Origin: Thiobacillus denitrificans ATCC 25259
GTDB lineage: Bacteria; Pseudomonadota; Gammaproteobacteria; Burkholderiales; Thiobacillaceae
NCBI RefSeq assembly: GCF_000012745.1
Contig: NC_007404.1
Span: forward strand, 2,418,001-2,482,000
DNA: 64,000 nucleotides
Direction of reading: 5' to 3'
The translations under genes and the position numbers were made by a program. Below, one piece after another: positions 1 to 64,000 of this stretch (positions within the stretch are counted from its first letter, which is position 1; every line of letters begins with the position of its first letter). Under the pieces are notes generated by a model. That model was not told the DNA's origin and searched no databases. It worked only from the letters and a program-made list of their open reading frames with translations.

Positions 1-108
1 AGTCGCATGAGTGGTCTCCGTTCGGTTTTCGACGTGCCGTCCCCGCTTTGTCGGACTCGGTGCGTCTGCCGTATTCAGTCTAGATAGTCGGCGGACAGGA
101 AAACATTT

Positions 109-762
109 TTACAGCCGGAACAGTGCCGCGCCGACGCGGCGCAGTTCGGCACGGCGCACCAGCGCGTCCGGGCAGAGCTGTGCGACCTGCTGCCAGAAGC
201 GCGGCGAATGGTCCAGGTGCACGAGATGCGCGAGTTCGTGCGCGGCGACGTAGTCGATGAGCGCGAGCGGCGCCTGCACGAGGCGCCAGTTGAGACGGAT
301 GTGGCCGCGCCGGGTGCAACTGCCCCACTGCGTCCGCGCGTCGGAAAGCGCGAAACGGCTCGGGCCACGACCGAGCCGTCGAGCCAGTCGCGCGATCCGC
401 CAGGCGAGGACGCGCGCCGCGCGATTACTCAACCACTCCCTTAGCAGCGCGTCGGCGTCCTGCCCCGCGGGCAGGTAGACCCGCAGGGTCGCGCCGACGC
501 GCTGCACCTCGCCGAACAGCGAAGGCCGGATGTCCAGTGCGAGTTCGCGACCGAGATAGCGGATTTGCGTCGCCGCGTCACATTCTGGCGCGCGCAGCTG
601 CATGCGTTGCCAGGCGCGCGCGAGCCAGCCGTGCTGTTCGCGGACGTAGCGCTCGATCTCGGCGCGCGGGGTCCAGCTCGGTGCGTGAATGCGCACTTCG
701 CCCGCGGTGACGGTCAGGCCCAGCGTCTGGCGGCGGCGCGAGCGGCGCAGGCGGTATGGCAC
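109..762 (-). CDS. YgjP-like (DUF45/M48-type) zinc metallopeptidase
   Basis: A 217-residue protein of the YgjP/DUF45 metallopeptidase family. The zinc motif HELAH lies at residues 175-179, followed by HLDHSPRFW (182-190). The family motif QWGSC is at 145-149. No signal peptide is visible, so it is probably cytosolic. The first codon is GTG (760-762), giving MPYRLRRSRR. It lies 28 bases downstream of plsC in the same direction and probably belongs to that run. Substrates of this family are poorly known; a proteolytic role is inferred only from the HExxH site. Confidence 0.85.
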   Translation of the reverse strand: MPYRLRRSRRRQTLGLTVTAGEVRIHAPSWTPRAEIERYVREQHGWLARAWQRMQLRAPECDAATQIRYLGRELALDIRPSLFGEVQRVGATLRVYLPAGQDADALLREWLSNRAARVLAWRIARLARRLGRGPSRFALSDARTQWGSCTRRGHIRLNWRLVQAPLALIDYVAAHELAHLVHLDHSPRFWQQVAQLCPDALVRRAELRRVGAALFRL

Positions 763-790
763 GAGCGCCTCGCCGACGGCGAGGACGCCG

Positions 791-1513
791 CTATTGGCGT
801 GCGGCAGCAGGCGGCAGCCTCCCCATTTCCGCTTCGATCCAGGCTTCGACCGCCCGGGTGAGTTCGGCGGCGCTTTTCTCGCGGCTGTCGATCGCGGGGC
901 CGATGCGCACCGTGATCGTCCCCGGATGCTTGACGAAGGCGTTCTTCGGCCACACCTCGCCGGCGTTGTGCGCGACCGGCACCACCGGGGCGCCCGATTC
1001 CGCCGCGAGCCACGCGCCGCCGATGCCGTAGCGGCCCTTCTCGCCGGGCGCGACGCGGGTGCCCTCGGGAAACACGAGTACCCAGAATCCCTGCGCGAGC
1101 TTGTCCTTGCCTTGCCTGACGATCTGCTTGAGCGCCTCGCGCCCGGCGGCGCGATCGATCGCGATCGGCGAGAGCATGCGGAAGGCCCAGCCGAAGAACG
1201 GCACTTTGAGCAGTTCCTGCTTGATCACCGGCGAGACCGGCGGAAACAGGAACAGGAAGGCCACGGTCTCCCATGCCGACTGGTGCTTGGCGAGAATGAC
1301 CGCGGGCTCGGCCGGCAGATGCTCGCGCCCCTCGACGACGTAGCGGATGCCGAGCACCCAGCGTGCGAGCCAGATCACGGTGTGGTTGTAGCCCGTGATC
1401 AGGCGATAGCGCGCGTGCGCCGAAAACGGGAAGGACAGCAAGGCGACCAGACTGAAAAGGATTGTCAGCGCGGTCTGCAGGACCGCGAAGACCAGCGAGC
1501 GGACGAGGCTCAT
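791..1513 (-). CDS. plsC: 1-acyl-sn-glycerol-3-phosphate acyltransferase (PlsC family)
   Basis: Transfers an acyl chain to lysophosphatidic acid to make phosphatidic acid at the inner membrane. The 240-residue protein has an N-terminal hydrophobic segment (about residues 7-30), the acyltransferase motif KHQSAWE (76-82; an HX4E variant of HX4D) and FPEGTR (148-153), the normal hallmarks of the family. Its start codon overlaps the gmhB stop by 4 bases (ATGA). The gmhB-plsC pairing places it in envelope lipid synthesis. Catalysis with the E variant is inferred. Confidence 0.9.
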   Translation of the reverse strand: MSLVRSLVFAVLQTALTILFSLVALLSFPFSAHARYRLITGYNHTVIWLARWVLGIRYVVEGREHLPAEPAVILAKHQSAWETVAFLFLFPPVSPVIKQELLKVPFFGWAFRMLSPIAIDRAAGREALKQIVRQGKDKLAQGFWVLVFPEGTRVAPGEKGRYGIGGAWLAAESGAPVVPVAHNAGEVWPKNAFVKHPGTITVRIGPAIDSREKSAAELTRAVEAWIEAEMGRLPPAAARQ

Positions 1514-2052
1514 GCGACGGCCTTGAGCAGGTGGTCGACGGCCTCGCTGAGGTCGGAATAAACCGGCGTGTTGTCCGGCATGCCGCCGGCCGCGAGCGTG
1601 CGTTCGCCTTTGCCGGTGCGCACCAGCAGCGGGCGCGCGCCGACCGTCGCGGCCGCCAGCAGGTCGCGCAGCGAATCGCCGACTGCAGGCACGTCATTCA
1701 GGTCGCGGCTGTAGCGCGCCGCGATTTCGGTAAAGAGGCCGGGTTTGGGCTTGCGACAGCCGCAGTTCATGTCGGCGGCGTGCGGGCAATAGAAAACCGC
1801 CTCGATGCGCCCGCCTGCCTGGGCGACCGCACGGTGCATCTTGGCGTGGATGGCGTTCAGGGTGGCCATCTCGAACAGGCCGCGCGCAAGTCCCGACTGG
1901 TTGGTCGCGACGACGACGCGCCAACCTTCTCGCGTCAGCCGTCCGATCGCTTCGAGGCTGCCGGGAATCGGCTTCCATTCGTCCGGCGACTTGATGAAGT
2001 GGTCGGAATCGAAGTTGATGACGCCGTCGCGGTCGAGAATGATGAGTTTCAT
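1510..2052 (-). CDS. gmhB: D-glycero-beta-D-manno-heptose-1,7-bisphosphate 7-phosphatase
   Basis: HAD-superfamily phosphatase of the ADP-heptose pathway for LPS inner core synthesis. The nucleophile motif DRDG is at residues 7-10 (D7, D9). A cysteine/histidine zinc loop CPH...CGC (C89, H91, C97, C99) is typical of GmhB and separates it from histidinol-phosphate phosphatase alone. KPKPG is at 101-105 and GDS at 125-127. Length 180 aa matches the family. It lies 9 bases after glyS on the same strand and overlaps plsC, suggesting a glyQ-glyS-gmhB-plsC transcript. Confidence 0.92.
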   Translation of the reverse strand: MKLIILDRDGVINFDSDHFIKSPDEWKPIPGSLEAIGRLTREGWRVVVATNQSGLARGLFEMATLNAIHAKMHRAVAQAGGRIEAVFYCPHAADMNCGCRKPKPGLFTEIAARYSRDLNDVPAVGDSLRDLLAAATVGARPLLVRTGKGERTLAAGGMPDNTPVYSDLSEAVDHLLKAVA

Positions 2053-2061
2053 AGCGGAAGT

Positions 2062-4167
2062 TTAGGCGGCGAGCCGGGAGATGTCAGCCACGCGGTTCAT
2101 CGTCCGGTGCAGCTGATTCAGCAGCGCGAGCCGGTTGGCCCTGAGCGCCGGGTCGTCGGCGTTGACCATGACCTGGTCGAAGAAGGCGTCGACCGGTGCC
2201 TTGAGCGCGGCGAGCGCCTGCAGCGAGGCGGTGTAGTCGCCGCTGCCGAAGGCCGCGGCGGCACGCGGCGCCACCTCGTCCAGGGCTGCGAACAGTGCGC
2301 GCTCCGCAGCCTCGACAAAGCGGCCCGGATCGGCGCTGGCGCCGACCTCGCCCTCGGCTTTTTTCAGGATATTGCCGACGCGCTTGTTGGCCGCGGCGAG
2401 CGCTGCGGCTTCCGGCAGCGCGGCGAAGGCGCGCACCGCCTCGAGTTGCTGCGGCACGAGATCGATCCGGATCGGATTCAGGCTGAGCACCGCATCGACC
2501 TCGTTCGCCGAATAGCCCTGCTCGCGCATGGCGCCACTCAGGCGCTCGAACATGAACAGGTAGACATCGGTGTGCGCCTGTCCGAGTAGCCCCTGCTGGA
2601 AAGCGGAAAAGGCGATGCTGACGAGCTCGTTCAGGCCGATCGGCAAGTGCTTCTCGATCAGCATGCGGACCACCCCGAGGGCGTGGCGACGCAGCGCGAA
2701 CGGGTCCTTGTCGCCGGTCGGCTTCTCGCCGATGCCGAACAGGCCGACGAGCGTCTCGAGCTTGTCGGCGAGCGCGACGCAGACGCCGACCGGGTTACGC
2801 GGCAGGTCGTCGCCGGCGAAGCGTGGCCGGTAGTGGTCCTCGATCGCGAACGCGACGTCGTCGGCGACGCCGTCGTGCTGCGCGTAATAACGCCCCATGA
2901 CGCCCTGCAGTTCGGGGAACTCGCCGACCATGTCGGTAAGCAGGTCGGCCTTGGCGAGCAATGCGGCCTGGTCGGCCTTGAGCGCCAGCGCCTCGCCGCC
3001 GAGCTTCTCGCCGATCGCGCGCGCGACCGCCTGGACGCGGGTGACGCGTTCACCCTGCGTGCCGAGCTTGTTGTGATACACGACCTTGGCGAGGCCGAGC
3101 ACGCGCGCATCGAGCGTCTTCTTGCGGTCCTGGTCGAAGAAGAATTTCGCGTCGGCCAGCCGCGGGCGCACGACGCGCTCGTTGCCGCCGACGACGGCCG
3201 ACGCGTCGGCCGGCGAGATGTTGGACACGATCAGGAATTTGTTCGTCAGCTTGCCGGCGGCGTCGAGCAGCGGGAAATACTTCTGGTTCGCCTTCATGGT
3301 GAGGATGAGGCACTCCTGCGGCACCTCGAGGAAGGCCTGCTCGAACTGCCCGAGCAGCACGTTGGGGCGCTCGACCAGCGCCGTGACCTCGTCCAGCAGG
3401 GCCTCGTCCTCGACCGGCACGAGGCCCAACGGCGCGGCGGCGGCCTCCAGCTGGCGCACGATCTCGGCGCGGCGCTCGGCGAAGTTAGCAATCACGGCGC
3501 CCTCACTTTCGAGCTGCTGCGCGTAGCTGTCAGCGTCCTTGAGCACGATCGGATCGGCGGCGGCCTCAAAGCGGTGACCGTGTGTCTTGCGGCCCGCGGT
3601 AAGGCCAAACATGCGGACATCCACAGGATCAGTGCCATGCAGAGCGACCAAACCATGAACGGGACGTACAAAATTCACCGTGCTCCAACCATCAGCAAGT
3701 TGGTAGCTCATGACTTTCGGGATCGGTAGCTTATCCAATGACTCCCACAGCGCTTTCGCTAAGCCAAGCCCCAAGGAGATACCCTTGGCGACCGAATCCA
3801 TGAATAACGCCTCGGCCTTGCCGTCGGATTCACGGCGCAACGTCGCAACCGCAGAAGCGTCGGCGCCAAGCGCGGCGAGGCGCTTGAGCAGCGCGGGCGT
3901 CGCGTTGCCATCCGCATCGAGGCCAACGCTGACCGGCATCAGTTTGGTCGAAACCGGCTTGTCGGCGGAGCGTTCCAACACATTCTCAATGTGCGCACCG
4001 AGGCGGCGCGGCGAGGCGAAGTGGGTGACCGCCGCCTGCGCGTGGACAAGGCCCTGCGCGACCAGGCTCTCGGTCAGCGCGGCGGCAAAAGCCTCGCCCA
4101 GCTTCTTCAGCGCCTTGGGCGGCAATTCCTCGACGAAGAGTTCAACGAGCAGGTTCGCGGTGGTCAT
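2062..4167 (-). CDS. glyS: Glycine--tRNA ligase beta subunit
   Basis: Beta chain (701 aa) of the heterotetrameric bacterial glycyl-tRNA synthetase. The start [20 protein letters not shown] is the family signature N-terminus, and the length is close to E. coli GlyS (689). The reading frame stays open far upstream, antisense-free, through glyQ, but the true start is the ATG at 4165-4167, which overlaps the glyQ stop as ATGA. This implies translational coupling of the two subunits. The C-terminal part carries the tRNA/anticodon-binding region. Confidence 0.97.
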
Positions 4168-5108
4168 GCGGCGGCCGCCTTCTTTTGCGTCTGTTTTTCG
4201 ATGTTCGCGAGCACTTCGTCGGCCCAGGCACGGGGCGCCATCGGGAAGCCGAGGCGCGCCCGGCTGTCGAGATAGCTCTTCGCGACGCTGCGCGCGAGGT
4301 TGCGGATGCGGCCGATGTACGCGGCGCGCTCGGTCACCGAAATCGCGCCGCGGGCGTCGAGCAGGTTGAAGGTGTGCGCGGCTTTGAGCACCTGTTCGTA
4401 GGCCGGCAGCGCGAGCTGCGCGACCATCAGTTCCTGGGCCTTCTTTTCGTGCGCGCTGAAGGCGGTCAGCAGGAAGCCGACGTCGCTGTGCTCGAAGTTG
4501 TAGGCGCTCTGCTCGACCTCGTTCTGGTGGTAGACGTCCCGATAGGTGAGTCCGTCGGTCCATCTCAGGTCGAACACGCTCTCGACGCCCTGCAGGTACA
4601 TCGCGAGGCGCTCGAGGCCGTAGGTGATTTCGCCCGTGATCGGCTTGCAGTCGATGCCGCCGACCTGCTGGAAGTAGGTGAACTGGGTAACTTCCATGCC
4701 GTTCAGCCAGACCTCCCAGCCGAGCCCCCAGGCGCCGAGGGTCGGGTTTTCCCAGTCGTCCTCGACGAAGCGCACGTCGTTTTTCCTCAGGTCGAAGCCG
4801 AGCGCCTCGAGCGAACCGAGGTAGAGCTCGAGGATGTCGGCCGGCGCGGGCTTGAGAACGACCTGGAACTGGTAGTAATGCTGCAGCCGGTTGGGATTTT
4901 CGCCGTAGCGGCCGTCCTTGGGACGGCGCGAGGGCTGCACGTAGGCGGCCTTCCAGGGCTCGGGACCGAGCGCGCGCAGGAAGGTCGCGGTGTGCGACGT
5001 GCCGGCGCCGACTTCCATGTCGTAGGGCTGCAGCAGCGCGCACCCGCGCTCGCCCCAATAACGCTGAAGGGTGAGGATGATGTCCTGAAAGGTGGGGTTC
5101 ACGGGCAA
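4164..5108 (-). CDS. glyQ: Glycine--tRNA ligase alpha subunit
   Basis: Alpha chain of the bacterial-type glycyl-tRNA synthetase, containing the class II catalytic core. Long stretches are nearly identical to E. coli GlyQ, including [29 protein letters not shown] and [19 protein letters not shown]. Length is 314 aa from a TTG at 5106-5108. A GTG two codons later (MNPTFQ) is an equally possible start; no ATG exists in frame nearby. It is followed by glyS with a 4-base overlap. Confidence 0.96.
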
Positions 5109-5221
5109 TGCAGGCTTTTCGGGAAAGCCGCATTTTACCGTGCCTGACGGGCGTTTCTAAGGGCGGCGCAAAGTTTGGACCGGCGAACGCACGCGCCCGG
5201 ATCCCCGACGCCGAGCCGGAC

Positions 5222-5992
5222 TCAGATGCCCGCGTACCATTCGTAGCCGCGGTCTTCCCAGTAGCCGCCCTTGCCGCCTGCGATCGTGTCGAGGCGATCG
5301 ACCAGTTCTATCCGCATGACGTATTTCGCCATCTTGTAGCCGAGCTGACGCTCGACGCGCAGGCGAATCGGCGCGCCGTTCTTGATCGGCAGAGGTGCGT
5401 CGTTCAGCTCGTAGGCGAGGAGCGTCTGCACGTGCCAGGCGTCCTCCATGTCGATGCTTTCGTAGTAGCGCGTTCCCGACGCCTCCATCGAGTCGGCGCA
5501 GTAGAACACGACGTAGCGGGCCGAGGGGAGCGGCGTAACGGCTTCGAGGATGCGGGCGAGCGGGACGCCTTTCCACTTGCCGATCGCGCTCCAGCCTTCG
5601 ACGCAGTCGTGACGCGTGATCTGGGTGCGGCTCGGCAGGGCTTTCAACGCGTCGAGCGAATACGCGCGGGGTTGCGCGACCAGGCCCCCGACCCGCAGCC
5701 GGTAGTCGACGAAGCGATCGGCGGCGAGCGCCTGATAGGCGGGGTCGTCGGGGTCGCGGGTGCCGTTACTGCGGAAATCGGGCGACAGGTCGGCCTCAGT
5801 GAATTCCTGCGCCATCGCCTTGCGCGGAAGCAACAGGCGCTGCACCCCGAAGTTCAGCTTCTCGGCGCTGCCGAGCACCCCGGTGAACCATTCGCTGCGC
5901 GACAGGCGCTCGCAGCCGGCGAGCACGAGCGCGCTTCCGGCGGCGAGCGCGCGCTGCAGGAAGCGCCGGCGGCCGTTTTCGCATTCACGCAT
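5222..5992 (-). CDS. Tat-exported molybdopterin-dependent oxidoreductase (sulfite oxidase/YedY fold)
   Basis: A 256-residue periplasmic molybdoenzyme subunit. The N-terminus has a twin-arginine motif (GRRRFLQ, residues 7-13), a hydrophobic stretch and a lipobox-like LAGC ending at C27, suggesting Tat export and perhaps lipid anchoring. The Mo-coordinating cysteine is probably C130 in RHDCVEGWS, the sulfite oxidase-family motif. Its start overlaps the upstream cytochrome b gene by 8 bases, so the two are likely a complex. The physiological substrate (sulfite, sulfoxide or other) cannot be read from the sequence. Confidence 0.85.
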   Translation of the reverse strand: MRECENGRRRFLQRALAAGSALVLAGCERLSRSEWFTGVLGSAEKLNFGVQRLLLPRKAMAQEFTEADLSPDFRSNGTRDPDDPAYQALAADRFVDYRLRVGGLVAQPRAYSLDALKALPSRTQITRHDCVEGWSAIGKWKGVPLARILEAVTPLPSARYVVFYCADSMEASGTRYYESIDMEDAWHVQTLLAYELNDAPLPIKNGAPIRLRVERQLGYKMAKYVMRIELVDRLDTIAGGKGGYWEDRGYEWYAGI

Positions 5993-6827
5993 CGCGATCC
6001 CCTTCGAGTCGATAACGCCCGGTCACCATGGCGCGCAGCTTGTTCCAGAAGCCGCTGACGACGAGCTCGAAGACGTGGATGAAGACGAAGGCCACGAGCA
6101 TCCAGGCCAGCACGAAGTGCAGGGTACGCGCCGACTGGCGTCCGCCCACGACGTCGACCCAACCGGGCAGGAGCGCGTTCAGCGCCGGCGACATGGCCAG
6201 GCCCATCACGACCACGAGCGGAAACAGCACGAAGATCACGGCCAGGTAGGCGAGTTTTTGCAGCACGTTGTAACGGCGCTCGGCCTCTCCCGCCGGGCGG
6301 CGGAAAAGCAGGTGGTCCTTGAGCGACTGCCCGAACCCGCGCCAGTCGGCGCGATCCGGCAGGAGATCGCGCGCGAGGTGCCCGCTGGCGAGCGTGTAGC
6401 CGAGATACAGGAGGCCGTTGACGACGAGCACCCAGGCGAAGAACAGATGCCAGCGCCGCGCCATCGCGAGCCACTGCTCGCCCGGCAGCGTGATCCATGC
6501 CGGAAAACCGCGCACCGTCGGCGCCCCGTCGGCGCCCGCCGACACCCCGAGCACACCGGTCGTCTCGAAATCGCGCCCGAAAATGCGCGTCACCCCGACC
6601 GCCTTACCGTCGGCGTCGAGACGCGCGCCGATGCGCAGCAACGGGGCCTCGCCGGTGTAGGAGGATTTGCCCCAGTGAAGCGCCGGAAACGCGTTGAAGA
6701 TCTGCAGCCCGCTCATGAGCAGCACCGCAAAGGCGACCACGTTGATCCAGTGCATGAGGCGGATCGGCCAGGCATGGCGGCGATACACGATGGTATCGGC
6801 ACCGTCCGCCTGCTCGGATGTCGGCAT
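5985..6827 (-). CDS. Cytochrome b561-type membrane subunit, partner of the molybdopterin protein
   Basis: A 280-residue integral membrane protein resembling the dihaem cytochrome b subunits of Ni/Fe hydrogenases, formate dehydrogenases and thiosulfate reductases. Likely haem-ligand histidines are visible in the first helix (H26 in IRLMHWINV), in RRWHLFFAW and in the last helices (LHFVLAWMLVAFVFIHVFEL). About four to five membrane spans are present, with a periplasmic loop after helix 1. The ATG at 6825-6827 has a GAGGGA ribosome-binding site. It probably exchanges electrons between the quinone pool and the Tat-exported Mo subunit encoded downstream. Confidence 0.82.
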   Translation of the reverse strand: MPTSEQADGADTIVYRRHAWPIRLMHWINVVAFAVLLMSGLQIFNAFPALHWGKSSYTGEAPLLRIGARLDADGKAVGVTRIFGRDFETTGVLGVSAGADGAPTVRGFPAWITLPGEQWLAMARRWHLFFAWVLVVNGLLYLGYTLASGHLARDLLPDRADWRGFGQSLKDHLLFRRPAGEAERRYNVLQKLAYLAVIFVLFPLVVVMGLAMSPALNALLPGWVDVVGGRQSARTLHFVLAWMLVAFVFIHVFELVVSGFWNKLRAMVTGRYRLEGDRDA

Positions 6828-6909
6828 TGAAATCCCTCGGCAATTCGCTGCGCCTTTGGCCTGTGCAGCATAGGCGGGCGGCGCGCGGAATCCAAGCGAC
6901 CGCGGCGGC

Positions 6910-8862
<1,953 letters not shown>

Positions 8863-8977
8863 GCACGATGCGACGCGCCGCAGCCCGTCGCCCCAAGGAA
8901 AAGCCGAATTCTACCGTGTCGTGCACGGGTGCCCGGCAGGCGCCTGGCCGTGAGCTGTTGAAGCCGTGGACGATCGA

Positions 8978-8993
8978 TGACGGTTTTCCGTCA
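8978..8993. promoter_or_regulatory. Perfect palindrome, candidate upstream activator site
   Basis: TGACGGTTTTCCGTCA is a perfect 6-bp inverted repeat with a 4-base loop. It lies about 95 bases upstream of the sigma-54-type element at 9088, a typical distance for an enhancer-binding-protein site. It is not followed by a T-run, so it is unlikely to be a terminator for the minus-strand ABC-F gene, which moreover starts rather than ends here. Confidence 0.45.
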
Positions 8994-9087
8994 CTCCGCA
9001 CGGACCGCCGCCCGGACTGGCTCTCGCGGGCCGCGGCAAACGGATGTTTTGTCGGCATTTTTTACGGAGCCGTCAAGTCGTCGAAGA

Positions 9088-9104
9088 TTGGCATAGGCAT
9101 TGCA
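9088..9104 (+). promoter_or_regulatory. Sigma-54 (RpoN) -24/-12 type promoter
   Basis: The sequence TTGGCATAGGCATTGCA matches the sigma-54 consensus YTGGCACG-N4-TTGCW at all but two positions (T for C and A for G within the -24 block). The invariant GG (9090-9091) and GC (9102-9103) are separated by exactly 10 bases. It lies 36 bases upstream of the small ORF at 9141, so transcription would start near 9116. The palindrome at 8978-8993 could bind the activator. Confidence 0.7.
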
Positions 9105-9140
9105 AAGAGATACAGCGACAGCGCAAAACGGGAGTGCATC

Positions 9141-9302
9141 ATGAAACTGCAATTCGGCCAGAACCAGCTCGTGCTCGAGATCAGCAAGACGCCTTTCGCC
9201 TGGTTTCACGGGCATACGGAGCGCATGAGCCTGACCAGCCTGTCGCTCATGTTCGTGCAGTTTTCGCTCTTCGCCCGTCAGCCCGCAGCACGATGCAACT
9301 GA
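9141..9302 (+). CDS. Small protein of unknown function, first of a tandem paralogous pair
   Basis: A 53-residue ORF with ATG preceded by GGAG (9131-9134) and by the sigma-54-type promoter. It has no signal peptide and no recognised domain. Alternating hydrophobic/polar residues (QNQLVLEIS and LTSLSLMFVQFSLF) suggest a beta-hairpin. Residues 18-44 align without gaps to residues 17-43 of the next ORF: 12 of 27 identical and about 10 conservative, including P-[FL]-A-[WF]-F, RMS and SL[ST]L[ML]F. Third codon positions are mostly G/C as in neighbouring genes. The independent similarity of the two products is the best evidence that both are translated. Confidence 0.65.
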   Translation: MKLQFGQNQLVLEISKTPFAWFHGHTERMSLTSLSLMFVQFSLFARQPAARCN

Positions 9303-9451
9303 GCAAAGGCACGCGCGTGAGCCTCAGCCTATCTTCCTCACCGCTCGCCTTTTTCAGCGGCAGCACCTGCCGCATGTCGATGTTCAGTCTGACCCTGTTA
9401 TTCATCGAACTGCGGATTCTGCGCCGCAGCAGCAGGCACTGCCCTTCCTGA
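9293..9451 (+). CDS. Small protein of unknown function, second of a tandem paralogous pair
   Basis: A 52-residue ORF whose ATG lies 10 bases before the end of the preceding small gene, in another frame. No separate ribosome-binding site is evident, so translational coupling is likely. Sequence similarity to the first ORF is given there; the aligned parts are encoded by non-overlapping DNA, so the resemblance is not a frame artefact. It has a basic, serine/arginine-rich tail (RRSSRHCPS). Function is unknown. It could also be the second half of a former two-repeat protein now split by a frameshift. Confidence 0.58.
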   Translation: MQLSKGTRVSLSLSSSPLAFFSGSTCRMSMFSLTLLFIELRILRRSSRHCPS

Positions 9452-9464
9452 CTTCCCGTTCGGG

Positions 9465-10751
9465 CTAGCGGCGGATTTCGAGCACCGCCTCGAGCCCGCC
9501 GGTCTTGCGGTTGGCCAGCGAGACTTTCCAACCGTGGGTCGCCGCCAACTGCCGGACGATCGCAAGCCCGAGACCGCTTCCGCCGGTCGCTTCCGAGCGC
9601 GATGCCTCGAGCCGGTAGAACGGCCGGAACACCTTCTCCAGCTGATCTTCCGGAATCCCCGGTCCCGCATCGCGCACGGTCACCCGCGCCCCCAGCTCCG
9701 AGCATTCGAGTTCGAGTTCGACCGTCGCTGCGTCCCCGTAGCGCTGCGCATTCTGGATCAGGTTCGACACGATCTGGCGCAGTGCCAGGCGGCCCGCCTC
9801 GACCGTGCACGGCGCCGCGGAAAATCCCGCCAGGCCCGCGTCGGTCGCGACTTCCTCGAGCAGGACCGCGAGGTCGAAGCGCGTCTTCGCCTCGGCCTGG
9901 GTCGTGCGCGCGAGTTCGAGATAGCCTGTGATGAGCTTGTTCATGTCGGCGAGGTCGGCGACGGCGCGATCGATTCGTGCCGGGCTCGGCGCGTCGCGCA
10001 GCATTTCGAGATGGAGCTGGAGCCGGGTCATCGGCGTGCGCAGGTCGTGCGAGATTCCGGCGAGCAGGGTCGTGCGGTTGTCGAGCAGCTCGCGGACCTC
10101 GGTCGCCATGGTGTTGAAGCGACGCGCGAGTTCGGCGACCTCGGCCGGGCCGGTCTCCGGCAGCGGCTCGGGGAGCTGGCCCGCGCCGACCTGCCGTGCG
10201 GCCCGCGCCGCCCGCGCGAGCGGAAGCGTGATGCGGCGCACGAGCAGCAGCGCGGTCACCAGACTGAGCAGGGCGCCGAGCGCGATCACAGCGATCGCCG
10301 CCAGCGGCGGCTTCACCGCGTAGCGCGCCGGGTAGAAGCCGACCTGCAGGGCATGGCCGCCGGTCGGGATGTCGAGCCAGGCCGCGCGTGTCCCGGGCAC
10401 CCCCCGAAGCTTGACCGGCTCGCCCACGCGGCGGCTGAGGGCGGTCTCGATCTGCGCACGGAACGCGAACTGCGGCGCGTCGGCGACCGCGCCGGGATCG
10501 CCGGCCGTGAGACGCAGACCGTGCCGGTCCGCCAGTTCCCGCTCGAACGCGGCGCGGGTTTGCGGCGGCAGTTCGACCCAGGTCTGAGCCGACAGCACGA
10601 TCAGGCCCGCGAGGTCGTCGGCCGAGCGCTCGGCCAGCGGGATGATCAGGGTGCGGTATACGACCGCGAAGGCGGCGGCCTGAAAGAGGACGAAAGCGAT
10701 GGCCAGCGTCAGCGCCGTGCGCGCGTAGAGCGAACTGGCGATGCGTACCAT
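9465..10751 (-). CDS. Sensor histidine kinase, EnvZ/OmpR-system type
   Basis: A 428-residue inner-membrane kinase. Two membrane spans (about residues 13-33 and 150-171) flank a periplasmic domain of roughly 115 residues. A HAMP linker follows, then the phospho-acceptor H235 in AGISHDLRTPMTRL (the EnvZ-class H-box), the N-box NLIQNAQRYG, and G-boxes DAGPGIPEDQ and GGSGLGLAIV. It starts 9 bases after the response regulator gene and is surely its partner. The signal is unknown. Its neighbours suggest envelope or metal stress. Confidence 0.93.
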   Translation of the reverse strand: MVRIASSLYARTALTLAIAFVLFQAAAFAVVYRTLIIPLAERSADDLAGLIVLSAQTWVELPPQTRAAFERELADRHGLRLTAGDPGAVADAPQFAFRAQIETALSRRVGEPVKLRGVPGTRAAWLDIPTGGHALQVGFYPARYAVKPPLAAIAVIALGALLSLVTALLLVRRITLPLARAARAARQVGAGQLPEPLPETGPAEVAELARRFNTMATEVRELLDNRTTLLAGISHDLRTPMTRLQLHLEMLRDAPSPARIDRAVADLADMNKLITGYLELARTTQAEAKTRFDLAVLLEEVATDAGLAGFSAAPCTVEAGRLALRQIVSNLIQNAQRYGDAATVELELECSELGARVTVRDAGPGIPEDQLEKVFRPFYRLEASRSEATGGSGLGLAIVRQLAATHGWKVSLANRKTGGLEAVLEIRR

Positions 10752-10760
10752 CGCCGGGCG

Positions 10761-11468
10761 TCAGCCCTTGCCCTGGGGCACGAACAGATAACCCTGCCCG
10801 CGCTGGGTGCGGATGTAGGCGGGGTTCGTCGGGTCGTCCTCGATTTTCTTGCGCAGGCGGTTGACCCGCACGTCGATGCTGCGGTCGAACGGGTCGCGCT
10901 CGAAGCCGCGCAGCTGATCCATGAGCCAGTCGCGTGACAAGGCGCGGTTGGCGTGCCTGACGAAGATTTCGAGCAACTCGTATTCGCCGCCGGTGAGCGG
11001 GATTTCGACCCCATCCCGGCTCAGCATGCGGGCGTCGAGATTGACGCTGAAAGGTCCGAAGCGGACCAGGCGCGCGCTTTCGGTCGGCTCGGCGGCGGTG
11101 GGCTGGCGACGCAACACGGCCCGGATCCGCGCCAGCAGTTCACGCGGATTGAAGGGCTTGGGCAGGTAGTCGTCGGCACCGACCTCGAGCCCGATGATGC
11201 GGTCGATGTCCTCGCCCTTGGCCGACAGCATGATGATCGGCGGAAAACCCGGCCGCGCGCGTAGCCGCCGCGCGACCGACAGGCCGTCTTCGCCGGGCAT
11301 CATCCAGTCGAGCACGACGAGGTCGGGCAGGCGCGCCGCGAGCAGGCGATCGAGCGCCGCGGCGTCCTCGGCGGTCTCGACCGCGTAGCCCTGGCTCGTC
11401 AGGTATTCGGCGACGAGCTCGCGGATGCCACGGTCGTCATCGGTGACGTAGATCGTCTCTTTTCCCAT
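10761..11468 (-). CDS. ompR: OmpR-family response regulator
   Basis: A 235-residue regulator with an N-terminal receiver domain (acidic D10-D12, phospho-acceptor D54 in VVLDWMMPGEDG, K104 in DYLPKPFNPRELLARIRAVLRRQ) and a C-terminal winged helix ending GYLFVP. The receiver output region is very close to E. coli OmpR, hence the symbol, but regulon identity is not implied. It is co-transcribed with the histidine kinase and divergent from three small exported-protein genes; the shared intergenic region holds a TTACA direct repeat that could be its operator. Confidence 0.88.
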   Translation of the reverse strand: MGKETIYVTDDDRGIRELVAEYLTSQGYAVETAEDAAALDRLLAARLPDLVVLDWMMPGEDGLSVARRLRARPGFPPIIMLSAKGEDIDRIIGLEVGADDYLPKPFNPRELLARIRAVLRRQPTAAEPTESARLVRFGPFSVNLDARMLSRDGVEIPLTGGEYELLEIFVRHANRALSRDWLMDQLRGFERDPFDRSIDVRVNRLRKKIEDDPTNPAYIRTQRGQGYLFVPQGKG

Positions 11469-11512
11469 GCGGCAACTATATCAGCGGCACGGAGCACCGC
11501 TTCCCACGGCGG

Positions 11513-11527
11513 TTACACACTGTTACA
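11513..11527. promoter_or_regulatory. TTACA direct repeat, candidate operator of the OmpR-type regulator
   Basis: TTACA occurs at 11513-11517 and again at 11523-11527, exactly one helical turn (10 bp) apart, within GTTACACACTGTTACA. Tandem half-sites at 10-11 bp spacing are the normal target of OmpR-family dimers, and this one also resembles the RstA box. It lies 45 bases upstream of the regulator's ATG and 91 bases upstream of the divergent gene at 11618, so it could control both directions. Binding is inferred. Confidence 0.5.
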
Positions 11528-11617
11528 AAATCGTCCCTGCCTGAAACAGGGCGCTTACTCCCCTCAACCACACTGCGAAGCGTGGCAGCGTAGCGCGCGG
11601 CCACCGATGGAGACGAC

Positions 11618-11959
11618 ATGAACAGCTTGAAACAGGCTGCAGGGCATCAAGGCAAGACTGCACGGCGATTCGGGTTCCTTGGACTGGCGGTTCTGGGACT
11701 CGCGCTTGCCGCGCCGGCCCAGGCCGCCCCCGAGTATTTTTTCGACGGCGTCTTCCTCGCCGCGCGCGACCGGTCCGACACCCGCGGGCGCGACGAACGT
11801 CGCGATCCGCGCGCCGACGAGTACTACCCGGAGCGGCGCGACCAACGGGCGAACGAGCGCGGCGCTGAACGCGAGGAGCCACGCGGCTACGGCTACGGCT
11901 ACGAGCGTCGGCAGCAACGCAGACACGAAAACGACGACCGTTCACGCGGCCGACACTGA
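11618..11959 (+). CDS. Small exported Arg/Asp-rich protein, unknown function
   Basis: A 113-residue protein. Residues 1-36 look like a Sec signal peptide with an extended n-region and cleavage after AQA. The mature part is strongly hydrophilic and low-complexity: many Arg, Asp and Glu residues (DRSDTRGRDERRDPRADEYY) and a Gly-Tyr repeat (RGYGYGYERR). It has no recognised domain and is probably disordered. It is the first of three consecutive same-strand genes for small exported proteins, divergent from the OmpR/EnvZ-like pair, and is a likely target of that system. Confidence 0.7.
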   Translation: MNSLKQAAGHQGKTARRFGFLGLAVLGLALAAPAQAAPEYFFDGVFLAARDRSDTRGRDERRDPRADEYYPERRDQRANERGAEREEPRGYGYGYERRQQRRHENDDRSRGRH

Positions 11960-11991
11960 AACGGCGAATCGACGCCATGAGGAGAGTAAGA

Positions 11992-12564
11992 ATGACTGCA
12001 CGCATCCCCACCCTGCTCGCGATCCTGCTCGCTGCAAGCGGCAGCGCCTACGCCGGGCATGGCCCCGGCGACGGCTTCACGACCCGCGCCCGCGTCGTGT
12101 CGAGCGTTCCGATCTACGAGAGCATCAGCGAGCCGCGCCGCGAGTGCTGGACCGAAACGGTCGGCTACGAGACGCGCAGCTATCGCGAAGGCAACGGCGG
12201 CGGCAGCGCGATCATCGGCGCAATCGCCGGCGGCCTGCTCGGCTCGACCGTCGGCAAGGGCGACGGGCGCGTCGCCGCGGCCGCGGTCGGCGCGGCGACC
12301 GGCGCAGTCGTCGGCGACCGCTGGAACCGCCCCGAGACGCGTTACGAATCGGTTCCCCAGGAGGTCGAACGCTGTCGCACCCGCTACGAGCATCGCGAGG
12401 TCATCGTCGGCTACGACGTGCGCTACCGCTTCCGCGGCCGCGAGTACAGCACGCGGCTCGATCACGATCCGGGCAAATGGGTCCGGCTCGACGTCGATTT
12501 CAACGTCGCCGAAGGAAGCCGGTACACGCACCGGCCGAACGACTACGACCACTGGGGCGACTGA
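11992..12564 (+). CDS. Glycine-zipper 2TM-domain envelope protein
   Basis: A 190-residue protein with a Sec signal peptide (cleavage after AYA). A glycine-zipper region follows (SAIIGAIAGGLLGSTVGKGDGRVAAAAVGAATGAVVGDR), as in SlyB/Rickettsia 17-kDa antigen-type outer-membrane proteins. There is no lipobox cysteine at the cleavage site. The C-terminal ~90 residues (REVIVGYDVRYRFRGREYS) form a beta-rich domain seen with this family. The start at 11992 has a GAGGAG ribosome-binding site; an in-frame ATG at 11977 overlaps that site and is less likely. It lies between two other small exported proteins. Confidence 0.82.
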   Translation: MTARIPTLLAILLAASGSAYAGHGPGDGFTTRARVVSSVPIYESISEPRRECWTETVGYETRSYREGNGGGSAIIGAIAGGLLGSTVGKGDGRVAAAAVGAATGAVVGDRWNRPETRYESVPQEVERCRTRYEHREVIVGYDVRYRFRGREYSTRLDHDPGKWVRLDVDFNVAEGSRYTHRPNDYDHWGD

Positions 12565-12605
12565 GCTTTCCCCCGCCCGCCATCCCGAACCTCAAGGAGA
12601 AGATC

Positions 12606-12977
12606 ATGCTACCCAAGCTTCTACTCGCCGCCACCCTGCTCGCCTCATCGGCGTCAGCGTTCGCGCACGACGACCGATACGGCCGCGTCGTCACGGTCGA
12701 GCCGCATTTCAGCATCTCGTTCGGGACCCGCCATCACGACGGCTTCCGGGTCCTGTACGAGTCCGGCGGAAGCCGCTACTGGACCCATACGCATTACCAC
12801 CCGGGGCGGGTCATCGTGCTGCCGCAACATCGGCATGTCGAGCATGTGTACCACTATCGCGATCACGACCGCGACTGGGACGAGCGCCGGCACTGGCGCG
12901 AGGGCGGCGACCGCCACCACCACTACGACCGCGGCCACGGCAAACATCGGCACCACAAGCACCATCGGCACGGCTGA
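12606..12977 (+). CDS. Small exported histidine-rich protein, possible metal binder
   Basis: A 123-residue protein with a Sec signal peptide (cleavage after AFA) and an AAGGAGA ribosome-binding site. More than 20 of the roughly 100 mature residues are histidine, concentrated in the last 60 (for example THTHYHPG, QHRHVEHVYHYRDHDRD and the tail GHGKHRHHKHHRHG). Such runs commonly bind Ni, Cu, Zn or Co, so a periplasmic metal buffer is a fair inference, but no known domain is present. It is third in the series downstream of the OmpR/EnvZ-type divergent promoter. Confidence 0.75.
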   Translation: MLPKLLLAATLLASSASAFAHDDRYGRVVTVEPHFSISFGTRHHDGFRVLYESGGSRYWTHTHYHPGRVIVLPQHRHVEHVYHYRDHDRDWDERRHWREGGDRHHHYDRGHGKHRHHKHHRHG

Positions 12978-12991
12978 GGCGCGGCTCCTGT

Positions 12992-13738
12992 TCAGCCGTG
13001 ATGCAGGACGAAGGCGACTTCTGTCGTGAAATTGCCGAGCCCGCGCGGGGTCGTCAGCGTCCAGCCGGTGTCCTTGAGAAAGCGCGTCATTTCGCGCGTC
13101 ATCTGCGGGTTGCCGCAGATCATCACGCGGTCCTGCTCGGGGTCGGGCGGCGGTAAACCCAGGCGCTGCGACAGCAGGCCCGAGCGAAAAAGTTCGCTGC
13201 CGCGCTCGGTCGTCGGAAACGGCTCGCGGGTCACCGTCGGCACGTAGTGCAGTTGTGGCTGGTCCATGGCCTCGAGTTCCTCGCGATACGCGAGTTCGGC
13301 GGCCGTCCGAACCGAATGCACGAGCACGACCGTTTCGAAGCGCGCGAAGATCGCGGGATCGCGCACGAGGCTCACGAAGGGCGCGACCCCGGTGCCGGTG
13401 GCGAGCATGTAAAGGACGCGCCCCGGCGACACGTGGTCGAGCGTCAGCGTTCCCGTCGTCTTGTTGTTGATCCAGACCCGGTCGCCCGGCTTGATCTGTG
13501 AAAGCTGACTCGTCAGCGGCCCGTCCGGGACATGGATGCTCAGGAACTCGAGATAGTCGCGGTCGGCCGTCGAGACGATCGAATAGGCACGCGCCACGAG
13601 CTTGCCTTCCTGCTTGAGTCCGATCGTGACGAACTCGCCGTTCGCGAACGAGAAATCCTGCGGACGCGTCACCGTGAAGCTGAACGTCTTGTCGGACCAC
13701 GGCCGCACCCACTGTACGGTTTGTTCGCTATAGGGCAT
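12992..13738 (-). CDS. fpr: Ferredoxin--NADP+ reductase
   Basis: A 248-residue FAD enzyme exchanging electrons between NADP(H) and ferredoxin or flavodoxin in the cytosol. The FAD-binding motif RAYSIVS, the phosphate loop region PDGPLTSQLSQIKPGD and the NADP motifs ATGTGVAPFVSLVRD and VMICGNPQMTREM are present, and the C-terminus ends FVLHHG as in the bacterial Fpr group. The ATG is at 13736-13738. It is the last gene on the minus strand before the convergent histidine-rich gene. Confidence 0.92.
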   Translation of the reverse strand: MPYSEQTVQWVRPWSDKTFSFTVTRPQDFSFANGEFVTIGLKQEGKLVARAYSIVSTADRDYLEFLSIHVPDGPLTSQLSQIKPGDRVWINNKTTGTLTLDHVSPGRVLYMLATGTGVAPFVSLVRDPAIFARFETVVLVHSVRTAAELAYREELEAMDQPQLHYVPTVTREPFPTTERGSELFRSGLLSQRLGLPPPDPEQDRVMICGNPQMTREMTRFLKDTGWTLTTPRGLGNFTTEVAFVLHHG

Positions 13739-13806
13739 CGCGGTTGCTCCATGCTGGATAGACGCTTTTTCGACGCCCGGGCGCGACGACAGTTCCGGCC
13801 CTGCGG

Positions 13807-15237
13807 TCAGCCCTTGATGCAGACGAGCGGCCTGAGCCTGGCAACTTTGCGCGCGAGGCCGGCCCGGTCCGCCGCGTCGACGACCGCCCTGACGTCCTTG
13901 TAGGCTCCCGGCGCTTCTTCGGCGACGCCGCGCGACGACGGGCTGCGGATCAGCACGCCCTGGGCCGCGAGTTCGTCGACGAGCGCCCGCCCATGCCAAG
14001 TGCGGCTTGCCTGGTGGCGGCTCATGGCGCGCCCGGCGCCGTGGCAGGCCGAGCTGAAGGCCAGCTGGTGGCTCGCTTCGGTACCGACGAGGATGTAGGA
14101 GGCCGTCCCCATGCTGCCGCCGACGATGACGGGCTGGCCGATATCCCGAAGTTCGGGGGGCAATCCGGGATGGCCCGGACCGAAGGCACGCGTCGCGCCC
14201 TTGCGATGGACGTAAAGACGTTTCGCCTTGCCGTCGACGGTGTACGACTCCTGCTTGCAGGTGTTGTGCGACACGTCGTAGACCAGCGCGAGGTGGGAAT
14301 CGGGGACGACATCCGCAAAAACCTGGCGAACGAGATGGGTAATGACCTCGCGATTGGCGAGGGCGCAATTCGTCGCGGCACGCATCGCGCCGAGATAGGA
14401 CTGGCCGAGCGCCGAGTCGATTGGTGCGCAGGCGAGTTCGCGGTCGGGCAGATCGATGCCGTGAGCAGGCGCCGCGAGCACCATCGCCTTGAGAAACTCG
14501 GTCCCGATCTGGTGCCCGAGTCCGCGCGAGCCGCAATGGATGCTGACGACGAGTTCGCCGACACGAAGCCGGAAGCGGTCGGCCGCGGGCACGTCGTAGA
14601 TCTGGGTCACTTCCTGCAGTTCGAGGTAATGGTTGCCCGAGCCCAGCGTGCCAAGTTCGTCGCGCTGGCGACGCTTGGCCGCCTCGGAGACATGCTCGGG
14701 CGCGGCGCCCGCGACGCAGCCGCGCTCCTCGATACGCTCGAGGTCGGCCGGACTGCCGTAGCCACGCTCGACGGCCCAGCACGCGCCGCCGCGCAGCATC
14801 GCGTCCATGTCGACGCTGTTCAGACGCAACTTGCCGCTACTGCCGACCCCCGCCGGGATGCTCGCGAACAGGCGGTCGGCCAGTTTTTGCTTGACCGGCG
14901 CAATGTCGGCGACGGTGAGGCCGGTGTGTAGCGTGCGCACCCCGCACGAGATGTCGAAGCCGACGCCGCCGGCGGACACGACGCCGCCTTCGTCGGCGTC
15001 GAAGGCGGCGACCCCGCCGATCGGAAAGCCGTAGCCCCAGTGGGCGTCGGGCATGGCGTAGGCTGCCTGGACGATGCCCGGTAGCGCCGCAACGTGGGTG
15101 ATCTGCTCGTAGACCTTGTCGTCCATCTGGCGGACCAGGTCTTCGTCGGCGAAGATGACGGCCGGCACGCGCATGCGCCCGTGCGGGCCGATCCGCCACT
15201 CGACCGCCGATGCCTGCTGCAAGCGCGCAAGATCCAT
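13807..15237 (-). CDS. rtcB: RNA-splicing ligase RtcB
   Basis: GTP- and Mn-dependent ligase joining RNA 3'-phosphate or 2',3'-cyclic phosphate ends to 5'-OH ends. The 476-residue protein has the diagnostic motifs AMPDAHWGYGFPIGGVAA, GVGFDISCGVR, the metal site SIHCGSRGLGHQ and the guanylylated-histidine motif CHGAGRAMSR. All key residues are present and the length is normal. The ATG begins one base after the stop of the Cca-archease fusion gene, so the two are certainly co-transcribed. No rtcA or RtcR regulator is nearby, so this is not the classical E. coli rtcBA arrangement. Confidence 0.96.
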   Translation of the reverse strand: MDLARLQQASAVEWRIGPHGRMRVPAVIFADEDLVRQMDDKVYEQITHVAALPGIVQAAYAMPDAHWGYGFPIGGVAAFDADEGGVVSAGGVGFDISCGVRTLHTGLTVADIAPVKQKLADRLFASIPAGVGSSGKLRLNSVDMDAMLRGGACWAVERGYGSPADLERIEERGCVAGAAPEHVSEAAKRRQRDELGTLGSGNHYLELQEVTQIYDVPAADRFRLRVGELVVSIHCGSRGLGHQIGTEFLKAMVLAAPAHGIDLPDRELACAPIDSALGQSYLGAMRAATNCALANREVITHLVRQVFADVVPDSHLALVYDVSHNTCKQESYTVDGKAKRLYVHRKGATRAFGPGHPGLPPELRDIGQPVIVGGSMGTASYILVGTEASHQLAFSSACHGAGRAMSRHQASRTWHGRALVDELAAQGVLIRSPSSRGVAEEAPGAYKDVRAVVDAADRAGLARKVARLRPLVCIKG

Positions 15238-15238
15238 G

Positions 15239-16867
15239 TCACACGTCCACGATGCACTGGGCCTGCCATTGCCCGGTTTCGTCTCTCCCTACCTTCAGGC
15301 CAGTATAGGTCGCGCCCTTGATCTCGACGACGGGTTGATGCCTGGGCGCGTCGACGGCCTCGCCCCAGGCTTTCGCGTACAAACGGCGGCGGTCGAGGTG
15401 CACCTCGAAACGGCCGAAGAGCATATGGCGAACCGCCATTTCGTAGATCAGCGCGTTGAGCCAGTCGACGAGCAGAAGCTCGTCGTCAGCGGCGTCGCAG
15501 CGTATCTCGACGCAGGTTTCCGTCGCGACCCGCGCGGGGTCGGTAATCACCGCCGTCATCGCGACGGCCACCTGCTCGAAGGCGGCCGCCAGATCGGGGC
15601 CGATGCCGCGCACACCGATGTCGGCTTCATGCGAGAACTGTTCCCAGCGGCTCGCGCGACTGCGCCGCCACCGGTTCACTGCCTCCACGCGCGCCGCGAG
15701 TATCGCTTCACGAATTCTCACCGACTCAACGCTGCGCGCGACCGCAGCCGCGTCGATCTGCTGCGCCGTGTGCAACGCCTGCCGCAGGTATTGCGGCGGC
15801 GGGTAAGTCTTGTCCGCGTAGCCGGGCCGCCCGCGGAAATCACATTCACAGGCTTCCAGAAAATGTTCGAAGCGTTCGGGGCGGCGGAAGGCATCGACGC
15901 GTTCGAGCAGTTCGACGATCGTGCGCGGTCGCAATTCGAGCGCACGATGTACGTTGCCATGATCGCGCGCTACCGCGACCGCGAGTTCGCGGCACTCGGC
16001 GGGTGCGCGCAGGCGCTCGCTCAGCGCGCGCACGAGTCTCACGCTCGCGCCTTCGTGGCCGTGGTGCCTGGGCCACAATTCGGGCGAGGTCTCGCCCTTG
16101 CCGAGGTCGTGGGTCAGGGCCGCGAAGCGCACGGCCAGGTTCGCGCCCTGCCGCGCCGCCCAGTCGATCACGAGCATGACGTGGATCCCCGTGTCGACCT
16201 CGGGATGATGCTCGGGCGGCTGCGGCACGCCGAACAGGCGGTCGACTTCGGGAAGCATCCGGGCGAGCGCGCCGCAGTCGCGCAGCACCGCGAACATGCG
16301 CGACGGCTGCGTCTCCATGAGGCCGCGGGCGATCTCCTGCCAGACGCGTTCGGCGACCAGTGCGTCGACTTCGCCGCTGTCGACCATGCGCCGCATCAAG
16401 GCATTGGTTTCCGGGGCGACGGTGAATTCGGTGAAGCGCGCGGCGAAGCGCGCGACGCGCAGGATGCGGACCGGATCCTCGGCGAAGGCCTCGCTGACGT
16501 GGCGGAAGGTCTTCGCCGCGAGGTCCGCCTGGCCATCGTAGGGGTCGATCAGGGTCCCACTTTCGTCCTCGGCGATCGCGTTGATCGTGAGGTCGCGCCG
16601 CGCCAAGTCCTCTTCGAGGGTGACCTCGGGCGCCGCATGCACGACGAAGCCCTTGTAGCCGCGGCCGGATTTGCGCTCGGTGCGCGCGAGCGCATACTCC
16701 TCGTGGGTGTGCGGATGAAGGAAGACAGGGAAGTCCTTGCCGACCGGCCGAAAGCCCGCCGCCAGCATCTCGTCGGGGGTGGCGCCGACGACGACGTGGT
16801 CGCGGTCGCTGACCTGCAGGCCCAGCAAGCGGTCGCGCACCGCGCCGCCGACGACGTAGGTCTTCAT
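15239..16867 (-). CDS. cca: CCA-adding tRNA nucleotidyltransferase fused to archease
   Basis: A 542-residue fusion. Residues 1 to ~400 are a class II CCA enzyme as in E. coli: GGAVRD (7-12), catalytic D21/D23 in [36 protein letters not shown], and an HD domain with THDLGKGE. Residues ~406-542 (DNA ~15239-15652) are a complete archease: [10 protein letters not shown] near the start, the central [12 protein letters not shown] helix, and the ending [11 protein letters not shown]...WQAQCIVDV. No stop or in-frame ATG lies at the junction ([12 protein letters not shown]), so one polypeptide is expected; an internal GTG could add a free archease. Archease activates RtcB, encoded one base downstream. 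Confidence 0.9.
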
Positions 16868-16883
16868 GTCATGCGCGGGGCGC

Positions 16884-17921
16884 CTAGCGGCGGGCGGTCT
16901 CGCGGTAGTCCTCGTAGCGCGCGCGCGGCGTGTCGGCGCGCAGGTATTCGGGCGCGATCGCTTCGAGCGAACCGGGTTCGAAGCCGAAGACCGCCGGCCA
17001 GCCCGCGGCACAGACGTTGTCCGTTCCCATCGCGTAGTAGTTGTCGCGGGTCATCAGCTTCTTGCCGGGCTTGAACTCGAGCGCCCAGGCCTGGAAATAC
17101 GACGGCCACTTTCCAAGAGGAACGATGCGCCGGGGCTTGCCGGTGACTTCGCCGACGTAGCTCACGAGTTCCTGCAGCGTGTAGGCCCGGGGGCCGCACA
17201 ATTCGTAGGTCTCGCCAAACGTCGCGACGTTGTCGAGGCTGTCGGCGAAGGCGCGCGCGACGTCCTCGACGTGCACCGGCGCGAAGCGGGCGTCGCCCGA
17301 GCCGAGCGGCAGCACCGGAAAGCGCTTCAGCAGCCGGGCGAACATCGACAGGAAGGAATCTCCGCGCCCGAAGATGACCGAGGGGCGGAAGACCGTGACG
17401 TTGAGGCCGTAGCCGTGGATGAACTTGGGGCCGTTCAGATACCAGTTTTCGTGCTCGACGTGGCGACGGCCAGCCTCGCGCACCAGCGCCTCGCCGATGC
17501 CCTTGGAGCGCTGGTAAGCCGAACGCGAATTGGGGTCCGCGCCGAGCGCGCTCATGTGCAGCAGGCGGTGCACGTTCGCCTCGCCCATGGCATGAACGAT
17601 CTTGCGCGGCAATTCGATGTGGACACGCTGGAAATCGCCGCGCCGCGCGCTCGGCAGGTCGGCGCGCCCGACCTTGCCTTCGTGCAGGATGCCCACGAGG
17701 TTGATGACGGCGTCCATGCCGCGGAAGTGCCGGACGAGTTCGTGCTCGTCGTGGACATCGGCTTCGACCACTTCGACGGTCGGCAGCAGAATGAGCTCCT
17801 TGGCGGTTTCGCGGCGCCGGGACAGCACGCGCACATTGAGCCCGCGCGCGGCGAGCTGGCTGACGAGGTGGGTACCGACGAAGCCGGAGCCGCCGAGAAC
17901 GCAAATGCGCTGAATCTTCAT
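16884..17921 (-). CDS. NDUFA9-like NAD(P)-dependent SDR protein
   Basis: A 345-residue atypical short-chain dehydrogenase/epimerase of the complex I NDUFA9-like family. The Rossmann motif [10 protein letters not shown] is at residues 10-19, with [12 protein letters not shown] and [13 protein letters not shown] further on. Between REAG and [10 protein letters not shown] there is an extra ~21-residue segment ([21 protein letters not shown]) usually absent. Bacterial members are often membrane- or quinone-associated with unclear catalytic role. It ends 16 bases before the cca-archease start and may head that operon. Confidence 0.83.
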
Positions 17922-17964
17922 GGAATCGTGTGCAGGAATATAGGGATAGAAGGCAGCGCCGATT

Positions 17965-19929
17965 TTAATCGTCCGTCTGACCGAGTTCCAGAGAGCCTTG
18001 TGGTTCCGTGAGGGCCGCGAGCGGAATCCTGCGCGGCGGCACGACGCCGAGCCGGTCTTTCAACAACACCGACGGCTGGCCAAAGCGCACCGCGTAGTAC
18101 ATCGCGTTGCTCATCACCTTCTTGACGTAATCGCGCGTCTCGGCGAAGGGGATCGACTCGATGTAGACCGCGGCTTCCATCGCCGCCGTGTCGCGCCAGC
18201 GTTGCGCGCGCCCGGGGCCGGCGTTGTAGGCGGCCGTGGCAAGCACCGGCGAGCCGTCCAGCGACGTCTGCACGTGCTTGAGGTAATACGCCCCGAACTG
18301 GATATTGCGTGCCGGGTCGCGCATCTCACGCGGGTCGAATTTGCGGATGCCGAGCCGTTGCGCGATCCAGCGTGCCGTCGCCGGCATGATCTGCATCAGG
18401 CCCGCGGCACCCACGCTCGAACGTGCCACGTTGACGAAGCGGCTTTCCTGCCGCATCAAGCCGAACACCCAGGCTTCGTCGATGCCGTTTTCGCGCGCCG
18501 CCTCGCGCGCGAGCTCGCGGTACGGCGCGAGAAAGCGCAACTCGAAATCGTGCATGTCGCGCGTGCGCTCCGCGGTGTAGATCGCGCGGTCGTACCACTC
18601 CTTGCGCCGCGCCACTTCCGCGGCGGCGAGGAGCTGGGCGTCGGTAAATTCACGCGTCGCCCAGTTCCACTCGAGCGTCGCCTCGTTGCGCAAGCCGAGG
18701 TCGAGCAGCGCGAGCGCCCGTGCGATACCGGGGTCGCGCGCCATCGCAGCGAGGTCGTCGCCGCCCATCTTCACGTTGGGCAACGGCGACTGCAGCACCG
18801 GGCCGAGTTCCTCCTGCGCGAGCTGCCCGTAGTAATGGTGCTCGCGCGACAGGGCCAGAAAAATGGCGTTCGCCGCGCCGCGCGAACCATTGGCCTGCAG
18901 CGCGCGGCCGCGCCAGTAGCGCCATGTCGCCTGCGCGCGCAGGTCCTCGCTCATGCTGTCGATCACCCGTTCGACGGTTTTCCAGTCGCCCGCACGGAGT
19001 GCTGCACGCACCCACCATTCGCGCTGGAAATCGGTCGTCTCGACTTCCCCGGCGGCGGCGAACCAGGTCAATGCATTCGCCTCGTGACGCCGCGCCGCCC
19101 AGGTCGCGAGGCGCGCCCACGCCACCCGTCGCTCGCTGTCGGTGAACTGCGGCGACCAGCGGCGCAGCGCCTGCTCCGCCTGGCTCGAATCCTGGCGCGC
19201 CAGCTGGTCGAGCGCGTAGAGCGCGATCTCGCGATCGCCGCGGCGGCCGAAATCGAGCTTGCCCGGGTTCGCGAGCAGCCCGGACGGCGCCCGGGTGGCT
19301 GCGTCGATCAACGCCGCGGAAGGCTGCGGCGACTCGGCTACGGACTGGGCGACGACAGCTGCGACACGCGGGTTGGGCGCGGCGAGTGCGAGACGAAAAC
19401 GCCGCCAGATGTCTTCGCTGCCGATCAGGCCGGCCTCGATGAGTTGCGCGAACAGCGGCGAGCACGCCGATGGCATGTCGCGGCCAGTAAACCACAAGGC
19501 GACGGCTTCGCCCTGACGCGTCAGGTTTCCGCGCGCCCGCTCGGCCCGGTACGCATAACACTGCAGCGACGCATCGGCCCGGACCAGGCGCGGATACTCC
19601 GCGAGGAAGCGCTCCCACTCGCCGCGTGCGCCGAGCGATTTGAGCCAGTCCGCGCGCAATGCTTCAGCCATGCGCGTGCCGGGATAGCGCGCCAGGAAAT
19701 CCGCAATCCGCGCGTCGTCGGTGCGGCTGGCGAGCGCGAGGCGCCAGTATTCGACGAGCGGCGCGAGCACGTGGCTGGGGGGGACGTCGGCAGCCGCGCG
19801 CTCGAGCTGCGCGACCCGACGCGCCGCATACGCGCGTTGCGCATCGACTACCGCAGCGTCACCCGATGCGCCGGCGGCCGGCGTGACCGACAGCACGCCG
19901 AGCAGGAAAACCAAGACTGTTCGAAGCAT
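17965..19929 (-). CDS. slt: Soluble lytic murein transglycosylase
   Basis: Periplasmic exolytic transglycosylase cleaving peptidoglycan to 1,6-anhydro-muropeptides. The 654-residue protein has a signal peptide (first ~21 residues), a long alpha-superhelical U/L domain, and a C-terminal SLT catalytic domain. The catalytic glutamate is in MRQESRF, followed by SSVGAAGLMQIMPATA and AAYNAGPGRAQRW. Length matches E. coli Slt70 (645). It is separated from the neighbouring SDR gene by 43 bases. Confidence 0.94.
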   Translation of the reverse strand: MLRTVLVFLLGVLSVTPAAGASGDAAVVDAQRAYAARRVAQLERAAADVPPSHVLAPLVEYWRLALASRTDDARIADFLARYPGTRMAEALRADWLKSLGARGEWERFLAEYPRLVRADASLQCYAYRAERARGNLTRQGEAVALWFTGRDMPSACSPLFAQLIEAGLIGSEDIWRRFRLALAAPNPRVAAVVAQSVAESPQPSAALIDAATRAPSGLLANPGKLDFGRRGDREIALYALDQLARQDSSQAEQALRRWSPQFTDSERRVAWARLATWAARRHEANALTWFAAAGEVETTDFQREWWVRAALRAGDWKTVERVIDSMSEDLRAQATWRYWRGRALQANGSRGAANAIFLALSREHHYYGQLAQEELGPVLQSPLPNVKMGGDDLAAMARDPGIARALALLDLGLRNEATLEWNWATREFTDAQLLAAAEVARRKEWYDRAIYTAERTRDMHDFELRFLAPYRELAREAARENGIDEAWVFGLMRQESRFVNVARSSVGAAGLMQIMPATARWIAQRLGIRKFDPREMRDPARNIQFGAYYLKHVQTSLDGSPVLATAAYNAGPGRAQRWRDTAAMEAAVYIESIPFAETRDYVKKVMSNAMYYAVRFGQPSVLLKDRLGVVPPRRIPLAALTEPQGSLELGQTDD

Positions 19930-20063
19930 CGCACGAGGGTAACATGCGCCCCGGCCGCCCTACCTGAGCGGAATTCACTACGATGACGTCGGCGGCGCCG
20001 CGCCCGGGGCCGTTCACCCGCGCCGCAAGCCCGCTGCCCCAGCACGGTAGGAGCGATCGTAGC

Positions 20064-21581
20064 TCAGCCCAGGAAGAGCGTGTACGCCGGGTTGCGCGAC
20101 TCGTCCCAGTAGCGGTAGCCGAGGCCTTCGAGGAATTTCTGAAAGACCGGTTTTTCCTTGTCCGGCACCTGGATGCCGACCAGCACGCGCCCGTAGTCGG
20201 TGCCGTGGTTGCGATAATGAAAGAGGCTGATGTTCCAGCCGCGGCTCATGCTTTGCAGGAACTGCATCAGCGCGCCCGGGCGCTCGGGAAACTCGAAGCG
20301 GTACAGCACCTCGTTCACCGCGTCGGGCGCGCGCCCGCCGACCAGGTGGCGGATGTGGAGCTTGGCCATTTCGTTGTCGCTCAGATCGATCGCTTCGAGG
20401 CCGTGCCGCCCGAGCAGTTCGACGACGCGCTTGCTCTCGCCCTCACCGGGTACGGACAGTCCGACGAACACCCGCGCCACACGCGGATCGGCGTAGCGAT
20501 AGTTGAATTCGGTGATGTTGCGCGCGCCGAGCAGGCCGCAGAAGGTCTTGAAGCTGCCCGGCGTTTCGGGAATGGTCACCGCGAGAATCGCTTCGCGCTT
20601 CTCGCCCAGTTCCGCGCGCTCCGCAATATGGCGCAGGCGGTCGAAGTTCATGTTGGCGCCAGACGCCACGGCGGCAAGCGTCTTCCCCTTCAGCCTGTCA
20701 CCGGCGATCGCCGCTTTCATGCCGGCGATCGAAAGCGCGCCCGCGGGTTCGAGGATCGAACGGGTGTCCTCGAAGACGTCCTTGATCGCTGCGCAGATCG
20801 CGTCGTTGTTCACGCGGATGATTTCGTCGACATAGAGCTGCGCCAGCCGGAAGGTTTCCTTGCCGACCTTTTTTACCGCGACGCCGTCGGCAAAAATGCC
20901 GACGCGCGGCAGCGTCACGCGCGTGTTCTTGCACAGCGAACGCGCCATCGCGTCGGCGTCCTCGGGCTCGACGCCGACGATCTTGATCTGCGGCCGCAGC
21001 CGCTTGATGTAGGCGGCCATACCCGCGATCAGACCGCCGCCCCCGACCGGGATGTAGACGGAGTGGATCGGGCCCGGGTGCTGGCGCAGCAACTCCATCG
21101 CGACCGTGCCCTGGCCCGCGATCACGTCGGGATCGTCGTAGGGATGGACGAAGGTCGCCTTCGCCTCCTTCGCCAGCTGCATCGCATGCTCGTAGGCTTC
21201 GTCGTAGTTGTCGCCGTGCAGGATCACGCGGGCGCCGCGCGCCGCGACCGCGTCGACCTTGATCCTCGGGGTCGTCGCCGGCATGACGATGGTGGCCGTC
21301 GCGCCGAGCTTTTCGGCCGCCAAAGCGACGCCCTGCGCGTGGTTGCCGGCGGACGCCGCGACGACGCCGCGCGCCAGTTGCGCGGCGGTCAACTTCGCCA
21401 TCTTGTTGTACGCGCCGCGGCACTTGAACGAGAACACCGGCTGCAGGTCCTCGCGCTTGAGCAGGATCTGGTTGTCGAGGCGACGCGAAAGATTGTGCGC
21501 GACCTCGAGCGGCGATTCGATCGCGACGTCATAGACGCGCGAGGTGAGAATGCGTTCGAGGTAGTCGTCTGGGTGGCTCAT
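20064..21581 (-). CDS. ilvA: Threonine ammonia-lyase, biosynthetic
   Basis: PLP enzyme converting threonine to 2-oxobutanoate, the first step of isoleucine synthesis. The 505-residue length is that of the feedback-regulated form. The PLP lysine is K53 in FSFKCRGAY, with ASAGNHAQGVA and the glycine loop PVGGGGLIAG also visible. Two ACT-like regulatory modules occupy about residues 325-505 (VTIPETPGSFKTFCGLLG and FEFPERPGALMQFLQSM). It is transcribed alone, divergent from rpiA. Confidence 0.96.
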   Translation of the reverse strand: MSHPDDYLERILTSRVYDVAIESPLEVAHNLSRRLDNQILLKREDLQPVFSFKCRGAYNKMAKLTAAQLARGVVAASAGNHAQGVALAAEKLGATATIVMPATTPRIKVDAVAARGARVILHGDNYDEAYEHAMQLAKEAKATFVHPYDDPDVIAGQGTVAMELLRQHPGPIHSVYIPVGGGGLIAGMAAYIKRLRPQIKIVGVEPEDADAMARSLCKNTRVTLPRVGIFADGVAVKKVGKETFRLAQLYVDEIIRVNNDAICAAIKDVFEDTRSILEPAGALSIAGMKAAIAGDRLKGKTLAAVASGANMNFDRLRHIAERAELGEKREAILAVTIPETPGSFKTFCGLLGARNITEFNYRYADPRVARVFVGLSVPGEGESKRVVELLGRHGLEAIDLSDNEMAKLHIRHLVGGRAPDAVNEVLYRFEFPERPGALMQFLQSMSRGWNISLFHYRNHGTDYGRVLVGIQVPDKEKPVFQKFLEGLGYRYWDESRNPAYTLFLG

Positions 21582-21661
21582 GGCGGGCGGCTGAGGTGCG
21601 TTTGTAAAAAGGGTGCGATGCCGCTATCTTAGTGGGCTGGACTCAAATCGACGAAAACATC

Positions 21662-22318
21662 ATGACCCAAGACGAAATGAAGCGAGCCGTAGCGCGTGCT
21701 GCGGTGGATTATGCCAAGGGCGGCATCATCGGCGTAGGAACCGGCTCGACCGCGAACCATTTCATCGACGCCCTGGCCGAAGTCAAGGGGCGCATCGAGG
21801 GCACGGTGGCGAGTTCCGAGGCGACGGCGGCGCGGCTGAAAAGCCACGGCATACAGGTGCTCGACCTCAACAGCGTCGGAGAGCTCGAGGTCTACGTCGA
21901 TGGGGCTGACGAGATCACGCAGCATTTCGCGATGATCAAGGGCGGCGGCGGCGCGCTGACGCGGGAAAAGATCGTTGCGGCGTGCAGCAAGCAATTCGTC
22001 TGTATCGCCGACGACAGCAAGCTCGTCGACGTTCTCGGCAAATTCCCGCTGCCGGTCGAGGTGATCCCGATGGCCCGCTCGCACGTCGCGCGGGAGCTCG
22101 TGAAGCTCGGCGGCCAGCCCCGCCTGCGCGAGGGCTTCACGACCGACAACGGCAACGTGATCCTCGACGTGCACAACCTTTCGATCATCGACCCGGTATC
22201 GCTCGAGACCGCGATCAACCAGATCGTCGGCGTGGTCACCAACGGCCTCTTCGCCCGGCGCGGCGCCGACGTGCTGTTGCTCGGCACGTCGACCGGGGTC
22301 AAGACCTTCACGAGATAG
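21662..22318 (+). CDS. rpiA: Ribose-5-phosphate isomerase A
   Basis: Interconverts ribose-5-phosphate and ribulose-5-phosphate in the pentose phosphate and Calvin cycles. The 218-residue protein has [13 protein letters not shown], the catalytic region [21 protein letters not shown] and the C-terminal GVVTNGLFA. The chosen ATG gives MTQDEMK, aligned with E. coli RpiA (219 aa); an in-frame start at 21632 would add ten unrelated residues. It is divergent from ilvA and converges on yacG, ending one base before the yacG stop. Confidence 0.96.
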
Positions 22319-22528
22319 TCACTGCGGACGCTCGGCCTGGTCGGGCGTCTCGCCCTCATCCGGCTTCGGTTCCACCGGCACGCGATATTTCTCGGTCGCC
22401 CACTGACCAAGATCGATGAGCTTGCAGCGTTCGCTGCAGAACGGTTTCCAGCGGTTCTCGGCGAGCCACTTCACCGTTGCCCCGCAAATCGGACAATTGA
22501 CGACCGGCGGCTTGCTCGCATTCGTCAT
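22319..22528 (-). CDS. yacG: DNA gyrase inhibitor / zinc-binding protein YacG
   Basis: A 69-residue zinc protein. The four ligands are C12, C15, C31 and C35 in the YacG pattern CPICG...[15 protein letters not shown]. The acidic C-terminal tail is typical. In E. coli YacG binds GyrB and inhibits gyrase. The ATG overlaps the zapD stop as ATGA, reproducing the conserved coaE-zapD(yacF)-yacG order. A TTG three codons upstream is an unlikely alternative. Confidence 0.94.
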
Positions 22529-23280
22529 AAGGTGCAAAACGTCAGTTCGAACTGGATCGACTCGCTGGCACAGCCTCGCGGCGCGCCGACCCCGGCGTGC
22601 ACGAAGCGGATGTTGAGCATGTACTTGTTCGCCGATATTTCGGGAACGCAGGGCACATGATCCGCCAGGGTGACGCGGATCAGCTGCGGATTGCGCGACT
22701 CGAGCATGCGCTGGTAATGTCCCTTGGCTGCCTCCTGCGACTCAGGCTGACCGCTGTCGCGCAGCAGGCCGAGCACGATTCCGACCGCCGCGCGGATCGA
22801 AGCGAACGGCGCGCCCCAGGCCTGCAACTGGCCCACGCGCTGCTCGGCAGGCTGATGCAACCAGTAGTGGTAGGAAGGCAGGTCGAATTCGCACATTCCG
22901 CCGGGGATCGCCGCACGCTGTTTGACCGCCATCAGCCAGTCGTCCTCGCGCAGATGATTGCCGACTTTGCCCGGAAGCTGATACATGCCGTCGTGTGCCG
23001 CGTCGATCGCGGCCAGAACCTGCTCCAGAGTTGCCGACTGGACGTGAGGATTGCCGCGCAAGGCGGTCAGCACGGCCTTCTGCCGGTCGAGCTCCTGCAA
23101 CAGGTCGGACTTGAGGTCGGCACGCGCCGCCACTTCCGCCATCTCGAACAAAGTCAGAAGCGCGGCGTGATGCGCCTGCGCAGCGGAAGACATGGCATGG
23201 GCATCGAAACGTTCGAACAGATCTTCGAGCCGCAACAGGGTGCGGATCCGTTCGCTCAGGGGATATTCGTAGTGAATCAC
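22525..23280 (-). CDS. zapD: Cell division protein ZapD (YacF)
   Basis: Cytosolic FtsZ-bundling protein that stabilises the Z-ring. The 251 residues begin [21 protein letters not shown], the family signature, and contain the long alpha-helical region and the C-terminal beta domain ([20 protein letters not shown]). The first codon is GTG (23278-23280). It sits between coaE and yacG, as in most beta- and gammaproteobacteria. Confidence 0.94.
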
Positions 23281-23332
23281 GCGGCAACGCGTCGGTTGGG
23301 TTCACCCGATTGTCGCCGATCCGTCCTGAAAA

Positions 23333-23941
23333 TCAAGGCAGACGGTTTGCAGCGAGCGTGAGATAGCGCTGATGCAGCGCGTCGACTTGGTCGCGAAGCG
23401 CCGCCAAAGAGCCGGTATTGACGATGACGTCGTCGGCTACCGCGAGGCGCGCAGGCCGCGCCGCCTGCGCTGCGAGGATGGCGCCGACCTCATCGGGGGT
23501 GAGTCCGCTGCGCGCAATGGTGCGCGCGATCTGGAGTTCTTCCGGGCAGTCGACGACCGCGATCCGGTCGACCGGCGCATCATAGGCGCCGGTCTCGACG
23601 AGCAGGGGGATGACCGCCACCGCGTACGGCCCCGAAAGCGACGCAAGCCGTGCCTTCACCTCGTGAAGAATGAGGGGGTGGAGAATCGCTTCGAGCTGCC
23701 GCCGCGCAGCCGGGTCGACGAACACGCGGCGACGCAGCACGGGGCGGTCGAGCGAGCCGTCCGCGGCGATGACCGCCTCCCCGAACGATGCGCGGATCAC
23801 GTCCAGCGCGCGGCTGCCGGGTCGCGTCAGCTCGTGCGCGATCACGTCGGTATCGATGACCGGCACGCCGAGCTCGGCAAACCGTTCTGCGGCTGCGGAC
23901 TTGCCGGAACCGATGCCGCCGGTCAGCCCGATCGTGAACAT
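23333..23941 (-). CDS. coaE: Dephospho-CoA kinase
   Basis: Last enzyme of coenzyme A synthesis, phosphorylating the 3'-hydroxyl of dephospho-CoA. The 202-residue protein has the P-loop GLTGGIGSGKS (residues 5-15), D-x-D at VIDTDVIAHEL and the lid/CoA region. Its ATG overlaps the pilD stop as ATGA, preserving the pilD-coaE-zapD-yacG gene order seen in type IV pilus clusters. Confidence 0.95.
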   Translation of the reverse strand: MFTIGLTGGIGSGKSAAAERFAELGVPVIDTDVIAHELTRPGSRALDVIRASFGEAVIAADGSLDRPVLRRRVFVDPAARRQLEAILHPLILHEVKARLASLSGPYAVAVIPLLVETGAYDAPVDRIAVVDCPEELQIARTIARSGLTPDEVGAILAAQAARPARLAVADDVIVNTGSLAALRDQVDALHQRYLTLAANRLP

Positions 23942-24792
23942 CAGAACTGCGCGAGATAGGCCTGCGTCAGGTCCGCACCGAAGAACAGGGCAACGAGTCC
24001 CCCGCCCGCGAGGTAGGGGCCGAACGGGATCGGCACACGGCGGTCGTGCTTGACGGCGACGATCATCGTGATGCCGACCACCGCCCCGACGACCGACGCG
24101 AGCAGAAGCGTGACGGGCAGCAACTGCCAGCCGAGCCACGCCCCGATCGCCGCCAGCAGCTTGAAATCACCATAGCCCATCCCCTCCTTGCCCGTCACCA
24201 GCTTGAACATCCAGTAGACCGACCATAGCACGAGGTAGCCCGCGGCCGCGCCGGCGACCGCGTCAGGAAGGGAAGCGAAATGTCCGCCGAGATTGATCAG
24301 CAAGCCGGCCCAGAGCAGTGGAAGCGTCAGGCTGTCCGGCAACAACGTCGTGTCAAGATCGATGAAGGCGAGCGCGATGAGCATCCAGACGAGCAGCAAT
24401 GCACCGGCGGCCTGGACCGTCGGCCCCCACTTCCAGGCCACCGCCGCGGAGAGCAGCGCCGCGAGCAGTTCGACCAGCGGATAGCGCGCGCTGATCGGCG
24501 TCCTGCAAGACGCGCACCGTCCGCGAAGCCATAGCCACGAAAGCAGCGGTACGTTCTCGAGCGCCGTGATCGCGTGGCCGCAGGCCGGGCACGCCGAGCG
24601 CGGCGCCCACAGGTTGAAACGCGGCCCCGCCGGCGACGGCTCGCCGCGCAGCTCCGCGCACTGCGCCTGCCATTCGGCGTCCATCATTTTCGGCAGGCGG
24701 TGGACGACGACGTTGAGAAAGCTGCCGACGAGCAGGCCGAGCAGGAAAACCAGCCCTGTGAAGAGGGCCGGTTCGGCGACGAATAGCGTCAT
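23941..24792 (-). CDS. pilD: Prepilin peptidase / N-methyltransferase
   Basis: Inner-membrane aspartyl protease that cleaves and methylates type IV prepilins. The 283-residue protein has an N-terminal helix with GSFLNVVVHRLP, a cytoplasmic zinc loop CPACGH...CASCRTPIS, and the catalytic aspartates in FIDLDTTLLPD and GYGDFK. About eight membrane spans are visible. It overlaps pilC by 4 bases and coaE by 1 base, in the pilB-pilC-pilD order. Confidence 0.95.
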   Translation of the reverse strand: MTLFVAEPALFTGLVFLLGLLVGSFLNVVVHRLPKMMDAEWQAQCAELRGEPSPAGPRFNLWAPRSACPACGHAITALENVPLLSWLWLRGRCASCRTPISARYPLVELLAALLSAAVAWKWGPTVQAAGALLLVWMLIALAFIDLDTTLLPDSLTLPLLWAGLLINLGGHFASLPDAVAGAAAGYLVLWSVYWMFKLVTGKEGMGYGDFKLLAAIGAWLGWQLLPVTLLLASVVGAVVGITMIVAVKHDRRVPIPFGPYLAGGGLVALFFGADLTQAYLAQF

Positions 24793-26012
24793 CCGACGAC
24801 CGCGCCCATCTTGAAGATCGGCAGGTACATCGCGATGACCATCCCACCGATCAGCGTGCCCAACACGACCATGATGAGGGGCTCCATCAGGCTCGACAGC
24901 GCCTCGACGGCGTCATCGACTTCAGACTCGTAAAAATCGGCGACCTTGCCGAGCATCGCGTCGAGCGAGCCCGACTCCTCGCCGATCGCCGCCATCTGCA
25001 GCACCATATTCGGAAAGCGCCCCGAGTTCTGCATCGCGACGGTCAGGGCCGTCCCGGTCGCAACCTCACCGCGGATCTTCTGCGTCGCCTCGACGAAGAC
25101 CTGATTGCCCGACGCGCCGGCAACCGATTCGAGTGCCTCGACCAGCGGTACGCCTGCCGCGAACATGGTCGATAGCGTGCGCGTCCAGCGCGCGATCGTC
25201 GCTTTTTCAATGACCGCGCCGAAAATGGGCAACTTTAGCAAGAATCGGTCCATGGCTATCTGGATCTTGCGCGAGCGCTTCCACGCCTGCAGAAACGCGT
25301 AGATGCCGCCGCCTATTCCGCCGAAAATCGCCCACCACCACGTGACGAAAAAGTCCGAAATCGCCATCACGACCAGGGTCGGTCCCGGCAGGTCCGTCCC
25401 GAAGCTGCTGAATAGCTCCTTGAAGGCGGGGATGACGAAAATCATGATGATCGCCGTGATGACGAAGGCGACCACGATGATCGACACCGGGTAGAACAGC
25501 GCCGACTTGATCTTGCCCTTGATCGCGAGGATCTTTTCCTTGTAGACCGCGAGCCGGTCGAGCACCGCCTCGAGGATACCGGCCGCCTCGCCGGCCCCGA
25601 CGAGGTTGCAGAAGAGTGCGTCGAAATAGAGCGGGTGCCGTGCAAACGACTGCGTGAGGCTGCTGCCCTTCTCGATGTCGGCCTTGATCTCCATGAGCAG
25701 CCGCTGCATTGACGGGTTGGAGTGCCCGCGGGCCACGATTTCGAACGACTGCAGCAAGGGCACGCCGGCCTTCATCATGGTCGCGAGCTGCCGCGTGAAG
25801 AGCGCGACATCCTTTTCGGTGATGCGCTTGCCGCCGCCGAAAAGATTGCTCTGCTTCTTGAGCTTCGTGACCCGGATCCCCTGCTTGCGTAGCTGCGCGT
25901 TGACAAGCGTTTCGCCGGCGGCCTGGATCTGACCCTTGACCTTCTTGCCGCGCTTGTCCATGCCTTCCCACAGGAAGGTCGCGTCCTTGACTGCCTTTGC
26001 CGCTGTCGCCAT
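24789..26012 (-). CDS. pilC: Type IV pilus inner-membrane platform protein
   Basis: A 407-residue GspF/PilC-family protein that links the assembly ATPase to the growing pilus. Two tandem T2SSF domains are visible (FTRQLATMMKAGVPLLQSFE and WTRTLSTMFAAGVPLVEALE), with three membrane spans around residues 175-200, 220-245 and 375-400. It begins 12 bases after the pilB stop. No pilin gene lies in this window. Confidence 0.95.
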   Translation of the reverse strand: MATAAKAVKDATFLWEGMDKRGKKVKGQIQAAGETLVNAQLRKQGIRVTKLKKQSNLFGGGKRITEKDVALFTRQLATMMKAGVPLLQSFEIVARGHSNPSMQRLLMEIKADIEKGSSLTQSFARHPLYFDALFCNLVGAGEAAGILEAVLDRLAVYKEKILAIKGKIKSALFYPVSIIVVAFVITAIIMIFVIPAFKELFSSFGTDLPGPTLVVMAISDFFVTWWWAIFGGIGGGIYAFLQAWKRSRKIQIAMDRFLLKLPIFGAVIEKATIARWTRTLSTMFAAGVPLVEALESVAGASGNQVFVEATQKIRGEVATGTALTVAMQNSGRFPNMVLQMAAIGEESGSLDAMLGKVADFYESEVDDAVEALSSLMEPLIMVVLGTLIGGMVIAMYLPIFKMGAVVG

Positions 26013-26024
26013 CGAAGAATTTCC

Positions 26025-27740
26025 TTAAATGTTGGTAACGGCCTCGACCTCTTCCAGCGAGGTGAGCCCGGCTTTTACCTTCAACAGACCCGCCTGGCGC
26101 AAATCGAGCACGCCTTCGCGCTTGGCCTGGTCCGCGATGTCGGATTCGTTGCCGCCCTTGAGGATGATCCGCGTCATCGCGTCGGTGATCGGCATGACCT
26201 GATAGATGCCGACGCGGCCCTTGTAGCCGCTGCCGCCGCATATCTCGCACCCGACCGGCCGGTAGGGCTGCCACGTCCCGTCCAGCTGATCCTCGGTGAA
26301 GCCTGCGGCGAGCAGGGTTTCCGTGGGAACGTCGGCGGGCTGCTTGCAGCTGCACAGACGTCGACCGAGGCGCTGGGCGGTGATCAAAATCACCGACGAG
26401 GCGACGTTGAACGGCGCGACACCCATGTTCAGCAGACGCGTCAGCGTGCCGGGGGCATCGTTGGTGTGCAGCGTCGACATCACCATGTGTCCGGTCTGCG
26501 CCGCCTTGATCGCGATGTCCGCGGTTTCGAGATCGCGAATCTCGCCGACCATGATGACGTCGGGGTCCTGCCGCAGGAAGGATTTGAGCGCCGCCGAAAA
26601 CGTCAGCCCAGCCTTATCGTTGACGTTGACCTGGTTGATTCCGGGCAACTGGATTTCGGCCGGATCTTCGGCGGTCGAAATGTTGACGTCGGGCTTGTTC
26701 AGAATATTCAGGCAGGTATAGAGCGACACGGTCTTGCCGGAGCCGGTCGGCCCGGTGACGAGCACCATGCCATAGGGGCGCCGGATTGCGTCCATCAGCA
26801 GATCCTTCTGCCAGGGCTCGTAACCCAGCGCTTCGATCCCGAGCTGCGCACTGCTCGGGTCGAGAATACGCATCACGATTTTTTCGCCATACAGCGTCGG
26901 CAGGGTGCTGACGCGAAAATCGATCGCGCGGTTCTTCGACAGCACCAACTTCATGCGGCCGTCCTGCGGCACGCGCTTCTCGGAAATGTCGAGACGCGAC
27001 AGCACCTTGATGCGCGACGCGACCTTGTCCTTGATCGCCATCGGCGGCTGAGCAACTTCGTACAGCATGCCGTCGCGCCGGTAGCGAATGCGGTAGAACT
27101 TCTCGTAGGGCTCCAAGTGGATGTCGGAGGCGCCCATGTTGATGGCGTCGAGCATGATCTTCTGCAGGTAGCGCACGACCGGGGCGTCGTCGATCTCGAT
27201 TCCGCCGGTCTCCTGGACTGCGGCGGCGCTCTCTTCGTCGGCGAAATCGAGGTCGAGGTCTTCGGCGTTCAACACGGCCATCGTGCTTTCCGAGGCCTCG
27301 CCTGCCTTTTCGATCAGCTTGCCGAGCTTGTCGTCTTCGACGACCACCGGTTCGACGGCCTGCCCGGTCTGGAATTTCACCTCGTCGAGCGCTTGCAGGT
27401 GCGTGGGGTCGGAGGTCGCCACGTACAGCTTGTTGCCGCGCTGATAGAGCGCGAGCACCCGCCGCTTCTGCACCAGCTTCTGGTCGAGCAGGCCTTGCGG
27501 CAGGCTCTCGGCGTCCATCGCGTTGAGGTCGAGATAGGGAAAGCCGAAGGACGCCGCGGCGAATTCGGCGACCTGGTCGGCCTTGAAGCGCCGCCCCTTG
27601 ATCAGCTCGGTCACGAACGAGTCGCCGGACTGGTGCGCACGATTCCACACCCCCTCGGCGTCCTGCTCGGACAGCCAGCCGTGGTTGACCATCGCACGCG
27701 CCAGCCCGGTCAGGTTGTTCGTGTTCGTTACAGCGGCCAT
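26025..27740 (-). CDS. pilB: Type IV pilus assembly ATPase
   Basis: Cytosolic extension ATPase of 571 residues. An MshEN/GSPII_E N-terminal domain covers about residues 1-150. The ATPase core shows Walker A LVTGPTGSGKT, the Asp box, Walker B DPDVIMVGEIRD and the His box STLHTNDA. A four-cysteine zinc site (CSC...CEICGGSGYKGR) is typical of PilB. It starts the pilB-pilC-pilD run after a ~97-base gap that should carry its promoter. Confidence 0.96.
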   Translation of the reverse strand: MAAVTNTNNLTGLARAMVNHGWLSEQDAEGVWNRAHQSGDSFVTELIKGRRFKADQVAEFAAASFGFPYLDLNAMDAESLPQGLLDQKLVQKRRVLALYQRGNKLYVATSDPTHLQALDEVKFQTGQAVEPVVVEDDKLGKLIEKAGEASESTMAVLNAEDLDLDFADEESAAAVQETGGIEIDDAPVVRYLQKIMLDAINMGASDIHLEPYEKFYRIRYRRDGMLYEVAQPPMAIKDKVASRIKVLSRLDISEKRVPQDGRMKLVLSKNRAIDFRVSTLPTLYGEKIVMRILDPSSAQLGIEALGYEPWQKDLLMDAIRRPYGMVLVTGPTGSGKTVSLYTCLNILNKPDVNISTAEDPAEIQLPGINQVNVNDKAGLTFSAALKSFLRQDPDVIMVGEIRDLETADIAIKAAQTGHMVMSTLHTNDAPGTLTRLLNMGVAPFNVASSVILITAQRLGRRLCSCKQPADVPTETLLAAGFTEDQLDGTWQPYRPVGCEICGGSGYKGRVGIYQVMPITDAMTRIILKGGNESDIADQAKREGVLDLRQAGLLKVKAGLTSLEEVEAVTNI

Positions 27741-27837
27741 TGCTCGTTTCTCGACAAATCCACCTCAAACAGGGTCGGCATCGCCCGCGGGGAAGGCGGT
27801 CGACGCAGAATCAAACGCCTTAACGGCGATTTTTCGA

Positions 27838-29136
27838 CTAAGTTGAGGCGCGCGAAGACGCCGCTTCCGGTACGGCCGGAAGGTATATCCGCGCCATTTT
27901 GACCGCGCGATCCTGGGTTTGCACGATTTCGACGGGCACATCGCCGAGCTTGAGACTCACCCCGGCCTCCGGAATGTCCTCGAAGTGTTCGAGCAAAAGG
28001 CCATTGAGGGTTTTCGGCCCGTCCAGCGGAAGCGCGAGGCCGAGCTTGCGGTTGAGGTGGCGCAACAGCACGGAACCTTCCGCGAGCCAAGTTCCGTCTT
28101 CTTCCCTGCGCAGGTAGCCCGTGTCGGAAGGCGCCTGGGTGGTGAATTCGCCGACCATCTCCTCGAGCAGATCCTCGAGCGTCACGAGCCCCTGCAGCTC
28201 GCCGTATTCGTCGACCACGAGCGCGAGCCGTCGCCGGGCGGTCTGGAAATTGCGCAACTGGGTGAATAGCGGCGTACCGGCGGGAACGAAATAGGCCTCC
28301 TCGAGGTTTTGCTTCATCATCTCCGGATCGAGCACGTCCCCACTCAGCGCGTGGAGGACGCGACGCACGTGCAGAACCCCGAGAACGGCGTCGGGCGCAC
28401 CCTGGTAGACGACGAGGCGCGTGTGGTGACTGGTCGAGATCTGCTGGCGCAAGCGTTCCGGATCGTCCTCGATGTCGATCGCCTCGATCTGGCTTCGGGG
28501 CGTCATGACGTCGTCCACGGTGATGTCTTCGAGCTCGAGCAGGTTCACCAGTATCCGGTGGTGCTCGCGCGGCAGCCGACCCGAAGATTCCAGCACGATG
28601 GTCCGCAGCTCTTCGAGGCCCAGGCTGTTGCCCTGCGTCGGATCAGGTTGCTTGATGTGTGCGAGCTTGAGGATGCCCTGGACGAAGAGATTCACGAACC
28701 ACACCACCGGGTAGGCGAGCTTCAGCAGGGGCGCGAGCAGCAGTGTCGCCGGATAGGCCACGCGCTCCGGAAACGACGCACCAAGAACCTTGGGCGTGAC
28801 TTCGCTGAACACGAGAATCAGGAAGGTCAGCAGCAGGGTCGCCGTGAACAGCACGATCTCGCCGTCGCCGAACAGGCGGATCGCCAGCACCGCCGACAGG
28901 GTGCCGGACGCCGCGTTGACGAGATTGTTGCCAAGCAGGATCACACCCAGAAGCTTGTCGGTCTGATCGAGCAGCGCCTGTGCGCGCACGGCGCCACGCA
29001 CGCCCGAGTCCGCCGCGTGGCGCAGGCGATAGCGATTGATCGCCATCATCGCGGTCTCGGATGCAGAGAAGAACGCCGAGGTCAGAAGCAGGACCGCGAG
29101 CACGCCGAACAGCGTGCCGGTGGAAATGTTGTCCAA
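27838..29136 (-). CDS. CNNM/CorC-HlyC family membrane protein with CBS domains
   Basis: A 432-residue protein with a DUF21 membrane domain (about three to four spans in residues 5-150), two CBS motifs (VDDVMTPRSQIEAIDIEDD... and MMKQNLEEAYFVPAGTP) and a C-terminal CorC_HlyC domain (LALVVDEYGELQGLVTLEDL). Members are implicated in Mg/Co export or ion resistance; the ion cannot be fixed here. It starts 11 bases after the CcsA-like gene, an arrangement often seen next to ffh. Confidence 0.87.
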   Translation of the reverse strand: MDNISTGTLFGVLAVLLLTSAFFSASETAMMAINRYRLRHAADSGVRGAVRAQALLDQTDKLLGVILLGNNLVNAASGTLSAVLAIRLFGDGEIVLFTATLLLTFLILVFSEVTPKVLGASFPERVAYPATLLLAPLLKLAYPVVWFVNLFVQGILKLAHIKQPDPTQGNSLGLEELRTIVLESSGRLPREHHRILVNLLELEDITVDDVMTPRSQIEAIDIEDDPERLRQQISTSHHTRLVVYQGAPDAVLGVLHVRRVLHALSGDVLDPEMMKQNLEEAYFVPAGTPLFTQLRNFQTARRRLALVVDEYGELQGLVTLEDLLEEMVGEFTTQAPSDTGYLRREEDGTWLAEGSVLLRHLNRKLGLALPLDGPKTLNGLLLEHFEDIPEAGVSLKLGDVPVEIVQTQDRAVKMARIYLPAVPEAASSRAST

Positions 29137-29147
29137 TCAGTCCCGCC

Positions 29148-29936
29148 TCAACGCCCGAGCACGACTTCGAGCACGAATTGCGTCCCGACGTAGGCCATGA
29201 GCAAGAGGGTGAAGCCCGTGATCGTCCACCACAAGGCCGTGCGCCCTCGCCAGCCACGGAAATGCCGGCCGAGCAGCAGGCCGCCGAAAACCAGCCACGA
29301 GAGGATGCCGAAGACGACCTTGTGCGTGAGTTGCAGCGGTTGGCCGAACAGCTCCTCGGAAAACAGGATGCCGCTCGACACCACGAGCGTCAGCAGCACG
29401 AAGCCCGCACCGATGGTGCGAAAAAGGATCGCCTCCAGGGTAAGCAGGGGCGGCGCCGCACCCACCGCCACGGCACCGCGGTGCAACTGCTTTTCGAGGA
29501 TTGTCATCAGCAGGGCGTGCAGCGCGGCCACGGCGAGCAGGCCATAGGCGAGAAACGAGACCGCGAGATGGGCGCGCAGGGCCAGCATCTGCGAGTTGGG
29601 GATGACATGCGCGGCCGTGAAAATGGCCAGGAAGAGCGTTCCGGCGGAAGCAAGGCCGGTGACCCAGGACTGTACCCGGGCGAGCGGCGCGCCGTGGCTG
29701 CTGGCCCAGTACATGAGCGCCGCCAGCCAGAACACGGTCGACACCGAGTTGCCGAAGCCGAGGCGGATATCGCCCTCGCCGAGTACCGATACGTACAGCA
29801 AGGCCCCGTGCGCGAGCAGCGTCGCAGGCAGACCGAGGCGTAGCCAGAACGATTGCGGGGAGACGCTGCGCATGCGCCAGGCCATCCAGCCATACGCGGC
29901 GCTCACGCACAGGGCGGCCAGCGAAAACGGAGACAT
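29148..29936 (-). CDS. CcsA/YpjD-type cytochrome c assembly family membrane protein
   Basis: A 262-residue inner-membrane protein with about eight spans. It belongs to the cytochrome c assembly (CcsA/YpjD) family: histidines in AHGALLYV, AHVIPNSQMLALRAHLAVSF and LQLTHKVVFGIL are likely haem contacts. The tryptophan-rich WWD motif of the true haem handler is not evident, so a haem-chaperone role is uncertain. It is divergent from ffh, a conserved arrangement. Its ATG lies within a few bases of a TATTTT element on the same strand. Confidence 0.82.
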   Translation of the reverse strand: MSPFSLAALCVSAAYGWMAWRMRSVSPQSFWLRLGLPATLLAHGALLYVSVLGEGDIRLGFGNSVSTVFWLAALMYWASSHGAPLARVQSWVTGLASAGTLFLAIFTAAHVIPNSQMLALRAHLAVSFLAYGLLAVAALHALLMTILEKQLHRGAVAVGAAPPLLTLEAILFRTIGAGFVLLTLVVSSGILFSEELFGQPLQLTHKVVFGILSWLVFGGLLLGRHFRGWRGRTALWWTITGFTLLLMAYVGTQFVLEVVLGR

Positions 29937-29973
29937 TCGTTAAAATAGGAAGGCGTTCCAGCCTATTATCCAT

Positions 29974-29988
29974 GCCGCCCGAGGCGGC
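29974..29988 (+). promoter_or_regulatory. GC-rich hairpin in the ffh leader
   Basis: GCCGCC (29974-29979) pairs perfectly with GGCGGC (29983-29988) around a three-base loop. It lies between a TATTAT -10-like element (29964-29969) and the AAGGAAG ribosome-binding site of ffh. A leader hairpin this close could limit initiation or stabilise the mRNA. There is no T-run, so it is not a terminator. Confidence 0.35.
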
Positions 29989-30000
29989 AACAAGGAAGCC

Positions 30001-31344
30001 ATGTTCGAAAACCTCAGTGGACGCCTCGCCGGCGTCGTCAAGAACCTGCGCGGACAGGCTCGCATCACCGAAGCCAATATTCAGGATACCTTGCGGCAGG
30101 TGCGGCTCGCGCTGCTCGAGGCAGACGTCGCGCTGCCCGTCGTCAAGAGCTTCATCGACGCGGTGAAGGCGCGAGCGCTGGGCCAGGAGGTACTCACCAG
30201 CCTGTCGCCCGGACAAGCCCTGATCGGCATCGTCCACGAAGAGCTCACCCGGCTCATGGGCGGCGAGAACGCCGACCTGAATCTCGCGGCGACGCCGCCC
30301 GCCGTTATCCTGATGGCCGGCCTGCAGGGCTCGGGCAAGACGACCACGAGTGGCAAACTCGCGCTGCTCCTGAAAAACCGCAAGAAGAAAGTACTGCTCG
30401 CCTCGGCCGACGTCTACCGGCCCGCCGCGATCGACCAGCTGCGACAGCTCGCGAAACAGCTCGACGTCAGCTTCTTCGACGCCGATAGCGAGCGCGACCC
30501 GCTGAAAATCGCGCGCGCCGCGCAGGATCACGCGCGCAAGCAGTTCTACGACGTGCTGATCGTCGATACCGCAGGCCGTCTCGCGATCGACGAGGCCATG
30601 ATGAACGAGATCAAGGCGCTGCACGCCGCCATCACGCCCGTCGAAACGCTGTTCGTGGTCGATGCGATGCAGGGCCAGGACGCCGTCAACGTGGCGCGCG
30701 CCTTCAACGAAGCGCTGCCGCTCACCGGCGTCGTCCTGACCAAGCTCGACGGCGACGCGCGCGGCGGCGCGGCGCTTTCGGTCCGACAGATCACCGGCAA
30801 GCCGCTGAAGTTCATCGGCGTCGGCGAAAAACCCAACGGCCTCGAGCCCTTCCATCCCGAAAGGATGGCGCAACGCATTCTCGGCATGGGGGACGTGCTG
30901 TCGCTGATCGAGCAGGCGCAAAGTTCGGTCGACCTGGCCGAGGCAAAGAAAATCGCCGACAAGGTCAAGAAAGGCAAGGACTTCGACCTCGAGGACTTCA
31001 AGGCGCAGATCCAGCAGATGCGCAAGATGGGCGGGCTGTCAGCGCTGATGGACAAGCTTCCGGGCGCCGGCCAGATGGCGGTCCCGGCCGGCGCCGACGA
31101 CAAGGCCGTGAATCGCATCGAAGGCATCATCAACAGCATGACGCCGCTCGAGCGTCGCAAACCCGACATCATCAAGGCGAGCCGCAAGCGCCGCATCGCC
31201 GCCGGGGCCGGCGTGCAGGTGCAGGAGGTCAACAAACTGCTGAACCAGTTCGGCCAGGCGCAGAAGATGATGAAAATGATGGGCAAGGGCGGCATCGGCA
31301 AGATGATGCGCGGCATGAAAGGCATGCTCCCCGGGATGCGCTGA
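30001..31344 (+). CDS. ffh: Signal recognition particle protein Ffh
   Basis: GTPase that binds 4.5S RNA and signal sequences of nascent membrane proteins. The 447-residue protein has an N domain, the G domain (GLQGSGKTTTSGKLA, VLLASADVYRPAAIDQL, DTAGR, TKLDGDARGG) and a methionine-rich M domain ending KMMKMMGKGGIGKMMRGMKG. An AAGGAAG ribosome-binding site precedes the ATG. It is followed by rpsP with its own promoter. Confidence 0.97.
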   Translation: MFENLSGRLAGVVKNLRGQARITEANIQDTLRQVRLALLEADVALPVVKSFIDAVKARALGQEVLTSLSPGQALIGIVHEELTRLMGGENADLNLAATPPAVILMAGLQGSGKTTTSGKLALLLKNRKKKVLLASADVYRPAAIDQLRQLAKQLDVSFFDADSERDPLKIARAAQDHARKQFYDVLIVDTAGRLAIDEAMMNEIKALHAAITPVETLFVVDAMQGQDAVNVARAFNEALPLTGVVLTKLDGDARGGAALSVRQITGKPLKFIGVGEKPNGLEPFHPERMAQRILGMGDVLSLIEQAQSSVDLAEAKKIADKVKKGKDFDLEDFKAQIQQMRKMGGLSALMDKLPGAGQMAVPAGADDKAVNRIEGIINSMTPLERRKPDIIKASRKRRIAAGAGVQVQEVNKLLNQFGQAQKMMKMMGKGGIGKMMRGMKGMLPGMR

Positions 31345-31374
31345 GCCGGCACTGGCGGACCGATCCGATTCGGG

Positions 31375-31380
31375 TATAAT
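31375..31380 (+). promoter_or_regulatory. -10 element of the rpsP operon promoter
   Basis: TATAAT, identical to the sigma-70 -10 consensus, lies 36 bases upstream of the rpsP ATG within CGGGTATAATTCGCGG. The -35 is weak (TGGCGG at 31353-31358, 16 bases away). It would drive rpsP-rimM-trmD-rplS separately from ffh. Confidence 0.6.
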
Positions 31381-31415
31381 TCGCGGTTTTCTCCGTTTAC
31401 CCGGTGGGTTGAATC

Positions 31416-31664
31416 ATGGTCGTTATTCGTCTTTCGCGCGGCGGCGCCAAAAACCGCCCCTTCTACAACGTGGTCGTGGCCGATTCGCGCTGCCGCCGTG
31501 ACGGCCGCTTCATTGAGCGCGTCGGCTTCTACAACCCCGTCGCCGCCGAGGGCGCCGAAGGCGTACGCCTGAATGCGGAACGCATCGGCTACTGGGTAAG
31601 CAATGGCGCCCAGCTGTCCGACACGGTCGCGCGTCTGGTCAAGCAGAACAAGCCCGCCGCCTGA
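31416..31664 (+). CDS. rpsP: 30S ribosomal protein S16
   Basis: An 82-residue S16 beginning [25 protein letters not shown], an almost invariant N-terminus. It is first in the conserved rpsP-rimM-trmD-rplS operon. Its TGA stop is separated from the rimM TTG start by one base. Confidence 0.97.
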
Positions 31665-31665
31665 T

Positions 31666-32172
31666 TTGGCTGAGTCCGAAGCCTGGGTCGTGATGGGGCG
31701 GGTCAGCGCCCCCTTCGGCGTCAAAGGCTGGGTCAAGGTCCAGCCCTTCAGCGAAGACCCGGGGACGCTGATGGATTTCGAGTCCTGGCGCGTCGGACGA
31801 GGCGAGCAGCAGGCGCAATACGCCGTCGAGGCCGTGCAGGATCACGGCAAGTCGCTGGTCGCCAAACTAGTCGGCATCGACGACCGCGACGCGGCCTTTG
31901 CTTTGCGAGGTCAGGAAGTCTCGGTGGCGAAAAGCGCGTTACCGCCGCCGGAAGAGAACGAGTTTTATTGGTCGGACCTGATCGGCCTGACCGTGATGAA
32001 CCGCGAAGGCGTCGAACTCGGCAAGGTCGACAGCCTCATGGAAAGCGGCGCCCACGATCTGCTGGTCGTCAAAGGCAGGCGCGAACATCTCATTCCGTTC
32101 GTCGCGGCCTTCGTCGGCAAGGTCGACCTGGCCGGCGGGACCGTCGAGGTCGACTGGGGCGAGGACTACTAA
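31666..32172 (+). CDS. rimM: Ribosome maturation factor RimM
   Basis: Assists 16S rRNA 3'-domain maturation and binds S19. The 168-residue protein carries the N-terminal RimM domain ([21 protein letters not shown]) and the PRC-barrel domain with [11 protein letters not shown] and HLIPFV. The start is TTG at 31666, one base after the rpsP stop; a GTG-ATG pair at 31690-31695 would remove residues usually present. The TAA stop overlaps the trmD ATG by one base. Confidence 0.94.
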
Positions 32173-32882
32173 TGCGCTTCGACGCGGTCACGCTCTTCGC
32201 CGAGATGTTCGATGCGGTACTGGACTACGGCATCACGCGACGCGCGCTGGATCGCGGGCTTTACCGATTCAAGTCGTGGAACCCCCGCGCCTTCACCGAC
32301 GATCCGCATCGTACGGTCGACGACCGGCCCTACGGTGGCGGCCCCGGCATGCTGATGCTGGCCGAGCCCCTGGACCGTGCGCTGAATGCCGTGCAGCAGG
32401 AACTGGCGAGCGAGAATCTGGCGCCGTGGGTGGTGCATTTTTCGCCGCGCGGCCGCCCGCTGACGCAGCAGCGGGTGATGGAACTGAAGGACATGCCCGC
32501 ACTCGTGCTGCTTTGCGGGCGATACGAAGGCATCGACGAGCGGCTGCTGCAGCGCCGCGTGGACGAGGAGGTCTCGCTCGGCGACTTCGTGCTGTCGGGC
32601 GGCGAATTGCCCGCGCTGGCGCTGATGGACGCGATCGTCCGCCAGTTGCCGGGCGCCCTGAACGACGCGGAGTCGGCGGCACAGGACTCGTTTAGCGCTG
32701 GGCTCCTCGACTGCCCGCATTACACGCGACCCGAGGTCTGGCAGGGCATGGCGGTGCCGCAAGTGCTGAAAAGCGGCAACCACGCGGCAATCGCCAAGTG
32801 GCGGCACGAACAGAGCCTGCGGCTAACGGGGGCCCTGCGGCCCGACCTGCTGGAACGGGCGCAGCACGATGAACGGAATTGA
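32172..32882 (+). CDS. trmD: tRNA (guanine-N1-)-methyltransferase
   Basis: SPOUT methyltransferase making m1G37 in tRNAs that read CNN codons, preventing +1 frameshifts. The 236-residue protein contains [25 protein letters not shown] and [15 protein letters not shown], the cofactor-knot motifs, and the C-terminal YTRPEVWQG. It is third in the rpsP operon. Confidence 0.96.
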
Positions 32883-33019
32883 CGGATAGCCTCCCCGGGC
32901 TCTCCGGAATGAGCGGCGCTGGGTTCAACGCGAATCCCGGCCCAATGTGAAACGGCGTCAAGTCCGCGAGCGGAAAAAAACCCGGTCGCGCACCTCTCCC
33001 GCCAGATGAAGGAAACATC

Positions 33020-33400
33020 ATGAACATCATCGAGCAACTCGAACAGGAAGAAATCGCCCGCCTCGGCAAAACCGTTCCCGACTTCGCCCCCGGCGACACC
33101 GTCGTCGTCCAGGTGAAAGTGAAGGAGGGCAACCGCGAGCGTCTGCAGGCCTACGAGGGCGTCGTCATCGCCAAGCGCAACCGTGGCCTCAACTCCGCCT
33201 TCACCGTCCGCAAGATCTCGGCAGGCGAAGGCGTCGAGCGCACCTTCCAGACCTACTCGCCGCTGGTCGCGAGCGTCGAAGTCAAGCGCCGCGGCGACGT
33301 CCGCCGCGCCAAGCTCTACTATCTGCGCGAGCGCTCCGGCAAGTCGGCGCGCATCAAGGAAAAGCTGCCTGCGCGCAAGGCAAGCGTGGCCGCCGAATAA
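33020..33400 (+). CDS. rplS: 50S ribosomal protein L19
   Basis: A 126-residue L19, with the conserved [19 protein letters not shown] and the block [30 protein letters not shown] precedes the ATG. It is last in its operon, 137 bases after trmD, and is followed by a strong intrinsic terminator. Confidence 0.97.
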
Positions 33401-33420
33401 ATCGTCTGCCGCCCTGCAAG

Positions 33421-33449
33421 AACGCCCGCCTCGCGCGGGCGTTTTTTTT
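33421..33449 (+). terminator. Intrinsic terminator of the rpsP-rimM-trmD-rplS operon
   Basis: A nine-base-pair GC-rich stem (33421-33429 with 33435-33443, loop CTCGC) is followed by a run of eight T (33442-33449). It lies 20 bases after the rplS stop codon. Confidence 0.9.
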
Positions 33450-33506
33450 GACCCGAGCCCCCACCCTTCCTCTGCACACGGACAAAGCGCGGGCTAGAAT
33501 CCTGGA

Positions 33507-33977
33507 ATGCCCGCCTACGACGCCGTCCTGCCAGCGCCCATGTGTCGCCTCGGCGCCCGCTTCACCGGGGACGCCCTGACGCGGCTGGATTTTTTGCCTG
33601 CGGACGCCGAAGTCTCGTCCGGCATCGACTCGCGCGCCCGAGAGTTGAGTGTCCAGCTCGAGGCGTATTGGCAGGACCCCGGCCATGTCTTCGATCTTTT
33701 CTACGTCCCCCTCGGAACGCCGTTTCAACTGCGCGTCTGGCACGCCCTCATGCGCATCCCGGCGGGCCGGCCGACGACCTACGGGAGCCTTGCCGCCCGC
33801 CTGGGAACCGCGCCACGCGCGGTCGGCCAGGCCTGCGGCGCCAACCCGCTGCCGATCCTGATTCCCTGCCATCGCGTCGTTGCCGCGCGCGGCGTCGGCG
33901 GATTCATGCACGCCGACTCGGGAATGCCGCTGGACGTGAAGCTCTCGCTGCTGGCCCATGAACGACGCGCTGATTGA
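33507..33977 (+). CDS. ogt: Methylated-DNA--protein-cysteine methyltransferase
   Basis: Suicide repair protein that removes O6-alkyl groups from guanine. The 156-residue protein has the acceptor C121 in ILIPCHRVV and the wing/helix region IPAGRPTTYGSLAARLG. It is the short, ATase-only form without an Ada domain. It overlaps xerD by 20 bases, an unusual coupling. Confidence 0.92.
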   Translation: MPAYDAVLPAPMCRLGARFTGDALTRLDFLPADAEVSSGIDSRARELSVQLEAYWQDPGHVFDLFYVPLGTPFQLRVWHALMRIPAGRPTTYGSLAARLGTAPRAVGQACGANPLPILIPCHRVVAARGVGGFMHADSGMPLDVKLSLLAHERRAD

Positions 33978-34848
33978 TCGTTTCTGCGACCACCTGTGGC
34001 TGGAGGACGGGCTCGCCGAACTGACCCTGGCTGCGTACCGGCGCGACCTCAGAAGCTTTGCCGGGTGGCTGGACAAAACGCGCGCGCGCTCGCTCGACGC
34101 GGTCGCGCCCGGAGATGTCGAAGCCTATCTCGGGTGGCGCTTCGCCCACCACGTCGGGCCACGCAGCGCAGCGCGTTATACCTCCGCGCTCAAGCGTTTC
34201 TATCGTTACCTGCTCCGCGAAAACCTAATCGCCGCCGACCCGACGCTGAACCTCGACCGCCCGAAACTGCCGCGCGCGCTTCCCGCCAGCCTGAGCGAAA
34301 CCGACGTCGAACGCCTGCTCGAGCGCGCGGACAGCGACACGCCGCAGGGCCTGCGCGACCGGGCGATGCTCGAGACGCTATATGCTACGGGGCTCAGGGT
34401 GTCCGAACTCGTCGGCTTGAAGTTGAACGCGCTCAACCTCGACGACGGTGTATTGCGCGTGACGGGCAAGGGCAACAAGGACCGGCTGGTGCCGCTCGGT
34501 GAAGAGGCCGTGCGCCGGCTTCGGCACTATCTCGCCGAGGCGCGCTCGCAGCTCCTGCGCCGCCAGGTCTCCGACGCCGTGTTCGTCACCCCTCGCGGCG
34601 CCGCGATGACCCGGCAAGCCTTCTGGTACCTGATCAAGCGGCGCGCAGCGGCAGCCGGCGTCACGCGTCAGCTGTCGCCGCACACGCTGCGCCACGCCTT
34701 CGCTACCCATCTTCTCAATCACGGTGCCGACCTGCGCGTCGTGCAGATGTTGCTCGGACACAGCGACATCTCGACCACTCAGATCTACACCCACGTCGCG
34801 CGCGAGCGGATGAAGCGCCTGCACGCCGCGCACCATCCGCGCGGCTAG
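33958..34848 (+). CDS. xerD: Tyrosine recombinase XerD
   Basis: Site-specific recombinase that, with XerC, resolves chromosome dimers at dif. The 296-residue protein has the SAM-like core-binding domain (1-105) and the full catalytic set R147, K171, H242, R245, H268 and Y277 (YATGLRVSEL, SPHTLRHAFATH, LLGHSDISTTQIYTHV). It is the chromosomal housekeeping type by sequence and length, not an integron or phage integrase. It converges on the next gene with a 2-base gap. Confidence 0.93.
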   Translation: MNDALIDRFCDHLWLEDGLAELTLAAYRRDLRSFAGWLDKTRARSLDAVAPGDVEAYLGWRFAHHVGPRSAARYTSALKRFYRYLLRENLIAADPTLNLDRPKLPRALPASLSETDVERLLERADSDTPQGLRDRAMLETLYATGLRVSELVGLKLNALNLDDGVLRVTGKGNKDRLVPLGEEAVRRLRHYLAEARSQLLRRQVSDAVFVTPRGAAMTRQAFWYLIKRRAAAAGVTRQLSPHTLRHAFATHLLNHGADLRVVQMLLGHSDISTTQIYTHVARERMKRLHAAHHPRG

Positions 34849-34850
34849 CG

Positions 34851-35819
34851 TTACACGCGGCCGCTCGCCTCCGCGAGGTAGAACCACTCCTGTCCGGGCA
34901 AGGCGCCCGGATTGGGAAAAACGACATAGCCTTCTCGGTCGGCGCGAAGCGGCTTTCCGTCGTGACGCGTGCCGATCAACTCACCGGCGGCGAGCCGGTC
35001 GAAACTCGCCCAGGAACGTACAAACCGGTCGTCCGGATGGTTGCGGTCGACGACCTCGTAGAGGCGCAGCGCCTCCCGTGCCGAGACGGGTTCCGGCGCG
35101 CCCTCGGCAGTCAGGCCGAGGTGTGCGAGGGCGTTGCGCAGCGCCCGGTAAGCGACCGCGGGGGCGGCCGGGTCGTCATGCTGACCGCATTCAAGCGTGA
35201 GCGCGATGCCGCCGTGGCGACGCATGTACTCGGTCGTGCCGACGCCATAGTGGACGTCCGCGTCGCGCGCCGGGGCACCCGCGGCCCGACGCCGCGCGAC
35301 GCCGGCGGCATAGGTGTCGAGCCAGCCGTCGACGAAGCGGTGCACGCCCAGCGCGAGGGCAAGCGCCGTCTCCTCGGCCGCGCGCGTGAAGGGTTCCAGT
35401 TCGCCCGCGTTGTCTTCGGGGCCGAGCATCACGAAGGGTGCCCCGGCGGTATGGAAGGAATGCAGGTCGAGCAGCGCATCGTGCTGCCGCAGCAGCGGGC
35501 AGAGCCAGTTGGCCACGTGGTCCTCGAATTCGGTGGGCGAATCGCTCGGCGCCAGATTACGGTTGAGGTTGCGATCGCCCATGCGCTGGCGGCGGGCGTA
35601 GGCGAGCGGGTTCGCCACCGGAACGAAGGTGACCCGGCCTGCGACCGCGGCGAGCTGACCCGACTCGATTTCGCCGACCGCGCGACGGATCGCCTGCGTG
35701 CCGCAGGTCTCGTTGCCGTGCACGGCGCCGAGCACGATGAGCCGCGGCCCCGGCGCGAGGCCGGTGAAGGCGATCGACTGGAAGTGCAAAGCTGCGGAAT
35801 CGTTCATCGCGTCATTCAT
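34851..35819 (-). CDS. Succinylglutamate desuccinylase/aspartoacylase family deacylase
   Basis: A 322-residue M14-like zinc amidohydrolase. Zinc ligands are probably H and E in LGAVHGNETCGT and the histidine in LLDLHSFHT; LTLECGQHDDP carries the catalytic glutamate region. A C-terminal beta domain (residues ~250-322) is present. The substrate could be N-acyl-amino acids or another acyl compound; it is not determinable. The start ATG overlaps the stop of the TSUP permease gene (ATGA); a second ATG four codons later is possible. Confidence 0.85.
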   Translation of the reverse strand: MNDAMNDSAALHFQSIAFTGLAPGPRLIVLGAVHGNETCGTQAIRRAVGEIESGQLAAVAGRVTFVPVANPLAYARRQRMGDRNLNRNLAPSDSPTEFEDHVANWLCPLLRQHDALLDLHSFHTAGAPFVMLGPEDNAGELEPFTRAAEETALALALGVHRFVDGWLDTYAAGVARRRAAGAPARDADVHYGVGTTEYMRRHGGIALTLECGQHDDPAAPAVAYRALRNALAHLGLTAEGAPEPVSAREALRLYEVVDRNHPDDRFVRSWASFDRLAAGELIGTRHDGKPLRADREGYVVFPNPGALPGQEWFYLAEASGRV

Positions 35820-36553
35820 GCGGCGGCTGCCTTGACGAGCAGCGAGATGCTCGACACCAGGAGCAGGAGGCCGACCAGGCGCGTCATCTGCGCCGGCGCA
35901 AGCCCCACGTGCGCGCGTCCGCCGAGATAAAGTGCGGCGAGCACGAGCGGCAGTGCGACGGCATAGGCCGACCACACCGCCGGGGTCAACAGCAGCCCCA
36001 CTATCAGGAAGCTGCCGATGCGCGTCAAGCCCTCGATGAAGAACAACGCCGATAGCGTGGCACGCGACTCGCCCTTGTCGCGGATGCGATGGGCCAGGTA
36101 AATCACATAGGGCGGGCCGCCCGTACCAAAAAGACCGCCGACGGTGCCGCCCGTCAGCGAGGCCGGAATCGCCCAGAGCCGGGACACGGGCTTGTCGCCG
36201 TGCAGGTTCAGCAGGCTGCGCAGCCCAAAAACGAGGACGAACAATGCCAGCCCGATCAGCATAGGGGCCTGCGGCAGGTTCACCAGCAGACCCGTTCCGA
36301 ACGCGACGCCGACGACGCTGAACGGAATCAGGATACCGATCTCGTCCCAGCGCACGCGTTTGAAGTGCACCCCGCCGAGCACGAGCGAGGCCGTGAAATC
36401 GAGCAGGAGCACGAGGGGGACGACGAACTGCAACGGCATGAACAAGGCCAGCAGCGGCACCGCGATCAACCCCGAACCGAAACCGGTGATGCCGCGGATG
36501 AAATAGGCCGCGAGCAGAATCGCCGCGGCGGCGGCCATGTGTTCGAAACTCAA
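35816..36553 (-). CDS. TauE/SafE (TSUP) family membrane permease
   Basis: A 245-residue permease with eight predicted spans in two repeats (FIRGITGFGSGLIAVPLLAL and PASLTGGTVGGLFGTGGPPYV), the TSUP signature. Family members export sulfite, sulfoacetate, thiosulfate or other organic anions. The start is TTG at 36551-36553, overlapping the folB stop; an ATG five codons in is an alternative. Co-transcription with a deacylase hints at export or import of its substrate or product, an inference only. Confidence 0.85.
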   Translation of the reverse strand: MSFEHMAAAAAILLAAYFIRGITGFGSGLIAVPLLALFMPLQFVVPLVLLLDFTASLVLGGVHFKRVRWDEIGILIPFSVVGVAFGTGLLVNLPQAPMLIGLALFVLVFGLRSLLNLHGDKPVSRLWAIPASLTGGTVGGLFGTGGPPYVIYLAHRIRDKGESRATLSALFFIEGLTRIGSFLIVGLLLTPAVWSAYAVALPLVLAALYLGGRAHVGLAPAQMTRLVGLLLLVSSISLLVKAAAA

Positions 36554-36912
36554 GGACGCGCGCCGCGTTCGATCGTGATACCGAGTTCCTTGATGCCGGG
36601 GACAATCGCGAACTTGGTCACCGAAACCTTCACCCAGGGTGCGCCGAATTCGTTGCGCACGATCGCCGCGACGTGTTCGGCGACCGACTCGACCAGCGTG
36701 ATCGGCTGCGGCGCGTCGTGCAGATACGCCTTCACGCGCGTGGCCACGGCCCCGTAGTCGATGGTGTCGGCGACGTCGTCGGTGCCGCCAGCCTTGTTGT
36801 GCGGCAGGCCGATTTCGAGGTCAAGCCGCACCGGTTGTGGTACTTTGCGTTCCCATTCGTAGATGCCGATAATCAGATCGAGACGGAAGTCCCGCAAAAA
36901 TAAGATATCCAT
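36550..36912 (-). CDS. folB: Dihydroneopterin aldolase
   Basis: Folate pathway enzyme producing 6-hydroxymethyl-7,8-dihydropterin. The 120 residues contain IIGIYEWERKVPQPVRLDLEI, DYGAVATRVKAYL, LVESVAEHVA and VTKFAIVPG with the catalytic lysine. The ATG at 36910-36912 gives MDILFLRDFRLD. It is divergent from plsY, a frequent folB neighbour. Confidence 0.94.
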   Translation of the reverse strand: MDILFLRDFRLDLIIGIYEWERKVPQPVRLDLEIGLPHNKAGGTDDVADTIDYGAVATRVKAYLHDAPQPITLVESVAEHVAAIVRNEFGAPWVKVSVTKFAIVPGIKELGITIERGARP

Positions 36913-36972
36913 CGCCTCGAACCTCACGGGCGCCACTCGGCGCGCTTGCCAAACCCGCTATCTTACTGACTT

Positions 36973-37575
36973 ATGATCCACCTGTTGCTCGTTGTCGCCG
37001 CGTACCTGCTCGGCTCGCTGTCGTTTGCGGTGATCGTCAGCCGCGCGATGGGACTGCCTGATCCGCGCAGCTTCGGCTCCGGCAACCCGGGCGCGACCAA
37101 CGTGCTGCGTACGGGACGCAAGACCGCGGCGATCCTCACACTTCTCGGCGACGCCCTCAAGGGATGGGTCGCGGTCGTCGCGGCGCGCGGGCTGGCCGCG
37201 CAGTTCGGACTCGACGACGACATCGTCCTGCTCTGCGCTCTCGCCGCGTTCATCGGCCACCTGTTCCCGGTGTTCTTCGGCTTCCAGGGCGGCAAGGGCG
37301 TCGCCACCGCGCTCGGCATCCTCGTCGCGCTCGATCCCTGGCTGGGCCTGGCGTGTCTGGCGACTTGGGTCGCGATGGCGCTGGTGTTTCGCATTTCGTC
37401 GCTCTCGGCGCTCGTCACGGCCGTGCTGGCGCCGGTCTACGCCGGCCTCTTGCTGGGTTGGAACGACAGCGCGACGACCGTGCTGGTGATCGCCCTGCTG
37501 CTGGTCTATCGTCACAAGGCGAACCTCCTCAAACTCGTTACCGGCCAGGAAGCGCGCATCGGCAAGCGCTCCTGA
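36973..37575 (+). CDS. plsY: Glycerol-3-phosphate acyltransferase PlsY
   Basis: Integral membrane enzyme using acyl-phosphate to acylate glycerol-3-phosphate. The 200-residue protein shows the three cytoplasmic motifs: GSGNPGATNVLRTGRK, GHLFPVFFGFQGGKGVATALG and the C-terminal YRHKANLLKLVTGQE. Several spans are evident. It is divergent from folB, sharing a ~60-base promoter region. Confidence 0.95.
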   Translation: MIHLLLVVAAYLLGSLSFAVIVSRAMGLPDPRSFGSGNPGATNVLRTGRKTAAILTLLGDALKGWVAVVAARGLAAQFGLDDDIVLLCALAAFIGHLFPVFFGFQGGKGVATALGILVALDPWLGLACLATWVAMALVFRISSLSALVTAVLAPVYAGLLLGWNDSATTVLVIALLLVYRHKANLLKLVTGQEARIGKRS

Positions 37576-37587
37576 TCACTGTCTGCC

Positions 37588-38388
37588 ATGGCCCTGTTCG
37601 ACAAAACCATCGATCACGCGAAAGAGAGCCTTGCGGAGGTTTCGCGCGAGGCCATCGACCAGGCCGGAAAGCGCCTCTCGGACGTCGTCAAGGACGGCGT
37701 CTCGCAGGCCGGGACCGAACTCAAGGACGTGATCTGGCGGGCAAGCCAGGAAATCGACACCAAGCTTGAGAAGATCTCCGATGAACTGCACGAACAACGC
37801 CAGTTCACGAAGGACGACGTGCGCGAACTCGTCGACTACGCGGGGGCCCGTCTCGGTGCGCTGATGGACGAGCGCATCGTCTATGCCAAAGCCGAGTTCT
37901 CGGCGCTGGTCCAGGAGAAGGTCGAGTATTTCAAGCACGAGGTCGACAGCTTCTTCATCGAGCGCCAGCGCGACCTCGCGCGCGAGCGGCGGCGCCTTTT
38001 CATCAACGTCGCGGTTGCGATCCTCGCGTCGCTGTCGCTCGGCTTCGTGTCCTGGCTGTATCACCAGTATCTGGGAGGCGGACTCGACGTGTTCGCCCTC
38101 TTCCGCATCGTGTTCGCCTCGCTTGCAGGCGGCTATACGGCCTATCTCGCGGTCAAGTTGCTGCGCCGCTGGCTGTCGATGTCGGAACACAAGAAGGACA
38201 CGCTCTTCCTGGTCAGCCGATACTGGGGCGTGCTTCGCCCGGAAAGCGTCTTCGGAACGGTCGTACTCGTGTGCCTGATGGCGGCGCTGGTCGGCTTCCT
38301 GTTGTTTCCGGATCAGATCGCGGCACTCACCGGCAGCGAGAAATGGCTCCGGGCCTTGCGCAACGCCTACCCTGCGTTGCGCCCGTGA
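37588..38388 (+). CDS. Hypothetical inner-membrane protein with amphipathic helical N-domain
   Basis: A 266-residue protein of no family I recognise. Residues 1-135 are charged and heptad-like (ESLAEVSREAIDQAGKRLSD, KLEKISDELHEQRQFTKDD), predicted long amphipathic helices or coiled coil. A basic stretch RERRR then precedes three membrane spans (about 139-158, 167-187, 220-240). The layout resembles a membrane-tethered scaffold with its helical domain in the cytosol. It begins 12 bases after plsY and may be co-transcribed. Confidence 0.75.
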   Translation: MALFDKTIDHAKESLAEVSREAIDQAGKRLSDVVKDGVSQAGTELKDVIWRASQEIDTKLEKISDELHEQRQFTKDDVRELVDYAGARLGALMDERIVYAKAEFSALVQEKVEYFKHEVDSFFIERQRDLARERRRLFINVAVAILASLSLGFVSWLYHQYLGGGLDVFALFRIVFASLAGGYTAYLAVKLLRRWLSMSEHKKDTLFLVSRYWGVLRPESVFGTVVLVCLMAALVGFLLFPDQIAALTGSEKWLRALRNAYPALRP

Positions 38389-38409
38389 CTGCCGGTTGGC
38401 GGCGCACGG

Positions 38410-39435
38410 TCACTCGACCGGGCCAAGCGAAGCCAGTGCCCAGCGCGGCTTGACCGCGAAGTCGAGGTCTGACGCGCGCGCCACACGATCTGCCACGGAT
38501 GCCAGGCGCTGAGCCCCGGCGAACGCGATCATTGCGCCGTTGTCGGTGCAGAATTCGAGCGACGGATAGAACACGCTGACGCCGGCGCGGCCGCCCTCGG
38601 CGGTAAGCCGCTCGCGCAGCCGCGCGTTGGCGCCGACGCCGCCGGCGACGACGAGACGGTTCGCCGCGGCGTGCCGACACGCCGCAAGACTTTTGCCGAC
38701 CAGCACATCGACCGCGGCGGCTTCGAACGCAGCGGCGATGTCGGCCGCCTGTCCCAGGCCCTGTTTGCGCACGAGCGTCAGCACTGCGGTCTTCAAGCCG
38801 CTGAAGCTGAAATCGAAGTCCCCCGAATTGAGCATCGGCCGCGGCAGCGCGAAGCGCGTTGCGTCGCCCGCCGCCGCGAGGCGCGACAAAGCCGGTCCCC
38901 CCGGGTATCCGAGCCCGAGCAATTGCGCCGTCTTGTCGAAGGCTTCGCCCGCGGCGTCGTCGAGCGTCTCGCCAAGGAGCGTGTATTGCCCCACCGCCGA
39001 AACGAGCATCAGTTGGGTGTGGCCACCCGATACCAGCAAGGCGACGAACGGGAACGCCGGCGGCGTATCGGAAATGAGCGGCGACAACAGATGCCCCTCG
39101 AGATGATGGACGCCGATCGCCGGCACGCGGAGGGCAAACGCCAACGCCCGGCCCATTCCAGCGCCGACGAGGAGCGCACCGGCCAGGCCTGGCCCCTGCG
39201 TGAAGGCGACGCCGCCGAGTTCGGAAAGCAGGCGGCCGCTTTCCTCGAACACCTGGCGGGTCAGCGGCAGAATCCGTCGAATATGGTCACGCGAGGCGAG
39301 CTCGGGCACGACACCGCCGTACGCGTTGTGCATCGCGATCTGCGAATGTAAGGCGTGCGCCACGAGGCCCTCTGCGCTGTCGTACAGCGCGACACCGGTT
39401 TCGTCGCAGGAAGATTCGATACCGAGCACTAACAT
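38410..39435 (-). CDS. tsaD: tRNA N6-threonylcarbamoyladenosine transferase TsaD
   Basis: Transfers threonylcarbamoyl to A37 of ANN-decoding tRNAs with TsaB and TsaE. The 341-residue protein starts [18 protein letters not shown], has metal ligands in [21 protein letters not shown], and the C-terminal metal aspartate in [13 protein letters not shown]. It is divergent from rpsU in the conserved tsaD / rpsU-dnaG-rpoD arrangement. Confidence 0.96.
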
Positions 39436-39529
39436 AGGGAGACGGACTGGGCTGGAAAAATCCCAGCGGGCTTGTTATTATTCTTGTTTTTCCAGTTCAC
39501 AGGAAGCTTTCCAGAAAGCCCATCTTCCA

Positions 39530-39742
39530 ATGCCCCACGTCAAAGTCAAAGAAAACGAGCCGTTTGATGTCGCACTGCGTCGCTTCAAGCGTTCGATCGA
39601 AAAAGTCGGCCTCCTCACCGAACTGCGCGCACGCGAGTTCTACGAGAAGCCCACCGCCGAACGCAAGCGCAAGCTCGCCGCCGCGGTCAAGCGCCAGAGC
39701 AAGCGCCTGCGCAGCCAGCAACTGCCGCCCAAGATGTATTGA
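39530..39742 (+). CDS. rpsU: 30S ribosomal protein S21
   Basis: A 70-residue S21: basic, with [21 protein letters not shown] and the tail [11 protein letters not shown]. It is the first gene of the macromolecular-synthesis cluster. A TATTAT -10-like element lies at 39476-39481. Confidence 0.96.
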
Positions 39743-39781
39743 TTCTGCGCGCGCAGAATTTCCCCGCCTAACACCTCGATC

Positions 39782-40228
39782 ATGTCGCTGCGGACCCGCA
39801 TCACCGACGACATGAAGAGCGCCATGCGCGCCAAGGAAACGGCGCGCCTCGGTACGATCCGCCTGCTGCTGGCTGCCATCAAGCAGAAAGAGGTCGACGA
39901 CCGTACCGAGCTAGACGATGCGGCCGTCACCGGCATCGTCGAGAAACTGATCAAGCAACGCAAGGATTCGATCGGCCAGTTCGCAGCTGCCGGGCGGGAC
40001 GATCTCGTCGCCGCTGAACAGGCCGAACTCGCCGTTCTGCTGACCTATCTCCCCGAGCAATTGTCGGCCGACGAGGTGGAAACAGCGGTCGCCCACGCGA
40101 TCAGCGAGTCCGGTGCAACTTCCGTCAAAGATATGGGCAAGGTCATGACGCTGCTGAAGCCGCGTCTCGCCGGCCGGGCCGACATGGCGCAGGTTTCCGC
40201 GCTCATCAAGGCGCGCTTGGCAGGCTGA
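39782..40228 (+). CDS. yqeY: GatB/YqeY domain protein
   Basis: A 148-residue helical protein homologous to the C-terminal tail domain of the amidotransferase subunit GatB (MKSAMRAKETARLGTIRLLLAAIKQKEVD, LTYLPEQLS, DMGKVM). It is commonly inserted between rpsU and dnaG, as here. It may bind tRNA or other RNA, but its role is unknown. Confidence 0.93.
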   Translation: MSLRTRITDDMKSAMRAKETARLGTIRLLLAAIKQKEVDDRTELDDAAVTGIVEKLIKQRKDSIGQFAAAGRDDLVAAEQAELAVLLTYLPEQLSADEVETAVAHAISESGATSVKDMGKVMTLLKPRLAGRADMAQVSALIKARLAG

Positions 40229-40277
40229 CCCTTCGCCCGGCCCAGCCCCAGCCGGCCGGGTCTATCATGCGGTAAAC

Positions 40278-41975
40278 ATGATTCCGCGCGATTTCATCGA
40301 TACCCTGCTGAGCCGCGTCGACATTGTCGACGTGATTGACCGACGGGTTCCCCTCAAGAAAGCCGGCCAGAACTACCAGGCCTGCTGCCCCTTTCACAGC
40401 GAAAAGACGCCGTCCTTCACGGTCAGTCCCAGCAAGCAGTTCTACCACTGCTTCGGTTGCGGCGCCCACGGCACCGCGCTCGGCTTCCTAATGGAATACG
40501 AGCACATGAGCTTTCCCGACTCCGTCGCCGCGCTTGCCGAGGACGCGGGCCTGCCGATGCCGGAATCGAGCCTCGAACCCGAGCGTCCGAAACCACCGCC
40601 AGCGCTGTGGGACGCGCTAGAACAAGCGGCACGCTTCTACAAGCAGCAACTCAAGCAGGCACCGCATGCGATCGACTACCTCAAGCAGCGCGGCCTGAGC
40701 GGCGCCATCGCCGCGCGCTACGGTATCGGTTACGCTCCCGACGGATCGCCGCTCAAACGCGTTTTCGCCGACTACGACGCAGAGGCGCTCGCCGCCTCGG
40801 GACTGGTCGTCGACAACGAAGGCCGACGCTACGACCGCTTCCGCGACCGCATCATGTTTCCCATCCGCAACGTCAAGGGTCAGATCGTCGGCTTCGGCGG
40901 CCGGGTGCTCGGGCAGGGCGAGCCGAAATACCTGAACTCCCCGGAAACGCCGCTGTTTCACAAAGGCTCGGAAATCTACGGGCTGTTCGAAGCGCGTGCC
41001 GCGATCAAGCGCGCGGCGCGGGTCGTCGTCGTCGAGGGCTATATGGACGTCGTGGCGCTCGCGCAGCACGGCGTCGAATTCGCCGTCGCGACGCTCGGCA
41101 CGGCGACGACGCCCGTCCACGCGCGCACGCTTCTGCGCCATAGCGACCGGCTTGTCTACGCCTTCGATGGCGACGCCGCCGGGCGCAAGGCCGCGTGGCG
41201 GGCGCTGGAAAACAGCCTCGAAGCGCTGCAGGACGGCAAGGAAGTCAGCTTCCTGTTCCTGCCTGAAGGCGAGGATCCGGACAGCTACATCCGCGACCAC
41301 GGCTGCGACGCCTTTCTGCGACTCCTCGACAATGAAACCTTGCCCTTGTCGGCGTTCCTGATGCGCGAACTCGCGCGCGGCCGACGACTCGACACTCAGG
41401 AAGGCCAGGCGACCCTGTTGAAGGACGCCAAGCCGCTGCTGGAAAAAATCGGCGCACCGCTGCTCGCACGCCTCATTCAGCGTCAAATCGCGGAGTTGAC
41501 GCAACTTCAGGTCGGCGATCTCAGCGCAATGGGCCTGCGACCGGTCGCGTCCCGCCCGCTTCCGCCGCGCCAACAACGCCGCATCGCCCCTTCGCGCCTC
41601 CGGGGTTTGGCACGCATTCTGCTAATGAATCCGCAGCGGGCAAGCGAAGTCGAGCCGCTTTGGTTCGATGCGCGCGATCCGCTCCATGCGACGGCAGGCG
41701 AACTGATCGCCTGGCTGCGCGAAGTGGGGCCGCTCAGGCTGCACACATTGGCGGAAGCCGCGAAGGGCAGCGGCATGGAAGACTTCGTCAATGAACTGAT
41801 GGTCGATTTACTCGACAAAGATGACACCTGGGACTGGAACGCGGAGTTCGAAGGTGCCGTCCAACAACTACGCGACGACTGGCGCCGCCGCCGGGTGCAG
41901 GAATTGGCGGCCCGTCCGCTCGCCAGCCTGTCGGTCGAAGAGCGCCGCGAACTGGGTGACTTGGCACGCTCGTAG
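40278..41975 (+). CDS. dnaG: DNA primase
   Basis: Synthesises RNA primers for replication. The 565-residue protein has a CHC2 zinc finger (CPFHSEKTPSF...YHCFGCGAHG), the RNA polymerase domain (DRIMFPIRNVKGQIVGFGGR), a TOPRIM region (VVVVEGYMDVVAL and YAFDGDAAGRKA) and a C-terminal helicase-binding domain. It is followed by rpoD, which has an additional promoter. Confidence 0.97.
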   Translation: MIPRDFIDTLLSRVDIVDVIDRRVPLKKAGQNYQACCPFHSEKTPSFTVSPSKQFYHCFGCGAHGTALGFLMEYEHMSFPDSVAALAEDAGLPMPESSLEPERPKPPPALWDALEQAARFYKQQLKQAPHAIDYLKQRGLSGAIAARYGIGYAPDGSPLKRVFADYDAEALAASGLVVDNEGRRYDRFRDRIMFPIRNVKGQIVGFGGRVLGQGEPKYLNSPETPLFHKGSEIYGLFEARAAIKRAARVVVVEGYMDVVALAQHGVEFAVATLGTATTPVHARTLLRHSDRLVYAFDGDAAGRKAAWRALENSLEALQDGKEVSFLFLPEGEDPDSYIRDHGCDAFLRLLDNETLPLSAFLMRELARGRRLDTQEGQATLLKDAKPLLEKIGAPLLARLIQRQIAELTQLQVGDLSAMGLRPVASRPLPPRQQRRIAPSRLRGLARILLMNPQRASEVEPLWFDARDPLHATAGELIAWLREVGPLRLHTLAEAAKGSGMEDFVNELMVDLLDKDDTWDWNAEFEGAVQQLRDDWRRRRVQELAARPLASLSVEERRELGDLARS

Positions 41976-42012
41976 CTTGCTGGGCGCGCCGGGACATTGC
42001 CCCGTTTTACGG

Positions 42013-42018
42013 TATAAT
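42013..42018 (+). promoter_or_regulatory. -10 element of an internal rpoD promoter
   Basis: A perfect TATAAT lies between dnaG and rpoD in ACGGTATAATGAGCGG. Transcription would begin near 42025, only a few bases before the first in-frame ATG (42031). This favours the downstream GTG (42088) as the translation start. No convincing -35 is visible. Confidence 0.55.
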
Positions 42019-42087
42019 GAGCGGTTTTGAATGATTTTTTCCGGCGCGGTCCATAGCGTAACGGAAAACATAAGCGGAGAAAAGCCT

Positions 42088-44000
<1,913 letters not shown>

Positions 44001-44001
<1 letters not shown>

Positions 44002-44024
44002 AGCCCCGCCGCCCGGCGGGGCTT
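44001..44024 (+). terminator. Hairpin terminator after rpoD
   Basis: AAGCCCCGCCG (44001-44011) is perfectly complementary to CGGCGGGGCTT (44014-44024), overlapping the last base of the rpoD stop. The T-run is short (TTTT at 44030-44033), just before the tRNA gene, so termination may be incomplete and partly process the tRNA transcript. Confidence 0.65.
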
Positions 44025-44034
44025 CCACGTTTTC

Positions 44035-44111
<77 letters not shown>

Positions 44112-44159
44112 TTCACCCGGCATCGGCGATAATCACCCCGATAAAAAAGGGGGTAGCGG

Positions 44160-44774
44160 ATGGAAGGGGAAGTCAGAAGAAACGGCGAGCGACGTCTGCA
44201 GATCCTGCAGGCGCTCGCGACGATGCTTCAGGAACCACAGCCGGAGAAAATCACCACGGCGGCACTCGCCGCGCGGGTCGGAGTGTCGGAAGCTGCACTC
44301 TATCGTCATTTTTCCAGCAAGGCGCAAATGTACGAAGGGCTGATCGAATTCATCGAGCAGACGCTTTTCGGCCTGATCGCGCGCATCGTTGCCGACACGC
44401 ATTCGCCGCCTGCCCAGGTCGAAGCCATCCTCGTCACGCTCCTGAGCTTCGCGACGAAAAATCCCGGGATGACACGCGTGCTGATCGGCGAGGCGCTGGT
44501 CCACGAAAACACGCGCCTGCAAAAGCGCATCAATCAACTGCAGGACCGGATCGAAGCGCAGTTACGGCAGTGCCTGCGTCTCGGCGGCGACAGGCTGGCG
44601 AATGCGAGCGCACCGCTCGCCAATCTGCTGCTCTGTCTGGTCGTGGGTCGTTGGCACCAATACGCGAAGAGCGGCTTCACGCGCGGCCCCGAGGGCGACG
44701 TCGCGTTCATGCTGTCACACCTGCTCGCAGACGCCGCGTCTACAGGTTCAGCGCGAGCGACAGACCGGGCATAG
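44160..44774 (+). CDS. slmA: Nucleoid occlusion factor SlmA (TetR family)
   Basis: A DNA-binding regulator of 204 aa that blocks Z-ring assembly over the nucleoid. The HTH (ITTAALAARVGVSEAALYRHFSSKAQMYEGLIEFIE) and the ligand/dimer domain (LLSFATKNPGMTRVLIGEALVHENTRLQ) match SlmA rather than a drug-responsive TetR. The ATG directly follows AGGGGGTAGCGG. Its 3' end overlaps the convergent moeB gene by 27 bases. Confidence 0.88.
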   Translation: MEGEVRRNGERRLQILQALATMLQEPQPEKITTAALAARVGVSEAALYRHFSSKAQMYEGLIEFIEQTLFGLIARIVADTHSPPAQVEAILVTLLSFATKNPGMTRVLIGEALVHENTRLQKRINQLQDRIEAQLRQCLRLGGDRLANASAPLANLLLCLVVGRWHQYAKSGFTRGPEGDVAFMLSHLLADAASTGSARATDRA

Positions 44775-45503
44775 GGGATCGCGGCGCAGTTTCATGACGC
44801 GGGCGTCGCTGCGCAAGCCGTCCCACAACAGCAGCCGGCCGACAAGAGGGTCGCCGACGCCGGCCAACAACTTCAGAACTTCGGACGCCTGCATCGCGCC
44901 GATTACGCCGACGAGCGGGGAGAACACGCCGGCCTCGGCACAGCGCAATTCCGGCTCGCCGGCTTCGTCCGGAAACAGGCAGTGGTAGCAGGGGCTGCCG
45001 GCGCGGCCTGGGGCGAACACCGCGAGCTGCCCCGAAAAGCCGATGGCCGCGCCCGACACGAGCGGCTTGCCGAAGCGCACGCACGCCGCATTGACTGCGT
45101 GGCGGGTGGCGAAGTTGTCGGAGGCGTCGACGACGACGTCGACCTGCGCGACCGCCGCCTCGAGCGCGGCGCCGGCAAGCGCTTCGCCGCGTGCGTCGAC
45201 TTCGATCGTCGGATTGATCGCCTGCACGCTGCGGGCAAGAGATTCTGCCTTGTTCTCGCCGATGGCGGCGCTGCCGTGTCCGATCTGGCGCTGCAGGTTG
45301 CTCAGGTCGACGCGGTCGCCGTCGGCCAGAACGAGTCGTCCTACGCCGGCGGCACCGAGGTAGAGCGCGACCGGACAACCCAGGCCGCCGGCGCCGACGA
45401 CGAGCACCGAAGCGGCCGAGATCTGCATCTGGCCGGTCACACCCAGTTCAGGCAGGAGGATGTGCCGGCTGTAGCGCAGCAGCAGATCGTCGTTCAGCTC
45501 CAT
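44748..45503 (-). CDS. moeB: MoeB/ThiF/HesA-family sulfur-carrier adenylyltransferase
   Basis: E1-like enzyme that adenylates the C-terminal glycine of MoaD or ThiS, supporting molybdopterin and thiamine synthesis. The 251 residues begin MELNDDLLLRYSRHILLPELG; ATP-binding VVGAGGLGCPVALYLGAAGVG, DLSNLQRQIGH and DASDNFATRHAVN are present. Zinc cysteines occur in CYHC and CPVC. MoeB versus ThiF cannot be resolved from sequence. It follows a small unknown gene by 13 bases on the same strand. Confidence 0.9.
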   Translation of the reverse strand: MELNDDLLLRYSRHILLPELGVTGQMQISAASVLVVGAGGLGCPVALYLGAAGVGRLVLADGDRVDLSNLQRQIGHGSAAIGENKAESLARSVQAINPTIEVDARGEALAGAALEAAVAQVDVVVDASDNFATRHAVNAACVRFGKPLVSGAAIGFSGQLAVFAPGRAGSPCYHCLFPDEAGEPELRCAEAGVFSPLVGVIGAMQASEVLKLLAGVGDPLVGRLLLWDGLRSDARVMKLRRDPLCPVCRSR

Positions 45504-45516
45504 CGAGAACCCGGGC

Positions 45517-45912
45517 TTACTTGTACCCGCGCCACTCCTCCGGCGTGTCGTCGCGGTCCCCGTGAAGATGAAGTTCGTACACCCGCATGAAGGCCTGCTG
45601 CGATTTCGCCTCCGGCTCGTCGGCCGCGACGTTGCGCCGCTGCACGCTTTCACAGAAGTACGCAAGCGCGCGCCGGAGCCTGCTGAGCAGGCTGTTGTCG
45701 AGATGAAAGCCCTGACTGGAGAGGGCCGTTTCCAAACCCTCGAGCGTGTATTCGCAGACGTGGTAGGTCACGAGCAGCCGATTGCGCTCGGCCTCCATGA
45801 CGACTTGCAGCCCTTCGAGTCCTTCGAGCAGGACCCGCGCGCGTTCGACCTGGCCGGGCGGCAGGGAATGGAAGACGATTTCCCGATTTTTCTCCAGATC
45901 ACACGGTCGCAT
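45517..45912 (-). CDS. Hypothetical protein with ferredoxin-like (HMA-like) fold pattern
   Basis: A 131-residue protein. Residues 10-75 follow a beta-alpha-beta-beta-alpha-beta pattern (REIVFHSL / GQVERARVLLEGL / VVMEAERNRLLVTY / TLEGLETALSSQG) like heavy-metal-associated or ACT-type modules, but no CxxC is present. The C-terminal half is helical and charged with FCESVQRRN and ends EEWRGYK. It lies 13 bases upstream of moeB and is probably co-transcribed; a link to sulfur-carrier or metal handling is only contextual. Confidence 0.7.
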   Translation of the reverse strand: MRPCDLEKNREIVFHSLPPGQVERARVLLEGLEGLQVVMEAERNRLLVTYHVCEYTLEGLETALSSQGFHLDNSLLSRLRRALAYFCESVQRRNVAADEPEAKSQQAFMRVYELHLHGDRDDTPEEWRGYK

Positions 45913-45994
45913 GCCCAGGCCCGACAGACTAGTGAGATGCAGTATAGCCGCGTTGGACGCTGCCGGCAGGGAACGCGCCGGCAGGTCGACAGCC

Positions 45995-47401
45995 TCAGTG
46001 CGCCTGGAGAATCTGCAGGCCTTTCAGCAGGTTCAGCGCCTGATTGACCTGGAAATCGTTCTTGGACACGATTTCACCGGGTTCGAGCGGTGCGAGCGGC
46101 TTTCTTTCCCGCGAGGGCTGCTCCGCGGGCCCGGCCTCGTCGTCGGCCGGCACGACGATGGACGTACCCTCCTTGTCGGAAGGATTGGCCAGGTGCTTGG
46201 CGAGGTCGGCCTCGCGGATGCCGAGGCCGTCGTCTTCCGACGGCATGCTCGGATCCTCGACGACGATGTCGGGTTCGATGCCTTTGGCCTGGATCGAGCG
46301 CCCGTTCGGCGTGAAATAGCGGGCGGTCGTGAGCTTGATCGCGGTGCCGTTGCCGAGCGGCAGGATGGTCTGCACCGAGCCCTTGCCGAAGGTGCGCGTG
46401 CCCATGACCACGGCGCGCTTGTGGTCCTGCAGCGCGCCGGCCACGATCTCCGAGGCCGACGCCGAGCCGCTGTTGACGAGCACGACCATTGGCACCTGTT
46501 TCACGCCCTGCGGCAGGTTCTTCAGGTAGTCCGCCTGCATCGGGCGCAGATAGTTTTCGCGGCGCGCGGTGAGCTGCATCTTGGCATCCGGCGTGCGCCC
46601 CTCGGTGTAGACGACGAGTGCGTCGGGCTTGACGAACGCTGCGGTGACGGCGACCGCGCCGTTGAGAAGACCGCCGGGGTCGTTGCGCAGGTCGAGGATG
46701 AGGCCCTTGAGCGGCGCCTTGTTGTTCTTGTACAGCGCGTTCAGGGCTTCCGCCAGCAGTTCCCCGGTGTGCTCCTGGAACTGGGTGACACGCACATAGC
46801 CGTAGCCGCTTTCCATGAGCTTCGACTTGACGCTGCGGATCTTGATGATCGCGCGCGTGAGCGTCAGCACGATCGGTTTGTCGACGCCCTTGCGCGCGAC
46901 GGTGAGCCGGATTTTCGAACCCGGCTTGCCGCGCATGCGCTTGACGGCGTCGTTGAGCGCCATGCCCTTCACCGGGGTGTCGTCGAGCTTGACGATGAGG
47001 TCGCCGGGCTTCACGCCGGCCTTGAATGCGGGCGTATCCTCGATCGGCGAAACGACCTTGATGAAGCCCTCTTCCATCCCGACTTCGATGCCCAGCCCGC
47101 CGAATTCGCCCTGGGTCCCGACCTGCAGGTCCTTGAATCCCTCGACGTCGAGATAGGCGGAGTGCGGATCGAGGCCGGTCAGCATGCCGTTGATCGCCTC
47201 GGTGATGAGTTTCTTGTCCTCGACCGGCTCGACGTAGTCGTTCTTGACCCGCGCGAACACGTCGGTGAATGCGCGCAACTCCTCGATTGGCAGCGGCGCC
47301 CCGGCCTCCTTGTCGGCGATCGCCGAAAGATTGAGCGTGAGGGCAGCGCCCGCCAGCACGCCGGCCACACCGACGAGAACGAATTTCGACTTCTGTGTCA
47401 T
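45995..47401 (-). CDS. ctpA: Carboxyl-terminal processing protease (S41 family)
   Basis: A 468-residue periplasmic protease with an N-terminal signal/anchor (FVLVGVAGVLAGAALTLNLSA), a PDZ domain (IEVGMEEGFIKVVSPIEDTPAFKAGVKPGD) and the catalytic domain. The serine is in VLVNSGSASASEIVAGAL and the lysine in GTRTFGKGSVQT. It probably trims cell-wall enzymes and lipoproteins. It starts 1 base after the envC stop, giving the conserved gpmI-envC-ctpA order. Confidence 0.94.
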   Translation of the reverse strand: MTQKSKFVLVGVAGVLAGAALTLNLSAIADKEAGAPLPIEELRAFTDVFARVKNDYVEPVEDKKLITEAINGMLTGLDPHSAYLDVEGFKDLQVGTQGEFGGLGIEVGMEEGFIKVVSPIEDTPAFKAGVKPGDLIVKLDDTPVKGMALNDAVKRMRGKPGSKIRLTVARKGVDKPIVLTLTRAIIKIRSVKSKLMESGYGYVRVTQFQEHTGELLAEALNALYKNNKAPLKGLILDLRNDPGGLLNGAVAVTAAFVKPDALVVYTEGRTPDAKMQLTARRENYLRPMQADYLKNLPQGVKQVPMVVLVNSGSASASEIVAGALQDHKRAVVMGTRTFGKGSVQTILPLGNGTAIKLTTARYFTPNGRSIQAKGIEPDIVVEDPSMPSEDDGLGIREADLAKHLANPSDKEGTSIVVPADDEAGPAEQPSRERKPLAPLEPGEIVSKNDFQVNQALNLLKGLQILQAH

Positions 47402-47402
47402 C

Positions 47403-48641
47403 TCACTTCACCCACCCGAGGGGATTAACAGGGCGGCTCTGATGCCGCATTTCAAAGTACAGGCCGGAGTCCGGTTGGCCCCCGCTGTTGCCCACCGCGG
47501 CGATAGGATCGCCGGGTTTAACCCGCTCGCCCACCTGCTTATACAGACTTTCATTATTGCTGTACAGGCTCATGTAGCCCTCGCCGTGGTCGACGATGAT
47601 GAGGTTGCCGAACCCTCGCAACCACTCGGCGAAAACGACCTGGCCGGCCGCAATCGCCTTCACGGCGCTACCTTGCGCGGCACGGATGAAGATGCCTTTC
47701 CAGCTCGTCCCGCCGCCTTCTCTCGGAGCACCAAAACGGTTCATCAGTTCCCCGGCGACTGGAAGGTGCAGCGATCCCTTGAGCCGGGAGAACGGCCGAT
47801 CCGACTCGAACGCGACCGGCGTTTCGGTATTGACGCCGAGCGGTCGCCGCGACCGGGACGATTCGGCTGTCGAGGGCGCGCTCTTCCGCGCCGCGCGCTT
47901 CCGTGCCGCCTCGCGCGCGGCCTGCTCAGCCATGACACGGTTGAGGCGCTGCACGAGTCGGGTCAGGTTGCGCTCGTCGCGCTTGAGATTGGAAATTTCG
48001 CGACGCTGTTGCTGTATCTGAAGCGAGAGCTTCTGCAGCGTCTGCTCGCGCGCCTGCTTGTCAGCCACAAGCTTGCGCTGCTCGGCCTCGCGTGCGGCCT
48101 GTAGCTCGGTCAGCTCGCTCGTCTTTTCCGCCGCCTGCTGCTCGAGCATCGCGAGCTGCGCGAGATCGGCCCGCAGCGTCGCGATCATCGCGTGACGGGC
48201 GCGCGAGACGTGGGAAAGATAACGCAGGTCGCGCGCGGCCTGGTTCGGATCGCCACCGTTGAGCACGAGTTTGAGCGGGTCGCCCTGGCCGCGCCGATAG
48301 GCGCTCTTGAGCACATGCGCCAGGCGCTCCTGTTGTTCCGTCACACGATCCGCGGTCAGCCGCGCCTGCGCGCCGAGCTTCTGCAGTTCGCCGTGTGCCT
48401 GGGCGCGCTTCTGATCGAGCTCACGCAACTGGCGCACGCCGCTGCTGATGGCGCGTTCGGAGTCCCGCAGCGCATCGACCGCCTCCTTGCGGTCGGCCTG
48501 CGTATCCCGGAATTGCTGCTGAAGCGTCTGCAGGCGCTGCTTGAGTGCGTCGAGCTCGGACCGCTTGCGGCTGGCCTGATCGGCCGCGGCGTACAGCGGC
48601 AGGCAGAGCAGCAACAGGATGAGGAAGCGTTTTCCGTTCAC
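47403..48641 (-). CDS. envC: Murein hydrolase activator EnvC
   Basis: A 412-residue periplasmic protein: signal peptide (cleavage after AAA), long coiled coil (about residues 25-260, Q/R/E-rich heptads) and a C-terminal M23/LytM domain (GFGNLIIVDHGEGYMSLYSNNESLYKQVGERVKPGDPIA). The zinc-site histidine of active LytM enzymes is replaced in SLYSNNES, matching EnvC, which is inactive itself and activates amidases AmiA/AmiB at the division site. It follows gpmI by 30 bases. Confidence 0.93.
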   Translation of the reverse strand: MNGKRFLILLLLCLPLYAAADQASRKRSELDALKQRLQTLQQQFRDTQADRKEAVDALRDSERAISSGVRQLRELDQKRAQAHGELQKLGAQARLTADRVTEQQERLAHVLKSAYRRGQGDPLKLVLNGGDPNQAARDLRYLSHVSRARHAMIATLRADLAQLAMLEQQAAEKTSELTELQAAREAEQRKLVADKQAREQTLQKLSLQIQQQRREISNLKRDERNLTRLVQRLNRVMAEQAAREAARKRAARKSAPSTAESSRSRRPLGVNTETPVAFESDRPFSRLKGSLHLPVAGELMNRFGAPREGGGTSWKGIFIRAAQGSAVKAIAAGQVVFAEWLRGFGNLIIVDHGEGYMSLYSNNESLYKQVGERVKPGDPIAAVGNSGGQPDSGLYFEMRHQSRPVNPLGWVK

Positions 48642-48671
48642 CCTCGCGCGCTTACTCGAAGGGCCGCGCGT

Positions 48672-50213
48672 TTACTCGAACGCAAGCAGCGATTCCCCGC
48701 TCATTTCGGGTGGCTGCGGCAGACCCATCATTCTGAGCAGCGTCGGGCTGACGTCCTCCAGAGCCCCGGTCTCGGCCAGACTCGCGTGGCGACGGCCGAC
48801 GAAGATCACGGGCACGAGATTCATGGTGTGTGCGGTGTGCGCCTGGCCGGTTTCGGCGTCGAGCATGAGTTCGGCGTTGCCGTGGTCAGCCGTGATCAGG
48901 ACCTCGCCGCCGCGGGCGAGCTGCGCCTCGACGACGCGGCCGAGGCAGGTGTCGACGGTCTCGATCGCCTTGATCGCCGCCTCGAGATTGCCGGTGTGGC
49001 CGACCATGTCGGGATTGGCGTAGTTGCAGACGATGAGGTCGTACTGCTTGCTGCCGATCGCGGCGAGCAGCTTTTCCGTTACCTCGAAGGCACTCATCTC
49101 AGGCTTGAGATCATAGGTCGCGACGTCCGGCGACGACACGAGGATGCGGTCCTCGCCCGGGAACGACACTTCCTCGCCACCGTTGAAGAAGAAGGTCACG
49201 TGCGGATACTTCTCGGTCTCGGCGATGCGCAACTGGCGCAGCCCGAGGTTGGCGACGTATTCGCCGAGCCCGTTCTTGATGCGTTCGGGAGGGAACGCGA
49301 CCGACACGTCGAAATCGTCGCTGTAGCCGGTCAGCGTGCAGTAGGTCGCCAGACGCGGCGTGCGTTCACGCTCGAACTCGCTGAAGTCGGGCTCGATGAA
49401 AGGTCGCGACAATTGGCGTGCGCGGTCGGAGCGGAAATTCAGGAAAATGACCGAATCGCCGTCCTCCATCGTCACCGGCCTGCCGTCGGCCGGCACGATC
49501 GCGGTCGCCTTGACGAACTCGTCGGTCTCGCCGCGCGCGTAGGCCGCTTCGAGTCCGGCCTGTGCAGACCCGGCGCTGAACTCGGCCGCGCCTTGAGTCA
49601 GGAGGTCGTAGGCCGATTTCACACGTTGCCAACGACGATCGCGGTCCATCGCAAAGTAGCGGCCGATCATCGACGCAACATGACCGACCCCGGCCTGCGC
49701 TATCTTGTCGGTCAGGCGGCGCAGGTAGAGTTCGGCGCTCTTGGGCGGCGTGTCGCGGCCATCGAGAAACACGTGCAGGCAGACCTTGCTGAGCCCCTCG
49801 CGCGCGGCCAGATCGAGCAGGGCATGGAAATGCAACTCGTGGCTGTGCACGCCGCCGTCCGACAGCAGGCCCAGGACGTGCAGGGTCTTGCCGTTGTCGC
49901 GCGCCAGATGCACGGCGTTCAGCAAGGCCGGGTTGGTGTAGAAGTAACCCGACTCGATCGCGCGGTCGATGCGGGTGAATTCCTGGTACACGACCCGCCC
50001 CGCCCCGATATTGAGATGGCCGACCTCGGAATTGCCCATCTGCCCCTTCGGCAGCCCGACCTCCGACTCGGAGGCGTGGATGAGGGTGTGCGGATGGTGC
50101 TTCCAGAGCCGGTCCCAATTCGGCTTGTTGGCCTGTGCAATCGCATTGTTCGCGCGTTCGTCGCGGCAGCCAAACCCGTCGAGGATGATGAGGAGAACCG
50201 GCAGGGCTTTCAT
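48672..50213 (-). CDS. gpmI: 2,3-bisphosphoglycerate-independent phosphoglycerate mutase
   Basis: Di-manganese enzyme interconverting 3- and 2-phosphoglycerate. The 513-residue protein begins VLLIILDGFGCRDERANNAI, with the phospho-serine loop QMGNSEVGHLNIGAGRVVYQ, SDGGVHSHELHFHALL, DGRDTPP and C-terminal metal sites DHGNAELM and HTAHTMNLVPVI. It is first in the gpmI-envC-ctpA run and divergent from the ArsR-type gene. Confidence 0.96.
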   Translation of the reverse strand: MKALPVLLIILDGFGCRDERANNAIAQANKPNWDRLWKHHPHTLIHASESEVGLPKGQMGNSEVGHLNIGAGRVVYQEFTRIDRAIESGYFYTNPALLNAVHLARDNGKTLHVLGLLSDGGVHSHELHFHALLDLAAREGLSKVCLHVFLDGRDTPPKSAELYLRRLTDKIAQAGVGHVASMIGRYFAMDRDRRWQRVKSAYDLLTQGAAEFSAGSAQAGLEAAYARGETDEFVKATAIVPADGRPVTMEDGDSVIFLNFRSDRARQLSRPFIEPDFSEFERERTPRLATYCTLTGYSDDFDVSVAFPPERIKNGLGEYVANLGLRQLRIAETEKYPHVTFFFNGGEEVSFPGEDRILVSSPDVATYDLKPEMSAFEVTEKLLAAIGSKQYDLIVCNYANPDMVGHTGNLEAAIKAIETVDTCLGRVVEAQLARGGEVLITADHGNAELMLDAETGQAHTAHTMNLVPVIFVGRRHASLAETGALEDVSPTLLRMMGLPQPPEMSGESLLAFE

Positions 50214-50264
50214 GAAAAAGTTCGTTATTACCTGACTCGTTTACAAGGAATTATTTTAATATAT

Positions 50265-50286
50265 GCGTGATTGCTAATCTATACGC
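50265..50286. promoter_or_regulatory. Inverted-repeat operator candidate upstream of the ArsR-type gene
   Basis: GATTGCTAATC (50269-50279) is a perfect 4-bp dyad around GCT. GCGT (50265-50268) and ACGC (50283-50286) extend the symmetry with a 3-base offset. The site lies in an AT-rich stretch (TTATTTTAATATAT just upstream) in an otherwise GC-rich genome. It is ~90 bases before the ArsR-type gene and ~55 bases from the gpmI start, so it could autoregulate that gene. Confidence 0.4.
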
Positions 50287-50372
50287 GACCGCCAAAGTCG
50301 CGGGAAATGTGGCGCGCAAGCGCGTGGGGACAAGCCTCCAGACCGCGCCTGCGGGACCCAAGGATCGAGGGA

Positions 50373-50702
50373 ATGAATATGGCAGCTGAGTGGGATGAAG
50401 TGGATCTCCTGGACAAGGACGAGCACATCGAGCAGGCCTCGCGTGCGATGAAGGCCATGTCCCATCCGCTGCGGCTCAAGATTCTTTGCGTGCTCGGCGA
50501 CAAGGAAGTCAGCGTCCAGGACATCGTCGACCACGTCGGTACCTCGCAAAGCAATATCTCGCAACACCTTGCGATCCTGCGCGACAAGGGCGTCCTGCGG
50601 ACGCGCAAGGACGCCAACCGTGTGTTCTACCGCGTGGGCGATACGCGCACGCTCAAGCTGTTGGGCATGATGCGCGACGTGTTCTGCGGTTTCACCAAAT
50701 AA
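50373..50702 (+). CDS. ArsR-family regulator, SqrR/BigR/YgaV-like persulfide-sensor candidate
   Basis: A 109-residue winged-helix repressor. The recognition helix is SQSNISQHLAILRDKGVL. Two cysteines, C39 (LRLKILCVL) and C105 (RDVFCGF), are 66 residues apart, the spacing of the redox dithiol in SqrR (C41/C107) and BigR (C42/C108), which form a tetrasulfide with reactive sulfur species. The metal-binding motifs of ArsR/SmtB (ELCVCDL) are absent. A second ATG two codons in fits the GAGG ribosome-binding site better. Downstream DUF2892, rhodanese, Grx and Trx genes agree with sulfur sensing. Confidence 0.82.
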   Translation: MNMAAEWDEVDLLDKDEHIEQASRAMKAMSHPLRLKILCVLGDKEVSVQDIVDHVGTSQSNISQHLAILRDKGVLRTRKDANRVFYRVGDTRTLKLLGMMRDVFCGFTK

Positions 50703-51110
50703 ACCCGGCATCTGCACCCTCTTCGACTTCTCCGCGTTTGCTCGCCCGGCACGCTGACCCGGCCTGAATAGCCAGCTCGACACCGTCATGCCGTCGGATA
50801 CGCGACGCCGGCGACAAGGCCCCGTGAACACGACGCATTGTCCCAGCACCCGGATTTTCTGCACGCGTCGCCAAGCTCCCGGCGGAACGCAGCGGATATA
50901 ATCGCCTGACTCCGGAACCTTGGGCAAAGCTCTCGGGCCCGGCTCAATCGATCGGGATGCATGCGACTGACTCACTCACGGACTCCATCGACGCGCGTCA
51001 TGCTTGATTCTGCGCGCCATCCCGCCGGCCGATCGCCGCACCGGCGAACACGGCCTTTCCTCCGCCCTACCGATTCCACGCATACCGCGGGCCTACGCAG
51101 CTTCGAGCCT
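50703..51110. other. Non-coding stretch between the ArsR-type gene and the RND operon
   Basis: About 400 bases with no convincing ORF. A perfect TATAAT occurs at 50897-50902, without a clear -35, and might start a long leader or a small RNA. The only ORF of size (50961-51170) is Arg/Ser/Pro-rich, overlaps the next gene and looks non-coding. No terminator hairpin with T-run follows the ArsR-type gene. Confidence 0.4.
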
Positions 51111-51139
51111 TTGAATCTTCCGGAATCGACGGATACTTT
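51111..51139 (+). promoter_or_regulatory. Sigma-70 promoter candidate of the RND/thiol operon
   Basis: TTGAAT (51111-51116) and TACTTT (51134-51139) are separated by 17 bases, the optimal spacing. Transcription would start near 51146, just before GGAGA (51152-51156), leaving a very short leader. Confidence 0.5.
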
Positions 51140-51163
51140 AATGAATTGCCTGGAGATTTGCCC

Positions 51164-52204
51164 GTGCTGAGTCCCGTTCGTCTACTGGTCTGCGCCCTCC
51201 TGCTCTCGCCTTCCGCCTGGGGGGCACTACCGTTCGCGGTTGCGCCGGTCAAATATCAGGTCGCGGACAGCGGCTACAGCACCGAAGCGAGCGTAGAAGC
51301 GGTCAAACAGTCGACGCTCGCCGCGCAGGTTTCCGGCCGGGTTGCAGCGGTCAACTTCGACGCCGGCGATTACGTCAAGGCGGGCACGGTGCTCGTGCGG
51401 CTGTCGGCGCAGGAGCTCTCGTCGGCCGTTGCCGGCAGCCAGGCACAGGTCGCGGAAGCCGCGGCGGCGCTCGCCAATGCACGTGCCAATTACGAGCGCC
51501 AGCAGCAGCTGTTCCGCCAGCGATTCATCAGCCAGGCCGCGCTCGACCGCGCCACCGCCGAGTTCCGCGCCGCCGAGGCAGCGGCGCGCGCAGCCCGCGC
51601 CGGGGCCGGCGAGTCTTCCGCGGTACGCGGCTACACCGTGATCCGCGCGCCGTATTCGGGCGTCGTCGCGGCGCGCCACGTCGAGGTCGGTGAAACGGTG
51701 ACACCCGGCAAGCCATTGATGACCGGCTTCGACCCCAAGGACATGCGGGTCGTCGCCAACATCCCGCAATACAAGCTTGCCACCGTGAAGGCCGCGCCGC
51801 GCGTCGCGGTCGAAATCCCCTCGCTCAACAAGTGGATCGACGCCGTCGGCGTCACGGTCCTCCCCTCGGCCGACGCGGCGACGCACACGGTCAAGGTGCG
51901 GCTCGACCTGCCGGCCGACGTCGACGGCGTCATCCCCGGCATGTTCGCGCGCGCGCACTTCTCGACCGGAAGCGCGCGCAAGCTCGTGATCCCGCTCGCC
52001 GCGCTGGTGCGCCGGTCCGAGATCACGGCCGTCTACGTCGTCAGCGGCGAGCGGGTGAGCCTGCGCCAGCTGCGCCTCGGGACGCCGAATGCGCGCGGCC
52101 AGGTCGAAGTGCTCGCGGGACTCAATCCCGGCGACATCATCGCGCTCGAGCCGATCAAGGCCGGGATCTACGCCAAGAGCGCCGCCAACAAATCGGCCAA
52201 ATAA
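51164..52204 (+). CDS. RND efflux periplasmic adaptor subunit
   Basis: A 346-residue membrane-fusion protein with a signal peptide (MLSPVRLLVCALLLSPSAWG). It shows the split lipoyl/biotinyl-like halves (STLAAQVSGRVAAVNFDAGDYVKAGTVLVRL and YTVIRAPYSGVVAARHVEVGETV), a helical hairpin between them and the beta-barrel/MP domains (PGMFARAHFSTGSARKLVIP). It is short for the family. GTG at 51164 was chosen for its GGAGA site seven bases upstream; TTG codons at 51146 and 51158 are alternatives. The permease gene follows 12 bases downstream. Confidence 0.88.
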   Translation: MLSPVRLLVCALLLSPSAWGALPFAVAPVKYQVADSGYSTEASVEAVKQSTLAAQVSGRVAAVNFDAGDYVKAGTVLVRLSAQELSSAVAGSQAQVAEAAAALANARANYERQQQLFRQRFISQAALDRATAEFRAAEAAARAARAGAGESSAVRGYTVIRAPYSGVVAARHVEVGETVTPGKPLMTGFDPKDMRVVANIPQYKLATVKAAPRVAVEIPSLNKWIDAVGVTVLPSADAATHTVKVRLDLPADVDGVIPGMFARAHFSTGSARKLVIPLAALVRRSEITAVYVVSGERVSLRQLRLGTPNARGQVEVLAGLNPGDIIALEPIKAGIYAKSAANKSAK

Positions 52205-52216
52205 GCGCAGACAGCC

Positions 52217-55200
52217 ATGGGACTCTCCGGACGCGTCGCCCGCTTCTTCCTCACCTCGCAGCTGACGCCGCTCATCGCCCTGATGGCGGCCCTGCTCGGT
52301 CTCTTCGCCATCCTCGTCACGCCGCGGGAAGAGGAACCGCAGATCAACGTGACCATGGCCAACGTGTTCATTCCCTTCCCCGGTGCGTCGGCGAAGGACG
52401 TCGAAGCCCTGGTCGCCACGCCCGCGGAGCAGGTGTTGTCGCAGATTTCCGGCATCGAACACGTCTACTCGGTGTCGAAACCGGGCATGGCGATCCTGAC
52501 CGTGCAGTATCTGGTCGGCCAGGATCGTACCCAGGCCTTGGTCCGGCTCTACGACACGATCCAGGCCAACCGCGACTGGGTCTCGCCCGAACTCGGCGTC
52601 GGCGAGCCGATCATCAAGCCGCTCGGCATCGACGACGTGCCGATCGTGACCGTGACGCTGTGGACGCGCGACCCCAAGCGCGCCGCCTACGAACTCGAGC
52701 AGGCCGCGCACGCCGCCGAGATCGAATTGAAGCGCATCGCCGGAACGCGCGAGGTCACGACCGTCGGCGGCCCCGGCCGCGCGGTGCGGGTGATGATGGA
52801 CCCCGACCGCATGGCGGCCTTCGACGTCTCGGCGCAGGACATCCGCGATGCCTTGCAGGTGTCGAACGCCGCCCAGCCGTCGGGAACGCTGGTGTCGAAC
52901 AACCGCGAGATCCTGGTGCAGACCGGCACCTTTCTTTCCGGAGTCGACGACGTCAAGCAGCTCGTGGTCGGCGTCGCCGAGGGCCGGCCGGTCTACATGA
53001 ACGACATCGCGAGCGTCGTCGGCGGCGCCGATCAGCCGGCGCGCTATGTCTGGCACGGACCGGGGGCCGGGGGCACGCACCAGGCCGACAGCGGCCAGAC
53101 CTTCCCGGCCGTCACGCTCGCAGTCTCGAAAAAACCGGGCGAAAACGCGGTCGACGTCGCGCAAAAGGTCATCGAGCGCGTCGCCTCGTTGCAGAACAGC
53201 GTACTTCCCGAAGGGGTCGAGGCGAGCGTCACGCGCAACTATGGCGCGACCGCTGACGACAAGGCGAAGAAGCTCATCCAGAAGCTGATTTTCGCGACCG
53301 CCTCGGTCGTGCTGCTGGTCCTCTTCGCGCTCGGCAAGCGCGAAGCGCTGATCGTCGGCGCCGCCGTGCTGCTGACGCTCGCGGCGACGCTGTTCGCGTC
53401 GTGGGCCTGGGGGTTCACGCTGAACCGCGTGTCGCTGTTCGCGCTGATCTTCTCGATCGGCATCCTCGTCGACGACGCCATCGTCGTCGTCGAGAACATC
53501 CACCGCCGCATGAGCCTCGACCACGACGGCCTGGAGGCGATCATTCCGCGCGCCGTCGACGAAGTCGGCGGGCCGACCATCCTCGCGACGCTGACCGTGA
53601 TCGCCGCGCTGCTGCCAATGGCCTTCGTCACCGGCCTCATGGGGCCGTACATGAGCCCGATTCCGATCAACGCGTCGATCGGCATGCTGATCTCGCTGGC
53701 GATCGCCTTCATCGTCACGCCCTGGCTCGCGCTCAAGCTTATCCGCAATGCCCCCCACGCCGGGCACACCGCGGGCGAGGACAGGCTGCACGCGCTCTTC
53801 CGCACGCGCCTGACACCTTTTCTGCGCGGCGCGGACGGCAAGCGGGCGCGCAACAAGCTGTGGCTCGGGATCGCGCTCGCGATCCTGGTCTCGGTCGCGC
53901 TGCCGGCGGTGCAGCTCGTGATCCTGAAAATGCTGCCCTTCGACAACAAGTCGGAATTCCAGATCGTCGTCGACATGCCGGTCGGCACGCCGCTCGAAAA
54001 GACCGCGCAAGTCCTCGCCGAGATGGGCGCGGCGGTCGCCGAGATGCCGGAAGTCACCGACTACCAGGCCTACGCCGGCACCGCCGCGCCGATCAACTTC
54101 AACGGCCTCGTGCGCCAGTATTACCTGCGCGCCGGACCCGAGGTCGGCGACCTGCAGGTCAACCTCGTCGACAAGCACGACCGCGACCGCAAGAGCCACG
54201 AGATCGCCCAGGCCGTTCGCCCGCGGGTCGAGGCCGTAGCGCGGCGTCACGGCGCTGACGTCAAGGTCGTCGAAGTGCCGCCCGGGCCGCCGGTGATGTC
54301 GCCGATCGTCGCCGAAGTCTACGGCCCCGACTACGAGGCCCAGATCGCCGTCGCCAAGCAGGTGCGCGGCGTTTTCGAGAAGACCGAGGGCATCGTCGCG
54401 ATCGACGACACGGTCGAGGACGACGCCCAGCGGCTGGTCCTGCGCGTGCTGCAGAACAAGGCAGCGCTCGCCGGCGTTGCGCAGAAGGACGTGGTTGCGG
54501 CGATGCGCATGGGGCTTTCGGGCGAGAACGTCACGCCGATCCACGGCAGCGGCGCCAAATACGAGATCCCGGTGCGCATCACGCTGCCGCCCGAGCGCCA
54601 GAGCGAGATCGACGAACTGCTGAAGCTGACCGTGCGCGGCGCCAACGGCAACCTCGTCCCCTTGTCGGAGCTCGTCGAGGTGCTGCCGAGCGCGCGCGAG
54701 AAGACGATTTATCACAAGGATCTTCTGCCGGTCGTCTTCGTCTTCGGCGACACCGGCGGCAAGACCGACTCCCCGCTCTACGGCCTGTTCGGCATGCGCG
54801 GCGCGCTCGAGGGCAAGGCGCTCGAACAGGGCGGCAGCCTCGCCGAATATTTCATCACCCAGCCCGCCGATCCCTACGCCGGTTTCAGCCTGAAATGGGA
54901 CGGTGAGTGGCAGGTGACCTACGAAACCTTCCGCGACATGGGGATCGCCTACGCGGTCGGACTGTTGCTGATCTATCTGCTGGTCGTCGCGCAGTTCAAG
55001 AGCTACCTGACGCCGCTCGTCATCATGGCGCCGATTCCGCTCACAGTCATCGGCGTGATGCCCGGACACGCGCTGCTCGGCGCCCAGTTCACCGCGACGT
55101 CGATGATCGGCATGATCGCGCTCGCCGGCATCATCGTGCGCAACTCGATCCTGCTCGTCGATTTCATCAACGAGCAGGCCGCTGCCGGGGTGCCGTTCCA

Positions 55201-55414
55201 GGAAGCCGTGATCCAGGCCGGCGCGACCCGCGCCAAACCCATCGTACTGACCGGCCTCGCGGCCATGCTCGGTGCGTTCTTCATTCTCGATGACCCGATC
55301 TTCTCGGGCCTCGCGGTATCCTTGATTTTTGGCATCTTCGTCTCCACCTTGCTGACGCTGGGCGTCATCCCCGTGCTCTATTACGCCGCGAATTACCGCA
55401 AACACTTGTCCTAG
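52217..55414 (+). CDS. RND efflux permease (AcrB/HAE-type)
   Basis: A 1065-residue proton-driven inner-membrane pump with twelve spans and two large periplasmic loops. The GxxxDxxxVVxEN motif is visible as FSIGILVDDAIVVVENIHRRM (conserved aspartates for proton relay), and the second half shows ALAGIIVRNSILLVDFINEQ. It pairs with the adaptor upstream, but no TolC-like gene follows, so a distant outer-membrane channel must be used. Location between a persulfide-sensor-type regulator and thiol genes suggests, but does not prove, export of a sulfur or electrophile stressor. Confidence 0.92.
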   Translation: MGLSGRVARFFLTSQLTPLIALMAALLGLFAILVTPREEEPQINVTMANVFIPFPGASAKDVEALVATPAEQVLSQISGIEHVYSVSKPGMAILTVQYLVGQDRTQALVRLYDTIQANRDWVSPELGVGEPIIKPLGIDDVPIVTVTLWTRDPKRAAYELEQAAHAAEIELKRIAGTREVTTVGGPGRAVRVMMDPDRMAAFDVSAQDIRDALQVSNAAQPSGTLVSNNREILVQTGTFLSGVDDVKQLVVGVAEGRPVYMNDIASVVGGADQPARYVWHGPGAGGTHQADSGQTFPAVTLAVSKKPGENAVDVAQKVIERVASLQNSVLPEGVEASVTRNYGATADDKAKKLIQKLIFATASVVLLVLFALGKREALIVGAAVLLTLAATLFASWAWGFTLNRVSLFALIFSIGILVDDAIVVVENIHRRMSLDHDGLEAIIPRAVDEVGGPTILATLTVIAALLPMAFVTGLMGPYMSPIPINASIGMLISLAIAFIVTPWLALKLIRNAPHAGHTAGEDRLHALFRTRLTPFLRGADGKRARNKLWLGIALAILVSVALPAVQLVILKMLPFDNKSEFQIVVDMPVGTPLEKTAQVLAEMGAAVAEMPEVTDYQAYAGTAAPINFNGLVRQYYLRAGPEVGDLQVNLVDKHDRDRKSHEIAQAVRPRVEAVARRHGADVKVVEVPPGPPVMSPIVAEVYGPDYEAQIAVAKQVRGVFEKTEGIVAIDDTVEDDAQRLVLRVLQNKAALAGVAQKDVVAAMRMGLSGENVTPIHGSGAKYEIPVRITLPPERQSEIDELLKLTVRGANGNLVPLSELVEVLPSAREKTIYHKDLLPVVFVFGDTGGKTDSPLYGLFGMRGALEGKALEQGGSLAEYFITQPADPYAGFSLKWDGEWQVTYETFRDMGIAYAVGLLLIYLLVVAQFKSYLTPLVIMAPIPLTVIGVMPGHALLGAQFTATSMIGMIALAGIIVRNSILLVDFINEQAAAGVPFQEAVIQAGATRAKPIVLTGLAAMLGAFFILDDPIFSGLAVSLIFGIFVSTLLTLGVIPVLYYAANYRKHLS

Positions 55415-55424
55415 GAGTTTCACC

Positions 55425-55643
55425 ATGACCGTTGAACGCTTGGTCCGCATCATCGCGGGTTTCTTCATCATGCTGTCGCTGGCGCTGGCCCACGCGGCCG
55501 GCAGCGTCGACATGACGTCGCTGTCGTGGCTGTGGTTCACGGCCTTCGTCGGCTTCAACCTTTTCCAGTCCGGTTTCACCCGCTTCTGTCCGATGGACAC
55601 CATGCTGAAGAAAGCCGGCGTCAAATCCGGCTGCGGTCTGTAG
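55425..55643 (+). CDS. DUF2892 (YgaP-type transmembrane domain) protein
   Basis: A 72-residue membrane protein with two spans (LVRIIAGFFIMLSLALAHA and LSWLWFTAFVGFNLFQS) and the conserved cysteine segment FTRFCPMDTMLKKAGV. This domain is fused to a rhodanese in E. coli YgaP. Here the rhodanese is encoded separately, starting 9 bases downstream, so the pair may form a split YgaP. AGGAG precedes the ATG. Confidence 0.85.
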   Translation: MTVERLVRIIAGFFIMLSLALAHAAGSVDMTSLSWLWFTAFVGFNLFQSGFTRFCPMDTMLKKAGVKSGCGL

Positions 55644-55652
55644 GAAGACCTC

Positions 55653-56069
55653 ATGGACATGCAATTCCTGCAGGACAACTGGATGCTCGTCGCCCTCGCG
55701 CTGATATCGGGCGCGATGCTCGTCTGGTCCTTCGTCGGCGGCTCGCTTTCCGGCGTCGAACAGGCCGACACGCTCAAGGCGACGCGGCTGTTCAACGACG
55801 ACGCCCTCGTCCTCGACGTGCGCGAAGACAAGGAATACGCGGCCGGCCACATTCCGAAGGCCAAGCACATCCCGCTCGGGCAGCTTCAGAGCCGGCTCAG
55901 CGAGCTCGACAAGCACAAGAACAAGCCCGTGCTCGTCACCTGTCGCAGCGGCAACCGCTCGGCGCACGCCTGCCGCATCCTGAAGAAGGCCGGTTTCGAA
56001 TCCGTGTACAACCAGGCCGGCGGCATCCTCGCGTGGGAACGCGCCAATCTTCCGGTCACTCAGAAATAA
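55653..56069 (+). CDS. Membrane-anchored rhodanese-like sulfurtransferase
   Basis: A 138-residue protein with an N-terminal membrane span (MLVALALISGAMLVWSFVGG) and a rhodanese domain. The persulfide-carrying cysteine is C97 in TCRSGNRSA, a six-residue active-site loop as in sulfur transferases. LVLDVREDKEYAAGHIPKAKHI is the substrate-side motif. It sits between DUF2892 and glutaredoxin genes and is likely to handle sulfane sulfur at the membrane. Confidence 0.9.
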   Translation: MDMQFLQDNWMLVALALISGAMLVWSFVGGSLSGVEQADTLKATRLFNDDALVLDVREDKEYAAGHIPKAKHIPLGQLQSRLSELDKHKNKPVLVTCRSGNRSAHACRILKKAGFESVYNQAGGILAWERANLPVTQK

Positions 56070-56078
56070 GGAGCCCCC

Positions 56079-56342
56079 ATGGCTAAAGTCGTGATGTACT
56101 GCACCGCCGTCTGCCCGTATTGCGTCGCCGCCGAGCGGCTGCTGAAAAGCCGCGGCGTCGCCGAAATCGAAAAGATTCGCGTCGACCTCGACCCCTCCCG
56201 CATGGACGAGATGATCGAGCGCTCGGGCGGGCGCCGTACCGTGCCCCAGGTGTTCATCGGCGACACCCACGTCGGCGGCTTCGACGACACCTCCGCGCTC
56301 GACGCGGCCGGCGAGCTGCTGCCGTTGCTCGCGCGCGACTGA
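56079..56342 (+). CDS. grxC: Glutaredoxin 3
   Basis: An 87-residue dithiol glutaredoxin with CPYC at residues 12-15, RRTVPQVFIGDTHVGGFDD for glutathione binding and normal Grx3 length. AAGGAG precedes the ATG. It lies in the rhodanese-Grx-Trx series and 570 bases before secB; the grxC-secB-gpsA arrangement is widely conserved. Confidence 0.94.
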   Translation: MAKVVMYCTAVCPYCVAAERLLKSRGVAEIEKIRVDLDPSRMDEMIERSGGRRTVPQVFIGDTHVGGFDDTSALDAAGELLPLLARD

Positions 56343-56423
56343 CCGCAGCGGCGGGCGCCACTTGAATTTTCCGGCGCCTTCCCCCACCTTGAAGCGAAGC
56401 CCTTTCGTTTCGAGGACGCCGCC

Positions 56424-56852
56424 ATGGAACTCGCCTGCCCCCACTGCCTCGCCGTCAACCGCGTGCCCGACGAGCGCCTCGCCGAGTCGCCGAAGTGCGG
56501 CAAGTGCGGCGCCGTGCTCCTGCCGGCAAAGCCACTCGACCTGACGGCCGACAGCTTCGACCGCTTCATCGCACGCGCCGGCCTGCCGGTTCTCGTCGAC
56601 TTCTGGGCCGAGTGGTGCGGCCCATGCAAGATGATGGCGCCCGTGTTCCAGCAGGTCGCAGCCGAGATGGCGACGCGGGTGCGCTTCGCCAAGGTCGACA
56701 CCGAGGCCGAGCCGCAGGTCTCGATGCGCCATCACATCAAGGGCATCCCGAGCCTGATCCTGTTCCGCAACGGCGCCGAGGCCGCGCGCACGTCGGGCGC
56801 GATGGACGGCCATGCGCTGAAACGCTGGCTCGCGGCGCAAGGGATTCGATAG
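56424..56852 (+). CDS. trxC: Thioredoxin 2 (zinc-finger thioredoxin)
   Basis: A 142-residue thioredoxin with an N-terminal zinc module (C5, C8, C25, C28: CPHC...CGKC) and the active site WCGPC (C65/C68) plus the cis-proline loop KGIPSLILF. In E. coli Trx2 is OxyR-controlled and oxidative-stress related. It is inserted between grxC and secB, consistent with a thiol-stress theme in the preceding genes. A clear hairpin terminator follows. Confidence 0.94.
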   Translation: MELACPHCLAVNRVPDERLAESPKCGKCGAVLLPAKPLDLTADSFDRFIARAGLPVLVDFWAEWCGPCKMMAPVFQQVAAEMATRVRFAKVDTEAEPQVSMRHHIKGIPSLILFRNGAEAARTSGAMDGHALKRWLAAQGIR

Positions 56853-56870
56853 CGCGTTAAAATAAGCCTT

Positions 56871-56894
56871 CCGGAGCCTGCGGCTCCGGTTTTC
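56871..56894 (+). terminator. Intrinsic terminator between trxC and secB
   Basis: CCGGAGCC (56871-56878) pairs with GGCTCCGG (56882-56889) around a 3-base loop and is followed by TTTTC (56890-56894). It ends only 17 bases before the secB ATG, and a TAAAAT -10-like element sits upstream at 56858-56863, so it may also act in the secB leader. Confidence 0.75.
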
Positions 56895-56911
56895 TTATTC
56901 AGGGGGAGACC

Positions 56912-57370
56912 ATGAGCGACGCGCAGCAGCCCGTATTCAACATCGAGAAACTCTACGTCAAGGATTTGTCGGTCGAGGTTCCGAATGCCCCCGCCGTCTA
57001 CCTCGAACGCGAAGCGCCGCAGATGGAAGTCAACATGTCGACCGAAAGCCGCGCGCTCAACGAAGACATGTATCACAGCAGCATCACGGTGACGGTCACG
57101 GCGAAGCTCGGCGACAAGACGATGTTCCTCGTCGAATGTACGCAAGCCGGCATCTTCCGCATCCAGAACGTACCCCAGGACCAGATGCCGATGGTCCTCG
57201 GCATCGGCTGCCCGAACATCGTTTTCCCCTATCTCAGGGAGACCGTGTCCGACGTCGTGATCCGCGCGGGCTTCCCGCCTCTGCTCCTGAACCCGGTCAA
57301 CTTCGAAGCCATTTTCGTGCAGCAACAGCAGGCCCAGCAGCAACAGGCGGGCGCCGCGCAGACGCATTGA
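56912..57370 (+). CDS. secB: Protein-export chaperone SecB
   Basis: A 152-residue homotetrameric chaperone that keeps preproteins unfolded for SecA. FNIEKLYVKDLSVEVPNAP, MEVNMSTE and NIVFPYLRETVSDVVIRAGFPPLLLNPVNFEAIF are the family signatures. The C-terminus is unusually glutamine-rich (VQQQQAQQQQAG). AGGGGGA precedes the ATG. Conserved neighbours grxC and gpsA are present. Confidence 0.97.
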   Translation: MSDAQQPVFNIEKLYVKDLSVEVPNAPAVYLEREAPQMEVNMSTESRALNEDMYHSSITVTVTAKLGDKTMFLVECTQAGIFRIQNVPQDQMPMVLGIGCPNIVFPYLRETVSDVVIRAGFPPLLLNPVNFEAIFVQQQQAQQQQAGAAQTH

Positions 57371-57384
57371 GCGGGATCCCGAAT

Positions 57385-57837
57385 TTGCGAATACCGCGCC
57401 CCGCGCCGCTTTTCCTGGGCAGCCTGTTGCTGCTCGGCAACCCGGCCGCGAATGCCCTCGACTTTCGCACCACGAGCCGACCGGCGCTGCTGTACACCGC
57501 GCCGTCGAACACGGCCGGCAAGGTCGCGATCGCCGGCAGCGGGTTGCCACTCGAAGTCGTCGTCGACACCGAAAACTGGGCCAAGGTCCGCGATCACAGC
57601 GGGCGCCTCGCATGGATCGAGAAAGCGGCGCTGGGTGGCAGCAGAAACGTCGTCGTCAAGGCCGAGACGAGCCTTGTCCGCACGCAGCCGCGGCCCGACG
57701 CGGAAGTCGCGTTTCGCGTCGCGCGCGGCGTGCTGCTCGGGGTGACCGGCGAACCCGACGCCTACGGCTGGCTGCCCGTCAAGCACGCCGACGGCATGGC
57801 CGGTTGGCTGCCCTTGCACGAGGTCTGGGGTCGATGA
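57385..57837 (+). CDS. Exported protein with tandem bacterial SH3-like domains
   Basis: A 150-residue protein. From TTG 57385 it has a signal peptide (RIPRPAPLFLGSLLLLGNPAANA), then two SH3-like repeats (RPALLYTAPSNTAGKVAIAGSGLPLEVVVDTENWAKVRDHSGRL and TSLVRTQPRPDAEVAFRVARGVLLGVTGE). This is the SH3b/YgiM-like layout that binds peptidoglycan or proteins at the envelope. No ATG exists in frame; an alternative TTG at 57367 overlaps the secB stop. The stop overlaps the gpsA ATG (ATGA). Confidence 0.8.
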   Translation: MRIPRPAPLFLGSLLLLGNPAANALDFRTTSRPALLYTAPSNTAGKVAIAGSGLPLEVVVDTENWAKVRDHSGRLAWIEKAALGGSRNVVVKAETSLVRTQPRPDAEVAFRVARGVLLGVTGEPDAYGWLPVKHADGMAGWLPLHEVWGR

Positions 57838-58820
57838 AGCTCACCGTACTCGGCGCCGGCGCGTGGGGAACGGCGCTGGCCGCGAGCTGGGCGTCGCAGC
57901 ATGCGGTGACGCTGTGGGGGCGCAATGCACGCGATGTCGACACGATGCGCGCCTCCCGCGTCAATACCCACTATCTGCCCGGCTGCCCACTTCCTTCGTC
58001 GCTCGCCCTGAGCGCCGATTTCGACCGCGCGCTCGAGGCGGCCGAACTCATCGTCATCGCCGTACCCAGCAGCGGCCTGCGCGCGACGCTCGCAGCGCTG
58101 GCCCGCCGGCCCGCGCTGCCGCCCATCCTCTGGGTATGCAAGGGCTTCGAGCCGGGCACCCGGCGGCTTCCGCACCAACTCGTCGCCGAACTTCTGCCGG
58201 CGGGCGCCGAGACTGGCGTGCTGTCGGGCCCGAGCTTTGCCCAGGAGGTGGCGCACGGCTATCCCACCGCGCTCACCCTGGCGTCGGCAGACATTGCGCT
58301 GGCGCAGCGGCTCGCCGAGGCGCTGTCCGGAAACCGCCTGCGACTTTACGCGCACGACGACGTCGTCGGAGTCGAGATCGGGGGCGCGCTGAAGAACGTC
58401 ATGGCGATCGCCGCGGGCATCTGCGACGGACTCAATTTCGGCCACAACGCGCGCGCCGCGCTGATCACGCGCGGACTCGCCGAAATGACCCGGCTCGGGG
58501 TCGACTCCGGCGGCCGATTCGAAACCTTCATGGGGCTGTCCGGCCTCGGCGATCTCATCCTCACGACCACGGGCGATCTCTCGCGCAATCGTCAGGTCGG
58601 CCTGCGCGTCGCCAAGGGGCAGCCGCTCGACCGCATCCTCGACGAACTCGGCCACGTCGCCGAAGGCGTCACGACCGCACGCGAGGTCGCCGCGCTGGCG
58701 GCCGAGCGCGGCGTGGAGATGCCGATCGCGCGCATGGTCTGCCGCATCCTGTTCGAGGGCCTGCCCGCGAGCGAAGCCGTCGACTCGCTGCTCAACCGCG
58801 AAATCCGCTCGGAATTCTAG
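57834..58820 (+). CDS. gpsA: Glycerol-3-phosphate dehydrogenase [NAD(P)+]
   Basis: Makes sn-glycerol-3-phosphate from dihydroxyacetone phosphate for phospholipid synthesis. The 328-residue protein has GAGAWGTALA (NAD motif), WVCKGFEPGT, SGPSFAQEVA, the catalytic lysine in GALKNVMAIAAGICDGL, and GDLILTTTGDLSRNRQVG. It is the last gene of the secB-SH3-gpsA run. Confidence 0.96.
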   Translation: MKLTVLGAGAWGTALAASWASQHAVTLWGRNARDVDTMRASRVNTHYLPGCPLPSSLALSADFDRALEAAELIVIAVPSSGLRATLAALARRPALPPILWVCKGFEPGTRRLPHQLVAELLPAGAETGVLSGPSFAQEVAHGYPTALTLASADIALAQRLAEALSGNRLRLYAHDDVVGVEIGGALKNVMAIAAGICDGLNFGHNARAALITRGLAEMTRLGVDSGGRFETFMGLSGLGDLILTTTGDLSRNRQVGLRVAKGQPLDRILDELGHVAEGVTTAREVAALAAERGVEMPIARMVCRILFEGLPASEAVDSLLNREIRSEF

Positions 58821-58826
58821 GCGCGC

Positions 58827-58997
58827 TCAGGCCTCGGGCGCCGACGCTAGCGGATCCCATTCCCGCAGCCGGCGCTCGGGATCACAGCCACCAGCGCGCG
58901 GCTGAACAGGTAGCCTTGGGCGTAGTCGCTCCGCTGTGTTCGCAGGGGTGCGAGCCGGGCCACGATGTCCTTCCGCGACGACTTTCGATCCGGCCGC
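58827..58997 (-). pseudogene. C-terminal remnant of an EAL-domain (c-di-GMP phosphodiesterase) gene
   Basis: Three fragments of a normal EAL-domain end occur in order on the minus strand but in alternating frames. They are SKVVAEG (from ~58988), RSDYAQGYLFSR, and RRLREWDPLASAPEA ending at a stop at 58827. The usual sequence is ...VVAEGVET...GCDYAQGYLFSRP.... At least two frameshifts separate the fragments, and nothing upstream resembles the rest of the domain, so it is a truncated, decayed gene. It lies between gpsA and a PAS-chemoreceptor gene. Confidence 0.7.
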
Positions 58998-59202
58998 GCT
59001 GTCGACGGCGCCTGTGCCGCCTCCCAGCACGGAACGACGCAACAGGATTCGAACGACGGAAAAACGGAATGGCACAAGTGCCCCGTTCGTACGACTGCCC
59101 ATTCGCTCGCCGGACGAGGGGTGTAGAAACTCGCCGCGACGCGCGCCGCGGGGTCGGAGCGGGGTCGCCAGATCATGCCGCGCAGCCGCAAAGGCGGCGA
59201 AC

Positions 59203-60903
59203 TCAGCGGCCGATTGCCCGCGCGGCGGTGCCGCGACGCTTCTGAGGTGACGCGGCCGGCATCAGCCGCGGCGCGGGGCGCGTTCCTGCCGGCTGGGAGC
59301 GCGCGCGCCCTCGCCCGAGGCTGAACACCCCGACAGCCTGAGCGAGCCGGTCTGCCTGTTCGTGCAGGCTTTGCGCGGCGGCGGCCGCCTCCTCGACGAG
59401 CGCCGCGTTTTGCTGCGTGATTTCGTCCATCTGCCCGACCGCCTCGTTGACCTGCTCGATGCCCGCGTGCTGCTCCTGGCTCGCGGTCGCGATGCCGCCG
59501 ACGATCCCGGCGACGAGTTCGACCGAGGTGACGATATCGTCCATCGCCTCCCCGGCCTGGTCGACGAGTTTGGCGCCCTGCTCAACTTTTTCGACCGAGT
59601 CGCCGATCAGGTCCTTGATTTCCCGCGCGGCGAGCGTCGAGCGCTGCGCGAGATGCCTGACCTCGGTGGCGACGACGGCGAAGCCCCGCCCCTGCTCGCC
59701 GGCGCGCGCCGCCTCGACCGCCGCGTTCAGGGCGAGGATGTTGGTCTGGAACGCGATCCCGTCGATGACGCTGATGATGTCGGAGATGCGCGCCGAACTC
59801 GCCTTGATCGACGTCATCGTGTCGACGACCTGATTGACGACGCCGCCGCCCTTGACTGCGATATCGGTCGCCGCGTCGGCGAGCTGGTTGGCGTGGCGCG
59901 CGTGCTCGGCGTTCTGCTTGACCGTACCCGTGAGTTCCTCCATCGACGCCGCGGTCTGTTCCAGATTCGACGCCTGCGATTCGGTCCGTCCTGCCAGATC
60001 CGCGTTACCGGCCGCGATCTCGCCCGTTGCGACACGAATACTGCCGACGTTGGAACCGATGTCGCTCAGCACGGCGACCATGTTCGCCGTCATCTGCTGC
60101 AGCGCGAGCATCAGTTGCCCGGTTTCCTCCCACGCCGTCACTTCGAAGCGGTGCGACAGGTCACCGCCCGCGATCGCACGGGCGACACCCAGCGCGCGGT
60201 CGAGCGGGCGCAGGATCGTGCGCGAAATGAAGTAGCCGAACAGCAGCGTCAGCACGGCACCGACCGCGCCGGCAGCCGCCACGACGGTCGGGATGACGCT
60301 GTCGACGCCGGCGGCGCGGGCGAGCGCGCTCGTCTCGTACCAGCCGAACACCCCGCCCGCGAGCATCAGCGTCGCGCCGATTGCGGTGCTCAGCAGGATG
60401 CGCGTATTGACCGGGATGCGGCGGAACGCCAGCAGACGACCGACCAGGCCGCCGCGTGACACGACGCCACGGCGGATTTCGAGGCGCTTCGGCGACCCTT
60501 CGCGCAACTGCCGATACAGCTGCTCCGCCTCGGCGATCTGTTCGCGGGTCGGTCTGGTGCGTACCGACAGGAAGCCGCTCAGAACGCCATCTTCGCGGAC
60601 CGGAGTGACGTTCGCCTGGACCCAGTAGAAATCGCCGTTCTTGCGCCGGTTCTTCACGAGCCCGGTCCACGGCAGCCCCGCCTGCAGGGTTGACCAGAGG
60701 TCGGCAAAGGCCTCCGGCGGCATGTCCGGGTGGCGAACGAGGTTGTGCGGCTGGCCGATGAGTTCCGCCTCGGTGTAGCCGCTCGCCTCGACGAACGCCG
60801 GGTTGGCGTAGACGATCACCCCCTCGCGATCGGTCTTGGAAACGAGCGTGTCGCCCTCGCTCAGTTCGTAGGCATGGTTCGTAACGGGCAGATTGACGCG
60901 CAT
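59203..60903 (-). CDS. PAS-domain methyl-accepting chemotaxis protein (Aer-like)
   Basis: A 566-residue receptor. The N-terminal PAS domain (residues ~15-120, TDREGVIVYANPAFVEASGYTEAELIGQPHNLVRHPDMPPEAF) is of the Aer/redox type and precedes two adjacent membrane spans, so sensing is cytosolic. A HAMP domain (ISRTILRPLDRALGVARAIAGGDLSHRF) and the signalling hairpin (GIAFQTNILALNAAVEAARAGEQGRGFAVVATEVRHLAQRS) follow. The ATG at 60901-60903 was chosen; the frame extends upstream without homology. FAD binding is probable by family but not proven. Confidence 0.92.
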   Translation of the reverse strand: MRVNLPVTNHAYELSEGDTLVSKTDREGVIVYANPAFVEASGYTEAELIGQPHNLVRHPDMPPEAFADLWSTLQAGLPWTGLVKNRRKNGDFYWVQANVTPVREDGVLSGFLSVRTRPTREQIAEAEQLYRQLREGSPKRLEIRRGVVSRGGLVGRLLAFRRIPVNTRILLSTAIGATLMLAGGVFGWYETSALARAAGVDSVIPTVVAAAGAVGAVLTLLFGYFISRTILRPLDRALGVARAIAGGDLSHRFEVTAWEETGQLMLALQQMTANMVAVLSDIGSNVGSIRVATGEIAAGNADLAGRTESQASNLEQTAASMEELTGTVKQNAEHARHANQLADAATDIAVKGGGVVNQVVDTMTSIKASSARISDIISVIDGIAFQTNILALNAAVEAARAGEQGRGFAVVATEVRHLAQRSTLAAREIKDLIGDSVEKVEQGAKLVDQAGEAMDDIVTSVELVAGIVGGIATASQEQHAGIEQVNEAVGQMDEITQQNAALVEEAAAAAQSLHEQADRLAQAVGVFSLGRGRARSQPAGTRPAPRLMPAASPQKRRGTAARAIGR

Positions 60904-61110
60904 GGCTGGCGATGTGTAGTGAATGTTATCTGGAGCGCAGCCGGCCCGCTTCACGCGTGAGCAAAACCGAGGAGCGTTGGCATGCCGGTCGGGGCGGACC
61001 CGCCTGCCCGATTCGGCATATCGTGATATGTATATCGTCATTGTCCGAGAAAACTTTAGGCCGCCGCGGTCTGCGGCCGCGGAGATGCGTCGGTTCTGTG
61101 TCGCCGGCCG

Positions 61111-61575
61111 TCACCCCCCGCCGGCAAACCCGTTCTGCCGCCAAGCCTCGAACACCACGACGCTGACCGCGTTGGAAAGATTGAGGCTGCGCGAACCCGG
61201 CAGCATCGGCAGACGCAGCCGTTGGTCGACGTCGAAATGCGCGAGCAGGTCGGCCGGCAGGCCGCGGGACTCGGGGCCGAACAGCAGCACGTCGCCGGCC
61301 TCGAACGCCACGCTCGCATAGCTGCGACTGCCCCGGGTCGTGAGCGCGAACCAGCGCCGGCCGGCGAGGGCCTCCTGCACCGCGGTCCAGTCGGCATGCA
61401 CGTGGACGCTTGCCATGTCGTGATAGTCGAGCCCGGCGCGTACAAGCTGCTTGTCCGACAGGTCGAAGCCGAGCGGCTCGACGAGGTGCAGGCGCGCGCC
61501 GGTGTTGGCGGCGAGGCGGATCAGATTGCCGGTATTGGGCGGGATTTCGGGCTGATATAAAACAATGTCAAACAT
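61111..61575 (-). CDS. trmL: tRNA (cytidine(34)/uridine(34)-2'-O)-methyltransferase TrmL
   Basis: SPOUT methyltransferase modifying the wobble base of tRNA-Leu isoacceptors. The 154-residue protein has FDIVLYQPEIPPNTGNLIRLAANTG, LLFGPESRGLP and SLNLSNAVSVVVFEAWRQ, the three family motifs. It starts at the ATG at 61573-61575 after AGGG and is divergent from gshA. Confidence 0.95.
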   Translation of the reverse strand: MFDIVLYQPEIPPNTGNLIRLAANTGARLHLVEPLGFDLSDKQLVRAGLDYHDMASVHVHADWTAVQEALAGRRWFALTTRGSRSYASVAFEAGDVLLFGPESRGLPADLLAHFDVDQRLRLPMLPGSRSLNLSNAVSVVVFEAWRQNGFAGGG

Positions 61576-61619
61576 CGGGCTTGCCCTAAAATAAAACATT
61601 CTCGGAGTCCGCCTATTCT

Positions 61620-62900
61620 ATGGTTCCTTACCTCACGACCGCCCTCACCGGGCCCTTGCTGGAACTCGAAAAACGCCTGCTCGACGCGCAGCCGACGATC
61701 GAGCACTGGTTCCGCCAGCAATGGAAGGAGCAGGCCGCGCCCTTCTATACCTCGGTCGACATCCGCAACGCGGGCTTCAAGCTCGCGCCCGTCGACACCA
61801 ATCTCTTTCCAGGCGGCTTCAACAATCTCAACCCGTCGTTCATGTCGCTGTCGATCCATGCGGCGATGGGTGCCGTCGAAAAGATCTGCCCCGACGCGCA
61901 GCGCCTGCTGCTGATCCCCGAGAATCACACGCGCAACAGCTTCTATCTGCAAAACGTCGCCGTGCTCGCGCACATCCTGCGCCAGACCGGGCTCATCGTG
62001 CGTATCGGCACGCTGATTCCGGACATCACCGAGCCGACCACGCTGCAGCTTCCGGGCGGCGCGCAGCTGACGCTCGAGCCGCTGGTGCGCACGGGCGACC
62101 GCATCGGCCTCGACGGCTTCGATCCCTGCGCGGTATTGCTCAACAACGACCTCTCCGCGGGCGCGCCCGAGATTCTCAAGGGCATCGAACAGACGATCAT
62201 GCCGCCTTTACACGCGGGCTGGGCGACGCGCCGCAAGTCGCGACATTTCAGGGCCTACGAAAACGTCGCCATCGAGTTCGCGCGCCTGATCGACATCGAC
62301 CCCTGGCTGATCGACCCCTATTTCACGCATTGCGGCAAGATCGATTTCCAGGCGCGCCAGGGCGAGGACTGCCTCGCGGAGAAAGTCGGGCAGATGCTCG
62401 AGAAAATCCGCGCCAAGTACGACGAATACGGCATCGACCAGCCGCCCTTCGTCATCGTCAAGGCCGACGCCGGCACCTACGGCATGGGCATCATGACCGT
62501 GAAGTCGCCCGATGACGTGCGCGAACTCAACCGCAAGCAGCGCAACAAGATGGCCGTCATCAAGGAAGGGCTCGAAGTCAGCGAGGTCCTGATCCAGGAA
62601 GGCGTCTACACCTTCGAGAGCATCAACGAAGCGGTTGCCGAACCGGTCGTCTACATGCTCGACCATTTCGTCGTCGGCGGTTTCTATCGCGTCCACACCG
62701 GACGCGGCGCCGACGAGAACCTCAACAGCCCGGGCATGCATTTCGTGCCGCTCGCGTTCGACGACACCTGCGTGATGCCCGACAGCAACGCGAGCCCCGA
62801 CGCCAGCCCCAACCGCTTCTACGCCTACGGCGTCGTCGCGCGCCTGGCGATGCTCGCCGCCTCGATCGAACTCGACGAAGCCTTGAACGAGACGGCATGA
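61620..62900 (+). CDS. gshA: Glutamate--cysteine ligase (ATP-grasp, ferrooxidans-type family)
   Basis: First enzyme of glutathione synthesis. The 426-residue protein belongs to the GshA family described from acidithiobacilli and thiobacilli, distinct from the E. coli GshA fold. Features include VDTNLFPGGFNNLNP, IPENHTRNSFY, FVIVKADAGTYGMGIMTV (ATP-grasp) and VLIQEGVYT. It overlaps gshB by 4 bases, forming a glutathione operon. Its product glutathione would supply the Grx-related genes of the sulfur island and substrates of the downstream GFA-like protein. Confidence 0.93.
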   Translation: MVPYLTTALTGPLLELEKRLLDAQPTIEHWFRQQWKEQAAPFYTSVDIRNAGFKLAPVDTNLFPGGFNNLNPSFMSLSIHAAMGAVEKICPDAQRLLLIPENHTRNSFYLQNVAVLAHILRQTGLIVRIGTLIPDITEPTTLQLPGGAQLTLEPLVRTGDRIGLDGFDPCAVLLNNDLSAGAPEILKGIEQTIMPPLHAGWATRRKSRHFRAYENVAIEFARLIDIDPWLIDPYFTHCGKIDFQARQGEDCLAEKVGQMLEKIRAKYDEYGIDQPPFVIVKADAGTYGMGIMTVKSPDDVRELNRKQRNKMAVIKEGLEVSEVLIQEGVYTFESINEAVAEPVVYMLDHFVVGGFYRVHTGRGADENLNSPGMHFVPLAFDDTCVMPDSNASPDASPNRFYAYGVVARLAMLAASIELDEALNETA

Positions 62901-63841
62901 AGCTGCTGTTCGTCGTCGATCCGCTGGCGAGCCTCAAGCCGTACAAGGACAGTTCGGTCGCGATGATGCGCGCGGCCTGTGCGCGCGGCCACGCCGTGTT
63001 CGCGGCCGAAGCACGCGCGCTGCTGGTGCGCGACGGAGTCGCGCGGTCGCGCGCCGACGCCGTCGAGACGCGCGGCGACGACGATTGGTATCGCGTGACC
63101 GAAACGCGCGAATTCGCGCTCACGGATTTCGATGCCGTTGTGATGCGCGCCGACCCGCCGGTCGACGTCGACTACCTGCTCGCGACCCACCTGCTCGGCG
63201 TCGCCGAGACCAACGGCGCGCGCGTGCTGAACCGGCCGCGCGCGCTGCGCGACTTCAACGAAAAACTCGCCATCCTCGAGTTTCCGCAATTTGTCGCCCC
63301 GACGCTGGTTTCGGCCGACGCGACAGAAATCGCCCACTTCCTCGCCGCCCACGCCGACATCATCGTCAAGCCGCTCACCGAGATGGGCGGCAGCGGCGTC
63401 TTCCGCCTCGGCGTTTCCGACCCGAACCGCAACGCCATCCTCGAAACGCTCACCCGACGCGGCAGCCGGCCGATCATGGCGCAGCGTTATCTGCCGGCGA
63501 TCAGCGAAGGCGACAAGCGCATCCTGCTGATCGACGGCGAGGTGGTGCCGTGGGCCCTCGCGCGGATTCCGCTGACGGGCGAGACGCGCGGCAATCTCGC
63601 CGCGGGCGGCACGGCGCGTGCCCAGCCGCTTTCGGAACGCGACCGCGAGATCGCCGAGACGATCGCGCCCTGGGTGCGCTCGCAAGGCATCTTCCTCGCC
63701 GGCCTCGACGTGATCGGCGACTGCCTCACCGAAATCAACGTCACGAGCCCGACCGGCTTTCAGGAAATCACGGCGCAGAGCGGCCACGACGTCGCGGACC
63801 AGTTCATCGCCGCGATCGAGCGTGCCACGCGTCCGGAATAA
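62897..63841 (+). CDS. gshB: Glutathione synthetase
   Basis: Joins gamma-glutamylcysteine and glycine. The 314-residue ATP-grasp enzyme starts MKLLFVVDPLASLKPYKDSSVAMM and contains DIIVKPLTEMGGSGVFR, YLPAISEGDKRILLIDGE, RGNLAAGGTA and INVTSPTGFQEI, matching E. coli GshB in order and size. The ATG overlaps the gshA stop (ATGA). Confidence 0.96.
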   Translation: MKLLFVVDPLASLKPYKDSSVAMMRAACARGHAVFAAEARALLVRDGVARSRADAVETRGDDDWYRVTETREFALTDFDAVVMRADPPVDVDYLLATHLLGVAETNGARVLNRPRALRDFNEKLAILEFPQFVAPTLVSADATEIAHFLAAHADIIVKPLTEMGGSGVFRLGVSDPNRNAILETLTRRGSRPIMAQRYLPAISEGDKRILLIDGEVVPWALARIPLTGETRGNLAAGGTARAQPLSERDREIAETIAPWVRSQGIFLAGLDVIGDCLTEINVTSPTGFQEITAQSGHDVADQFIAAIERATRPE

Positions 63842-63852
63842 GGCCGGTGCGG

Positions 63853-64000
63853 TGACCAGCATCCTCGGCACCTGCCTGTGCGGCCAGATCGAATTCAGGG
63901 TATCCGGCCCGTTTCCCGGGCTCTATCAATGTCATTGCTCCCTGTGCAGAAAGGCGAGCGGCTCGGCTGCCAACGCTGCGCTCATCGTACGGCACGAAAA
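63853..64000 (+). CDS. GFA/CENP-V family zinc protein (partial, runs off the window)
   Basis: The first 49 codons of a gene cut by the window end. From a GTG at 63853 the product begins VTSILGTCLCGQIEFRVSGP and continues QCHCSLCRKASGS. The cysteine pattern CxCG...CHCSxCRK is the zinc-binding signature of GFA (glutathione-dependent formaldehyde-activating-like) proteins. It follows gshB by 11 bases and is probably co-transcribed with gshA-gshB. A true formaldehyde role for most members is unproven. Confidence 0.82.

What the first reader, a model, noticed from the sequence alone, without database searches (positions are those of the whole stretch)
13807..16867. Cca-archease fusion protein encoded one base upstream of rtcB: a compact tRNA-repair unit
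The CCA-adding enzyme (D21/D23, HD domain) continues without a stop or ATG into a full archease domain (residues ~406-542). Cca alone is ~400 aa, as in E. coli, so neither part is shortened. RtcB begins one base after the stop. Archease activates RtcB; RtcB seals cleaved tRNAs; Cca rebuilds 3' ends. Fusing the end-repair enzyme to the ligase cofactor suggests a dedicated tRNA-damage repair complex, with Cca possibly recruiting broken tRNA to RtcB. I know of no described role for such a fusion; it may exist unremarked in databases.
Basis: partly seen in the sequence, partly recalled or inferred. Interest (0 to 1): 0.85.

Follow-up and report, generated by a model that had tools for sequence, protein, structure and literature searches.

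The report
CCA-adding enzyme fused to archease
In part of one group of sulfur-oxidising bacteria, the enzyme that rebuilds the tips of transfer RNAs is encoded as one protein with the helper that recharges an RNA-sealing ligase, and the ligase gene follows directly; this suggests, without proving it, that the two kinds of tRNA repair are coupled.

Summary
Window 16867-15239 (-) is one 542-codon frame: a complete E. coli-type Cca followed by a complete archease (408-542); rtcB starts one base after its stop. It is not a sequencing error. Of 56 genomes of the genus (Thiobacillus), 13 carry the whole in-frame fusion and a 14th has it split over two contigs. Linkers are 7-12 residues, key residues are invariant in the 13, and both halves are under purifying selection. 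Twelve congeners keep cca and archease-rtcB close but unfused, with a lipoprotein-like gene between. One has archease-rtcB elsewhere; 29 gave no archease match (16 of them are less complete or contaminated drafts). Outside the genus no fusion was seen among sampled genomes (archease in 75 of 399 in the order and 9 of 398 in the phylum; overlapping samples that include this genus). All 43 tRNA genes found in this genome encode CCA, so this Cca is probably a repair enzyme. Best reading: a real bifunctional protein co-made with its ligase. Physical tRNA hand-off is possible but not shown. Whether fusion or later fission came first is unresolved. It is a new domain architecture built from known parts.

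The parts
15239..16867 (-). cca::archease fused reading frame, 542 aa, stop TGA
16508..16861 (-). class II nucleotidyltransferase head of Cca (residues 3-120; D21 and D23)
16238..16426 (-). tRNA nucleotidyltransferase RNA-binding domain (residues 148-210)
15941..16189 (-). HD phosphohydrolase domain (residues 227-309; THDLGKG and HGHE motifs present)
15647..15679 (-). junction (residues 397-407): end of Cca's last helix (382-404 in the model) running into archease strand 1 (407-412)
15242..15646 (-). complete archease domain (residues 408-542; D416, K517, D541 and free C-terminus V542)
13807..15237 (-). rtcB, 476 aa, the only RtcB match in this genome; starts one base after the fused gene's stop
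16884..17921 (-). NAD-dependent epimerase-like gene, 16 bases upstream of cca; syntenic flank
   Evidence: function label from sequence, recalled
17965..19929 (-). soluble lytic transglycosylase-like gene; syntenic flank
   Evidence: function label recalled
12992..13738 (-). ferredoxin-NADP reductase-like gene downstream of rtcB; it follows cca directly in most genomes read that lack archease-rtcB
   Evidence: function label recalled

Best explanation
It is a genuine single polypeptide with two complete activities. The N-terminal 400 residues are a repair-type CCA-adding enzyme with its HD phosphohydrolase. The C-terminal 135 residues are a functional archease that inserts its metal-bearing tip and free C-terminus into RtcB and reloads it with GMP. 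It is translated just ahead of RtcB, so end-rebuilding enzyme, ligase activator and ligase are supplied together as a tRNA-repair operon. Shown here: one conserved frame, intact residues, selection on both halves, operon layout, co-occurrence with RtcB. Inferred from the families: both activities and RtcB activation. Inferred only: that the fusion adds more than co-supply, for instance keeping the RtcB-reloading arm on a tRNA-binding protein so that sealing and CCA rebuilding act on the same damaged tRNA (I put this step alone at about 0.3).
For: One frame in 13 of 56 genus genomes plus one split over contigs. Linker 7-12 residues, no stops; mean pN/pS 0.21 for Cca and 0.27 for archease over 78 pairs with mean pS about 0.42. 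No start codon with a ribosome-binding motif is conserved near the junction in 13. Catalytic motifs and archease D416, K517, D541, V542 invariant in 13 of 13. Archease order fits chemistry: its C-terminal carboxylate binds metal (PMC3973293, passages; PMC10944509, passages), so it must be the C-terminal half, as it is. AlphaFold2 model mean pLDDT 91.6; its archease part matches archease of the human RTCB complex 8odo at rmsd 1.6 over 140 columns. All 27 archease-bearing genus genomes of 56 have RtcB. 43 of 43 tRNA genes found encode CCA.
Against: No expression or biochemical data. Twelve congeners have the same three genes unfused, and 29 of 56 gave no archease match. The junction is the least conserved stretch (pN/pS 0.63). 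RtcB-archease contact is transient in other organisms. Internal initiation is not excluded: a GTG lies 7-12 codons before the archease tryptophan in 10 of 13 orthologues, and in the window's own gene it has a GGAG close upstream. An ATG nine codons (10 of 13) and a GTG eleven codons (13 of 13) into archease would each lose the metal-binding D416.
Confidence: 0.75

Rival explanations
1. Incidental fusion: neighbouring operon genes became one frame and both halves work exactly as the separate proteins do, with no coupling.
For: The same syntenic locus exists unfused in 12 congeners and without archease in others. The linker is fast-evolving. The archease-rtcB pair comes, goes and moves: elsewhere in G424 (L193), no cca beside it in the stretches read of G266 and G324.
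Against: The fusion survived a mean pairwise synonymous difference of about 0.42 without any frame break in 13 genomes. cca is also next to archease, unfused, in four genomes of another family: G206, G295 and G236 with rtcB following, G135 with the contig ending inside archease. That hints at more than chance proximity.
Confidence: 0.45
2. The archease half serves Cca itself, as a specificity or solubility factor, as reported for archease with a tRNA m5C methyltransferase.
For: Precedent quoted in PMC3973293 (passages) and PMC4275035 (passages). The helix-to-strand junction is short in the model and would hold archease close to Cca.
Against: rtcB follows one base downstream, and archease was not found without RtcB in the genus (27 of 27). 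The RtcB-activating residues are invariant. Unfused congeners' Cca does without it.
Confidence: 0.1
3. The halves are made or end up as separate proteins (internal start, or cleavage in the linker).
For: The linker is short and variable. A GTG 7-12 codons before the archease tryptophan occurs in 10 of 13 orthologues, with GGAG close upstream in the window's own gene only. Single orthologues have an ATG (L175) or GTG (L179) two codons before the tryptophan.
Against: L168, L176 and L178 have no start codon in the 14 codons before the tryptophan. Apart from that GGAG, the only motif seen is GAGG before two downstream starts in L179.
Confidence: 0.08
4. The unfused arrangement is the original one and the fusion arose several times by deletion of the lipoprotein gene between.
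For: Unfused is the outgroup state. A single fused clade is not rejected (AU p = 0.13) and neither is a single unfused clade (p = 0.49).
Against: In both maximum-likelihood trees fused genomes branch deepest within the genus, with weak backbone support, and junction lengths differ by at most five residues, which fits one origin.
Confidence: 0.3
5. Assembly or sequencing artefact.
For: None found.
Against: Same fusion in 12 other assemblies at 75-79% protein identity to the window's.
Confidence: 0.01

Closest known systems
Archease-rtcB 'tRNA splicing operon' (Desai et al. 2014, PMC3973293)
   Same: archease directly upstream of rtcB; same metal-binding carboxylates and free C-terminus
   Different: archease is not a separate gene but the C-terminal half of Cca
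E. coli-type multifunctional Cca (NCBIfam NF008137)
   Same: residues 1-403 match model positions 1-406 of 409 at 650 bits; NTase, RNA-binding and HD motifs intact
   Different: 135-residue archease extension at the C-terminus
Bacterial rtcBA repair operon under RtcR (PMC7790460)
   Same: RtcB ligase in a bacterium, proposed repair of cleaved tRNAs
   Different: archease does not occur in that paper's text; here the immediate neighbours of rtcB are Cca-archease and a reductase-like gene, and rtcA and rtcR were not sought in the rest of the genome
Human RTCB-Archease activation complex (8ODO/8ODP, PMC10944509)
   Same: equivalents of human archease D51, K156, D178 and of the terminal carboxylate are present
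   Different: human archease is free-standing, with its own N-terminal helix; here Cca's last helix precedes strand 1

Membership tests
E. coli-type CCA tRNA nucleotidyltransferase | full-length match over curated cut-off | tested here: met
   NF008137, 650.4 bits against 451, residues 1-403
E. coli-type CCA tRNA nucleotidyltransferase | GGxxRD, DxD, RRD and HD motifs | tested here: met
   invariant in 13 of 13 fused orthologues; motif meanings recalled
E. coli-type CCA tRNA nucleotidyltransferase | CCA addition and HD phosphodiesterase/phosphatase activity | not testable with these tools
   HD activity recalled for E. coli Cca; two paper searches gave nothing I could cite for it
Archease (PF01951) | full-length match over gathering score | tested here: met
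   131 bits against 25, profile 1-136 of 136; NCBIfam NF001617 is under its cut-off (103.3 against 126)
Archease (PF01951) | metal-binding aspartates, phosphate-binding lysine, free C-terminal carboxylate | tested here: met
   D416, D541, V542 end, K517 in 13 of 13, aligned to 4n2p and, short of the C-terminus, to 8btx
Archease (PF01951) | stimulates RtcB guanylylation | not testable with these tools
   needs purified proteins
RtcB ligase (PF01139) | full-length match and active-site residues | tested here: met
   561.6 bits, 1-426 of 426; D95, C98, N202, H203, H234, H324, H399, K475 aligned to 1uc2; roles of C98, H234 and H324 equivalents in part recalled
Archease-rtcB operon | archease and rtcB adjacent and co-directional | tested here: met
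   one base apart, same strand
Archease-rtcB operon | archease as its own gene | tested here: not met
   archease is in frame with Cca
RtcR-controlled rtcBA operon | rtcA and rtcR present | not tested
   no genome-wide search for these was run

The most novel reading that the evidence does not exclude
The fusion is a substrate-coupled ligase reloader: Cca holds or inspects a damaged tRNA, trims and rebuilds its 3' end, and the archease arm on the same chain recharges RtcB beside it. Anticodon sealing and CCA repair would then be coordinated on one tRNA, in a bacterial counterpart of a tRNA-ligase complex.
Probability: 0.25. Interest if true: 0.75.

Novelty: new variant of a known kind. Interest (0 to 1): 0.5.

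Why it matters
The role of archease-type RtcB in bacteria is poorly known. A natural fusion of the RtcB activator to an enzyme with one main kind of substrate, tRNA, hints that tRNA is the physiological substrate in these bacteria. It also gives a natural experiment: the same locus occurs fused, unfused and without archease-rtcB in related species. Automated naming would probably hide it: the NCBIfam model for Cca passes its cut-off and the one for the archease half does not.

Tried and rejected
Sequencing error or frameshift: rejected by 12 other assemblies.

Separate archease by internal start: not excluded but not favoured; see the rival explanation. After checking again I raised that rival from 0.06 to 0.08, because a GTG near codon 397 occurs in 10 of 13 orthologues and has a GGAG close by in the window's own gene.

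Long open frames elsewhere as further fusions: G080, G248, G464, G217, G309, G020, G558, G132, G396, G011 and G206 were read; none holds Cca in the archease frame. Other archease frames outside the genus are under 275 aa, too short for Cca plus archease.

Viral carriers: the archease domain against viral contigs gave no relative (a pattern-based scan).

A ferredoxin-NADP reductase-like gene beside rtcB suggested redox protection like PYROXD1 (name from a listing), but it follows cca also where rtcB is absent, so I do not use it.

Archease remnants downstream of cca in genomes without it: no credible match in 11 genomes checked; the best was E = 0.007 over 17 residues in G403, among many chance hits.

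Direction of change: AU tests do not decide. The cassette tree places G442 and G443 inside other fused genomes while the Slt-Epimerase-Cca tree places them deepest, with archease-less G411; this may mean exchange of the cassette between species. The species tree used 40 of 56 genus genomes plus 5 outgroup loci; the cassette tree used 27 genus cassettes plus 13 outgroups.

Lipoprotein-like gene between cca and archease in 12 genomes: no Pfam family.

Full report
WHAT IS THERE. The minus strand of the window carries, in one direction, a lytic transglycosylase-like gene (19929-17965), an epimerase-like gene (17921-16884), the fused gene (16867-15239), rtcB (15237-13807) and a ferredoxin-NADP reductase-like gene (13738-12992) (labels of the flanking genes are recalled from their sequences). 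The fused frame has 542 codons. Pfam places the nucleotidyltransferase head at 3-120, its RNA-binding domain at 148-210, an HD domain at 227-309 and a full archease at 408-542. One base separates its stop from the rtcB start. The genome is one 2,909,809-base contig with one archease and one RtcB match. Of the six closest named records, four are called Thiobacillus, one of them T. denitrificans strain RG, which has the unfused form. That the length is that of Thiobacillus denitrificans ATCC 25259 is recalled.

BOTH HALVES ARE COMPLETE. NCBIfam's multifunctional CCA model matches residues 1-403 at 650 bits (cut-off 451), while its archease model scores 103 against a cut-off of 126, so an automatic pipeline would probably name only Cca. 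The archease part aligns from its second residue to its last with P. horikoshii archease 4n2p. The metal- and phosphate-binding residues known from archease structures (human D51, D178, terminal carboxylate and K156; PMC10944509, passages) correspond to D416, D541, V542 and K517, invariant in 13 of 13 fused orthologues, as are the Cca motifs. Archease uses its own C-terminal carboxylate (PMC3973293, passages), so it can be fused only at its N-terminus, which is what is seen. RtcB keeps its metal and guanylylation residues.

THE GENUS GIVES THREE STATES OF ONE LOCUS. P0001 was searched against 56 genomes of the genus. Thirteen carry the complete fusion; G442 carries it in two overlapping pieces on two contigs. 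Twelve have cca and archease close together but separate. G424 has archease-rtcB elsewhere. The other 29 have no archease match: 26 of them have cca, and three (G412, G436, G447) show no cca either, so incomplete assembly plays a part. Among the 27 genomes at least 90% complete and at most 5% contaminated I count 9 fused, 4 unfused, 1 elsewhere and 13 without archease (table). All 27 archease-bearing genomes have RtcB at 559 bits or more; G436, G441 and G411 have RtcB at 513, 441 and 215 bits and no archease match. I read the loci of 40 genomes (the window itself included). The transglycosylase and epimerase genes precede cca in all but G442, whose contig begins inside cca; in a few genomes (up to about 900 bases in G414) the gap before cca is larger. 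The reductase-like gene follows in 34 of 40, whether or not archease-rtcB stands between. It is missing from the stretch in G443, G442, G411 and G424, and two stretches (G444, G450) ended too soon to tell. In all 12 unfused genomes a small lipoprotein-like gene lies between cca and archease; 7 of the 14 fused genomes have a 46-60% identical copy elsewhere, the other seven only weaker partial matches.

ONE POLYPEPTIDE. The junction varies (7, 10, 11 or 12 residues between a fixed Cca position and the archease tryptophan) but never breaks frame. Mean pN/pS over 78 pairs is 0.21 for Cca, 0.27 for archease and 0.63 for the junction, at a mean synonymous difference of about 0.42 in the two domains. 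No start codon with a ribosome-binding motif is conserved near the junction. The nearest thing is a GTG 7-12 codons before the archease tryptophan in 10 of 13, with a GGAG close upstream only in the window's own gene; a start there would give a whole archease, so a blot is needed. An AlphaFold2 model from 30 rows has mean pLDDT 91.6 and pTM 0.74. Cca's last helix (382-404) runs almost directly into archease strand 1 (407-412), with lower confidence at the joint. The domain folds match CCA-adding enzymes and archease in the PDB. The relative placement of the two domains should not be leaned on.

HOW WIDESPREAD. Archease was found in 75 of 399 genomes sampled from the order, 45 of 100 from the family and 9 of 398 from the phylum; these samples overlap and include members of this genus. 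Only members of this genus had archease in a frame that contains Cca. Eleven other long frames were read and none did. Unfused cca beside archease occurs in one genus of another family: G206 (about 80 bases between the aligned parts), G295 (a glutathione transferase-like gene between), G135 (contig ends inside archease) and G236 (only the C-terminal half of archease matches). Two further genomes of that genus with archease, G266 and G324, have no cca in the stretch read around it.

FUSION OR FISSION. Both maximum-likelihood trees place fused genomes deepest within the genus and unfused ones nested, but backbone support is low, and in the species tree one of the deepest three genomes (G411) and the outgroup locus L034 (named Thiobacillus) lack archease beside cca. 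AU tests reject neither a single fused clade (p = 0.13) nor a single unfused clade (p = 0.49). Similar junction lengths favour one origin of the fusion. The genomes without archease show that the pair can be absent while cca stays.

WHAT IT PROBABLY DOES. All 43 tRNA genes that the tRNA model found in this genome encode their CCA, so Cca is apparently not needed to make tRNA ends and is probably a repair enzyme. Bacterial RtcB has been tied to repair of tRNA cut in the anticodon loop with 2',3'-cyclic phosphate ends (PMC7790460, passages; PMC12606134, passages). Archease promotes guanylylation of RtcB (PMC10944509) and makes it multiple-turnover (PMC10630183, passages). Joining the two in one chain, ahead of rtcB, supplies the parts together. 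Whether it also places RtcB reloading on a tRNA-bound enzyme is untested. Against a stable complex, archease-RtcB contact is transient and archease and RNA exclude each other on human RTCB. E. coli Cca's HD domain is recalled to hydrolyse 2',3'-cyclic phosphates; two searches gave nothing I could cite for this.

LITERATURE. Ten searches of the open library listed no title or abstract start that names a Cca-archease fusion. Most listed papers were not opened. I saw passages of PMC3973293, PMC7790460, PMC4275035, PMC10944509, PMC12606134 and PMC10630183. One paper that I recalled as relevant by DOI is not held. Subscription papers and domain-architecture databases were not searched, so the fusion may be noted there.

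VERDICT. Real, conserved within part of one genus, a new domain architecture made of known parts. The interpretation as a tRNA-repair unit is plausible and testable; physical coupling is unproven.

Noticed in passing
L287 2013-2879 (G413) and L288 1743-2621 (G424); matches also in G426, G431, G405, G425: A 288-292 aa paralogue of Cca (two copies read) that lacks the nucleotidyltransferase head and has a degraded HD motif; the six matches are 38-41% identical to Cca residues 132-415. In G413 it follows a Rieske-type ferredoxin-like gene (label recalled).
   Followed up: partly
L184 3652-4065 and equivalents in L180-L191: Small lipoprotein-like gene of no Pfam family sits between cca and archease in 12 of 12 unfused genomes; related copies lie elsewhere in 7 of 14 fused genomes at 46-60% identity.
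   Followed up: partly
L228 (G295), between Cca at 7427-6234 and archease at 5572-5162, minus strand: A glutathione transferase-like gene (label recalled) separates cca and archease in another family, in the same slot as the lipoprotein gene (read on L014).
   Followed up: partly
L211 2588-3828 (G217) and L232 3499-3642 (G236): Apparently damaged archease genes: in G217 the archease match ends at residue 102 and rtcB DNA from codon 91 follows; in G236 only archease residues 74-137 match.
   Followed up: no
window 4755-4831 (-): ARAGORN calls a tRNA-Arg here that the Rfam tRNA model does not see; it lies in what reads as coding sequence (glycyl-tRNA synthetase alpha-like, recalled) and is probably false.
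   Followed up: partly
G411 C3:65100-66218, G441 C13:22137-23249, G436 C110:13110-14321: Lower-scoring RtcB proteins (215, 441 and 513 bits) in three congeners with no archease match.
   Followed up: no
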